This document shows, in pieces, positions 1 through 49,242 of a stretch of DNA of 49,242 nucleotides (positions are counted from its first letter, which is position 1; each line of letters starts with the position of its first letter). This DNA is from a bacterium (GTDB lineage: Bacteria; Patescibacteriota; CPR2; UBA1875; JAJYID01): NCBI GenBank assembly GCA_021796415.1, contig JAJYJC010000007.1, positions 1 through 49,242 of the forward strand, in the 5' to 3' direction. A model generated the notes under the pieces. It was not told the DNA's origin. It did not search any database and was given only the letters and a program-made list of their open reading frames with translations. The translations under genes and the position numbers were made by a program.

Positions 1-251
1 CTGGCAAGCAGCGCTTCAATCCGATCTCTGTCTGTCTGTCCTAAGTGCTTGTACCTCATCCTTAAACTCCTTTCTAGCCCTTCAAATTCTACCTAGAAAA
101 AAGTTGCACTTCAAAAAGGAAAGCGGGTTGATAACATTAGTGTTATTGGAGCAGTGATAAGCATGCAATGATTTGTGTGTGCTTTTTGCTGCTCCAAAAG
201 GGAGTTGCTGGCGGTCCGCCAAACGGACCGAGCTTTGAAAGGGGATTACCC

Positions 252-905
252 ATGGATGGGATCACTCCGAAGCAAGCACTGCGAGCAGGATCAGAGTTCG
301 CGGCGAAGCTTATGGCTTCGCCCATATCAAGTCACGAACTTCAATCCAAGATTGACAATCGGGAAAAGATGTCGGTTGCGATCGGCAATGCTGTCAACGC
401 TTTCATTAGCGAGCAGTCCCCAGTACAGGGACCGACCATGAATGACGACGGCTCCATCACCATCCGTCTCAAGGTAGACTATGATAAGACGGATGAGCAG
501 TGTGTCGCCGAAGCGAAGGCCGCCGGTTGGTGGGTTAATGGCTACATCAGGGCTGACCGCCGGATCAAGGTCAAAGGTCAGACAAAGAAAAAGGGCATTC
601 ACGAAGTGACCGTTACCTTACAGAAAATCGTCCCTTCCGGCACGTGGAAGCAAGACAAGATAACACGAGCACTAGGTCCGGCAGGCAGTGACATGGACCT
701 ACATTTGCTTGTTGCCCTTATCCCCTTCCGGGATGCGCTGAGGAAGCTTGGCATTAACTGGGTCTATGGGTGGGGCGCTCGCTTCCGTGCTTCGGATGGC
801 GATCCGTGTGTGGCGGGTCTGCTCCTCGGGGCTCGCTCTGTCAACCTGCGCTGGCTCGAGTTCGACTGGTACGGCCGCGATTGGTTCGGCTCCGTCGGCA
901 GGTAG
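252..905 (+). CDS. DGR target (variable) protein 1, C-terminal CLec-like variable region
   Basis: In-frame ATG at 252 preceded by gaaagggg; C-terminus WGARFRASDGDPCVAGLLLGARSVNLRWLEFDWYGRDWFGSVGR is a variant of the TR translation at 1854-1973. Confidence 0.88.
   Translation: MDGITPKQALRAGSEFAAKLMASPISSHELQSKIDNREKMSVAIGNAVNAFISEQSPVQGPTMNDDGSITIRLKVDYDKTDEQCVAEAKAAGWWVNGYIRADRRIKVKGQTKKKGIHEVTVTLQKIVPSGTWKQDKITRALGPAGSDMDLHLLVALIPFRDALRKLGINWVYGWGARFRASDGDPCVAGLLLGARSVNLRWLEFDWYGRDWFGSVGR
780..899 (+). repeat. DGR variable repeat VR1
   Basis: 120-nt gapless alignment to TR 1854-1973: 17 differences, 16 at TR adenines, 1 T>G (pos 816). Confidence 0.93.
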
Positions 906-979
906 CTTCGCAGCGCTTGAAACCTTGGATTCTTAGAACTCTTGAATCCTTAAACCCTTCAATCCGAAAGGAGAAAAGC

Positions 980-1492
980 ATGGAATCTGAAACAAAGGGT
1001 AAGGTCATCCTTGCCCACAGGCGCATTGAGACGATAGAGCTGGCGCCTGTGAAGGTTGATCAAGGCCATCTCATCGAAGAGTATGCCGCCGAAGCTCGGA
1101 AAGCCGGATGGTGGGTCAACAGCGACATCTCAAGCGACAACGTAATCGCAACTGAAGGAACGCCTGAGATTTCAGGGGTGCATGAGAGAAACATCTCGGT
1201 CAGCCGGTTTATTCCCGAGGGCGATGAACCTTGGGGAACGGATGCAGTAATGGCAGAGATCGGCAAGCCCGGTCTTGCTTTCACCTTCGCTGACCTCATC
1301 AAAATGATCGACTACAGGGTCGAGCTTTTGGAACGCGGCGTCAGATGGCTCAATGCCATGGGCGCTCGCTTCCGTGATTCGGCTGGCGATCCGTGTGTGG
1401 CGTCTCTGTACCTCGAGAATCGCCGTGTCTACCTGCCCTGGCTCGAGGACGACTGGGACGGCAACGATTGGTTCGGCTCCGTCGGCAAGTAA
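980..1492 (+). CDS. DGR target (variable) protein 2, paralogue of target 1
   Basis: ATG 980 with aaaggag RBS; shares EAxKAGWWVN...GxHE...IP motif and CLec-like C-terminus with target 1. Confidence 0.88.
   Translation: MESETKGKVILAHRRIETIELAPVKVDQGHLIEEYAAEARKAGWWVNSDISSDNVIATEGTPEISGVHERNISVSRFIPEGDEPWGTDAVMAEIGKPGLAFTFADLIKMIDYRVELLERGVRWLNAMGARFRDSAGDPCVASLYLENRRVYLPWLEDDWDGNDWFGSVGK
1367..1486 (+). repeat. DGR variable repeat VR2
   Basis: 120-nt gapless alignment to TR: 10 differences, all at TR adenines. Confidence 0.95.
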
Positions 1493-1543
1493 CGGTACTT
1501 GGAGCCTTGGGGTTTTAGAACTCCTTGAACTCTTTGTTCCTTT

Positions 1544-1590
1544 GGGGCGACGACTCCGATTTTTTCGGAGAAGTCGCCCCATTTTCTTTG
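1544..1590 (+). terminator. intrinsic terminator after target 2
   Basis: ggggcgac-ga-ctccga-tttt-tcggag-aa-gtcgcccc hairpin followed by attttcttt. Confidence 0.7.
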
Positions 1591-1853
1591 CCTGGATGCG
1601 GAGAAAATGATAAAATCATTTTGGACGCCGATCAATATGTTTTGCGGTTACGGCTGCAAGCGATTGAACTCTAGGGTTATTGAAATTGAGAACGGCAACG
1701 GCCATGAGCTTCTGCCGGAGCGGTTTCGTAATTTCTTACAAGCAGTGAAGTTACTTGGCGCAAGATATTGGAGGTTAGACCTCATGTAAAGTTCAGTTCT
1801 GAGAGTATTCAAGGAACAGTGGTATAGATGATATTTTGCGCAGTTTTGTGTTT

Positions 1854-1973
1854 CGCTTCCGTGATTCGGATGGCGATCCGTGTGTGGCGTATCTGAACCT
1901 CGAGAATCGCAATGTCAACCTGAACTGGCTCGAGAACGACTGGAACGGCAACGATTGGTTCGGCTCCGTCGGC
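1854..1973 (+). repeat. DGR template repeat TR
   Basis: Parent sequence of both VRs; rich in AAY codons (translates LNLENRNVNLNWLENDWNGNDWFG). Confidence 0.95.
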
Positions 1974-1984
1974 AAATAACATCA

Positions 1985-2377
1985 CTATTTATCAGAGAGC
2001 ATACTCGTCTCTCTGATTTTTTTAGCCCAGCCGCCAAGCATTCGGCCTATTTCATCAAGGCGAATCGAGATGGCGGAATATTTTTTATTATCCAGCGACT
2101 TTATTTCCCAAGACATTCGCAGGAAAAATTTCAAAAGATCAAGTTTGACAGACGCCTTTTCTATAGATGACAGCTTTTCTTTGCCTTTTTGATAGCAAGC
2201 TGTGTAAATGAACTCGGTCGTTTCGAGAAAAAGGGTGTCTATTTTCCCGCCAAGAGTATAGCGGGAAGTTTTAGGGAAGTTGGGCAGATACTCCTGCCAA
2301 AGTTTATATGTTTCCATCAGTTTTTGGAGAACTGGCAGATCAGAATCTGATTTTTGAATATGAAAATCTTTTTGCAT
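1985..2377 (-). CDS. avd: DGR accessory protein Avd (four-helix bundle)
   Basis: DLPVLQKLMETYKLWQEYLPNFPKTSRYTLGGKID...ASVKLDLLKFFLRMSWEIKSLDNKKYSAISIRLDEIGRMLGGWAKK matches the Avd/four-helix-bundle pattern. Confidence 0.87.
   Translation of the reverse strand: MQKDFHIQKSDSDLPVLQKLMETYKLWQEYLPNFPKTSRYTLGGKIDTLFLETTEFIYTACYQKGKEKLSSIEKASVKLDLLKFFLRMSWEIKSLDNKKYSAISIRLDEIGRMLGGWAKKIRETSMLSDK
1991..2023 (+). terminator. putative terminator of the TR transcript
   Basis: Perfect 9-bp stem atcagagag/ctctctgat, 9-nt loop, then T7; 18 nt after TR. Confidence 0.65.
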
Positions 2378-3340
2378 AATTGTTTTTCCGATATTGTTAG
2401 TATTGATAACCTGCTTGAAGCGTGGAAAGAGTTTGAGAAGGGTAAGAAAAAGAAACCTGATGTCCAGGAATTTTCGCTTAAGCTCATGGATAATATTTTA
2501 TCACTCCACCGCGATCTTTCACAGGGAAGTTACCGGCATGGCGGCTATAAATCCTTCATCATCCATGATCCGAAACAAAGACAAATTCACAAGGCATGTG
2601 TTCGCGATCGCCTACTTCATCACGCTGTTTACAGAAAGCTTTATCCATTTTTTAACAGGACATTTACCTCTGACTCTTTTTCTTCAAGAAAAGGCAAGGG
2701 TGCGCATAGGGCGATTGTGCAGTGTCGGCGGTTTGCGAGCAAGGTTAGCGAAAATAATATGAAAACGTGCTGGGTTCTGCAGTGCGACATAAGGAAATTC
2801 TTTGCCAGTATTGATCATGAAGTTTTGTTATCTATCTTGGGGGCATACATTAAAGATGAACAGACAATGGTGCTTTTGGAGAAGATTATCAGAAGCCACT
2901 CTTCTGCTACTTCTGGCATAGGATTGCCGCTTGGAAATCTAACATCACAGCTTTTTGTGAATGTTTATTTAAATGAGCTTGACCAGTTTGTGAAACATCG
3001 TTTGAAGGCGAAATATTATATTCGTTATGCCGATGATTTTTTGATTTTATCTCAGGATAAAGAGTGGTTGGAGAGCACTTGTGTAGAAATTGGCAGTTTT
3101 TTGGGAGAGAAATTAAAATTAGAACTAAATCTAGGCAAAACATCTATTAAGACTTTGGCTTCAGGGATAGACTTTCTCGGCTATGTCATATTTCCGCACC
3201 ATATCGTTTTGCGGACAAAAACGAAAAGGAGGATGATGGCGAAGGTGAGCGAGAATAATCTGTCTTCGTATCTGGGTATTTTGGGGCATTGCAATGGGTA
3301 TGGGTTAGAGATAAGAATTAAAAATTTGATTGAATCGTGA
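2360..3340 (+). CDS. DGR reverse transcriptase
   Basis: IGLPLGNLTSQLFVNVYLNELDQF and YIRYADDFLIL motifs; N-terminus LLEAWKEFEKGKKKKPDVQEF typical of DGR RTs. Confidence 0.95.
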   Translation: MKIFLHNCFSDIVSIDNLLEAWKEFEKGKKKKPDVQEFSLKLMDNILSLHRDLSQGSYRHGGYKSFIIHDPKQRQIHKACVRDRLLHHAVYRKLYPFFNRTFTSDSFSSRKGKGAHRAIVQCRRFASKVSENNMKTCWVLQCDIRKFFASIDHEVLLSILGAYIKDEQTMVLLEKIIRSHSSATSGIGLPLGNLTSQLFVNVYLNELDQFVKHRLKAKYYIRYADDFLILSQDKEWLESTCVEIGSFLGEKLKLELNLGKTSIKTLASGIDFLGYVIFPHHIVLRTKTKRRMMAKVSENNLSSYLGILGHCNGYGLEIRIKNLIES

Positions 3341-3364
3341 TTGCAAAGGTCCGTCCTTTGCAGT

Positions 3365-3394
3365 AAAAAGACTTCTTCTCGGAAGTCTTTTTAT
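3365..3394 (+). terminator. intrinsic terminator after the RT
   Basis: aaaaagactt-cttctcgg-aagtcttttt. Confidence 0.7.
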
Positions 3395-3412
3395 ATTGTA
3401 GAATGTTCTTAC

Positions 3413-4501
3413 ATGGCAAAGCTTAGACATTTTGGATCTTACGCAAAAAAACTTTTTAAAAACAAGTATTTTCTCTTGATAGCTTCTGTTTTGGTCGTGG
3501 TTGGCGGAGTTTTAATCTACCTTGCCTTTACCGCGCCCAAAGAATTGCCGGTGCAGAAAATAATCCACCTAACGACTACAACCACCAAAGATAATAGGGT
3601 TCAGTCAAAACTCGAGGGTATCAAGGTTGACCCATCTGTAAATGATAGAAAAATACTGGCAGTGGTCGTTGAAAACCACCCTGATGCCAGGCCGCAATCG
3701 GGGCTGGACAAGGCAAGCATCGTCTATGAAACAATCGCCGAAGGCGGCATCACCAGATTTCTGGCTCTTTACCAAGAAAACGAATCCTCAGAAATCGGAC
3801 CCGTCAGATCGGTGCGAACTTATTTTCTGGATTGGGCAACCGAGTATGACGCTCTGCTTGCGCATGTCGGCGGCAATGTAGACGCCCTTGACTTAATCGG
3901 TCCCTACAACATCCAGGATATCAATCAGTTTTTCAACGCCACATATTTCTGGCGAGACAACTCTCGCTATGCGCCTCACAATGTTTATACAACAACTGCC
4001 AAGCTGCGCGATGCTGGGTTGGCGCACCATTATCCGTCAACCAGCAACTTCAAGGGCTTGGATTTCAAATCTGATGCGCCACTTGCCGAACGGCCGGACT
4101 CAGCAACGCTCACGGTTCACTTCTCCGGCATGGAATATGATCCTGTCTATACTTACGACAGAAACTCAAACACATGGCTTAGAAGCTTAGCCGGCGCGCC
4201 ATTTAAAGACAAAGTAACAGGCAGTCAACTTGCTCCTAAAAATGTTGTCGTAGAATTTACGACCTTCTCCTACGGGCTAACCCGGTACAATGAAGCCACC
4301 ACGCACATCGGTACCATTGGTTCCGGCCGGGCCTTATTCTACATAGACGGCAAGCAGATTGAAGGGACTTGGGAAAAGGCAGATAGGGCTTCGCAGACGG
4401 TTTTTAAAGATGCAAACGGCGCTGAATTTAAGTTTAATCCGGGGCAAACCTGGATAGATGTCATTCCAAATGGCAACACAGTTGATTTTACGGGCAGTTA
4501 A
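3413..4501 (+). CDS. DUF3048-domain (YerB-like) protein, N-terminal TM anchor
   Basis: VVENHPDARPQSGLDKASIVYETIAEGGITRFLALYQ...IGPVRSVRTYFLDWA motif. Confidence 0.8.
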   Translation: MAKLRHFGSYAKKLFKNKYFLLIASVLVVVGGVLIYLAFTAPKELPVQKIIHLTTTTTKDNRVQSKLEGIKVDPSVNDRKILAVVVENHPDARPQSGLDKASIVYETIAEGGITRFLALYQENESSEIGPVRSVRTYFLDWATEYDALLAHVGGNVDALDLIGPYNIQDINQFFNATYFWRDNSRYAPHNVYTTTAKLRDAGLAHHYPSTSNFKGLDFKSDAPLAERPDSATLTVHFSGMEYDPVYTYDRNSNTWLRSLAGAPFKDKVTGSQLAPKNVVVEFTTFSYGLTRYNEATTHIGTIGSGRALFYIDGKQIEGTWEKADRASQTVFKDANGAEFKFNPGQTWIDVIPNGNTVDFTGS

Positions 4502-4557
4502 TTAGGAATTAGTTGCTAGCTGATTGGTTTGTAAGTTACTAAGGATTTTAATAAACA

Positions 4558-6018
4558 ATGATTGAAGCGAAGACAAAAAAACAGGAAAAAGAGAACGTAA
4601 AGCTCTATTCTTTGACTCAGCTTGAAAAAGAGTTTAAGATCCCGCTTCGTTACGCCAGGCACTTGATAATGGCGCGCCATGTGGAATCGGTTCTCAAAAA
4701 CGGGCGGGTTTATGTGACGGCGGAGAGTTTGAAGAATTTCCTTGCAAAGCCGAAAGCCGAGAGGGAATCTCACCAGCATAAAGGCCTAATGAAAAGAATT
4801 GGCCCCGGTATGATTACTGGAGCGGCGGACCACGATCCATCCGGCATTGGCACTTACTCAACGGTTGGCGCGCAGTTTGGCCTCGAGCTTACCTGGCTGG
4901 CGCTATATCTTTTGCCTCTTATGACTGCCGTTCAGGAAACATGTGCGAGGATCGGTATCGTAACCGGCAAAGGGCTTTCCGGCGCACTCAGAAAGAAGTT
5001 CGGTCGAGACACAGTCTTTGTTTTAATTGTTCTTTTAATTATCGCTAACACTGTAAATATAGGCGCTGATCTTGGGGCTATGGCAGCATCATTTCGAATG
5101 ATTACAGGAGTCAACTATGCGGTGTCTGCCATTGTCTTTGCCGGCATAATTATATTTTCTACCGTCGTTCTTTCTTACCACACATTTGCCAAGTATTTGA
5201 GGTGGCTGGTGCTTGTGCTGCTTGCATATGTGATTACCGGCATCATTATCAAGCCGGATTGGATACAGGTGGCTCATTCTCTGGTGGTTCCCAAGATCGA
5301 GCTAAACAAGGATTTTCTTATGGCAAACATTGCTGTTATCGGGACGACCATTTCGCCGTACCTTTTCTTCTGGCAGAGCGCGCAAGAAGTAGAGGAAGAG
5401 CGAGACGATGGCACTCTTCGTGACCGGTACGCGGCTATCATTAAGGAAGAAATCCATGAAATGAGAAAAGATGTACTGTCCGGCATGTCACTTACTAATA
5501 TCATTTTCCTTTTTATAATAATAACCACCGCTTTTGTGCTTTTTGCCCACGGCATTACAAATATTCAAACTGCCGAGCAGGCAGCATCGGCCCTCAAGCC
5601 TCTAGCCGGCAATATGGCATACCTAATCTTTGCTCTCGGCATTGTCGGAACCGGATTTCTGGCTATCCCCGTTTTGGCGGGCGCTTCGGCTTATGCAATT
5701 TCTGAAGTGATGAAGTGGCATGAAGGCCTAAGCTTGAAGTACAAGCGGGCGCACGGGTTCTACGGCATCATTATCGCCTCGACTCTTGTAGGGCTTCTAA
5801 TGAACTTTATCGGCATAAACCCTATTGCGGCGCTTTACTGGACGGCAGTTATAAACGGCATTATTTCGTCGGTGCTTCTGGTATTTATTTTCAAAATCGG
5901 CAATGACAAAAAGATCATGGGCGCGCACACCAACCCGAGTTGGGTAAAATTTTTCGGATTTATTGTAACGGCGTTAATGATTGTAAGTTCGTTAGCCTTC
6001 ATTATCGCTTCATTGTAG
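4558..6018 (+). CDS. NRAMP-family divalent metal transporter with N-terminal HTH-like extension
   Basis: GPGMITGAADHDPSGIGTYSTVGAQFG...VQETCARIGIVTGKGL; N-term SLTQLEKEFKIPLRYARHLIMARHVESVLKNGRVYVTAESLKNFL. Confidence 0.88.
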   Translation: MIEAKTKKQEKENVKLYSLTQLEKEFKIPLRYARHLIMARHVESVLKNGRVYVTAESLKNFLAKPKAERESHQHKGLMKRIGPGMITGAADHDPSGIGTYSTVGAQFGLELTWLALYLLPLMTAVQETCARIGIVTGKGLSGALRKKFGRDTVFVLIVLLIIANTVNIGADLGAMAASFRMITGVNYAVSAIVFAGIIIFSTVVLSYHTFAKYLRWLVLVLLAYVITGIIIKPDWIQVAHSLVVPKIELNKDFLMANIAVIGTTISPYLFFWQSAQEVEEERDDGTLRDRYAAIIKEEIHEMRKDVLSGMSLTNIIFLFIIITTAFVLFAHGITNIQTAEQAASALKPLAGNMAYLIFALGIVGTGFLAIPVLAGASAYAISEVMKWHEGLSLKYKRAHGFYGIIIASTLVGLLMNFIGINPIAALYWTAVINGIISSVLLVFIFKIGNDKKIMGAHTNPSWVKFFGFIVTALMIVSSLAFIIASL

Positions 6019-6027
6019 GAATATAAA

Positions 6028-7401
6028 ATGCTAAAAAGATATAAAGGCAAGAAAATATTGATAGCGGGATTCGGTCTGGAGGGCCGAACTACTTTTGAGT
6101 ATTTGAGAAAACACGGAATCAAAGCAGACATAGCCGATGCCTTAAATGAAAAGGATTTTTTTGCCGCGAATCCCGGCTTAAAAAATAAAAAAATAAACTT
6201 TTTTGTCGGCGATAAGGCATTGGGAAACATCTCAGACTATGACGTGGTATTTAGGTCGCCTGGCTTGTCCGCCTTCAATCCGGAGTTGGTCGAAGCAAAA
6301 AGAAACGGAACAGAAATAACAAGCCAAACCAAGCTTTTCATGGAGAGATGCCCGGCCAAGACAATAGGCGTAACGGGTACAAAGGGCAAAGGAACAACTT
6401 CATCTTTAATTTATGAAACGCTTAAATCTGCCGGCAAGGATGTTTTCTTGGGAGGAAATATAGGGGTGCCACCCATTACGTTTGTTGACAAGCTGAAAAA
6501 GGATTCGATCGCAGTGCTAGAATTTTCCAGCTTTCAGCTCATGGATTTGGAGCAGAGCCCGGATATAGCGGTAGTTTTAAATATTACCCAGGACCACATA
6601 GATGTTCACGCAAACAGGGAAGAATATGTCGACGCGAAGAAGTCGGTTGTTCAGTATCAAACAGAAGATGATTTTGCTGTTATAAATATCGATTACGAAA
6701 CTCCAAACTCGTTTAAGGCGCTGACAAAGGGCAAGGTGTATGATGTCTCAACCAAGAAAAAAGTTGAGAGAGGCTGCTACGTGAACGAAAAGGATGAAGT
6801 TATTCTGGCCAGAGACGGCAAAGAAGAAAAAATCGCTTCATTCAGCGATTTGCAGCTTCGCGGGAGGCACAATCTGGAGAATGTCTGTGCCGCGGTGGCA
6901 GCATCATACCTAGGCGGCGCCGACTTAGACTCAATCCGAAAAACCGTTAAAAATTTCAAAGGACTAGAACACCGGCTGGAATTTGTGGCCGAAGTATGCG
7001 GTGTAAAGTATTACAATGATTCTTTTGCCACAACCCCTGAAACCACCATCGCCGCTCTCAACTCTTTTGATGATCCCATTATCCTTATCGCCGGGGGGAG
7101 CGATAAAGGCGCAGATTATAAGGAAATGGGACGGGTTATCGCCAATAAGGCAAAAACGGTATTTTTAATAGGCGCCGTTTCCGGCAAGATCAAGAAAAAG
7201 ATTCTTCGGGCAAACCCTCAAGCAGACATTATGGAAGGATATGAAGACATGAATGATCTGTTAGAGAGGATAAACAAAATCGCAATAGCTGGTGATGTGG
7301 TCCTGTTATCTCCGGGATGCGCCTCATTCGGACTATTTAAAAATTACAAAGAGCGCGGAGAGCTTTTCAAAAAAGCAGTTGCTAAGTTGATTAGGAATTA
7401 G
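6028..7401 (+). CDS. murD: UDP-N-acetylmuramoylalanine--D-glutamate ligase
   Basis: GVTGTKGKGTTSSLIYETL, FSSFQLMDL, HNLENVCAA, EHRLEFV, YNDSFATTPETTIAAL, IAGGSDKGADY. Confidence 0.93.
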   Translation: MLKRYKGKKILIAGFGLEGRTTFEYLRKHGIKADIADALNEKDFFAANPGLKNKKINFFVGDKALGNISDYDVVFRSPGLSAFNPELVEAKRNGTEITSQTKLFMERCPAKTIGVTGTKGKGTTSSLIYETLKSAGKDVFLGGNIGVPPITFVDKLKKDSIAVLEFSSFQLMDLEQSPDIAVVLNITQDHIDVHANREEYVDAKKSVVQYQTEDDFAVINIDYETPNSFKALTKGKVYDVSTKKKVERGCYVNEKDEVILARDGKEEKIASFSDLQLRGRHNLENVCAAVAASYLGGADLDSIRKTVKNFKGLEHRLEFVAEVCGVKYYNDSFATTPETTIAALNSFDDPIILIAGGSDKGADYKEMGRVIANKAKTVFLIGAVSGKIKKKILRANPQADIMEGYEDMNDLLERINKIAIAGDVVLLSPGCASFGLFKNYKERGELFKKAVAKLIRN

Positions 7402-7547
7402 GTACGTAGGTAAGTAGGGCACAGAACCTGCTTAACTAATCGCCTAGTTACCTAACGCACAATTTATTTGAACAATTTACCCATAAAACTCTTTACAAAC
7501 TTTCCGCCTTGTGCTAAGATTCTTCTACTAAACAAGGAGTAAGAAAA

Positions 7548-8174
7548 GTGTACGAGAAACTTTTTGGGTCAAAAACCCGGGCAAAACTTCTATCTCTCTT
7601 TTTAAATAATGCAGACAAATCATATTATGTCAGAGAGATAACCAGGACTATAAACGAACAGATTAACTCCGTCAGAAGGGAACTGGCAAACTTAAAGGCC
7701 CTAGATATAGTGGTAAGTCAGGGCAAGAAAGGCAAGCTTTACTATAAAGCCAATAAAAAGGCTGACATATATCCTGAGCTCAAAAAAATCTTTACCAAAG
7801 CGGCAAGCAAACAGCCGGTCAGCGCCGAAAAAGATATGATAAAGGCAATCAAGGGTCTGGGCGATGTCTCATACGCTGCGCTCATGGGACATTTTGTTAA
7901 GGACAACTCTTCTCCCGTAGACTTCTTTATAGTAGGCAAGGTAAACAGGCGAAGACTCAAAACCTTTGTCGCCCAGCTTGAGAAAGAGGCGAAAAAGGAG
8001 GTCAACTTCTCACTCATGAGTCTAGACGAGTTCGAAACCAGAAAAGTAATGTTTGATAGGTTTATGACTGAAATAATGGCAAGCCCCAAGGATGTCTTGA
8101 TAGATTACGTAGATGAAACAGGCGAGGCAAAAGGCCTTAAGACATCTGTCAAAAAAGAAGAACAAGAAGGCTAA
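7548..8174 (+). CDS. winged-helix regulator with C-terminal nucleotidyltransferase-like region
   Basis: FGSKTRAKLLSLFLNNADKSYYVREITRTINEQINSVRRELANLKALDIV. Confidence 0.65.
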   Translation: MYEKLFGSKTRAKLLSLFLNNADKSYYVREITRTINEQINSVRRELANLKALDIVVSQGKKGKLYYKANKKADIYPELKKIFTKAASKQPVSAEKDMIKAIKGLGDVSYAALMGHFVKDNSSPVDFFIVGKVNRRRLKTFVAQLEKEAKKEVNFSLMSLDEFETRKVMFDRFMTEIMASPKDVLIDYVDETGEAKGLKTSVKKEEQEG

Positions 8175-9209
8175 ATGGAAAAGGAAACAGTAAAACTTGA
8201 TATATCAACATATACGGTTTTGAAGATAATCGGGATTTTACTCTTTGTATTTTTCCTTTTCCTCATAAGAGACGTCCTGATTCTCTTGGTCATTAGCTTT
8301 ATTATAGCGGCCGCGCTTGAGCCTGCCGTTGACAAACTGCAGAAGAAATTTAAATTTCCCAGATGGATCGGAGTTTTTTCAATCTACCTGCTTTTTATAG
8401 CGGCTGTTCTTGCGCTAATTAGCATCATTGCTCCGGTGGTAAGCCGGCAGGTAAGCACATTGATTGCCAATAAAGACATTTATGCCGGTGATATACAGAA
8501 CACGATTTCTTCATGGCCAAAAGAATACCAAGATCAAATCAATGGTTTCCTGCAAAGCATCCCCATGATTTTTAAGGATTGGCAGATAGGGGTAGTTTCG
8601 AATAAAGTTTTCGGTATATTCTCAGGCATAGGCTCGTTTGTTGTCGTGTTTGTAATAAGCGCATATGTTTTGTCGCTTAAAAACGGCATGCAGCAAACAG
8701 TGGCCGCCTTTGTGCCAGAAAGCCGCCGGGCGACTTTTACCAAGATGTTTGGCAATATAACGCGAAAAGTGAGCCTTTGGTTCAGGGCGCAGCTTTTGCT
8801 TTCTTTCAGTGTTGGGCTTGCCACTTTCATCGGGCTTTGGATCATGCATATTCCGTACGCGGCGATTTTGGCTCTTGTTGCGGCATTTACAGAACTCATA
8901 CCGATGGTTGGACCTGTCCTTGGCGCTATCCCCGCAGTTTTAGTGGCATTATTTATAAGCCCTGTTATGGCTATCATTGTTGGCGCTTTCTATGTTTTCG
9001 TACAACAGGCGGAAAACCACGTCTTGGTTCCTCAAATTATGCGAAAGGCCGTAGGCTTGAACCCTGTTATTATTATTACAGCTATGCTAATAGGCGCCAA
9101 ACTGTTTGGCATCGTCGGGGTGATTCTGGCCGTGCCGGTGGCATCGAGCATCCATGTTATAATCAGAGAGTGGCCGAAAAATAATTCGAAATTAAAAATT
9201 AAAAATTAA
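8175..9209 (+). CDS. AI-2E family transporter
   Basis: Multi-TM; VAAFTELIPMVGPVLGAIPAVLVALF ... VQQAENHVLVPQIMRKAVGLNPVIII. Confidence 0.9.
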   Translation: MEKETVKLDISTYTVLKIIGILLFVFFLFLIRDVLILLVISFIIAAALEPAVDKLQKKFKFPRWIGVFSIYLLFIAAVLALISIIAPVVSRQVSTLIANKDIYAGDIQNTISSWPKEYQDQINGFLQSIPMIFKDWQIGVVSNKVFGIFSGIGSFVVVFVISAYVLSLKNGMQQTVAAFVPESRRATFTKMFGNITRKVSLWFRAQLLLSFSVGLATFIGLWIMHIPYAAILALVAAFTELIPMVGPVLGAIPAVLVALFISPVMAIIVGAFYVFVQQAENHVLVPQIMRKAVGLNPVIIITAMLIGAKLFGIVGVILAVPVASSIHVIIREWPKNNSKLKIKN

Positions 9210-9289
9210 AAAAATTATTGCGCAACTCAAAATGCCTGGTTTCTCAGGTTTTGTACCGGACATCTTGAGTGTTTAAAAAGGAGGTAAAA

Positions 9290-9922
9290 TTGGAAATAAC
9301 TCATTTAGGGCATTCGTGCTTTAAAATTGCCGGAAAAAATCTAACGGTTGTTACCGATCCCTACAACCATCCGAAAATCAGCAAAAAAATGCCAAAAGTG
9401 GAGGCGCAAGTTGTGACAATCAGCCACCAGCATCAGGATCATAACTACAAAGAAGGCGTAAGGGGAGATTTTCTGCTGCTTGACTCACCCGGTGAATACG
9501 AAGTTAAGGAGAGTTTTTTTCAGGGCATTGATTCGTTTCATGATGACTCAAAGGGAGAAGAGCGAGGCAATAATACCATTTTTACCATGGAAATAGATGG
9601 GGTTGTGATTTGCCACCTCGGTGATTTGGGAGTGGAGCTCGATAATGAACAACTGGAGAAAGTTGACGGGGTTGATATCCTGATGGTGCCGGTTGGGGGA
9701 ACTTATACAATTGACGCCAAAACCGCCGTCAAGGTCGTAAACGATATCGGTCCCAAGATAGTTATCCCCATGCATTACAAAGACACAGGCATTGATATTC
9801 CGCTTGATCCAGTTGACAAGTTTATTAAAGAAATGGGCGAAACGCCGGAAACCTTAGACAGGCTTAAGGTTGCAAAAAAAGATCTGCCGGAAGAGATGAA
9901 GGTGGTGGTGCTCAAAAGCTAA
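9290..9922 (+). CDS. MBL-fold metal-dependent hydrolase (TTG start)
   Basis: ITHLGHSCFKI, TISHQHQDHNY, GDLG, HYKDTGID; aaaggagg RBS before TTG 9290. Confidence 0.82.
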   Translation: MEITHLGHSCFKIAGKNLTVVTDPYNHPKISKKMPKVEAQVVTISHQHQDHNYKEGVRGDFLLLDSPGEYEVKESFFQGIDSFHDDSKGEERGNNTIFTMEIDGVVICHLGDLGVELDNEQLEKVDGVDILMVPVGGTYTIDAKTAVKVVNDIGPKIVIPMHYKDTGIDIPLDPVDKFIKEMGETPETLDRLKVAKKDLPEEMKVVVLKS

Positions 9923-9931
9923 TTCATTGCT

Positions 9932-9974
9932 TCATTCTGGCCTGTCTGCCGGCAGGCAGGCTTGTCCAGAATCC
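9932..9974. repeat. dispersed palindromic repeat (ATTCTGG...CCAGAATCC)
   Basis: Near-identical copy at 48990-49034. Confidence 0.75.
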
Positions 9975-10325
9975 GTTTCCTCATCCCAAGTCTGACCCAG
10001 AAGCTAAAATTTAATTTTCACTTTCTACTTTTTTAGAAAAAGTAGAGTAAAAATCGCGGCTTGAGCGGTCTCTCAAAGTGTCGCCTGGTTCGTTCTCTCA
10101 TCTTTTAAAAAATTAACTCGCAAGCTCAAACAAAATTCTTTTTAAAGGGTCGTTCACTCCCAGACTTGCTTTTCGAACCGATAGCCGCAAAGATAAGATT
10201 TGAATTTAAAAAATCAGCTTTTCAAAACAAGGACATTCCTTGCCCCCGCATTTTGCAAGGTGTGTCCTTGTTTGTTTTTGTATTAAAGCATTGATCCTTG
10301 ATTAAAAATTAAAAATTGTAAATTG

Positions 10326-10352
10326 AAAAATCCGCTACTTAGCGGATTTTTG
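10326..10352 (-). terminator. terminator at rpmB 3' end
   Basis: aaaaatccgct-actt-agcggattttt. Confidence 0.6.
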
Positions 10353-10524
10353 ATTGGGTCTTTATGCATCTGGCGCAGGCTTTGACTTTTTGTTCTTTGC
10401 CGTCAACCATGATGACCGTTTTTTGGATATTGGGAAGCCAGCGTCTCTTTGTTTTCCTGTGGGAGTGGGAGACGTTGTGGCCTGTCAAAGGCTTTTTGCC
10501 GCAAACTTGACATATTACTGACAT
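10339..10524 (-). CDS. rpmB: 50S ribosomal protein bL28
   Basis: [30 protein letters not shown]. Confidence 0.95.
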
Positions 10525-10649
10525 TTTTTGTTCCTTGTCATTCTGGCTTGACCAGAATCTAAATTAGAATAAACATAATTGATAAACTAACCCATAAATG
10601 TTACCATATCCAAGTACGAAAGTCAATTTAAAGAATTTGGAGTTATATA

Positions 10650-11533
10650 AACAATTTGGAACAGATCTGCCGATAAACATAAGGTAAACTAGAGGTGGAA
10701 AGGAGGCCATCTGTTCATGAGAAAAGAATTATTAACTGACTTGACGGAAACTGAAGCAAGGAAGAAATTAAGGGGCAATTTAGGCAAGCATATTGAATGC
10801 CCTAAATGCCACAAAAAGAAGTATGTGAGAAAAATGAAAGGAAAAGACAAAAGATACCACTGTTCTAAATGCAGGCATAAGTTCTCTTTAAAGAGTTTAA
10901 CCGGATTCAAACATTCCAACCTTGATTTTAAGCAGATATATTATCTTCTCCATTGTTTCGGCAACAACAAGACCCACAAAGATGTCATTGACTGGCTCGG
11001 GGTGTCATATCCGACCTCAAGGCTTAACTATTCTAAGATAAGGAAAGGGCTTGAAGCAAGTTTGGATAAGGGTAAGATATCAGGTATCTTTGCCTGTGAT
11101 GAATGTTTCGTGGGAAAGAAGAAAACAGGCAACCAGGCCCTTGTCATGGGGGCAGTGGATGTTTTGTTTGCCGACGTAAGGCTGGAGGTTATTCCTGACA
11201 GGGATCAGGACTCGGTAGAAGGCTTTATCTTTAGTAACATTGAGACTGACTCAAAGATAATCTCTGACGGCTGGAGTTCATATCAAGGGATAGAGTTTAT
11301 GGGCTATGCCCATGACACCGAGATACATGAAAAAGGACAGCTTGAGAAAACAGTTCCTATTGAGAGAGTCTGGGGATTATTCAAGACATTCTTAAGGAGA
11401 AGCTACCATCATATCCATAAGGAAATACTGCCTGAATATCTGGTGGAATTTCAGTTCAAATTTATCCACCGAGAATATCGCAATAATCCCTTATACATAG
11501 CTAAAATATTAACTAACCCTGTTCCAAATTGTT
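10650..11533 (+). mobile_element. IS1595-like insertion sequence
   Basis: Perfect 15-bp inverted repeats aacaatttggaacag (10650-10664) / ctgttccaaattgtt (11519-11533) flank the transposase. Confidence 0.85.
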
Positions 11534-11535
11534 GA
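10717..11535 (+). CDS. IS1595 (ISXO2-like) transposase
   Basis: N-terminal CPKC..CSKC zinc ribbon, DECFVGKKK, DGWSSYQG, ERVWGLFKTFLRRSYHHIHKE. Confidence 0.9.
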   Translation: MRKELLTDLTETEARKKLRGNLGKHIECPKCHKKKYVRKMKGKDKRYHCSKCRHKFSLKSLTGFKHSNLDFKQIYYLLHCFGNNKTHKDVIDWLGVSYPTSRLNYSKIRKGLEASLDKGKISGIFACDECFVGKKKTGNQALVMGAVDVLFADVRLEVIPDRDQDSVEGFIFSNIETDSKIISDGWSSYQGIEFMGYAHDTEIHEKGQLEKTVPIERVWGLFKTFLRRSYHHIHKEILPEYLVEFQFKFIHREYRNNPLYIAKILTNPVPNC

Positions 11536-11624
11536 CATTACTCGACTTTTTTTGTCTAAAATGCTTAAGCAAAGCCAAAAAATAATTTTGTGCTCAGGGT
11601 AAACTAAGTTTTTGGCAAAAGAAA

Positions 11625-11648
11625 AAGGCGGCCCGGGCGGGCCGCCTT
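11625..11648 (-). terminator. terminator for the 11684-12085 gene
   Basis: aaggcggcccgggcgggccgcctt hairpin, followed by T-run on the minus strand. Confidence 0.7.
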
Positions 11649-11683
11649 GATCAAGGTGCGAATGTTTGAGGTGTGGGGTAGGG

Positions 11684-12085
11684 TTAATCCTCCTTAAGCG
11701 GACGGTGAAGAATCCTGACATATCCCCTGTCGGTGAACTTTCTGATACCGATCAAGAGCATGTCCACGAAATCTTCTTTCTCGAAGTCGACTTCCCATCC
11801 GTCTTTGGTAGTGACCTTGATCGCGTCGCCTACCCGCAAAACCGTGAGTTCAACCTTCTTGTGTGGATAAAGATAGGCTTTCACTTCCAGATAACCGACA
11901 GTCGGCAGGGCGCCTTTTGAGTATGCTAGCATTGCACAGGCATACTCGTAGTCAAAGTTATATCTCCTGCCGTTTTCTACTTGTACAGCTACATCGCCCT
12001 CATCCTCATCCTCGAGGCTGTCTATGTACACCTGCCTTTCTGTAATTCCATTGCCAGTTCCTTTGCTGGTTTGGACAGTTATCAT
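11684..12085 (-). CDS. hypothetical protein
   Basis: 133-aa ORF with its own terminator. Confidence 0.55.
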   Translation of the reverse strand: MITVQTSKGTGNGITERQVYIDSLEDEDEGDVAVQVENGRRYNFDYEYACAMLAYSKGALPTVGYLEVKAYLYPHKKVELTVLRVGDAIKVTTKDGWEVDFEKEDFVDMLLIGIRKFTDRGYVRILHRPLKED

Positions 12086-12119
12086 AACACCTCCGTTCGG
12101 GTCCTGTCTTGCAAGGTTG

Positions 12120-12386
12120 TCAGAATTCGTGGCTTAGTTCATGCTCATCGCAGAAGCCTGCGAAGAACTCCTTGAACTCTTCGTAGCAGTTGGGCGTCTT
12201 AATTTCCAGAAAGCAGTGAGATGTGCGATTGTACGTGCTTTCACGGAAAAAATACCAGCCTTTGTTCCTCACTCTTGCCGCTTCGCGTAGTTGTTCCTGA
12301 AATTCATCGAAAAGAGTTGAGGGAAAAGAAATGCAGGCTACGCTTTCCCTAGGAAGACCTCTGAAGCAGTTCGCTTGGTTGCTCAT
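12120..12386 (-). CDS. hypothetical protein
   Basis: 88-aa ORF upstream of and codirectional with 11684-12085. Confidence 0.5.
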   Translation of the reverse strand: MSNQANCFRGLPRESVACISFPSTLFDEFQEQLREAARVRNKGWYFFRESTYNRTSHCFLEIKTPNCYEEFKEFFAGFCDEHELSHEF

Positions 12387-12531
12387 GATAATAACCTCCG
12401 TATGTGCTTGCAGTTTAAAAAAGAGGGGAAAGCCCTCATAATTTTTCCTACCAATAAGCTTATTTTACCTTAAAGACCCCAATTTGTCAAAATAGGGTAT
12501 TGACAACTGTATTTGGTATTGCTATATTTTA

Positions 12532-12558
12532 TTAGCACTCGGACACCGAGAGTGCTAA
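12532..12558 (+). promoter_or_regulatory. CIRCE operator (HrcA binding site)
   Basis: TTAGCACTC-N9-GAGTGCTAA, perfect match to consensus. Confidence 0.96.
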
Positions 12559-12668
12559 AATAAGGGGGCTAAGTAGTGATTGGTAGGGACTTTTTGTGAC
12601 TTTTCCGACCATTAGTCGCCATTAGCAACTATAAATCACTACAAATCCCGTGAATGTGAGGTAAATTC

Positions 12669-13379
12669 ATGACCAGTAGAAGGGAAGCCATTCTTGAAGC
12701 TATAGTCAGGGAGTATGTTAATACGGCGGAGCCGGTTGGCTCTTTGACATTGGTCAGGAAGTACGCTTTTCCTTACTCCTCAGCTACGATTCGTGCTGAG
12801 ATGGCTATGCTGGAAGAAGGCGGATTTATAATGCAGCCGCACACTTCAGCCGGCCGCGTACCTACCGAAAAAGGCTACAGATACTTCGTAGATATGGTTC
12901 AAAAGGAAGAAAAGGAAGTCTCAAGGCGCGAGGAAGGCATACTGGAGAAGAGAATCGCGGCTATGCATTCGCATTTTGAACGCAGATTTGACATGGCGGC
13001 TATGGCGCTCGCCGATATGACCAGAAATGTGGCTATAAGCTCCATGGGTCAGGAAATTTATTCTCACGGCCTCGCAAATCTATTCCGCCAGCCGGAGTTC
13101 TATGACAACGACCGAGTACTTCAAGTCGCAAATATGATAGACAATTTACAAGGACTTCTACGGGAATTGCCTAGTTCAAAGGATTTTATGGTATTAATCG
13201 GCAAAGAGTCGCCCGTAGGCAAGTCGGCAGGGTGTTCGCTGGTGGTTTCGAGGGTTCAGTTGCCTCAGAGTACAAGGGGGTATCTCGGAGTGCTGGGACC
13301 GACCAGAATGCCTTATGAGAGGGTAATACCGCTAGTGATGAGGACGAGAGATCTGCTAGAAAGCGAGTTGGGAGTCTAA
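12669..13379 (+). CDS. hrcA: heat-inducible transcription repressor HrcA (short form)
   Basis: LTLVRKYAFPYSSATIRAEMAMLEEGGFIMQPHTSAGRVPTEKGYRYFVD, downstream of CIRCE. Confidence 0.9.
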   Translation: MTSRREAILEAIVREYVNTAEPVGSLTLVRKYAFPYSSATIRAEMAMLEEGGFIMQPHTSAGRVPTEKGYRYFVDMVQKEEKEVSRREEGILEKRIAAMHSHFERRFDMAAMALADMTRNVAISSMGQEIYSHGLANLFRQPEFYDNDRVLQVANMIDNLQGLLRELPSSKDFMVLIGKESPVGKSAGCSLVVSRVQLPQSTRGYLGVLGPTRMPYERVIPLVMRTRDLLESELGV

Positions 13380-13495
13380 GAATATTAAATAATGGAATAA
13401 TCGAATAGTTGAATGGGAATTTGGAATAAAGAATAAAGTGTTGTCATCCCGAGCGACTTCGCGGAGCGACGAGCCGAGGGATCCCTTAAAAAAGC

Positions 13496-13786
13496 ATGAG
13501 AAAAGAGTATAAATTTTATGTTTACATCATGGCTAGCGAAAGCGGCACCCTCTACACTGGTATGACAAATGATTTAGCAAGAAGAAATTATGAACATAAA
13601 AATAACTTAGTCGAAGGATTTAGTAAAAAATACAAATGCCATAAACTGATTTACTTTGAAGAAACGAATAATGTTGAAGAGGCAATCAAAAGGGAGAAAC
13701 AAATTAAGAATTGGAGCAGAAAAAAGAAAGAAAGTTTAATCCAAACCAAGAATCCAACATGGAGAGATTTATCAGATGATTTTTAA
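13496..13786 (+). CDS. GIY-YIG nuclease domain protein
   Basis: YKFYVYIMASESGTLYTGMTNDLARRNYEHKN...AIKREKQIKNWSRKKKESLI. Confidence 0.92.
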   Translation: MRKEYKFYVYIMASESGTLYTGMTNDLARRNYEHKNNLVEGFSKKYKCHKLIYFEETNNVEEAIKREKQIKNWSRKKKESLIQTKNPTWRDLSDDF

Positions 13787-13946
13787 AGATAATAATGAAA
13801 AGGGATTCCTCCGCTCGCTACTAGCGTAGTGTCGGTCGGAATGACAAAACCCCATCACTGTCATCCCGAGCGTAGTCGAGGGATCTAGAGCATAAAGTAT
13901 AATTGATTGGAAATTGAAAATTGCTGATTAGAAATTAGGAGCAAAC

Positions 13947-14417
13947 ATGGCCAAGAAAAAACAACCAAAAAAGGAGATGCCGAATCTAGAGTCGGAGAAC
14001 CAAGCCCTCAAGGAAATGCTGCAGCGGGCGCAGGCGGATTTCATTAATTTTCGCCAGCGTGCAGAGCGGGAAAAGTCAGAAATGGTTGATTACGGCAAGT
14101 TGGAAACGATTAAGGAGCTTCTGCCGGTATTTGACAACTTCGAACGGGCCAGAAACCATTTCCCTAAAGAATTAGAAGGAAATGAATGGGCGCAAGGGAT
14201 GCTTGCGGTAGAGAAGCAGTTCGTAGCCAAAATGGAAGAAATGGGCATCAAGCGAATTCCGACAGTCGGAAATCAGTTCGACCCGAACCTGCACGAAGCG
14301 ATACACATGGAGCCGGCAAAGGGCAAGCAGTCGAATGAGATTATCGAAGAATACGAACCGGGATACATATATAAAGATAAGGTATTGAGGTATGCGAAGG
14401 TTAAATTAGCCAAGTAA
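13947..14417 (+). CDS. grpE: nucleotide exchange factor GrpE
   Basis: ADFINFRQRAEREKSEM...LLPVFDNFERA...FDPNLHEAI...EEYEPGYIYKDKVLRYAKVKL. Confidence 0.93.
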   Translation: MAKKKQPKKEMPNLESENQALKEMLQRAQADFINFRQRAEREKSEMVDYGKLETIKELLPVFDNFERARNHFPKELEGNEWAQGMLAVEKQFVAKMEEMGIKRIPTVGNQFDPNLHEAIHMEPAKGKQSNEIIEEYEPGYIYKDKVLRYAKVKLAK

Positions 14418-14426
14418 GGAGAAAAA

Positions 14427-15014
14427 ATGAAAACAAAGGAGTTCGAAAATTTAGACGAAAAAGGTAAAATCATGGCAAGTTTATATGCCAGGAAAAATTA
14501 TCTAAATGGAAAGTATACTGCCTGTAATTTTGGAATAGATAATTCTGCGTATGACAATAAAGGCACTTTCTACCTAAAAACTTTAAGAATGAAAGCTGAT
14601 TTGGCCGATAAATTAATTGCCGAAGCTGAATCACAAGGCAAAAACACGGAAGACCTCAAAATTTTGAAAGAGATAGGTGAAAAAATAAACGCAGCCGGCA
14701 CACCTATTAACATAAGCGAAGCTGTTGCGCCAGCGATTATGGCCTCCCTAGAATTAATCGCATTTTACGGAATTGCAGTTGGAATCTGGGGATTGGTTTT
14801 AAAACAAAGCTTTTTAACATTCGGTTTTTGGGGAGTGATCGCGGGGTTCTTAGTTAGTCTTTTATTTGTAGGACCTGTGATTGCTTCTCAAAGGACAAAG
14901 GAACAAGTCAATAAAATGTTATATGGTGCTGGTTCGATGTGGGGCCAAACCGCAATTATCATTGGCGTTCTGGGTCTAATAGCTTTGGCAGTAAGGTTAA
15001 TATTTTTTAGATGA
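14427..15014 (+). CDS. hypothetical membrane protein
   Basis: Two to three hydrophobic segments; RBS aaggag. Confidence 0.6.
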   Translation: MKTKEFENLDEKGKIMASLYARKNYLNGKYTACNFGIDNSAYDNKGTFYLKTLRMKADLADKLIAEAESQGKNTEDLKILKEIGEKINAAGTPINISEAVAPAIMASLELIAFYGIAVGIWGLVLKQSFLTFGFWGVIAGFLVSLLFVGPVIASQRTKEQVNKMLYGAGSMWGQTAIIIGVLGLIALAVRLIFFR

Positions 15015-15028
15015 AGCTAGGAGAAAAA

Positions 15029-15187
15029 ATGGAAGAAGTAAAATGTCCAAAATGTGGTTTCAAAGCGAGAAATACAGGAATTGGCAATAGCCGTCCATCG
15101 GCTAGCAAGACAAAAAATTCGGCAACAAAGTGGATATATGAATGTGAAAATGAGAAATGCAAAGAACATTTCAGATTAAATGATTAA
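15029..15187 (+). CDS. small zinc-ribbon-like protein (52 aa)
   Basis: MEEVKCPKCGFKARNTGIGNSRPSASKTKNSATKWIYECENEKCKEHFRLND; RBS aggag. Confidence 0.55.
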   Translation: MEEVKCPKCGFKARNTGIGNSRPSASKTKNSATKWIYECENEKCKEHFRLND

Positions 15188-15202
15188 GAAAGGAGGAATA
15201 AG

Positions 15203-15379
15203 ATGGACAAGGTGATGGAATTGAATAGAGTAATTACGGAGCTTTATCAAAAGCTTGGGGAAGATGAGGAAATGAGCGTAATACTTCAAGATGCAATCTA
15301 TAACAATGTGGATGAAGAAAATTTACAGAAAATTATAGATTATTTAAAAAATCAAATAAATATAAGAAAAAAACATTAA
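15203..15379 (+). CDS. small hypothetical protein (58 aa)
   Basis: aaaggagg [61 protein letters not shown]. Confidence 0.55.
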
Positions 15380-15395
15380 AGAAAGGGGAATAAAA

Positions 15396-17321
15396 ATGGG
15401 AAAAATTATCGGAATTGACCTTGGTACAACCAACTCAGCCATGGCGGTGATGGAAGGCGGAAAGGCCACCATTATCCCGAACGCTGAAGGTGGAAGGACC
15501 ACACCGTCCATCGTGGCGATGACCAAAGATGGCGAGAGGCTAGTCGGACAAGCGGCCAAAAGGCAGGCAGTCATAAACCATGAGAACACGATTTTCTCAG
15601 TAAAGAGATTAATCGGGCGAAAGTTTGACGATGCGGAAGTGAAGCGCGACATCGAGCTCATGCCGTACAAAATTGAAAAAGGAAACGGCGGAGTGAAGGT
15701 GAAGATGGGTCCGTCAGAGGCCGGACAGGCTAAAAGCTACTCACCGGCTGAGATCTCAGCTATGATTTTACAGAAGCTGAAGGCTGATGCTGAGGCATAC
15801 CTGGGTGGTAGCGTGACTGAAGCGGTCATCACCGTGCCGGCTTACTTCAACGACTCACAAAGACAGGCAACTAAAGACGCCGGAAAGATTGCCGGTTTGG
15901 AAGTAAAGAGAATTATCAACGAGCCGACCGCAGCCGCGCTGGCATACGGGCTGGACAAGAAAAAGGAAGAGAAGATTGCCGTCTACGACCTTGGCGGTGG
16001 AACATTTGATATCTCTATCCTTGAGCTTGGCGATGGCGTCTTCGAAGTGAAGTCAACCAATGGTGATACTCACCTTGGCGGTGACGACTTCGACCAGCAC
16101 CTGATCGACCATTTGGCGGAGGATTTCAAGAAAGACCAAGGTGTGGACTTAAAGAAAGACACAGCTGCTTTGCAGAGATTAAAGGAAGCGGCTGAGAAGG
16201 CAAAGATTGAGCTTTCTTCTGCGATGGAGACGGAGATTAATATTCCGTTTATCACGGCTGACGCATCAGGACCGAAGCATTTGACCATGAAGCTTTCAAG
16301 AGCTAAATTCGAATCAATCGTCGGCGAGCTAGTCGACAAGACATTAAAGCCGGTTGAAAAGGCTTTGAAAGATGCCGGAGTGAAAAAGGAAGAGGTGAAC
16401 GAGGTGATCCTGGTCGGCGGTATGACGAGAATGCCGCTTGTGCAGAAGAAGGTGAAGGAGTTCTTCGGCAAAGACCCGCTGAAAGGCGTAAATCCTGACG
16501 AGGTGGTGGCGATCGGCGCTGCTATCCAGGGTGGTGTGCTTGGCGGAGAGGTGAAGGATGTCCTGCTTTTGGATGTAACACCACTTTCACTTGGTATCGA
16601 GACACTTGGCGGGGTTTCAACCAGATTAATCGAGAGAAATACCACTATCCCGACATCGGCTTCGCAGGTATTCTCAACAGCCGCTGACAACCAGACTTCT
16701 GTAGAGATTAATGTCCTGCAAGGTGAGCGTGAATTTGCCAAGGATAACAAGTCGCTTGGACGATTTATCCTGGACGGTATCCCGCCGGCACCGCGAGGCA
16801 TTCCTCAGGTTGAGGTAACCTTTGATATCGATGCCAATGGAATTGTGAACGTATCTGCCAAGGATAAAGCTACCGGTAAATCACAGCACATAACCATCCA
16901 ATCTTCATCCGGGTTATCTGAGGAAGAAATCGAGAAGATGAGAAAGGATGCAGAAGCTCATGCCGAGGAAGACAAGAAGCAGAAAGAGCTGGTTGAGATC
17001 AGAAATATGGCAGATTCCTTGATTTACACTTCGGAGAAGACCGTCAAAGATGCCGGCGATAAGGTAACGGACGACGAGAAGAAGGAAGTGGAGGAGAAGG
17101 TCAAGGCGCTTCGCGAGATTAAAGACAAAGATGACAAGGACGCTATTCAAAAAGCATATGACGAGCTGTCTGAAGTAATCCAAAAGGTTGGCGCGAAGAT
17201 GTATGAGGGTTCGGATGCCGGAAGTCAGAAGCCAGATGTCGGAGGCGAAGACGCGAAGACCGACGAGGGGCCGGTAGAGGGCGAAGTGGTTGACGAGGAT
17301 AAGAAGGAAGAAGAGAAATAG
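15396..17321 (+). CDS. dnaK: chaperone DnaK
   Basis: [40 protein letters not shown]. Confidence 0.97.
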
Positions 17322-17655
17322 GGCTTGTTGAAAAAAGGTCAGACCTTTGAAAGGTCTGACCTTTCCAGCAGAAGTTCTCCGTCATTCTGAGGAACGAAGA
17401 ATCTCATGAGATCCTTTCTTACGTCAGGATGACAAACATTAGTGAGTTCTATTCATGGATCCAACAGGGTGCAGAAGAATCATTTTTCCGCACCCGATTG
17501 GGTTCCCCGCACATAATTCAAAGCGCCTGACGGCGAATGAATCTACCCTTGAAACTATGTGCGGGGCAAGCAATAACCTGTACATTTTAGCTTAATGATG
17601 GTAAAATCTACGAACCAATTCAAATGGCGTACCAACAACAATTTGGAGGTGTAAG

Positions 17656-17970
17656 ATGTCTCTTCCTAATATTGAAAAAATTCTTGAGGAGGTTTTTCTG
17701 GATTACTGGAACCCGAGGGAGATTCGAAAGTTGAGTCAAGAAGAGATAAGGGACTTTATCGTAAAGGTGCGAGAAACTTTCTATTGTCCAAATTCAGCTC
17801 AACCTCACATTTGGAGAAGAACGGGGATCATCACACAAGGGATAGATGATCTTGGCAGTTTCTTTACGGACCATGAGCGTTGTGATCTTTGTGATGAAAC
17901 GAGAGATAATCCGCAACGCAACTACAGTCATTTGTTTAGCACCCAAAATCACCAAGGAGACGACGATTGA
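17656..17970 (+). CDS. hypothetical protein, first gene of small-gene operon
   Basis: 104-aa ORF with ggaggtg RBS. Confidence 0.55.
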   Translation: MSLPNIEKILEEVFLDYWNPREIRKLSQEEIRDFIVKVRETFYCPNSAQPHIWRRTGIITQGIDDLGSFFTDHERCDLCDETRDNPQRNYSHLFSTQNHQGDDD

Positions 17971-18107
17971 CAGAGAGCAAGGAGCCCTATGAAAAACCCG
18001 AGATGAGCGGGAGCTTCGAGTGCGTTGAAGCTCCAACTCAACCCGAGTGCGACTGCGAGAAACCCTGTAAACACTGCGAATGTAAAGGAGGTGAAGGCAG
18101 TGAATAA
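17967..18107 (+). CDS. Cys-rich small peptide, precursor- or metallothionein-like (TTG start)
   Basis: aaggag-N7-TTG overlapping previous stop (TTGA); MTESKEPYEKPEMSGSFECVEAPTQPECDCEKPCKHCECKGGEGSE; not in supplied ORF track. Confidence 0.55.
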   Translation: MTESKEPYEKPEMSGSFECVEAPTQPECDCEKPCKHCECKGGEGSE

Positions 18108-18372
18108 TCTCAAAAAATGGTTCATTGGCGGTTTGGTGGCCGTCTGGGACCTGCCTTCCGAGATAGAGGCGGAGCGAGTGGGGGAAAGGATCATAGAAAA
18201 ATTAAGAGATCCTTCCTGCACGCAAGCAGAATCCGATGAGATGTTCCACGACTTTTACAGCGGAATGCCTCTCGGTGAATTCGGCGAAAAATACGGCCTG
18301 GGAATCCGTGATGACGAGATTGAAGATGGCTATTTCGGATGCCATCACGGAAGCTGTAACTGCGAAGCCTAA
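18100..18372 (+). CDS. hypothetical protein with Cys/His-rich C-terminus
   Basis: aaaggaggtgaaggcaGTG; ends GCHHGSCNCEA; overlaps upstream gene. Confidence 0.55.
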   Translation: MNNLKKWFIGGLVAVWDLPSEIEAERVGERIIEKLRDPSCTQAESDEMFHDFYSGMPLGEFGEKYGLGIRDDEIEDGYFGCHHGSCNCEA

Positions 18373-18418
18373 TATTTATGCCTCGGAGTTTAAAAAGAGA
18401 TCCAGAGGAGGTGATTGG

Positions 18419-18532
18419 ATGGGGAAAGAGCCATACACAAAACCGGAGCTGACCAAGGACGAGAACTTGAAGGATATTACCTTCGATGACTGCACCTGGC
18501 AGTGCAGCTCCCCGGTGCCGGGTTCTCCCTGA
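18419..18532 (+). CDS. 37-aa putative peptide precursor
   Basis: gaggaggtgattggATG; MGKEPYTKPELTKDENLKDITFDDCTWQCSSPVPGSP. Confidence 0.55.
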   Translation: MGKEPYTKPELTKDENLKDITFDDCTWQCSSPVPGSP

Positions 18533-18569
18533 TCAATGGGGGAAAATCCCAAAGAAAAGATTGGGTACA

Positions 18570-18602
18570 GGCGGGGCGCCATTGGCGCCCCGCCCATGAA
18601 TT
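18570..18602 (+). terminator. terminator of small-gene operon
   Basis: ggcggggcgcc-att-ggcgccccgcc, 11-bp perfect stem, then ...aattttt. Confidence 0.7.
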
Positions 18603-18793
18603 TTTAAGAAGCATTTTTAAGAAAATTTACATATAATGAAGATAGATTCTGGACAAGCCAGAATGACGTACGATTAGGATTTGCTTCGAGGGTCAGACCC
18701 TTGTAAGTGACAAGGGTCTGACCCTCCCAAAACAGAATTTGCATTGATTTGTAATATTGGTAGATTCGTTTAGGATTTGTAATTAGTAGAGTG

Positions 18794-19909
18794 ATGAAAA
18801 AAGATTATTATGAAATACTAGGCGTCAAGAAGGACGCCGGAGTGGACGAAATTAAGAAGGCTTATCGCAAGCTGGCTTTAAAGTATCATCCGGATAAAGG
18901 CGGTGGAGCTGAAGCTGAGGCGAAATTTAAAGAGATTAACGAGGCCTACCAGATCCTTTCTGATCCTGAGAAGCGAAAAGCTTATGATCAGTTTGGCTCC
19001 ACCGATCCGTCGGGCGGATTCAACTGGCAGCAGTATCAGCAGCAGGCCGGACAAGGTTATGCCGGCGGTTTCGAAGGCTTTGATTTTGGCGATCTCGGCG
19101 GGTTTGGCGACATTTTTGAAACATTCTTTGGCGGAGGCGGCGGAAGGTCGCGAGCTAGACGCGGTGCCGATTTGGAAACAGCTATTACCGTCGACTTTAA
19201 AGACGCTGTTTTCGGTACAGAAACGAACATCAAGCTGAACAAACATTTTGAATGCGAAAAGTGCGGCGGGTCAGGCGCGGAAAAAGGCGCGGAAATGGTG
19301 GAGTGCAAGGTTTGCCATGGCGCCGGCAAGACACAGACGACCAGACGAACAATTCTCGGCGCATTTGCCCAGACGGCTATCTGCGAGGAATGCCAAGGGC
19401 AAGGCAAAGTGCCGAAGGTGCCATGCTCGGTCTGCAAGGGCAAGGGAATTGTTAAAACTGGAAAAGAGGTAAAAGTCAAAATCCCGGCCGGTGTCGACGA
19501 TGGGCAGACAATTCGGCTCTCGGGATTGGGCGAGGCCATGAAAGGCGGCGCGACCGGCGATCTCTATGTGCACATTCGCGTTAGGCCGGATGATAAGATT
19601 AAACGAGAGGGCTATAACCTCATGAATACGGCCGTCATCTCATTTGCTGAAGCGGCAATAGGCACGGTTATCGAAGTGCCGACCGTTGACGGCAATGTGA
19701 AGCTCAAGATTCCGGCAGGAACTCAGAGTGAAAAAGTATTCAAACTTAGCGGCAAAGGTGTGCCTCATCTTGGAGGAGGTAAACGCGGCGATCATTTAGT
19801 GACCATCAAAGTGCGTGTGCCGGAGAAGCTGACGAAGAAACAAAAAGAACTCCTGGAAGAATTTGCCAAAGAAGAAGGCAAAGAAAAGCCAAAATTCTGG
19901 CCATTCTAG
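18794..19909 (+). CDS. dnaJ: chaperone DnaJ
   Basis: [33 protein letters not shown]; four CxxCxGxG-type repeats. Confidence 0.96.
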
Positions 19910-20175
19910 ATGGGTTAATGGGTGAATTGGTTTGTTGGTTGATGGGGATTTTATGACACAAATTATTTCTATCGTCACAATTTGTGTTGTTTTTTAGTTT
20001 CGGAAGATTTTTGTCATTTGTGCCAGTGAAATGAGAGCGTTTTTCTTATTTATAAGGATTGATTATCATGCTGAAATTTGGTAAAATAGCATAGTTAATT
20101 TGTCATTCCGGACTTGATCCGGAATCTATATAATCAGTATTGGCTTCCCGCCTTCGCGGGAATGACAATTGGTGT

Positions 20176-20251
20176 GGGTCGGTAGCTCAGCTGGTAGAGC
20201 GCCTGCCTTTTAAGCAGGATGTCCTGGGTTCGAATCCCAGCCGACCCACCA
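20176..20251 (+). tRNA. tRNA-Lys(TTT)
   Basis: Cloverleaf; GGGTCGG/CCGACCC acceptor, CTTTTAA anticodon loop, encoded CCA. Confidence 0.96.
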
Positions 20252-20283
20252 AGAAAATAGTAAGACTACATACCACAGTGAAG

Positions 20284-20682
20284 ATGCTAGAAAGTTTCAA
20301 CTTTGAGGGCAATGAGCAGCCGGTTTCTTTCGTCGAAACAATGCAAGTTACTGACGGAGTGAGTTGCGATATATATTCTTTCATTGATGATGAGAGTAAA
20401 GATCTTGGTATTATAAAAATCAAGCCGAGCAAGAAAACCCCGTTACAAAAAGTTCTTAAAGGGGACAGGACGATTGAAGGATATATTTCTGGCAAAGGTA
20501 GGCTTGTCATAACTAAAACCAACGGCGAAGAGAAAGTGTATGCCGTTAAGGCAAAAGTTCAGCCAGTAATTGTAAATGTTGGTGAAAGAATGCAATGGCA
20601 AGCAGAGAAAGATTCAGACTTAATTGTCTATGAAATTTGTTTTCCGCCTTATGAAGATGGACGATTTGAGAATATAAAATAA
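20284..20682 (+). CDS. hypothetical protein, cupin-like
   Basis: ATG 20284 after the tRNA; EGYISGKGRLVITKTNGEEKVYAVKAKVQPVIVNVGERMQWQAEKDSDLIVYEICFPPYEDGRFE. Confidence 0.65.
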   Translation: MLESFNFEGNEQPVSFVETMQVTDGVSCDIYSFIDDESKDLGIIKIKPSKKTPLQKVLKGDRTIEGYISGKGRLVITKTNGEEKVYAVKAKVQPVIVNVGERMQWQAEKDSDLIVYEICFPPYEDGRFENIK

Positions 20683-20744
20683 TCCAGCGACCCGCCAAGT
20701 AAAAAAAACCTCCGTTTCCGGAGATTTTTTAATTTTTTGAAAAT

Positions 20745-21233
20745 CTAGCTTGAGATTTTGCCTTTTACAAAATCAGCGATAAAGAGAAAGCCGATTGGCG
20801 CGACTATCCAGACTAGCTTTAGCTGATCTATTTTTGTCAGGAGATTTGAGCTTGCAAGTAAACTGGCTTTTTCTGCCGGATCCAGGAATGATAAAATTGC
20901 TGTTGCCATGAAGCCGGCGGCTAAGAGCCCGTAGATTAGATTGATAATCATGGATGAGTCATCTCCGCCTTTTCCGCCGAGTTCGGTTTTAGCGTTTAGA
21001 ATAATTATCGTGGCAAAGAACAATACGATTTTTACTAAAAATAAAGAAAAGTTTTCCGTATGGGCAAAGTGCTTTGCCTGGTCAAAGACTAGCGCTCCGA
21101 GTTCTGTTGCAACAACATATCCCATAAACGAACCCAGCAATATGTTTAAGGCTTTGCCGCGGCCCAAAACGGCGCCAACGCCTGCCATCACCGCAAAGCA
21201 TACTATTACGAATAAGTCCCACGAAAGTGCCAT
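20745..21233 (-). CDS. integral membrane protein, CvpA-like
   Basis: Multiple hydrophobic helices. Confidence 0.5.
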   Translation of the reverse strand: MALSWDLFVIVCFAVMAGVGAVLGRGKALNILLGSFMGYVVATELGALVFDQAKHFAHTENFSLFLVKIVLFFATIIILNAKTELGGKGGDDSSMIINLIYGLLAAGFMATAILSFLDPAEKASLLASSNLLTKIDQLKLVWIVAPIGFLFIADFVKGKISS

Positions 21234-21411
21234 ATCATACCCTCATTACATTAACATCTTCATTATAGGAAAGCGGATATGGTGTGTAAAGGGTTTAATC
21301 AAGCAATTTTCAATTTTCAATTTATAATTTTCAATAAATTTTCAATTCCCAATCAATTTTGCTCAGTAATTGCTAGCCTTAGGACAATTATTCCGCTACA
21401 ATGAGAAGGTC

Positions 21412-22032
21412 ATGTTTACAGGTTTTGTAGAACAAATAGCTCACTTGATAATTTCCGCCATTTCATCCCTTGGCTACTTTGGCGTTTTTTTGGCGATGGC
21501 CATCGAATCGGCCTGCATCCCTCTGCCCTCTGAGATTATCATGCCATTTTCGGGATATCTGGCGTTTAAGGGTGAGTTTAACTTGATTTTAGTCGGCGTT
21601 GTCGGAGCATTTGGAAACTTGGCCGGATCGCTTCTGGCTTATTACGTTGGCAAATGGGGCGGATTGCCGCTGGTTGAAAAATACGGCAAGTATGTCTTGA
21701 TCTCGCATCACGACATCAAAAGAGCCCATAAATGGTTTGATAAACATGGCAAGAGCACGGTTTTCTTCACCCGTCTCATCCCGGTGGTCAGAACATTTAT
21801 CTCCCTACCGGCTGGAGTAAGCGAGATGAATGTCGGCACTTTCAGTCTTTACACTTTTTTGGGCGCTCTGCCATGGTCGATTTTTTTGGCATACGTCGGG
21901 TATAAGCTTGGGGCGAACTGGAATACTCTCGGAGCCTATTTTCACAAAGCAGATTTGGCAGTTGGCATAGTGATAGTTATCGCAATCGCATGGTATATTC
22001 GAAGACACGTTAAGCATCTCAAAAAGGGGTGA
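21412..22032 (+). CDS. DedA family membrane protein
   Basis: ESACIPLPSEIIMPFSGYLA, GNLAGSLLAYYVGKWGG, FTRLIPVVRTFISLPAG. Confidence 0.93.
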   Translation: MFTGFVEQIAHLIISAISSLGYFGVFLAMAIESACIPLPSEIIMPFSGYLAFKGEFNLILVGVVGAFGNLAGSLLAYYVGKWGGLPLVEKYGKYVLISHHDIKRAHKWFDKHGKSTVFFTRLIPVVRTFISLPAGVSEMNVGTFSLYTFLGALPWSIFLAYVGYKLGANWNTLGAYFHKADLAVGIVIVIAIAWYIRRHVKHLKKG

Positions 22033-22224
22033 GATGCAATTTTCAAATTACATTTCACAATTTTCAATGAATTTACAATGATTCAATTTTCAAGTGAAAG
22101 ATTCTGGTCAGGCTCGCCTCACTGAGTCGAAGCGGGCCAGAATGACAAAAAATTCTAAATTCCAGATTCCCATTCAAAATATTAAATAGATTTCCGATCA
22201 GGTCGGGAATGACAAAGGTGGAAG

Positions 22225-23484
22225 ATGATAGCAAAGCATACATTACAAAACGGGCTTAGAATTATAGGACAGAAAAGCAAGGGCACCTTGGCGGCAAGCG
22301 TCCTGGTGGTTATAAAAACCGGGTCCAGAAATGAAACGCCGAAAATTCACGGGATATCCCACTTCCTTGAACACATGTGCTTTAAGGGAACTGTAAGAAG
22401 GAAGACTGCTCCGGATATCGCCCGTGAAACAGACAGCATGGGAGCAAAGTACAATGCCTTTACCAGCAAGGAATTTACCGGTTACTACATCCAGGCCGAC
22501 AAGAAATTCTTCGACAAGTCTCTGGACATTCTCTCCGATATGACTTTTTACTCCGTTTTGGCTCAGAAGGAAATTGAAAAAGAAAGCGGCACAATCATCG
22601 AAGAGATTAACATGTATGAAGATACGCCCATGTATAACATTTCTGATATTTTCGAAGAAATTCTGTTCGAAAACCAGCAAATGGCGCAAAGCGTTATAGG
22701 CGAGAAAGATGTAATCAAATCCATAACCTCCGATGTTATGAAGCAGTACAGGGACAAATATTATACCGCCGGAAATGTGATTGTTTCATGCGCCGGCAAT
22801 TTGCCTGATGATTACACAAACAGAATAGAAAAATATTTTGGCGATGTTCCCGAGGGTGCGGACGATTATGCGGGCAAACGAACAAATAAGATTTACAACC
22901 AAAGAGTCCGTTTGAGCAAAAAAGATACCGAGCAGGCGCATGTCTACATGGGTCTTGAATCTTATGATGTAAACAGCCCGGACAGATTTGCCACAGATTT
23001 GTTGGCAACGATTATAGGCGGCAATATGAGCTCAAGGCTCTTCATGGAAGTGCGGGAGAAGAGGGGCTTGGCGTATTACATAAAAGCAGTTGATGAGAGC
23101 AATCATGACACCGGTATGTTTACGGTAAGGGCCGGCTTGAATGTGGCCAAAACCGAGGAGGCGGTGAAAATCATAAGAAATGAACTCTTGAGAGCCGGAT
23201 CGAGCATCAAAGAAGAAGAGGTGAAAAGGGCTAAAGATTATATTTTCGGGACCATGGCGCTATCGGAGGAAAACTCAATCAATGTTGCCGACCAGAACGG
23301 GCTGGAGGAGATTATCGGCGGGAAAGCGCTGACGCTGGAAGAAAGGATTAAACTATACAACAAAGTTGCTCTTGATGACGTTTTAAGGGTGGCAAATGAC
23401 ATTTTCAAGCCGGAGAAACTTAAACTGGCCATCATTGGCCCCTATGAAAATGAGCAAAAATTTGCTAAAATACTAGAAGGCTGA
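22225..23484 (+). CDS. M16 family zinc peptidase
   Basis: GISHFLEHMCFKGT (HxxEH), MYEDTPMYNISDIFEE, GGNMSSRLFMEVREKRGLAYYI. Confidence 0.94.
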   Translation: MIAKHTLQNGLRIIGQKSKGTLAASVLVVIKTGSRNETPKIHGISHFLEHMCFKGTVRRKTAPDIARETDSMGAKYNAFTSKEFTGYYIQADKKFFDKSLDILSDMTFYSVLAQKEIEKESGTIIEEINMYEDTPMYNISDIFEEILFENQQMAQSVIGEKDVIKSITSDVMKQYRDKYYTAGNVIVSCAGNLPDDYTNRIEKYFGDVPEGADDYAGKRTNKIYNQRVRLSKKDTEQAHVYMGLESYDVNSPDRFATDLLATIIGGNMSSRLFMEVREKRGLAYYIKAVDESNHDTGMFTVRAGLNVAKTEEAVKIIRNELLRAGSSIKEEEVKRAKDYIFGTMALSEENSINVADQNGLEEIIGGKALTLEERIKLYNKVALDDVLRVANDIFKPEKLKLAIIGPYENEQKFAKILEG

Positions 23485-23587
23485 AGCCAATTTTTAATTC
23501 GAAATTTATAATTAAAGGAAAGGATTCTGGACTGATTCCTATCAAGCCGGAACAGGTCTGGCCAGAATGACAAACAAGGGATAAATT

Positions 23588-24175
23588 ATGTCAATACAAA
23601 TTGAGAGAAGCTTAGTTTTAGTAAAACCGGACGGCGTGCAAAGAGCATTAATCGGCGAAACGATCAAAAGGTTTGAGCAAAGGGGACTCAAAATCGTGGC
23701 TTTGAAAATGGTAAAACCTTCGATCGACCATATAAACGACCATTATCCGAAGGATGATAAATGGATAGAGAGGCTTGGCGAAAAGGGATTTACAACCTTC
23801 AAGGAGCTTGGCATTGATCCGAAGGAAGTTATGGGCACAACAGACAAGAAGAAAGCAGGCGAAATGGTTCGCAAGTGGCTGGTTGATTATATGACAGAGG
23901 CGCCGGTGGTGGCGATGGTTATAGAAGGCATCCATGCTATAGAAATGATTCGAAAAATTGTAGGACCCACTCTTCCGGCAAAGGCCCCCATCGGTACTAT
24001 TCGGGGCGATTACTCCGTAGATTCACCGGCTGCTGCAAATGTCCAGAAAAGGTCTGTTAAAAATATGATTCATGCCTCAGAAACACCGGAAGAAGCTGAA
24101 AATGAGATTAAGCACTGGTTTAGCGAGGAAGAAATACACGATTGGGCCAGACCGGACCACAAAGTGATGTTCTAG
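23588..24175 (+). CDS. ndk: nucleoside diphosphate kinase
   Basis: ERSLVLVKPDGVQRALIGETIKRFEQRGLKIVALKM; GTIRGDYSVDSPAAANVQKRSVKNMIHAS. Confidence 0.92.
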   Translation: MSIQIERSLVLVKPDGVQRALIGETIKRFEQRGLKIVALKMVKPSIDHINDHYPKDDKWIERLGEKGFTTFKELGIDPKEVMGTTDKKKAGEMVRKWLVDYMTEAPVVAMVIEGIHAIEMIRKIVGPTLPAKAPIGTIRGDYSVDSPAAANVQKRSVKNMIHASETPEEAENEIKHWFSEEEIHDWARPDHKVMF

Positions 24176-24340
24176 GGCATAAATCCTAATTTCTAACATC
24201 CCTGCCCGTCCGGCAGGCGGGGAAATTCTAAACAATATCTAAATCCTAAAATTTAAACATTAGTTTTTGTCATTCTGAACTTGATTCAGAATCTATATAA
24301 TAAAATTGGATTCCGGATTGGGGTCAGGAATGGCAACTTC

Positions 24341-24417
24341 GCCCCCGTAGCTCAGTTGGATAGAGCGAGGCACTCCTAACGCCTAGGCCAGAGGTTCGAA
24401 TCCTCTCGGGGGCACCA
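24341..24417 (+). tRNA. tRNA-Arg(CCT)
   Basis: GCCCCCG/CGGGGGC acceptor, CTCCTAA anticodon loop, GGTTCGAATCC T-arm, encoded CCA. Confidence 0.94.
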
Positions 24418-24602
24418 ATGAAACATGTGAAATATTAGTTTTGTTCGGTAGTAGTTTTCGGAAGAATTATAAAATCAAAAAACATAAAATCTTAGGGGTT
24501 TTATTTTTTTATATCTTTGTTATGATTGATTTAAGAATTGGGCAAAATCTTGTTAAAAACCTTAAGAAAGATCACTAAAACTCTACAAAAGGCAGGTATG
24601 AG

Positions 24603-24875
24603 ATGAGCTCAGGTACATTACAGGAGGGTGAAATCACAGGAAGCTTGAGGGACGTGAGAACCTTTCAAGGCAAGGTCGTCGGGCGGATAGATGTGAGCGA
24701 AAGCTCTATACTGCTCACGTACAAGATCGATGGAGTTGAGAAACCCGTGCTCGAGTATCTGTCAGCAGCGAAGCACGGGGACGTGGGTGTGGGGCACGGG
24801 GTTACGTATGATGCTCACCACCCTCTATCAACAACCAAGACGCTGACACAGTTTTCACTCCCAAGGGACGATTGA
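24603..24875 (+). CDS. hypothetical protein
   Basis: 90-aa ORF; G+C-rich hairpin ggggcggcacatgccgcccc downstream. Confidence 0.5.
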   Translation: MSSGTLQEGEITGSLRDVRTFQGKVVGRIDVSESSILLTYKIDGVEKPVLEYLSAAKHGDVGVGHGVTYDAHHPLSTTKTLTQFSLPRDD

Positions 24876-25103
24876 CGGCTGGCACTTGCCGGCAATTTTG
24901 GCAGGTTTTGGGTCTGGGTTGCTGTGAATTTCATCTACGGGGCGGCACATGCCGCCCCAGGAGGTTTGAATCTCCTTTTCCTCCTTTCTTAAATGTTTGT
25001 AACAAAACCACTTTACAGGGAGTGGATTAGAATGTCTTTTTTATGTCAGTGTCACGGTTCGAAATGGAATTTAAGTTTGATTATTTGCATTTAATATTAG
25101 AAT

Positions 25104-25436
25104 ATGTCACTTCCACTACATCACTTTATTCACACTCATAGCGTTGACAACGAAAAGTTCGAACGTTTGCACAAAAAGAAGTATGTGCGAGTGATTGATG
25201 CGCTTATTTTTGTAATTGCCTTTGCCGGACCGATGACCACGGCCCCGCAGGCTATCCGGATTTTTATAACCCATAATGCCCAGGGGGTCTCTGTCGCCAC
25301 TTGGTTCTTGTACGTGCTTGTTCAGGGAGCGTGGCTTCTTTATGGCATCGCCCATCGCAACAAACCTATTATTATCTCAAACATTTTGTGGATTTTTTGG
25401 CAATCTCTTGTAATGATCGGCGCAATTATATATTGA
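25104..25436 (+). CDS. SemiSWEET / PQ-loop transporter
   Basis: Three TM; TTAPQAIRIFITHNAQGVSVATWFLYVLVQGAWLLYGI. Confidence 0.85.
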   Translation: MSLPLHHFIHTHSVDNEKFERLHKKKYVRVIDALIFVIAFAGPMTTAPQAIRIFITHNAQGVSVATWFLYVLVQGAWLLYGIAHRNKPIIISNILWIFWQSLVMIGAIIY

Positions 25437-25564
25437 TCTTAAATTTACTTCTGCGTCAGTAAAATCAATCCGTTTATCTTAGAAGATCATCCAATGGAAA
25501 ATTAGCTCCTTTTTTATAATATGCATCAGATCCTATCCAAATCTATAATCGGGGGGCGCGGATT

Positions 25565-25900
25565 ATGACCGGTAATGACAGCGTATCGGAGGTGCGCACG
25601 CGAGTTTCGGGGTATAGGTATCCTTACAAGCTTTGCATCAGGGAATCGCTTCCCGACCTTTTAAAGAGGTATGCTCTGGCATGCCGTGACAAGGAAGGTC
25701 TTGGGGGTATGCAAAAGATCCCTGTCGCTCTGACCGTGGTGGGTGCCAAGCGGTTTCTGATCGAGATAGAAGATGCGGCAAGCGGTGACGCAAAGCAAGC
25801 AGAACAGATACAAGCGCTGCTTGCGGACGGGGACTATGTCCTTTCCAGAGAAGCAGAAGACGTGCTCTGTCGGAGACTCGAAGAGTTGAAGGAAAAGTAG
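25565..25900 (+). CDS. hypothetical protein
   Basis: 111-aa ORF followed by terminator. Confidence 0.55.
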   Translation: MTGNDSVSEVRTRVSGYRYPYKLCIRESLPDLLKRYALACRDKEGLGGMQKIPVALTVVGAKRFLIEIEDAASGDAKQAEQIQALLADGDYVLSREAEDVLCRRLEELKEK

Positions 25901-25910
25901 AGGGGATGGG

Positions 25911-25939
25911 AAAACAGGGCGCCGCCCGCGCCCTGTTTT
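25911..25939 (+). terminator. intrinsic terminator
   Basis: aaaacagggcg-ccgcccg-cgccctgtttt. Confidence 0.75.
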
Positions 25940-25980
25940 CATGCGGTTGAATTCATTTATGTTGTGCTATAATACGGATA

Positions 25981-26550
25981 ATGAAAGAAGAATTTCCCGG
26001 ACAAAAGTCCAAAGAAAAACTCATAAAGACTCTTCGGAAAAATCCCGTAACCCTCGTTAAGAAGATTATTAAATTTTTTGTTTTTCTGGCCGCCTCCATT
26101 ATTCTGATGATGTATGTGAGCCAGATTGCAATTTTCGCTTCTGTTTCAAACTATATCAATATAGCCGCTTTGTGCGGAGTTATATTTTCGCTTTCGTATG
26201 GATTCTACGTGTGGGTTTGCTGGTACTATGACGTTTACATTTTGACAACCGCGAGGATTATCGAAGTTCGGCAAAAGGGCCTTTTTAATAGGGAGGTCAG
26301 GGAAATCGATCTTGATAAAATCCAGGATGTTACCTACAATGTGTCGGGCGTTTTGTCTACCATTATGGAGGTTGGCAATGTGAAAATTCACTCAGCTTCC
26401 GGTATGCAAGTGGAGATAGAGGGCGTCTCCAAGCCGGGAATCGTCAGGGAAGTTATCGTCAAGCTGATGGAGAAAAAGGGCGCAGGCAAAAAAGACCTGT
26501 CGGCTGACGACATCGCCAAGGCCTTAGCCGAAAGATTGCAGGCAAAGTAA
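25981..26550 (+). CDS. bacterial PH-domain membrane protein
   Basis: Two TM then YILTTARIIEVRQKGLFNREVREIDLDKIQDVTYNVSGVLSTIMEVGNVKI. Confidence 0.75.
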   Translation: MKEEFPGQKSKEKLIKTLRKNPVTLVKKIIKFFVFLAASIILMMYVSQIAIFASVSNYINIAALCGVIFSLSYGFYVWVCWYYDVYILTTARIIEVRQKGLFNREVREIDLDKIQDVTYNVSGVLSTIMEVGNVKIHSASGMQVEIEGVSKPGIVREVIVKLMEKKGAGKKDLSADDIAKALAERLQAK

Positions 26551-26843
26551 TTTCATTACAAATTTTCAGTTTTCATTACATTTACATTGAGACAATGAAA
26601 AATTGAGGATTAATTTACAATTCGAAATTCGAAATTTTTATTGAATAACTAATAATTTAAAATTTAAAAAATCATTTCTAATTGTGAATTTCAAATTACA
26701 AATTCTGAAGGGTCTCGAATTGTCGTTCAGCAGATGTTATAATACTCGGGATGACGGGGGATTGGGTCTATGATCAACAAATGGTTGCCGAAAGAAAGAA
26801 AAAATATTATTATATTGAAAGTAAATAAGCAGGAACAAACATA

Positions 26844-27869
26844 ATGGCAAATGAAACAAAAAAGTCTTCTGAAAAAGTAGACGCGCTCAAAAAGTCTCCG
26901 GTTGCTAAAAAAACCGGCTCAAAAACAAAAAGAATAGACAAAAACAAGATAAAAAAATTCTTTGATAACAAGAGAAACTTGGCAGTTACCGCCATAGCGG
27001 CAGTGATAGTCGTACTGCTGGCGGTATTTACTGTCGGCATTTACAAATTTGGCTGGAGCGACAATGCAACCCTTGAGGCGGCGAGAATTATTCCATATCC
27101 GGCTATGTTTGTGAATGACACAAGCGTAACTTACATTAAATATCAAGATTACAAAAAGGCTTACACCACCTACATTACCGAGTTTTATATCAAGGGGGAA
27201 AAGAAGCTGGATCCCAACTCCAAGGAAGCGAAGCAGATCTTGAGCGACGCTAACTCCAGAGTCGATGACCTGCTTGTAAAGAATGCGATCATTGAGAGCG
27301 AGGTTAAGAAGCGCAATATCAAGTACACCCAGAAAGATATCGATGACTCTTTCAGCCAATTTGTGAAAAATACCGGCGGAGATCAAGAAGTTGAAAACAA
27401 CCTCAAAAAATACTACGGGCTGACCACAACAAAGTTTAAAGACGAATTCTTCATCGATACATTTCTTTCCGGGAAGCTTCAAAATGCCATTCAAAATGAT
27501 GCATCCCTAAATGCAGACGCCAAGAAGCAGGCAGAAGATGTTCTGGCTAAAGCAAAAGCCGGGCAGGACTTCGCCGAACTGGCAAAAAAATACAGCCAAG
27601 ATACAGCCACGGCATCAAAGGGCGGAGATTTGGGCATGGTTAAAAAAGGAACCATGGTGCCGGAGTTTGAGGACGCTTTGTGGAAATTGAAGAATGTCGG
27701 TGATGTATCGGACCTAGTAAAAACCGTTTACGGCTACCACATTATAAAACTGACCGGCATAAACGGGGACCAGAGACAAGCCAGCCATATCCTGATCAAG
27801 ACAAAAGACTTTGATACCTGGCTTGCAGACCAAGTCAAAAGCGCCAAAATCGTTAAATGGGTAAAATAG
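26844..27869 (+). CDS. peptidylprolyl isomerase, PpiC/PrsA type
   Basis: TM anchor; SurA-like region; [67 protein letters not shown]. Confidence 0.9.
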
Positions 27870-28224
27870 GTTATTAGGCCAGTGGGTTTGTGGGTTAATG
27901 GAAATTGGCAAATACTCAATACTGGATACCGCATACTCAATACCGAAATTTTAAAATCATTTGTCTTTTAAGCATTAATCATTTAAAATTTTTACAAGGG
28001 TGATTGAGGAAGACCGCGTTTGGCGCGGTGCCTTCAAGCAAGCTAAAAAAGATCCGTACTCCGGGTCTTTTTTAACGGTTGTGGTTAGGTTATAATGCTG
28101 TTAACCGGTCATTAACCCAAAACCAAGAGGAGGTGCACCTTAGCAATCGGGACAAGGGCCGGCACATGTGTTTGGAAAAGCCAAGGCTATTGAAAGTAGC
28201 GAAAGGCAAACCAAAGGAGTCAAG

Positions 28225-28731
28225 ATGGATAAGCAGGTCAGAATAACGCAAGCAGTATCTTGGCAAAGCATGTTTATGCTCAATTTAGTTAAGGCGATGG
28301 CAGGAGAAGGGCTGAGTGTTGACGACATGAAACTCCTGGCTGAAGATCGGCTCTTAGTAGGGAAATTGGCTGACTGTATTGCCGACAACCTTCTGAAGCC
28401 ACATATGGACACTAGGAGCTTCATGGATCTCGACCCTGAATTTCAGCTCTTTACAAGCAGGCGAGAAGTGAATGCTGCCGAGGTCAGGAGAAGCATGCGT
28501 TTCTTCGGTTACAAGCCGGCAAAGCCGTCAGATATCCATCGAGCCTACAATGTGTGGCATCCCACCAAACAGCCTATTGGCTTCTTTGTCCTGGAAGGTG
28601 CTGTGTTCAAGTACTTTGACAGAGACAAGGTGACCAGATTCAATTATGATCATAACAAGTACGTTTCGGGAGAAGCATTCTGGTTAAACTTCTTTCTCGG
28701 CAAAAAGCTTATTGACGAGTTTGACGAGTGA
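28225..28731 (+). CDS. hypothetical protein
   Basis: ATG 28225 with aaaggag RBS; terminator downstream. Confidence 0.55.
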   Translation: MDKQVRITQAVSWQSMFMLNLVKAMAGEGLSVDDMKLLAEDRLLVGKLADCIADNLLKPHMDTRSFMDLDPEFQLFTSRREVNAAEVRRSMRFFGYKPAKPSDIHRAYNVWHPTKQPIGFFVLEGAVFKYFDRDKVTRFNYDHNKYVSGEAFWLNFFLGKKLIDEFDE

Positions 28732-28754
28732 GAATCCAGTTCCGGAAAAGTGCG

Positions 28755-28785
28755 AAAAGCCTCTCTACACGAGAGGCTTTTCTCT
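28755..28785 (+). terminator. intrinsic terminator
   Basis: aaaagcctctc-tacac-gagaggctttt. Confidence 0.75.
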
Positions 28786-28835
28786 TTCTATAAAAAATCT
28801 TCCGTGCCTGAATTGTTTCTGATACAATAGTTCTT

Positions 28836-30446
28836 ATGAAATTGAAGGATTTGGCGAGTGATAGATTTCGATGGCTGGCGCTTGTGGTGCTGGCTCTTTC
28901 ATTGGCTATTGTCATTATCGACAACAGCGTCTTAAATGTGGCGGTTCCATATATTATACGCGACCTTAAGACCAGCCTTTCCTCAATGGAGTGGGTGATA
29001 TCCGGCTATGCGCTAATCATTGCAACGCTTCTCATCACCGTTGGCCGGTTGGGTGACATTTATGGGCGCAAGAAAATATTTTTGTTTGGCCTTGTTTTTT
29101 TTGCGATAGGATCGTTTATTGCCTCAATCGCTCCAAATGTTGGAGTGCTTTTCTTCGGAGAAGCGTTTGTCGAAGCAATTGGCGCCTCAATGATGCTGAC
29201 CTCATCGCTATCGTTAATTGTCACAGAGTTTCGCGGCAGGGAAAGGGCCATAGCTTTTGGCGTTTGGGGCTCGGTAGCCGGCGCGGCAGCAGCTCTCGGG
29301 CCGCTTCTTGGCGGATATTTTACCTCATACTACTCATGGCGCTGGTCGCTTAGAATAAACGTCGTTGTGGCCTTGATTACCATATTGGGCTCAATCTTCA
29401 TCAAGGAAGCAAAGGGGGAACAGGAGAAACACTTTGATTTTCAAGGAATGTTTCTTTCCGGCGCCGGTCTTTTCTCACTTGTCTTTTCTTTGATAGAAGG
29501 GCAGAAATACGGCTGGTTTTATGTGAAAGATGTTTTCAAGATCGATGGATGGCAGTGGCCTCTCGCTCATATCTCAGTGATACCTTTTACCTTTCTGGCA
29601 TCGGCTATTTTGCTCATCGGTTTTCTGCTATGGGAATACAAGCTTGAGAAAGCGGGCCGCGTGCCCTTAATGCGCCCATCCATATTTAAAAATATCAGCT
29701 TCAGCGTCGGCATCATAACGGTTGTCATTATCGGCTTGGGCCAGTTTGGCATCTTCTTTGTGATGCCTATATATTTACAAAATGTTTTGGGGCTTGACGC
29801 TTTTCACACCGGCCTGCTTTTCTTAATTGCTGCGCTTACCATGTTCGTTGTCGGACCCATAACGGGCTTTATCGCCTCAAGAATAAATCCAAAGTGGATC
29901 GTAACAAGCGGCATGTTTATCGTGGCGGCCGGCGCTTTAGTGCTAAGAAATGCTCTGGCTGCTGACGCCACCGGCTGGACGCTGGCCCCGGGGCTTTTCA
30001 TCTTCGGCGTTGGCACGGCGATGGCCTCAGCTCAGTTAACCAATATAGTTCTATCATCAGTTCCCCAGAAGCTTTCCGGAGAAGCTTCAGCCATAAATGC
30101 CACCGCGCGCCAAGTCGGCACCAGTATCGGTATCGCTATCATCGGTATGGTTTTGGCAGGAGCCATAACAACCGGAGTGCAAGATAATGTCAAAAATGAC
30201 CCGAAGCTACCGGCTCCGGTGAAAACAAAAGTTATCGAGTCCGCTGGTTCGACAAGCATCGAAAGCGGCCAGCTAAATCAAGCGGAGCAGAAAGCTCCGG
30301 CTGCAATTACAGACGCTGTCAAATCAGATGTCGAAAATGCTATAGTCGAGGCTTCAAAACAAGCCATTTCCGTCGCAGTCATATTTGTGGCTTTGGGCGG
30401 AGCGGTGTCGATATTTACCAAAAGGCCCGGAAGCGAAAAAAGCTAA
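28836..30446 (+). CDS. MFS transporter, DHA2 (EmrB/QacA-like)
   Basis: 14-TM-like; DNSVLNVAVPYIIRDLKTSLSSMEWVISGYAL, GRLGDIYGRKKIF. Confidence 0.92.
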   Translation: MKLKDLASDRFRWLALVVLALSLAIVIIDNSVLNVAVPYIIRDLKTSLSSMEWVISGYALIIATLLITVGRLGDIYGRKKIFLFGLVFFAIGSFIASIAPNVGVLFFGEAFVEAIGASMMLTSSLSLIVTEFRGRERAIAFGVWGSVAGAAAALGPLLGGYFTSYYSWRWSLRINVVVALITILGSIFIKEAKGEQEKHFDFQGMFLSGAGLFSLVFSLIEGQKYGWFYVKDVFKIDGWQWPLAHISVIPFTFLASAILLIGFLLWEYKLEKAGRVPLMRPSIFKNISFSVGIITVVIIGLGQFGIFFVMPIYLQNVLGLDAFHTGLLFLIAALTMFVVGPITGFIASRINPKWIVTSGMFIVAAGALVLRNALAADATGWTLAPGLFIFGVGTAMASAQLTNIVLSSVPQKLSGEASAINATARQVGTSIGIAIIGMVLAGAITTGVQDNVKNDPKLPAPVKTKVIESAGSTSIESGQLNQAEQKAPAAITDAVKSDVENAIVEASKQAISVAVIFVALGGAVSIFTKRPGSEKS

Positions 30447-31087
30447 CTAAACTTTTTCCATTTTCCTTCAGAAATTATCTCAATCTCCCCATCTGTCACA
30501 ACGATTGCGGTGTCATCATCTATGCCGTAGAAGGTAGTATTATATTGCTTTGCGAACTTTGCCAGCAGTTCTTCTGTGAAGGTAGAGCGATCGGGGCGGT
30601 AGAAATGCGGCCGCATACTAAAATCAACTATTCCCAAACCTTTGCCATGCTTAAATCCCGAGGGATCGGCTTTGTCGCTGGTCACTTCCTCCTTGGTAAG
30701 CAGCATTGATCCGGCGCTCGCGCCGACATAAACCTTGCTTTGCAACAATTCCGGCAATTCTTTATCAAGGCCGGCTCTTTTTGCAGCTTCAAGCAAACCA
30801 AAGGCGCTGCCGCCTTCCATGAAGATAACATCAGATTCTTTAAGGCGGAGAAGCCAATTGTCTTTCGGCACGGAAACAAAGTCCATTATATCTATCTGGC
30901 CAATCCCCATTGCCTTGATTTTCATTAAGTTGTCGATCATCCACCACTTGTTCGTTTCAGAGACCAGATTTACCGAAGTCATAATGTAGCAAAGAACAAT
31001 GTCTTCCGGTTTCTTGCCGACTAGTTCGAAGAATTTCTTTTCAATGCTTTTATTTGTAATGCCCTGGGAAGTTAAAAGCAGCTTCAT
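30443..31087 (-). CDS. peptidase S51 / type 1 glutamine amidotransferase-like
   Basis: FMEGGSAFGLLEAAKRAGL, YVGASAGSMLL, GIDDDTAIVV. Confidence 0.82.
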   Translation of the reverse strand: MKLLLTSQGITNKSIEKKFFELVGKKPEDIVLCYIMTSVNLVSETNKWWMIDNLMKIKAMGIGQIDIMDFVSVPKDNWLLRLKESDVIFMEGGSAFGLLEAAKRAGLDKELPELLQSKVYVGASAGSMLLTKEEVTSDKADPSGFKHGKGLGIVDFSMRPHFYRPDRSTFTEELLAKFAKQYNTTFYGIDDDTAIVVTDGEIEIISEGKWKKFS

Positions 31088-31724
31088 TTTCCTCCATTTT
31101 TCTAATTATTTCCGCGAACATTTTGCCGATCTTTGTGTGGTCCACTTTTTCAAAATGGGTACCGTCAACATCACTTGGAGCGGCGACTTTTGCCATATCG
31201 ACAAATTGGCAATTATATTTCTCGGCGATTAGGCGATATTCTTTGGCGAAATCTTTTGATTTTTCCGAACTTCCTTTATAAGTAATTTTATAATCCTCCA
31301 TTTGTGGTTTAATGATTGGCGGTGAAACTAGGATGATTTCTGTTTTCGGCATATTCTTCAGAATAATGTTAATGAGTGCCTCGGCTCCTTTTGCAGCTCC
31401 TTTTGCATCCCGATTACAGTATTCCTTCAGATCGCAGCTTCCGAGCCAAAGGATGACAAAGTCAAGATCAAATTGCGACAGGAGACAGGGGACAAGATAT
31501 TCTTTACCATTTTTATCTTCAAAGCCGGGATGATCATCATCTAAATTTGTAGTTCTGCCCCAAAGTCCTTCCTCTATAATTTCGAATTTTTCACCTAATG
31601 CGTTTTGAAGCACACCGGTCCATCTGACATTTGCCGGATAACGGCCTAAATCTCCGGGGATAACACCTTGAGTATTTGAATCGCCGTAGCACAATATTCT
31701 TTTTGCATTGGGATTTGTGTTCAT
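31050..31724 (-). CDS. SGNH/GDSL hydrolase
   Basis: ILCYGDSNTQGV, FVILWLGSCDLKEY, DGTHFEKVDHTKIG. Confidence 0.88.
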   Translation of the reverse strand: MNTNPNAKRILCYGDSNTQGVIPGDLGRYPANVRWTGVLQNALGEKFEIIEEGLWGRTTNLDDDHPGFEDKNGKEYLVPCLLSQFDLDFVILWLGSCDLKEYCNRDAKGAAKGAEALINIILKNMPKTEIILVSPPIIKPQMEDYKITYKGSSEKSKDFAKEYRLIAEKYNCQFVDMAKVAAPSDVDGTHFEKVDHTKIGKMFAEIIRKMEENEAAFNFPGHYK

Positions 31725-31820
31725 AAGGGAAATTATAGCACAAAATATGTTTTGGCGGTTAGCACTAGCCTAAACCGGTTTAGGCTAGTGGCACAAATTT
31801 GAATTAATCTTTAAAAATGA

Positions 31821-31864
31821 AAAAGGTCCGCCGGAAGAAAAGGCGGACCTTTTTCCGGCGGACC
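31821..31864 (-). terminator. terminator region of dapA with alternative hairpins
   Basis: ggtccgcc...ggcggacc and ggtccgccgg...ccggcggacc share the same left arm. Confidence 0.65.
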
Positions 31865-31887
31865 GGGGTGCAAGCGTAGCTTGCGAA

Positions 31888-32778
31888 TTATCCCAAGAGG
31901 CCAACCTTGCGCATTTCAGCTTCGAGCACCATGCTCTCCTCAGGCGTGGCCGGCATCATCGGACTGCGGAGTCCGCCAACCTCAAAGCCGAGAAGATTCA
32001 GCCCCCCCTTGGCCAGAATCGGATTGCTGACCGCAAACAGCGCATCGATGAAGTCGGCATAATTTGCCATCAGATTGGCGGCAGCCTGGGGATCTTCCGG
32101 GTAGATGCTGATAGCTTTCTTGATCACCCGGCCGATGAAGTGTGACGCGACGCTGACATTGCATGTTGCGCCGTTATACAGAGCATAGATCAGTTCGCCG
32201 TCATTGCCCGTGGCGATGAGGAAATCGGCGGGAAGCAGTTCCCGATAGTCGGGCATTTGCCCCACATTGCATTCCTTGATGCCGACGATGTTCTCGTGTC
32301 CGCTCAGCTCGGCGATGGTCTCGGGAGCCATGTTGATCACGCTTCTTCCCGGTATATTGTACATGATGGTCGGGGTGCCGCAGTCAGCGATTCTCGTGAA
32401 GTAGTCGACCACGCCGGGCATTGTCGGCTTGTTGTAATACGGGACGACCGCAAGGACAGCATCGGCATAGCCTGAACTTGCTACGTTACGCGTCATCGTT
32501 TCCGCCTCTTCTGTGCTGTTGGATCCGGTGCCGGCGATGACGAGGCAGCGATCACCGACTGCTTTTGCTACTACCTCAAAAAGGTGATATTGCTCCCGAA
32601 CTTTGAGATTCAAAGCCTCCCCGGTTGTGCCGGCCACCACGATGCCGTCGGTATCTTGCTCGTCGGCCAGGTACTCGGAGAGCTCGGCAGCTTTTCTGTA
32701 GTTGACACTGCCTCGTTTGTTCATTGGCGTTACCATTGCTGTCAGGACCTTTACATCTTTCAAAGCTACTTTACTCAT
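31888..32778 (-). CDS. dapA: 4-hydroxy-tetrahydrodipicolinate synthase / DapA-family aldolase
   Basis: GTTGEALNL, VAGTGSNSTEEAETMTRNV, VPYYNKPTMPGVVDYF, MYNIPGRS, GIKECN, GNDGELIYALYNGATCNVSVASH. Confidence 0.88.
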   Translation of the reverse strand: MSKVALKDVKVLTAMVTPMNKRGSVNYRKAAELSEYLADEQDTDGIVVAGTTGEALNLKVREQYHLFEVVAKAVGDRCLVIAGTGSNSTEEAETMTRNVASSGYADAVLAVVPYYNKPTMPGVVDYFTRIADCGTPTIMYNIPGRSVINMAPETIAELSGHENIVGIKECNVGQMPDYRELLPADFLIATGNDGELIYALYNGATCNVSVASHFIGRVIKKAISIYPEDPQAAANLMANYADFIDALFAVSNPILAKGGLNLLGFEVGGLRSPMMPATPEESMVLEAEMRKVGLLG

Positions 32779-32938
32779 CTTTGCTCCTTTGTCTAGAAGG
32801 GATAATTCTCACTGCTGCTTTAGGCAGCAGCTTAAACGTACAATGTGCATGGGGGAGATTTTAGCCCCTATCTTTACATAAGTGAAATAATCTGATAGAA
32901 TTATACAAATATAATAAATAATGTTAGGTATGTAACAA

Positions 32939-33592
32939 ATGCTCAAGATCTCCGATGCACTCGAAGAAATCATAGAGGATAATAATCTGCTGGCTTTCGG
33001 CCTGCAACACCGGCTTTTTAATCTTTCTCAACTATCGAAATTTTTACAGCCGTTAGTCGAAACGAGGACAAAGAAAAGCATTACTGAAAGCGCGCTTCTC
33101 ATGAGCCTTTCCAGGTTTCAGCGGGATTTTAAGAAGGAAATTTGGAACATTCAAGATTTTATAATTCTAAACATTACAGTTAATTCCGGTCTTGCTTCGA
33201 TGACTTTCTCTGCCAGCCCCGGAGTTTTAAAAAATATAAGCAAGCTTTACCGAGCGGCTCGCAGTAAAAAGGATTATATAACTCTAAGCCAGGGAACAAG
33301 TGAAATCACCTTGATCGCCAGCCAAGAGCTTCTTGATCTGGCAAAAAGTGTGCTTGGAGAAAGCCCGATATTTGTGAAAAAAGGATTGTCATCAGTGGGC
33401 TTGAAATTTAGCCTAAAATATAACGATATGCCGGGATTTTTCTATCATGTACTGCAAAAAGTTGCTCTTCAGGGAATAAGCGTTCATGAAGTTTCGTCAA
33501 CTTACAGCGAACTCATACTCTATATAGAAGAAGAAAAGATCAGATTGGCATTTGACACTCTTTACAACTGTCTTCCTGTCCGCAGGGGTTAA
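32939..33592 (+). CDS. hypothetical protein, ACT-like domain
   Basis: 217-aa ORF, aspartokinase-regulatory-like C-terminal half. Confidence 0.5.
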   Translation: MLKISDALEEIIEDNNLLAFGLQHRLFNLSQLSKFLQPLVETRTKKSITESALLMSLSRFQRDFKKEIWNIQDFIILNITVNSGLASMTFSASPGVLKNISKLYRAARSKKDYITLSQGTSEITLIASQELLDLAKSVLGESPIFVKKGLSSVGLKFSLKYNDMPGFFYHVLQKVALQGISVHEVSSTYSELILYIEEEKIRLAFDTLYNCLPVRRG

Positions 33593-33691
33593 TTTTTTTG
33601 TTTTATTGACCATGTAAATTTTCGCCTAAATATATATAATTTTTTCAAAACCCACGCACCGGATAAATTGGTGCGGGGTAAAGGAGAAAAA

Positions 33692-33886
33692 ATGGCAAAG
33701 AAAGATTGGAAATGCGGAGGCGGAGGAGCCGGTGCCGGCGCGGTCTACGGGCTGGGCTTTATCGGCGCGCTCATTTATTTCATCCAGCATGCAGCCACTT
33801 TCTGGCTGGGCGTCTACGGCATTTTAAAAGCCCTGGTCTGGCCGGCGCTGCTCATCTACGAAGCGTTAAAATTTTTTAGGATGTGA
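33692..33886 (+). CDS. small Gly-rich membrane protein
   Basis: aaaggag RBS; CGGGGAGAGAVYGLGFIGALIYFIQ. Confidence 0.6.
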   Translation: MAKKDWKCGGGGAGAGAVYGLGFIGALIYFIQHAATFWLGVYGILKALVWPALLIYEALKFFRM

Positions 33887-34491
33887 CTTGAATTCAAGGT
33901 CGAGTAAAGCAGAATGGCAGCCAATCCCAAAAGAGCCGGTTTTTGCAAGATATCATTTAGCGGCAACCTCATAAAAAAGGTTAGCGCATAGGCGATAATC
34001 GGAATTTGCAAAACCGCAATTTGGAGGAAAAGGTAACTGGTTTTCCCCAACCTTTTTCTTATTGCGTAAATGTTTGTCGTGGCAAGGAGCCAGAGAGCAG
34101 CAACCAAAAGGGCGGAGCCGAGATCGTGAAAAACAGGTTGAATGTTGTCGGGTGAGGCGCCTGCGATCACGGCTCCTGAACCGCCAAGAAAACAAAGCAA
34201 AGGCAAAAGCCCATTATCCGGTTTAAATTTTCTAAAATGATTTGCCAAAAGAAAGAGAATAGCGCCATTCAAAAACATATTTAGGCTGTAAATATGCGAA
34301 GAAAAGGTATTCGGAAGGCCTGTCTGGCTCAGGGTAGCCCCCAGGTCGCTCAGCGGATATCTCAAAAAGTCAAAGTGGCCATTATAAAAAATACCCGCCA
34401 ATGCCATCAGGACAACATTCACCAAGATTAAAGCCAGAAAATAACTAAAGGGTGATGGGCTCTTTCTGTTGAATTTAGATTCTTTTGCCAT
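33856..34491 (-). CDS. DUF998-like membrane protein
   Basis: Six hydrophobic segments; HFDFLRYPLSDLGATLSQTGLPN. Confidence 0.6.
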   Translation of the reverse strand: MAKESKFNRKSPSPFSYFLALILVNVVLMALAGIFYNGHFDFLRYPLSDLGATLSQTGLPNTFSSHIYSLNMFLNGAILFLLANHFRKFKPDNGLLPLLCFLGGSGAVIAGASPDNIQPVFHDLGSALLVAALWLLATTNIYAIRKRLGKTSYLFLQIAVLQIPIIAYALTFFMRLPLNDILQKPALLGLAAILLYSTLNSSHILKNFNAS

Positions 34492-34546
34492 GCAGCTATT
34501 TTAGCATATCCGTATTGAAGAAAAATTATTTTTGGTGAGTGGAGCC

Positions 34547-34924
34547 TCACCCAATGAGTACTAGCTGGCGTTGTTTTTGCAGGCAGATGTACTTGAGAAT
34601 ACACTCATTTCGGCAGTTTGGCAGCGTGCAGAGATCCTCGGCGAGAATTTTGTAGCTCCAGCCGCAGATCTGCTGATATTCCGGAAATTCCCTAGAGCAA
34701 TCCATACACTTGAAGGCGCCTTTTTTGTGAACATTCAGGCATCTTGCCCGGAAGTAGTCATGAAACTCATTGTGTTCATCTTCCCAGAGATAGATTGTAA
34801 ATGCTCGGTACAATTCTGACGAAAAAACGTCTTTTGGCCAGAAAGGATGGTGGCCGAGAAAAACTCCCCGAATAGGGAAGAGTTCACCGGTCAGGTAGTG
34901 AGGTGCGTAGTCCACTTGTCTCAT
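34547..34924 (-). CDS. hypothetical Cys-rich protein
   Basis: CMDC...CGWSYKILAEDLCTLPNCRNECILKYIC. Confidence 0.5.
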   Translation of the reverse strand: MRQVDYAPHYLTGELFPIRGVFLGHHPFWPKDVFSSELYRAFTIYLWEDEHNEFHDYFRARCLNVHKKGAFKCMDCSREFPEYQQICGWSYKILAEDLCTLPNCRNECILKYICLQKQRQLVLIG

Positions 34925-35073
34925 CCCCCTTGAAAAGGCAAGGCTCCGTTTCATTTTTTAACATAAATAATGGGCGCAAGCATTGGGCGATTTTGAGAAT
35001 AAAAAACAGACCCTCAGAAGTGAGGGTCTGGAGAAAACGGGGGATTGTTGTTTTCTTGAGGAAGGTGCAGGTG

Positions 35074-35448
35074 CTAGGCCTTGAATTCGGACACCGCGAC
35101 ATGAACTCGGAATTCCAAGGGAGAATCCAGCGGACTCTCGAGACGTTCGATGTTTGTGATTAGCCCTTGGAAAATCCGGTTGTCGCGGCTTCGGGTCAGA
35201 ACTCCGACGAGACGAGGCGGGATGATCCCTTCAGGAAGATCTATCTTAGGCGTTAGGAGCATGTGATTGCCGAGAAGCTGTACGAAAAAATACCTGTTTC
35301 TTATATAAATCTGGACATGAGTTCCTAAATAGAAGAACAGGTGCCCTTTGTTGATGTCATCTGCTTCTATTTCAAAGCTGAAGGTTCCTATCTCCTGGAG
35401 CCTTGAGTTCGGACGCATGAGACTAGACTTTTTGGTCTTCGTTGGCAT
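35074..35448 (-). CDS. hypothetical protein
   Basis: ATG with gggagtg RBS. Confidence 0.5.
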   Translation of the reverse strand: MPTKTKKSSLMRPNSRLQEIGTFSFEIEADDINKGHLFFYLGTHVQIYIRNRYFFVQLLGNHMLLTPKIDLPEGIIPPRLVGVLTRSRDNRIFQGLITNIERLESPLDSPLEFRVHVAVSEFKA

Positions 35449-35454
35449 TTTGTT

Positions 35455-35862
35455 TCACTCCCTAATACCAGCCAGATGCGGCTTTACAGAATAGAAAACG
35501 ATCGTTGTGTTGCCGTCGCCGTTTGCCGGGATCATGGTGACGTTCACTGAATCAACTTCGGCGATGTCGTCGTCGATGATGATGTAAGCTGTGGCGATTG
35601 CAGCGGCTGTTTTCCTGATGGCGCGTTCCTTCAGAAGAACTGCGGGTCCGGGACCGCGGTAGTATTCTTCGTCGTAGACGACCTCGATGTTCACTTCGTC
35701 GGAGATTACCATTGCGGCTATCCGAGGGTGAGCGTTCTTAGCTTCCCAGCGAAAGTTATTGAGAGTGGGGAAGAGCTCCTGCAGGGCCTTCTTGAACTTC
35801 TCGTAAATATCCTTTGGCGCCTGATCCTCAGGAAATTCTTTTTCTACTCTTATTCTTGGCAC
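35455..35862 (-). CDS. hypothetical protein, GTG start likely
   Basis: aaggagtgatttctGTG; 135 aa, adjacent to the 35074-35448 gene. Confidence 0.5.
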   Translation of the reverse strand: MPRIRVEKEFPEDQAPKDIYEKFKKALQELFPTLNNFRWEAKNAHPRIAAMVISDEVNIEVVYDEEYYRGPGPAVLLKERAIRKTAAAIATAYIIIDDDIAEVDSVNVTMIPANGDGNTTIVFYSVKPHLAGIRE

Positions 35863-36018
35863 AGAAATCACTCCTTCCATTTTGGATTCTAGGGTTTGCT
35901 TGCCAAAGAAAGGAATTTCTCGGACAAGGCGTACCCTAGAAAATATTAAGGTACAGAAAAGAAAGGATAACATAAAAGCAACGTAAAGTCAATCTTTCTC
36001 AAGCCGGGCTTTTGTAAT

Positions 36019-36522
36019 ATGATTGTTTTTATGAACACGCTTATCATACTTTTAGCCAAATATCTTTACATTGTCATTGTTTTAGCGGCAATTGGGATTA
36101 CGTTTTATAAAACCAAGGCGGACAGGCGCATGGAAATGATCGTAATCGCCATCATTGCAGCTGCTATAACCTTAATTCTCATTTGGGTTTCCAAACACCT
36201 CTTCTATTCACCCCGGCCTTTTGTCGTCGGTCACTTTAAGCCGCTCATCCCTCACGCGGCCGACAACGGCTTCCCCTCGGACCATACCGCTATCTCCATG
36301 GGCGCGGCTTTTGTGATTTATCTCTTCAATAAAAAAGCCGGCATCATCCTGGCCACCCTGGCTTTATTGGTCGGTATTTCTAGAGTCCTAGCCGGTATCC
36401 ATCATCCAATTGACATCTTTGGCAGTGTCATAATCGCCCTCGTTGCCGTCGCGGCGGCGCACTTCATTATAAAGCGCTACCCCAAGCTCCTATCCTGCCC
36501 AATGAAGAAATTGGGGAAGTAG
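36019..36522 (+). CDS. PAP2-family phosphatase
   Basis: KHLFYSPRPFV, GFPSDHTAISMGAAF, SRVLAGIHHPIDIFGS. Confidence 0.9.
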   Translation: MIVFMNTLIILLAKYLYIVIVLAAIGITFYKTKADRRMEMIVIAIIAAAITLILIWVSKHLFYSPRPFVVGHFKPLIPHAADNGFPSDHTAISMGAAFVIYLFNKKAGIILATLALLVGISRVLAGIHHPIDIFGSVIIALVAVAAAHFIIKRYPKLLSCPMKKLGK

Positions 36523-36523
36523 A

Positions 36524-37273
36524 TTAAATTTTATCCTCTTTGAACCAAGGTTCTTTGAAAACTTCCATCCAGGAAAGATCTCCTTCTATGCTCCAGCTAA
36601 CATCGAGTCCGCATGCGAAAAATGTTCTGTATTGATGTAACATTTCCCTCAACCTGCTAATAATTTCTTCTAACTCCTTATCGCTAGGCAATAATGATTC
36701 TGGTTTTTCTTGATTGTGTAATACTCGTTCATTGATGAACTTTAGTTTCCTCTTCGCTTTCCCGAGGTACTCTTCATCTTTTTTAAGTTTTTCCTGTGAT
36801 AGCTTGCCGCTTGAATCAAAAAAACCTTCTGTTGCAGAATTGATACCCACGTGATATCTGATATCTGTTTCAGGAAATTTATACTTAAAGTATTTTGGAT
36901 AATTTTGTTTAGTCACTGTGTTTCCGTTATCTTTGAGTTGAGTGATAATTTTTAGCAGACTGTATTCTTTCTGGTTATTTACATTGAAGAATATTTTTCT
37001 CAGAGCAGCTAAAAGAGCATAATAATGGTTGCGTTCGACCCATTGATGGAAATAATATCCTGAAGAGTCAATCGCCATATTATCTTGAACGAGCTTTTTA
37101 TAACTTTCAAAAATGCGATTATTTCTAATAACATCTAACTCAAAACTGTCTGCTAGTTTTTCTATTTGCTTTTGCCACTTTAGGAAATTATTCTTTTTCA
37201 TTTGTACTTGTGTCTTTTGATCTATAATTACACCCACTATGATTACCACAACCAAAGCAATTATTAAACCCAT
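36524..37273 (-). CDS. hypothetical protein with N-terminal TM
   Basis: aaggagg RBS before ATG 37273. Confidence 0.6.
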   Translation of the reverse strand: MGLIIALVVVIIVGVIIDQKTQVQMKKNNFLKWQKQIEKLADSFELDVIRNNRIFESYKKLVQDNMAIDSSGYYFHQWVERNHYYALLAALRKIFFNVNNQKEYSLLKIITQLKDNGNTVTKQNYPKYFKYKFPETDIRYHVGINSATEGFFDSSGKLSQEKLKKDEEYLGKAKRKLKFINERVLHNQEKPESLLPSDKELEEIISRLREMLHQYRTFFACGLDVSWSIEGDLSWMEVFKEPWFKEDKI

Positions 37274-37386
37274 GCCTATTTCCTCCTTCACTGTATTATA
37301 CCACTTATGGCTTGGGGAAGCCATTGGAACGGTCAGAAATCCCGGGCGCGATTGTTTATTTGGCCAGGATAGGCTATATTTGAACC

Positions 37387-37872
37387 ATGGAAGAGGAAGA
37401 AAAAAATCGCCAGGCATCGCACATCCGGGTGCATATGAACATTGCATATCTGCACATCGTTTTTACTATTTTCATCCTGCTCATTACCTTGGCCCCGAAC
37501 TTTCTAAAGGAAAACGAGCTTTTGTCTATGCAAATCGTCTTGGCGATCCCGTTGCTTTTTAGCTCCATTTTTGCCAGGTCGAGGTCAGTTTATGTCGGCA
37601 AAGACACAGCGCTTTGGAAAAACTATGGTTTTCTCTGTTTTCTGGTCGCCTACACTTTGCTGGTAAACTCTGTCGGCATATTGCTGGCGCTTTTTGCAAA
37701 GCCGATGATCGTCTACATCTTTTTCTTTGCAAATATTATCCTGGCTGAGACATACTCTCTCATGGAAATCATCGAGAGAAAAGAAAAAATTGCCGAGCGA
37801 ATCTGGAAGGACGGCCTATTTATCATTCTTTTAATTTTTCTCGGGCTTTTGCCGGCACTCAAGATTTACTAG
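37387..37872 (+). CDS. membrane protein
   Basis: 161-aa, multi-TM. Confidence 0.6.
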   Translation: MEEEEKNRQASHIRVHMNIAYLHIVFTIFILLITLAPNFLKENELLSMQIVLAIPLLFSSIFARSRSVYVGKDTALWKNYGFLCFLVAYTLLVNSVGILLALFAKPMIVYIFFFANIILAETYSLMEIIERKEKIAERIWKDGLFIILLIFLGLLPALKIY

Positions 37873-37878
37873 GACAAT

Positions 37879-38130
37879 CTATTTCTTGGCAAGAGGGCCT
37901 TCGACATATATTTTTCGCCAGGCGATAGGGCCGAGAATGAGGCCGATGAAGACACCAATGACTGACATAATGCCGTACAAGACAACGGCTAGATTTAGTT
38001 TGCCATAAAGCCAGAGCGAGACAAGCTCGATGATGCCGCCAAGCATTATCGCAAAGAGGACGCCGGTGACAACCCAGAGAATGAGATAGGTTATTTGTTT
38101 AATATTTTCCATAAGCATATTGTAGCACAA
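37879..38130 (-). CDS. small membrane protein
   Basis: Two hydrophobic segments. Confidence 0.5.
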   Translation of the reverse strand: MCYNMLMENIKQITYLILWVVTGVLFAIMLGGIIELVSLWLYGKLNLAVVLYGIMSVIGVFIGLILGPIAWRKIYVEGPLAKK

Positions 38131-38162
38131 TGACTAATTTCTCAAAGTCGGGTATTTTGAAG

Positions 38163-38354
38163 CTATTTCCACCTGTAAACATGGACGGCAATGTACATTG
38201 CCAGCATGCCAAGCAGAAATCCGGCGGAAAATGTCATTACAACCATCGATTCTGCGCTGCCGCGCAGGTACCACTCGAGGATATTGAGGACGGCCATAAC
38301 GATGACGACGGCTATTACGTAAATGTAGAGTGGATATTTTTTCATAACAAACAT
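38163..38354 (-). CDS. small membrane protein
   Basis: 63 aa, two hydrophobic segments. Confidence 0.45.
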   Translation of the reverse strand: MFVMKKYPLYIYVIAVVIVMAVLNILEWYLRGSAESMVVMTFSAGFLLGMLAMYIAVHVYRWK

Positions 38355-38361
38355 ATATTTC

Positions 38362-39012
38362 CTACTTAGTATATCTGAAGAAAAATCTCAATGCATTACT
38401 TTTATCATAAAAGAAATAGATAACTCCGCAATTAATCTTATTCATATCTTTTGGTGTTGTGGTGCCGTTAGCTTTACCATAGTTTGCAATCACACATTTA
38501 TTTGCTAGCTCACCTCTAAAGATGCTTCTTTTTTTCACATCAAATTTTTCCAATTCTTGTGTGTGTCCCAAAATACCTTTTAAGTTTTTACAAGTTGCGT
38601 GAAGTATTTCTTCTTGGGGCAAATGGCGGTCCACTCCCTCGTTGGTTAAGAGGTGAACATGATAAAACCCACTTTGTTGGCCGATCATATCCGGGATTTC
38701 GGCAGATTTTTCTGCTGCAAAGAGCATCATTTCTTTGATTTTATTTTTTAACTCTTTCGGAATTCTTGTTTCATCTACAGCTTTACCTTGCCTGACCTGA
38801 TCTTCAAGATTTTCTACCCTTTCTTGGGTTAAGCTCATCTCTTTGGGATCTCGTTTTGTGTTCTCCATCAACTTGATCAGTTTTTGATCTAGGTCAATTA
38901 AAAGTTCTGGTTTGGTTAATCCTAATCTTTCTAGGTAGTCTGCTTGATTAGCCGTCATATTAAAATCACTAGTAGTAGATTCGCTTGGTTTATTGAATTC
39001 AGAATCTGTCAT
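38362..39012 (-). CDS. hypothetical protein
   Basis: 216-aa ORF. Confidence 0.6.
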   Translation of the reverse strand: MTDSEFNKPSESTTSDFNMTANQADYLERLGLTKPELLIDLDQKLIKLMENTKRDPKEMSLTQERVENLEDQVRQGKAVDETRIPKELKNKIKEMMLFAAEKSAEIPDMIGQQSGFYHVHLLTNEGVDRHLPQEEILHATCKNLKGILGHTQELEKFDVKKRSIFRGELANKCVIANYGKANGTTTPKDMNKINCGVIYFFYDKSNALRFFFRYTK

Positions 39013-39065
39013 ATTTTCATCTGAAGAAATAATTATTTAGCTAGATTATTCGGACGGGTTAGAAG

Positions 39066-40091
39066 CTATTGAACTTTGTCTATCTGCGGTCTTCTGGCGA
39101 TATAGCGGAAGATTGGATTTGATGACGTCTTTGAATTGTTGAAAACACGGCTAAAGATACGTACAAAAGCGGCAAATAGAACATAACCAATTATAACACC
39201 TATGGTATTGAATATAACATCGTTGATGTCAGCAATTCGGAAGGTCATTTTCCCAACGAACCCGGTTATAAACTGCAGAAACTCAATAGCTATACTAAAG
39301 GCCGCGCCGATAATGACTACTTTCTTGAAGCGAAGTTTCGTAACAAAAGGCAATCCGAAGCCGAAAGGCATCATCATTAGGATGTTTAGAAGGGATGTTC
39401 TTGCATCTTTCAATGTTAGCGTGGCCAGAGGAATAAGGTTTAGGCCTTTCCCGGCCTTTACTCCATTAAGCATAAGCCCTGATATAAAATATCTTTCAAA
39501 AACCAGAGATTGAAATTGGAACAGCGTATAGTCCAGAACAAAGTAGAGATAAACGTAGAAGATAGTAAAAAAGAGCAGATATACCGAGCTCATCTTTTTC
39601 TTGAAGGCAAGGTAAATAACGATGCCGAGCCAAATCAAACCGAACAGAAGAAATTTTGCTAAAGCAACTGCTGTGTTAAAGTTTTTCGTCTTTTCCCCAT
39701 TTACTGTAGGAGGTGCGCCTTTGGCATTTGTTGTGCAGATCACAACAGTATCTGCGGTAAAACTGCCGTCAGAATCCGGTCCCCCGACTAGCGTTACACT
39801 TTCTCCGGTTTTCAGATTAGACAGTGATACAGAGCCGGCGGACGTTTTGATCGCTGCCTGACTTGCAAGGTAAATGGTTTGAGTCCTGCCATCGTCGTTT
39901 CGCCTGATTGTAAATGAGTTGTTGCCCAACCCGACAATCTCTCCCTTTCCGCCTGTGCCGCTACAAAGATCGCCGGTTGTGGGGATTGCTCCTTCCGACT
40001 GGTTGGCCGCAAGGGCTGCATACTTGTAATTAACAAAAAAAGCCGCAGTGAACACAGCAACTACTGAAAATGTTAATAAAAATTTCTTCAT
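39066..40091 (-). CDS. VanZ-family protein with N-terminal extracytoplasmic beta domain
   Basis: LNLIPLATL...LLNILMMMPFGFGLP...SIAIEFLQFITG...DINDVIFNTIGVIIGY. Confidence 0.8.
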   Translation of the reverse strand: MKKFLLTFSVVAVFTAAFFVNYKYAALAANQSEGAIPTTGDLCSGTGGKGEIVGLGNNSFTIRRNDDGRTQTIYLASQAAIKTSAGSVSLSNLKTGESVTLVGGPDSDGSFTADTVVICTTNAKGAPPTVNGEKTKNFNTAVALAKFLLFGLIWLGIVIYLAFKKKMSSVYLLFFTIFYVYLYFVLDYTLFQFQSLVFERYFISGLMLNGVKAGKGLNLIPLATLTLKDARTSLLNILMMMPFGFGLPFVTKLRFKKVVIIGAAFSIAIEFLQFITGFVGKMTFRIADINDVIFNTIGVIIGYVLFAAFVRIFSRVFNNSKTSSNPIFRYIARRPQIDKVQ

Positions 40092-40374
40092 AGCTTTCCC
40101 TTTGAAAATATTATTATATTCTGAGAAAAAACTTAAGCGATAATTGACTAGTGGCAAAAAACGTGGGGACAAAGATAATTTTTAAAAATAAGCAATTTTT
40201 TTGAAATCATTGGTTCTTGTCTGGTTTGGGTGTAATAAAAAACACGATTTTCATATGAAGTCGTGTTTTTTATTAGATTTTCCTTAATGATTAAAAGGTC
40301 ACAAGGTTTGACCTTTTAAGGGTCAGGCCTTGTAATTTATAAGAAGTGCATTTCTTAAACAAAACATCTATTCT

Positions 40375-40902
40375 TTACCGATTTTTAGTATCAAACAGGC
40401 CCATGTAAATTTCATCATAGTATTTTCCATCGTGTTTGATCTGCTCCTTTAGGCGACCTTCTTCAACGAAGCCAAGTTTGTTATAAAGCCGAAAAGCATT
40501 CTCGTTATAGCTGTTAACCTCAAGGTAAATTTTGTGTAGTTTAAGTTTGCTAAAACCGAAGTTAATTATGTATTCACATGCTTTTCGACCCAATCCACGC
40601 CCCCTGTACTTATCCTCACCAATGATTATATAAAGCATTGCGTTCTTGTCTACAGGGTTAATATCCGTTAATCCAACAATACCAACGGGTTTACCATTTA
40701 CCTCGATGATATAGCGTTTGTCATTTTCGTTATTAACATAGCTTTCAAACCACTTCTTTGCTTCTTTTAACGTTGTGCCTTTTCTGATTTGCCAACCTAG
40801 ATTTTTGCTGATTGCTGGATTGTTTTGCCATTGTGTTCGTAACTTCAGATCAGATACTTCGAGGGGGCGATATACAATTTTTAATTCTTTTTTTCGATCC
40901 AT
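40375..40902 (-). CDS. GNAT acetyltransferase (RimJ/RimL-like)
   Basis: GEDKYRGRGLGRKACEYIINFGFSKLKLHKIYLEVNSYNENAFRLYNKLGFVEEGRLKEQI. Confidence 0.93.
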   Translation of the reverse strand: MDRKKELKIVYRPLEVSDLKLRTQWQNNPAISKNLGWQIRKGTTLKEAKKWFESYVNNENDKRYIIEVNGKPVGIVGLTDINPVDKNAMLYIIIGEDKYRGRGLGRKACEYIINFGFSKLKLHKIYLEVNSYNENAFRLYNKLGFVEEGRLKEQIKHDGKYYDEIYMGLFDTKNR

Positions 40903-41025
40903 AGATATACTCTAACATTATATGGCAAAATCTAAAATGTCCTAGACAAATCCATGAATTTGTTTTATAATCTCGCGCAGTACCTTTACTTGTCCTAACG
41001 AACTTGAAGAAAGGAGGGTATCCCG

Positions 41026-42609
41026 ATGATTAGCATCAAAGAACTGACCTATGAAGTTGCCTCCAGAACGATCCTAGACAAGGTGAACTTCACTGTTGGG
41101 GATGGTGAGCGAGTCGCCATCATTGGTCCTAATGGAGCGGGGAAAAGTACCCTCCTGAAAATAATTATGGAGAGGCTTGACCCAACTGAAGGACAAATCG
41201 TCAGATCAAAGAGTTCCGGCTCCGTAGGTTTCATGCCCCAACATCTGGCTGATCTTGGGCAGTTACCGCACCAGAGTGTGTTGGATTTTATGCTCTCGGG
41301 CAGAAATCTGGACACCCTGACCCAGATTATTAACCAGAAGCTCGCAGAAATGGAACAGACTGGGCTGTCACGAGACGAGTACACCCGACTAGTGCGTGAG
41401 TACTCTGAAGCGTTTGATCAGTTTATGGAGCAAGGTGGCTATGAGGCAGAAGGTGAACTGCTGGAAATCTTGTTGCGGATGAACCTTGATGGGCTCGATC
41501 TCGATCAAGATATCCAGACACTAAGCGGCGGACAGAAGACCAAGGTGGCCTTCGCTCGCGTGCTTTTTTCTCGGCCGCAAGTAATGATTCTAGACGAACC
41601 GACGAATCATCTTGACGAAGAAACCATAAACTGGGCTGTAGAGTACCTGAAGAAGTTCTCTGGAACTCTCATCATGGTGTCTCATATTCCGAGTGTATTG
41701 GATGAGCTCGTTACAAGGATCGTCTACCTCGACGGTAGTGGAAAGGCAGCTATATTCAGAGGGAACTTCACAGAGTTCCAGAAGAAGAAGTTGAATCTTG
41801 ACGCTGCTCAAAAGAAGCTTCGTCGCAAACAGGAAGAAGAGGCCGAAAGGCTATCGGAGTTCATCGAGAAGTGGCGTGGCAAGAGGCCGAAGCTGGTCAA
41901 GGATCGGGAGAAGAAGCTGGAAAGGCTACGTGAGATTATGGTGGAGGCACCAAAAGTACAGCGACAGATTTCGGTTACCTTCCCAGTTTCAGTTCAGCCT
42001 GTTAAAAAGGTTCTTGACGTCAGTAACGTTCACAAAACCTTCGGTAACAACGAAGTTCTTCATGGGGTAGATATCGACTTCTACCGTGGCGAACGAGTTG
42101 CAATCATGGGTCCCAATGGAGCTGGCAAGAGTACCTTGCTGAAGATTATCGCTGGAAGACTAGAGCCAGATAGTGGCAAAGTCATCCTCGGTGATCGGGT
42201 CGACATCGGTTACTATGCTCAAGAGCACGAGTCATTAGACACCACGAGAACAGTTCTAGAGGAAATGATGAGCGTGAAAAGCCTGAACCAATCGAAAGCA
42301 AGGGCGATCCTTGCTCACTTCCTCTTCCAAGGTAATCGGGTTGAGACACTTGTGGGATCATTGAGTCTCGGTGAGCGTAGCCGTTTGGTTCTTGCCAAGC
42401 TGGTTGCATCTGGTCATAACATGCTTTTACTTGATGAACCGACCAATCATCTTGATGTCTTCGCTCGTGAACAGGTTAAGATGGCCCTCAAGAAATATGA
42501 GGGTACCGTTCTGATCGTTTCTCACGATAGCGAATTCCTGGAAGGTATAGGGGTGGAGAAAGTCCTACTTCTTCCAGAGCACAAGTTCGGTCTAATGGGA
42601 CGAATCTAA
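41026..42609 (+). CDS. ABC-F family ATPase
   Basis: Two NBDs (GPNGAGKSTLLKII twice, LSGGQ and LSLGERSRL), duplicated DEPTNHLD, no TM segments. Confidence 0.94.
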   Translation: MISIKELTYEVASRTILDKVNFTVGDGERVAIIGPNGAGKSTLLKIIMERLDPTEGQIVRSKSSGSVGFMPQHLADLGQLPHQSVLDFMLSGRNLDTLTQIINQKLAEMEQTGLSRDEYTRLVREYSEAFDQFMEQGGYEAEGELLEILLRMNLDGLDLDQDIQTLSGGQKTKVAFARVLFSRPQVMILDEPTNHLDEETINWAVEYLKKFSGTLIMVSHIPSVLDELVTRIVYLDGSGKAAIFRGNFTEFQKKKLNLDAAQKKLRRKQEEEAERLSEFIEKWRGKRPKLVKDREKKLERLREIMVEAPKVQRQISVTFPVSVQPVKKVLDVSNVHKTFGNNEVLHGVDIDFYRGERVAIMGPNGAGKSTLLKIIAGRLEPDSGKVILGDRVDIGYYAQEHESLDTTRTVLEEMMSVKSLNQSKARAILAHFLFQGNRVETLVGSLSLGERSRLVLAKLVASGHNMLLLDEPTNHLDVFAREQVKMALKKYEGTVLIVSHDSEFLEGIGVEKVLLLPEHKFGLMGRI

Positions 42610-42637
42610 GATCGGGGGGTCTACGGATCCCCCGATC
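42610..42637 (+). terminator. terminator after ABC-F
   Basis: gatcggggg-gtctacggat-cccccgatc. Confidence 0.6.
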
Positions 42638-42671
42638 TCCCGCTCAAATCAAAAGTTTATTTATATATTGA

Positions 42672-42702
42672 AAGCCCCCTGACATGTAGCGTCAGGGGGC
42701 TT
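42672..42702 (-). terminator. terminator at the end of the putative RiPP operon
   Basis: aagccccctgac-atgtagc-gtcagggggctt. Confidence 0.65.
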
Positions 42703-42756
42703 GCAGCTTTCAGGGGTAAGCTACTAACCTTTTTGTCGGAGAGGAGGATTCCGAAA

Positions 42757-44085
42757 TTAGCCAGAGGTGATCCAGCTTTCGAATATTGCACGAGTCCATC
42801 GGCATTTGTTTGGATCGATGCCATCAATCCTTCCATTTGCATGGAAAGATCCGGCCGCACATCCACCACCACAGCCCGCTATTGCAGGACAGTCAAGACA
42901 CTCGGTGTTCTCAAAACGTGTCCGGTTTAGCCAGGCACTCCTGGAGTCAGTGTTGATACCATCTCTTAAGGTACCAATTTTGGAAAGACCGGTTTCTTCA
43001 AGCGCCTGACATACATGTAGGTCTCCGTCGGGGAAGACGGTGATCTTGCGGCTAGTACCACATTCAGAGATGGATGTTGAACCGCTCTCAAGAGTATGAA
43101 ACTGGCTACAAACCCCAAAGTCTTTGGCGCCTAACCTTTTTGCTGCCTCAGCAGCAAGGGCCATCTGGCGAGCGGCTGCTTCGGGGTAGTCATGTCGAGT
43201 ATCGCCCGTACCGCTCATCAGAACACTCATGTAGTACTCCCGGATTCCAAACCTGTCGACAAGCCAAGGGACGAAAGTCGGAATCTCGTTCAGATTGTCG
43301 TCAGAAACGGTAATCATGGGGACGATCGAGGCACCCTTCGAGTGCAGAATCTCTAATCCTTCCATGACCTTGGCATAGCTGCCGTTACCTGACTTCATAA
43401 CACGATTCAGGTTATGGACTTCCTCAAACCCATCAATTGAGACCTGGAACTCAACCCCCTCCTTGATGAGCACATCAACTGCCGGATCATTAGTCATGGT
43501 TGCGTTAGTGTTTATGACGATTCGACAATCCCGAACCAGACGACCCAGTTTCTGTTCTGTGCGAACTTGCTGAATGGCAGCCAAGATCGCTCGAGTGTTT
43601 AGGAGTGGTTCACCCCCATAAAGGGTTACCTGCTCCCAGTATTCACCAGAACGATCATTGTTTGCGACCTGGTTCGAGAAGTGGTGTATTGCCTCGATTG
43701 CCGTATCTGGGCTCATTTGGCGATTTGCAACCTTACCTGTGAGTGATTTGCTGCCACTTGCTCTATACAAGCAGTATGTGCAGTCGAGGTTGCAAGTAGT
43801 AGTAACAATCAAGTAGAGTCCTTGAATCTGATTGCTGATCGAGAGCTTCCTTGATCGTGCAATCATCATCTCCTCTTTATTATCTGTTACTAGTATGCCT
43901 GTTTCGCGCAGTTTGGTGTACTCGTCACCGAAAAGGGTGAGAAGCCTGGGCTCTTTGAGGTCTGCTTTTCTAAGGTCGGCTAGCCTGTCGAGGGTTTTAT
44001 TACTCAGGAACACCCTCTGTGCCTTTAGTGATTGCCAGACGAAGCCTTGTTTCGAGTAGAAAAAGGCGAATCGTGAAATGCGCAT
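42757..44085 (-). CDS. radical SAM/SPASM peptide maturase 2
   Basis: CNLDCTYC [4Fe-4S] motif, YGGEPLLN, C-terminal CLDCPAIAGCGGGC SPASM; ATG 44085, 5 nt after the preceding stop. Confidence 0.92.
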   Translation of the reverse strand: MRISRFAFFYSKQGFVWQSLKAQRVFLSNKTLDRLADLRKADLKEPRLLTLFGDEYTKLRETGILVTDNKEEMMIARSRKLSISNQIQGLYLIVTTTCNLDCTYCLYRASGSKSLTGKVANRQMSPDTAIEAIHHFSNQVANNDRSGEYWEQVTLYGGEPLLNTRAILAAIQQVRTEQKLGRLVRDCRIVINTNATMTNDPAVDVLIKEGVEFQVSIDGFEEVHNLNRVMKSGNGSYAKVMEGLEILHSKGASIVPMITVSDDNLNEIPTFVPWLVDRFGIREYYMSVLMSGTGDTRHDYPEAAARQMALAAEAAKRLGAKDFGVCSQFHTLESGSTSISECGTSRKITVFPDGDLHVCQALEETGLSKIGTLRDGINTDSRSAWLNRTRFENTECLDCPAIAGCGGGCAAGSFHANGRIDGIDPNKCRWTRAIFESWITSG

Positions 44086-44090
44086 CGCTC

Positions 44091-45161
44091 TCACTTCCTG
44101 GGATATGTGCAGTCGAGATCTTCGTTTTCCATGGCATGAGTAGGGAACACGCCAAGGTTGTAGAAGGTTTGGCACTGAGGATCCGGCGCATAGAAGTCAT
44201 TGTACTTCGACGCTGCGTGTAGTCTACAAGCGCCTTTGCACAAGTTTCGCGCAAGGCAGTTGCCGCAGATGCCCCCAAGCTTGTCTGGGTCCAGATTACG
44301 AAAGGCGGCAAGAACGCTGTTGTTCTCCCAGATCTCATTCAAGGGTGTTCGGGTGAGATCACCGAATATGAAACCGCTCTCGTTGTTGGCGACATGGCAG
44401 AGACTGGCGACTCCTTGTGGTCCTACCCCCAGCATGTTTGATCCCCAGGGGCAGAGTCCGAAGCTCTCGATGTCCATTGGCAGAAGCGCAATATTCATCT
44501 CGATGCTGTTGCGATCAGAATCGTTCTCCCGTAGGAAATCGTAGTATTCATCCAGTATCTTCTGCGTCTCGTCGTAACTTACACCGTAAACGTTACATGC
44601 GTAGACTCCCTTGCCATATTCTATGATGTTCGGGAGAAGACGAAAGCCGAGACCGATGCTGTTGAAGTGCTTAGCCATCGGCAGGATCTGTGTCTTGTTG
44701 CCTTTGTGTAATACGGAAATGACCCGGGCGTTGATGCCGCGATCGGCTACGCTGTTGATCGCATTCATTGTTTTCTCAAACGACCCTTTGCCACGGATCA
44801 GATCGTGGGTCTTGGCATCAAAGCCGTCCATACTGAAGGAGATACGTAAAGAATCTCCTAGTGTGGCCAGTTCGTTGATGATGTTGGGGTTAAGAAGGAC
44901 CCCGTTTGTTTCGATGCTGACGAACAGTCCCTTTTCGGCAATCTTCTGAATGAGCGGGAGCGCATCCTTACGAGTGAAAATCTCTCCACCCGTGATGTTG
45001 ACCTGTTCCAGCCCAAGCTCGATAGCATCATTCACGACACCCTCGAAGAAACTTGCAGGTAATTCGCTCAGTCTGGCGATGCTCTCATCACGTCCGCAAT
45101 GGACACACGAGAGATTGCAGCGATTGGTTAAATTGAGTGCGAGAACCGTGAGCTTATCCAC
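44091..45161 (-). CDS. radical SAM/SPASM peptide maturase 1 (GTG start)
   Basis: CNLSCVHC motif, ITGGEIFTR, C-terminal CGNCLARNLCKGAC SPASM. Confidence 0.92.
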   Translation of the reverse strand: MDKLTVLALNLTNRCNLSCVHCGRDESIARLSELPASFFEGVVNDAIELGLEQVNITGGEIFTRKDALPLIQKIAEKGLFVSIETNGVLLNPNIINELATLGDSLRISFSMDGFDAKTHDLIRGKGSFEKTMNAINSVADRGINARVISVLHKGNKTQILPMAKHFNSIGLGFRLLPNIIEYGKGVYACNVYGVSYDETQKILDEYYDFLRENDSDRNSIEMNIALLPMDIESFGLCPWGSNMLGVGPQGVASLCHVANNESGFIFGDLTRTPLNEIWENNSVLAAFRNLDPDKLGGICGNCLARNLCKGACRLHAASKYNDFYAPDPQCQTFYNLGVFPTHAMENEDLDCTYPRK

Positions 45162-45212
45162 GTTGAACCCCTTCTAGTTGAAAGAGAGGCACCTTGTGTC
45201 TCTCCAAGTTAT

Positions 45213-45287
45213 TTATGGAAGATGGCAGCCACAGTGGCTACTGGACTGCTTAATGATTGTGTTCATGGCCATAACTCGTACTTTCAT
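45213..45287 (-). CDS. putative RiPP precursor C (24 aa)
   Basis: aaaggaggtctacATG; MKVRVMAMNTIIKQSSSHCGCHLP; immediately upstream of SPASM protein 1; not in supplied ORF track. Confidence 0.65.
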   Translation of the reverse strand: MKVRVMAMNTIIKQSSSHCGCHLP

Positions 45288-45396
45288 GTAGACCTCCTTT
45301 CGGCCTGGGTTTTTTGTATGCCATGCTTCAACCTTCATTCTTTGTTTCGCTCGTTATATTAGACGAGGTATGTAAACCTCGGTATTTCTTGATTGT

Positions 45397-45427
45397 GGGC
45401 GAGAGGCGCGTATAGCGCCTCTCGCCC
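45397..45427 (-). terminator. intra-operon hairpin (possible attenuator or processing site)
   Basis: gggcgagaggcgc-gtata-gcgcctctcgccc, 13-bp perfect stem, no T-run on the minus strand. Confidence 0.6.
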
Positions 45428-45438
45428 CACCGCACATT

Positions 45439-45513
45439 CTACCCGCGGCGGCAACTGTAGCGAGTGGTCTTCCGTGCGACGTCTTTGATCTTGTCCTGGA
45501 ATCGCTTCTTCAC
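45439..45513 (-). CDS. putative RiPP precursor B (24 aa, GTG start)
   Basis: gggagggagcatcGTG; MKKRFQDKIKDVARKTTRYSCRRG. Confidence 0.68.
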   Translation of the reverse strand: MKKRFQDKIKDVARKTTRYSCRRG

Positions 45514-45528
45514 GATGCTCCCTCCCTT

Positions 45529-45603
45529 CTACCCGCGACCGCAGTTGTAGCGGGCGGTCTTCCGTGCGACGTCTTTGATCTTGTCCTGGAATCGCTTCTT
45601 CAC
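45529..45603 (-). CDS. putative RiPP precursor A (24 aa, GTG start)
   Basis: ggaggtagtatcGTG; MKKRFQDKIKDVARKTARYNCGRG; start overlaps the arginase-like stop as GTGA. Confidence 0.7.
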   Translation of the reverse strand: MKKRFQDKIKDVARKTARYNCGRG

Positions 45604-46619
45604 GATACTACCTCCTTCCAAACTTTGGAGATTGACAGGGAAAACGTTGAGGTTCTGTCTCCGAGATCTGGTCCATTCAACTCGACCACTTCACCAAGAA
45701 GCGTCCCTTGTTTGGTACTAAAGCCAGTTTTGATACCGGCAAGCTTAGTGCCTTGCTTGATTGCAGTTATCAGCTGCAGGGCCTCTTTTCTTGTTGGGCC
45801 GTCCTCACCTAGTCGATAGAGATTTCGAATGCCGTGCATTCCGATAGGTCGGATGCTGCTTTCGGCAAAGTCCATAGCCTTCTCGGGATCTAACTGGCCC
45901 ACATTTACTGTCGAAACGTTGAGCAGTACACCGAAGGGGCAATACTCCATAGACGTTAGCCGTTCACTTCTAGTACGAAGAACGTCTAGGTCGAAGGATA
46001 GGTATATCTCATCGACTTGTTTCGACTTGAGCCAGGACACAATCGCGATTGGGTTTGTCGAAAAGAAGACGCGTTCGGACACTTCACTTGAGATGCGCGA
46101 AAGAGTATTCCTAATTCTGAAGTCAGCAACGCCAACTAGAACTAGGTAATCGATCACGTCTGCATCTAACAAGTGAGTAAAGACATTACCCTTCCAGAGC
46201 GCTTCCATTTCCGACAGGTCATCGTGTGCGTCGAAGCAAACAATGGCCCTGGTAAATCCGCTCTTGCTGTCCTGGAGCGTGTGAAAAGTGCTGGCATGCG
46301 AATCCGAAAAGAAGAATAGATTCCTAGTCTCGTCAGGGTCGATAAGTTCAGGAATATGGTAATCTTCCATGACGGTACCCGAAAGGTCCATACTGATCAC
46401 CTGTTTTAAGGGTGACGGCCCCTGTCCTAGGGGAATATCAGTCGTATTTTCAAGTTCGACCTGATACTCTTCGTAGAGGTCAAGGATATAGTCTATTCTT
46501 TCGTCGCAGCCCGCATAGTTGCGTAGTGCCTGGATGTTCAAGGAGAGTTGGGTCAGCTCTTTCTTGCCCATCTTTCCGATACTGGAATCTTCCTTAAGAT
46601 GAGGAAGCCAGATGTTCAT
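45600..46619 (-). CDS. arginase-fold protein, candidate peptide arginase
   Basis: Metal-binding-type motifs SDSHAS, VCFDAHDDLSE, YLSFDLDVLR; gaggagg RBS. Confidence 0.72.
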   Translation of the reverse strand: MNIWLPHLKEDSSIGKMGKKELTQLSLNIQALRNYAGCDERIDYILDLYEEYQVELENTTDIPLGQGPSPLKQVISMDLSGTVMEDYHIPELIDPDETRNLFFFSDSHASTFHTLQDSKSGFTRAIVCFDAHDDLSEMEALWKGNVFTHLLDADVIDYLVLVGVADFRIRNTLSRISSEVSERVFFSTNPIAIVSWLKSKQVDEIYLSFDLDVLRTRSERLTSMEYCPFGVLLNVSTVNVGQLDPEKAMDFAESSIRPIGMHGIRNLYRLGEDGPTRKEALQLITAIKQGTKLAGIKTGFSTKQGTLLGEVVELNGPDLGDRTSTFSLSISKVWKEVVS

Positions 46620-46837
46620 TTTGTTCCTCCTCTTCGACTGTCAAGGTCCGCTCCACGGACCGGAGTATAGATTGAAAAAATTTATATCACAAAAAAATAT
46701 TTTTTACAATACTATTTTAATTTTGCTACAGGATTCCAGTATTATTTTTGAGAATAAGTAATGACACCACCCTTAGAATTTATTTGATAATGAAAAAATA
46801 AACTATCCGAAGATAGCTTATTTAACATAATTCTATT

Positions 46838-46914
46838 TGGCGACCCGGACCGGACTCGAACCGGCGACCTCCACAGTGACAGTGTGGCGTTCTAACCAAC
46901 TGAACTACCGGGCC
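46838..46914 (-). tRNA. tRNA-Asp(GTC)
   Basis: Cloverleaf on the minus strand; anticodon loop CTGTCAC, encoded CCA. Confidence 0.95.
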
Positions 46915-47182
46915 AGATGATAATTCAAAATTAACAATTAATAATTCTCAATGAATTTTCAATAACTATCTTACTTTTTGAATTGTTAATTCTTAATTGA
47001 TAATTAACAACAGACCTTGCTATTTTAGCAGAAAATAGGGTTTGAGGCAATGATTTGGAAGGGCAAGAGGCTAGATTCTGGCCAAGCAACGTCAGACGTT
47101 GTCAAGCCAGAATGACATCAATGGGGTTATTCAAGACAAAATGTCGGGATACTTTTATTGCAAGGGTCTGACTCTTGCAATG

Positions 47183-48889
47183 TCAGGCTTTGTTTGTCGG
47201 CAGGAGCATTCGGGCGAGGCGGAGGTCGTCGTAGGAATATTTATTATCCAGGTGTTCGCGGACGGGACCGAGATTAGTGGTGTCGAGATTTTCGAAAATT
47301 TTATGAATTTCGGGGAGATGTTTTTTGAGATCAGCACTCATTAGCGCATCGACGACCGGCATGATTTCGTCCGGAGAGATTTTATCTTGCGAGGCAAGCT
47401 TTTCGATATGTGAAAGAATTGTTCCTTCGACCAAACTGTGTTCTTTGGCGATTTCAGCAATTGATTTGCCTTTTTTAAACATGGCGAGGGTTTTGTCGAG
47501 GGTGCTTATTTTTTCTTCTGGTTTCCCGCCTGCGCGGGAATGACAGAGTGAGGGTTTCTCGGTTTTTAGTTTTCCGCCGCAACTTAGGATAAATTCATCT
47601 GCTTTTTGGCGAAACGCGTCTGCCGAGATTTTCTTAAGATTGGATTCCAACCCTTCAGATTGGGCCCGAAACACCGCGTCTTTCTCCAGGATTTCCGGAT
47701 GGACAAGCAGGGCATGGTCATTAATGCCCAGAAGATGAAGCCCGTCGAGTGAACGGACCCGGGAGAGAGCGACATAACCCTGGCCGTATTCAAAGACAGT
47801 TTTTAAATTCATCACCGCGCCGTCGAGCGACATGCCTTGGCTCTTGTGGACGGTGATGGCCCAGGCGAGGCGAAGCGGAATCTGGATAATCTTGGCGCGA
47901 ATTAAACCATGCTCTTCGACCGTCCAGTCCATCGGTTCGGCCTCGATGGTTTTGCCGGACTTAGTTTTGACCATCGGATAGCCTGTTTCACGGTCAAATC
48001 CGATTATTTTTCCAAGCGTGCCGTTGACGAATCCATCACGCGGGCTGTTTTTGGTAAACATCACCACTGCGCCTTTCTTCAAATTCAGCTCTTCCGGAGA
48101 GAGGCAGCCTTTGATAATGGTTTCAACGAGCTTTCGCGGTCCGCGCGACTCCATTTTGAAACTATGAATTTTATCCGGCAGTTTGGCGAGCTCAGCGTCA
48201 TTTACCCGGTCGACATCGGCGTTGTGGGGGAAAAGTTTGGTGATGCCGTCGGGAGCCTTGCTGCCGGGATTCATTCTGGCATTCAAATGGATAAAGTGAT
48301 CTTCCCGGAAATTATTTTGGCGTATGGCTTTTAAAACCGACAAAAATTTGGCGTCTTCCTGCCGGTGCTGTTCGGTTAAATAGCAAATAGCCGGATTTAA
48401 CACGCGCCAAGCCTCGGATTCAAAGGCGAATTGCGTCTCCTCACCTTCACGAGTTACGGGCGGCAGCTGGAAAAAGTCGCCGACGAGCGCTACCTGCATG
48501 CCGCCGAAAGGCATTTCATTTTCCCTTGCTTCTCGGCAGACGGCCTCAACCGCTGAGAGTGTGGCGGCGTCGAGCATGGAAATCTCATCAATAATTAAAA
48601 CACGGGTCTTTTTGATGCGCTTTTCGATGTGGGATTTTCGGGCGATGCGTTCGATGTCATATTTACTCAAATTTTTTGAAATCCCAATCCCGCTCCACGA
48701 GTGAATGGTCATGCCGCCGATATGCGTGGCGGCGATGCCGGTGGATGCGGTGATAGCCGGTTCGATGCGGTGGCTCCGCAGATATTCAATATACCCATTG
48801 ATTAAATGGGTTTTTCCTGAGCCCGGCTCTCCGGTCAGAAAAACGCTCCGGCCGGTTTTCAATATTTTTAACGCTTGTTCCTGGGTCAT
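47183..48889 (-). CDS. Pif1-like helicase with C-terminal HTH domain
   Basis: VFLTGEPGSGKTHLI, LIIDEISMLDA, GDFFQLPPV, ITVHKSQGMSLDGAVMNL, VALSRVRSLDGL. Confidence 0.93.
   Translation of the reverse strand: MTQEQALKILKTGRSVFLTGEPGSGKTHLINGYIEYLRSHRIEPAITASTGIAATHIGGMTIHSWSGIGISKNLSKYDIERIARKSHIEKRIKKTRVLIIDEISMLDAATLSAVEAVCREARENEMPFGGMQVALVGDFFQLPPVTREGEETQFAFESEAWRVLNPAICYLTEQHRQEDAKFLSVLKAIRQNNFREDHFIHLNARMNPGSKAPDGITKLFPHNADVDRVNDAELAKLPDKIHSFKMESRGPRKLVETIIKGCLSPEELNLKKGAVVMFTKNSPRDGFVNGTLGKIIGFDRETGYPMVKTKSGKTIEAEPMDWTVEEHGLIRAKIIQIPLRLAWAITVHKSQGMSLDGAVMNLKTVFEYGQGYVALSRVRSLDGLHLLGINDHALLVHPEILEKDAVFRAQSEGLESNLKKISADAFRQKADEFILSCGGKLKTEKPSLCHSRAGGKPEEKISTLDKTLAMFKKGKSIAEIAKEHSLVEGTILSHIEKLASQDKISPDEIMPVVDALMSADLKKHLPEIHKIFENLDTTNLGPVREHLDNKYSYDDLRLARMLLPTNKA
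47521..47547 (-). repeat. in-frame copy of dispersed repeat inside the helicase gene
   Basis: ggtttcccgcctgcgcgggaatgacag, encoding CHSRAGGKP; similar to intergenic cttcccgccttcgcgggaatgaca at about 20143-20166. Confidence 0.75.
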
Positions 48890-48989
48890 GGCATAGCCTC
48901 TACGAATTACAAATTTTAAACCCCACGTCAGACGTGGCTAGTTCGACTTGGCGAATCTACGAATATTACCAATAAATGCAAATTATCTT

Positions 48990-49034
48990 GTCATTCTGGC
49001 CTGCCTTGCCGGCAGGCAGGCTTGTCCAGAATCC
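48990..49034. repeat. dispersed palindromic repeat copy
   Basis: gtcattctggcctgccttgccggcaggcaggcttgtccagaatcc. Confidence 0.75.
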
Positions 49035-49242
49035 AGCCTATCTATTCCGGCCAAACCAGAATGACGCGAATATAGATTACCAATTAAATTTTAAAGCCTT
49101 CAAAAAATAAAAACTAGTAGACATCTATGAAAATATACTACTGTTATGTTAATATTACACCGTAATGGGGTTTTTCTCCATACATCTATTCGCGCTCTAG
49201 TGCGCACATGATTCCATGAGGAGATGGACAAGCCTGACTCAA

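What the first reader, a model, noticed from the sequence alone, without database searches (positions are those of the whole stretch)
42757..46619. Putative undescribed RiPP operon: arginase-fold enzyme, three short precursors, two radical SAM/SPASM enzymes
The minus-strand order is arginase-like, precursor A, precursor B, hairpin, precursor C, SPASM-1, SPASM-2, with tight spacing and good RBSs throughout. Radical SAM/SPASM enzymes are established RiPP maturases. Peptide arginases converting Arg to Orn are known from landornamide (OspR), and arginase plus rSAM occurs in enteropeptin biosynthesis. The Arg-rich C-termini (RYNCGRG, RYSCRRG) fit an Arg-modifying enzyme, and the Cys/Tyr residues are plausible rSAM crosslink sites. 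No close known class is recognised. A RiPP pathway in a CPR-like genome would itself be notable.
Basis: partly seen in the sequence, partly recalled or inferred. Interest (0 to 1): 0.92.

Follow-up and report, generated by a model that had tools for sequence, protein, structure and literature searches.

The report
Arginase and double radical-SAM peptide operon
A tiny-genome, probably parasitic bacterium carries a compact operon that appears to make three very short peptides and modify them with two radical enzymes and an arginine-to-ornithine enzyme, a combination found in none of the genomes searched here, although its building blocks recur in related bacteria.

Summary
On the minus strand (46619-42757) lie an arginase-fold gene, two near-identical 24-codon ORFs (A, B), a strong hairpin, a third 24-codon ORF (C), and two radical SAM/SPASM genes, then a terminator. 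RiPP biosynthesis is the best explanation, and independent loci support it. Four relatives of SPASM-2 in the same phylum each have a Shine-Dalgarno-led Cys-rich mini-ORF and a hairpin directly upstream; one mini-ORF matches the NCBIfam FibroRumin target family below its cut-off. Two relatives of SPASM-1 each have an Arg-rich mini-ORF plus hairpin upstream, and those two mini-ORFs are homologous. So SPASM-2 probably acts on C, and SPASM-1 on A/B. The arginase belongs weakly to PF00491 (the enteropeptin KgrD superfamily), not PF12640 (OspR); its metal-binding motifs are intact. No arginase relative turned up in 380 phylum genomes, plasmids, phages or viral contigs, so the whole triad is so far unique and the Arg-to-Orn step is inference. 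The operon lies in an ~8.5-kb block absent from a close relative, beside an ABC-F ribosomal-protection-like gene, a GNAT and a VanZ-like gene (possible self-immunity). RiPPs as such are already known in CPR. Verdict: new variant of a known kind.

The parts
45600..46619 (-). Arginase-fold protein (339 aa), putative peptide arginase
   Evidence: PF00491 23.1 bits over cut-off 22; profile of phylum SpeB-type proteins matches residues 125-214; motifs DSHAS, FDAHDD, NVFTH, SFDLD, GEVVELN read from the sequence
45529..45603 (-). Precursor A, VKKRFQDKIKDVARKTARYNCGRG
   Evidence: SD GGAGG, GTG start overlapping the arginase stop; position
45439..45513 (-). Precursor B, VKKRFQDKIKDVARKTTRYSCRRG
   Evidence: Tandem copy of A; all three codon changes in the last 8 codons
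45397..45427 (-). GC-rich hairpin, 13-bp stem, no T-run: probable processing/stability or attenuation element
   Evidence: z -6.1
45213..45287 (-). Precursor C, MKVRVMAMNTIIKQSSSHCGCHLP (Cys-X-Cys)
   Evidence: SD AAAGGAGGT; shares MKVRV start with the Cys-rich precursor L042:1476-1598, though overall alignment is not significant
44091..45161 (-). SPASM-1, radical SAM/SPASM protein (356 aa), no RRE-like N-terminus
   Evidence: PF04055 and PF13186; ScmF/PqqE-like below cut-offs; relatives L165 and L198 with Arg-rich precursors
42757..44085 (-). SPASM-2, radical SAM/SPASM protein (442 aa), FibroRumin/PapB-like
   Evidence: PF04055; PapB 161 bits, FibroRumin 116 bits over full length; CteB 5wgg match; start set by alignment
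42669..42705 (-). Terminator-type hairpin ending the operon
46838..46914 (-). tRNA-Asp beside which the accessory block lies
41026..42609 (+). ABC-F ribosomal-protection-like protein in the same accessory block (possible self-immunity)
   Evidence: NF000355 435.6 bits, cut-off 380

Best explanation
This is a RiPP biosynthesis operon built from two rSAM modules plus an arginase. One transcript makes two Arg-rich precursors (A, B: a shared leader and a variable RY[NS]C[GR]RG end) and one Cys-X-Cys precursor (C). SPASM-2 most likely forms thioether links at the cysteines of C. SPASM-1 most likely crosslinks the Cys/Tyr region of A and B. The arginase most likely hydrolyses core arginines of A and B to ornithine, as KgrD does in enteropeptins. 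The hairpin after B would let precursors be made in excess over the rSAM enzymes. Shown here: the operon, its anatomy, the intact catalytic motifs, and that relatives of each rSAM sit directly behind a mini-ORF and a hairpin. Inferred: which enzyme acts on which peptide, the chemistry, and an antimicrobial or signalling role.
For: Anatomy and statistics. Four SPASM-2 relatives each follow an SD-led Cys-rich mini-ORF and a hairpin (hairpin z -2.6 to -5.7); one mini-ORF matches FibroRuminTarg below cut-off (20.6 vs 45 bits, E 3e-4) and its rSAM scores 263 bits to the FibroRumin maturase, cut-off 400. Two SPASM-1 relatives follow an Arg-rich mini-ORF and a hairpin, and those mini-ORFs are homologous (0 of 2000 shuffles). 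The arginase gene overlaps A and its product keeps the ureohydrolase motifs. A PF00491 arginase is known to act on an rSAM-modified peptide in enteropeptins (PMC12703449, PMC10028609).
Against: No other locus carries arginase plus A/B. A, B and C have no significant sequence match to the other precursors and no NCBIfam match. No leader peptidase or exporter lies in the operon. SPASM-1 lacks the N-terminal extension of its relatives. The arginase model without an alignment is uninformative (pLDDT 35).
Confidence: 0.72

Rival explanations
1. Two RiPP modules sit side by side, but the arginase-fold enzyme acts on a small molecule or has other hydrolase activity and is not a peptide arginase.
For: PF00491 is a broad family (agmatinase, formimidoylglutamase, guanidinases); the only PDB match is a weak formimidoylglutamase; PF00491 members, mostly SpeB-like, are present in 43 of 380 phylum genomes.
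Against: It overlaps precursor A by 4 nt in an operon otherwise made of precursors and peptide-modifying enzymes; A and B are rich in core arginines; it is very divergent from the phylum's SpeB-type enzymes.
Confidence: 0.2
2. Only one of the two mini-ORF groups is a real precursor. For example C (or A/B) is the substrate and the other short ORFs are regulatory or leader-type ORFs.
For: A/B have no detectable relatives; C overlaps an alternative 24-codon ORF (MAYKKPRPKGGLHESTSYGHEHNH) in another frame.
Against: Strong SDs on all three; A/B core-limited differences; Arg-rich mini-ORFs recur before SPASM-1 relatives and Cys-rich ones before SPASM-2 relatives.
Confidence: 0.15
3. The rSAM enzymes are cofactor-type or protein maturases (PqqE, heme d1, sulfatase maturase) and not RiPP maturases.
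For: SPASM-1's best profiles include AhbD, mycofactocin and PqqE; 6c8v (PqqE) is its best PDB match.
Against: All below curated cut-offs; no sulfatase in the genome; no cofactor-pathway genes in the operon; mini-ORFs in the closest relatives.
Confidence: 0.06

Closest known systems
FibroRumin system (TIGR04136 maturase, TIGR04135 target) and PapB-type ranthipeptides (NF047865)
   Same: SPASM-2 matches both maturases along nearly its whole length; short Cys-rich precursor; its phylum relatives are closer to FibroRumin (253 and 263 bits), one with a FibroRumin-like target
   Different: All scores below curated cut-offs; C has only two Cys and no target-family match; here a second rSAM and an arginase share the operon
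Enteropeptins (kgr cluster: rSAM sactisynthase plus PF00491 arginase KgrD)
   Same: PF00491 arginase beside an rSAM/SPASM enzyme and a Cys/Arg-containing precursor (PMC12703449, PMC10028609)
   Different: No N-methyltransferase; different precursors; three mini-precursors and two rSAMs.
OspR-type peptide arginases (PF12640; landornamide, FlmR, OhkR)
   Same: Arginase fold in a RiPP cluster, Arg-rich core
   Different: No PF12640 match; [quoted passage not shown]
StsB/WgkB/ScmF/PqqE-type rSAM maturases
   Same: SPASM-1 aligns over most of its length with ScmF; its relative L165 is nearest to StsB
   Different: Below cut-offs; no RRE-like extension on SPASM-1

Membership tests
RiPP biosynthetic gene cluster | Short genetically encoded precursor(s) adjacent to modifying enzymes | tested here: met
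   recurrence of precursor-hairpin-rSAM in relatives
RiPP biosynthetic gene cluster | Post-translational modification of the precursor | not testable with these tools
   needs co-expression and mass spectrometry
FibroRumin / PapB ranthipeptides | Maturase over the curated score cut-off | tested here: not met
   161 vs 340 (PapB), 116 vs 400 (FibroRumin)
FibroRumin / PapB ranthipeptides | Cys-rich target of the family | tested here: not met
   C matches no NCBIfam target; the relative L039 does, below cut-off
Enteropeptin-type (PF00491) peptide arginase | PF00491 arginase with intact metal ligands in an rSAM RiPP cluster | tested here: met
   23.1 bits vs cut-off 22; motifs aligned to SpeB-type proteins
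Enteropeptin-type (PF00491) peptide arginase | Sequence kinship to KgrD and N-methyltransferase partner | tested here: inconclusive
   no methyltransferase in the operon; KgrD sequence not available here
OspR-type peptide arginase (PF12640) | PF12640 match and EEH(N/H)EAF, LDIDLDYFSC motifs | tested here: not met
   only PF00491 found; motifs given in PMC12703449 are absent from the sequence
Anaerobic sulfatase maturase | Over cut-off and a sulfatase in the genome | tested here: not met
   75 vs 349 bits; no PF00884

The most novel reading that the evidence does not exclude
A dual-module, ornithine-containing RiPP antibiotic system of a CPR bacterium: two differently crosslinked peptides made from one operon, carried on an accessory block together with its own ribosome-protecting ABC-F (and possibly GNAT/VanZ) immunity genes, so that an episymbiont would make an antimicrobial aimed at hosts or rivals.
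Probability: 0.2. Interest if true: 0.88.

Novelty: new variant of a known kind. Interest (0 to 1): 0.6.

Why it matters
CPR bacteria are thought to make little, and how they affect hosts and competitors is unclear; azole-type RiPPs (LAPs) are the ones reported as widespread there (PMC7298704). Here a 4-kb operon with three 24-residue precursors makes an Arg-to-Orn plus radical-crosslink pathway directly testable in E. coli. The surrounding survey shows that precursor-hairpin-rSAM cassettes recur in this phylum, often with a metallopeptidase-like neighbour. The arginase, if it acts on peptides, would be a second, very divergent branch of PF00491 peptide arginases.

Tried and rejected
Arginase relatives: none in 380 phylum genomes apart from a marginal 78-residue match in a 919-aa frame (judged chance), none among 16 class genomes, plasmids, phages or viral contigs. 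SPASM-1 in genome contigs gave only 24-26% matches. A viral-contig scan with the SPASM-2 alignment gave only distant rSAMs, with no arginase or convincing A/B/C match in them. AlphaFold of the arginase without an alignment failed; SPASM-2 with 5 rows gave a low-confidence N-terminus, so an RRE fold there stays inferred. Direct repeats marking integration: none between tRNA-Asp and the left border. Homology of C or A with the other loci's precursors: not significant. SPASM-1 relatives in G348, G176 and G273 were inspected; G348 and G273 lie by His-rich (His-Xaa-Ser-like) repeat proteins and were set aside.

Full report
Observation. The window is a whole contig (C4) of a 903-kb genome in 49 contigs, 90% complete. 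The phylum-level sample consists of small genomes, those listed being about 0.5-1.4 Mb, which fits CPR/Patescibacteria; that assignment is inference. The arginase stop and the start of A overlap as GTGA. A and B are tandem copies that differ only in codons 17, 20 and 22 of 24 (A/T, N/S, G/R), a pattern typical of a conserved leader and a varying core. Three SD-led ORFs of 20-60 aa occur in the 442-nt gap where 0.12 are expected. The hairpin after B has z -6.1 and no T-run; the stem after SPASM-2 has z -5.9. The promoter-like site at 46692-46664 is no better than chance.

Enzymes. The arginase-like protein matches only PF00491, just above cut-off; a profile of the phylum's SpeB-type enzymes aligns its DAHDD to SFDLD core. 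By eye it also keeps the first histidine motif (DSHAS), a His at NVFTH and the C-terminal GEVVELN that corresponds to the guanidinium-binding Glu; the last was not aligned by MAFFT and is a reading from the sequence. SPASM-1 carries PF04055 and PF13186 and is ScmF/PqqE-like; SPASM-2 carries PF04055, is PapB/FibroRumin/CteB-like, and its CxxxCxxC and seven C-terminal cysteines are invariant in an alignment of five sequences. None reaches a curated equivalog cut-off among the models shown.

Comparative evidence. The four closest SPASM-2 relatives in the phylum (23-28% identity) were inspected. Each has directly upstream a short SD-led Cys-rich ORF and then a hairpin: L042 MKVRVASSKKKRRLLAGKISKDEGRNMAYECACSCACRSK; L040 MKNKAVAPSRADYLAVLGRVTTRPRQDTNTVCICTCVHCNVSTVHRTTPASPIVAR; L041 MFNYWVPKRADFNRVRGKIGSGVKMKCDSRCDCTACDSCRCTPCHRSSVTRTSLRRRV; L039 MLLVPKNEHYRKILGSLESQTTMNLKCGACNSCTGSPNKCK (hairpins). 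The last matches FibroRuminTarg at E 3e-4, below cut-off, and two of these maturases (L039, L042) score 263 and 253 bits against the FibroRumin maturase, cut-off 400. Weaker SPASM-2 matches elsewhere in the phylum showed no such clear mini-ORF upstream. Window precursor C shares only its first five residues with L042 and its CxC character; overall similarity is not significant.

For SPASM-1, the relative in G175 (L165) has MRKFRILNRGNRRIVVLTKESQGTMYYRGQ and a hairpin upstream; the relative in G138 (L198), found through the metallopeptidase search, has VKQRKKSQQRNKPVSHIVCRGNRRRIVAHREALGAVKYKGQ and a hairpin. These two precursors are clearly homologous (0 of 2000 shuffles). They resemble A/B in being Arg-rich with Tyr near a Gly-containing end, but not significantly in sequence. 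Both enzymes have an N-terminal extension that SPASM-1 lacks. The pairing SPASM-2 with C and SPASM-1 with A/B is therefore inferred from architecture and composition, not from precursor homology.

The arginase and the triad. No relative of the arginase was found in the phylum sample, plasmids, phages or viral contigs. PF00491 proteins occur in 43 of 380 phylum genomes; nearly all others score far higher than the window's protein. The triad is thus unique in what could be searched; metagenome contigs were not available.

Genomic setting. In the same-genus genome G204 the flanks nearest the block are about 81-91% identical, yet the gene at 38163-38354 lies only 119 bp from the tRNA-Asp match (L053); in the window 38347-46830 (about 8.5 kb) lies between. 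The block holds an unknown gene, a VanZ-like gene, a GNAT, an ABC-F over the cut-off for ribosomal protection-like proteins, and the operon. Gain versus loss is not polarised. The ABC-F is a possible immunity gene; this is a hypothesis.

Comparison with the literature. Enteropeptins use a PF00491 arginase (KgrD) acting after an rSAM-made thiomorpholine; OspR-type arginases are PF12640 (PMC12703449, PMC10028609). CPR RiPPs are reported, mainly LAPs and YcaO clusters (PMC7298704, PMC12153355). No paper mentioning FibroRumin was found in the library. I conclude: real operon, RiPP very likely, peptide arginase likely but unproven, new variant of a known kind.

Noticed in passing
L039:9151-9849 and 11295-12011, L040:1862-2581, L041:2393-3112, L042:3068-3763(-), L198:3993-4697(-): A ~235-aa HExxH metallopeptidase-like family with no convincing Pfam match sits beside rSAM/mini-precursor cassettes across the phylum; rSAM within 1.5 kb in 11 of 30 loci (7 of 26 not used as seeds). 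Candidate leader peptidase; absent from the window's genome.
   Followed up: partly
L200:5925-6044, L199:4384-4563(-), L201:1728-1847 and 3660-3746(-): Further Cys-rich mini-ORFs with strong SDs next to rSAM and HExxH-type genes, some downstream of the rSAM: likely more RiPP cassettes in this phylum.
   Followed up: no
window 38347-46830: About 8.5-kb block beside tRNA-Asp absent from close relative G204; holds ABC-F, GNAT and VanZ-like genes, no integrase seen, no flanking repeat.
   Followed up: partly
window 36524-37447: HEPN/AbiU2-like protein (weak, below cut-off) near the block.
   Followed up: no
L166 and L168: Clusters of several rSAM genes beside His-Xaa-Ser-like repeat proteins (SHSSH / SQHSQH repeats) in G348 and G273.
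   Followed up: no
window 45249-45323 (-), approximate: Alternative 24-codon ORF MAYKKPRPKGGLHESTSYGHEHNH overlapping precursor C in another frame, with a weaker SD.
   Followed up: no
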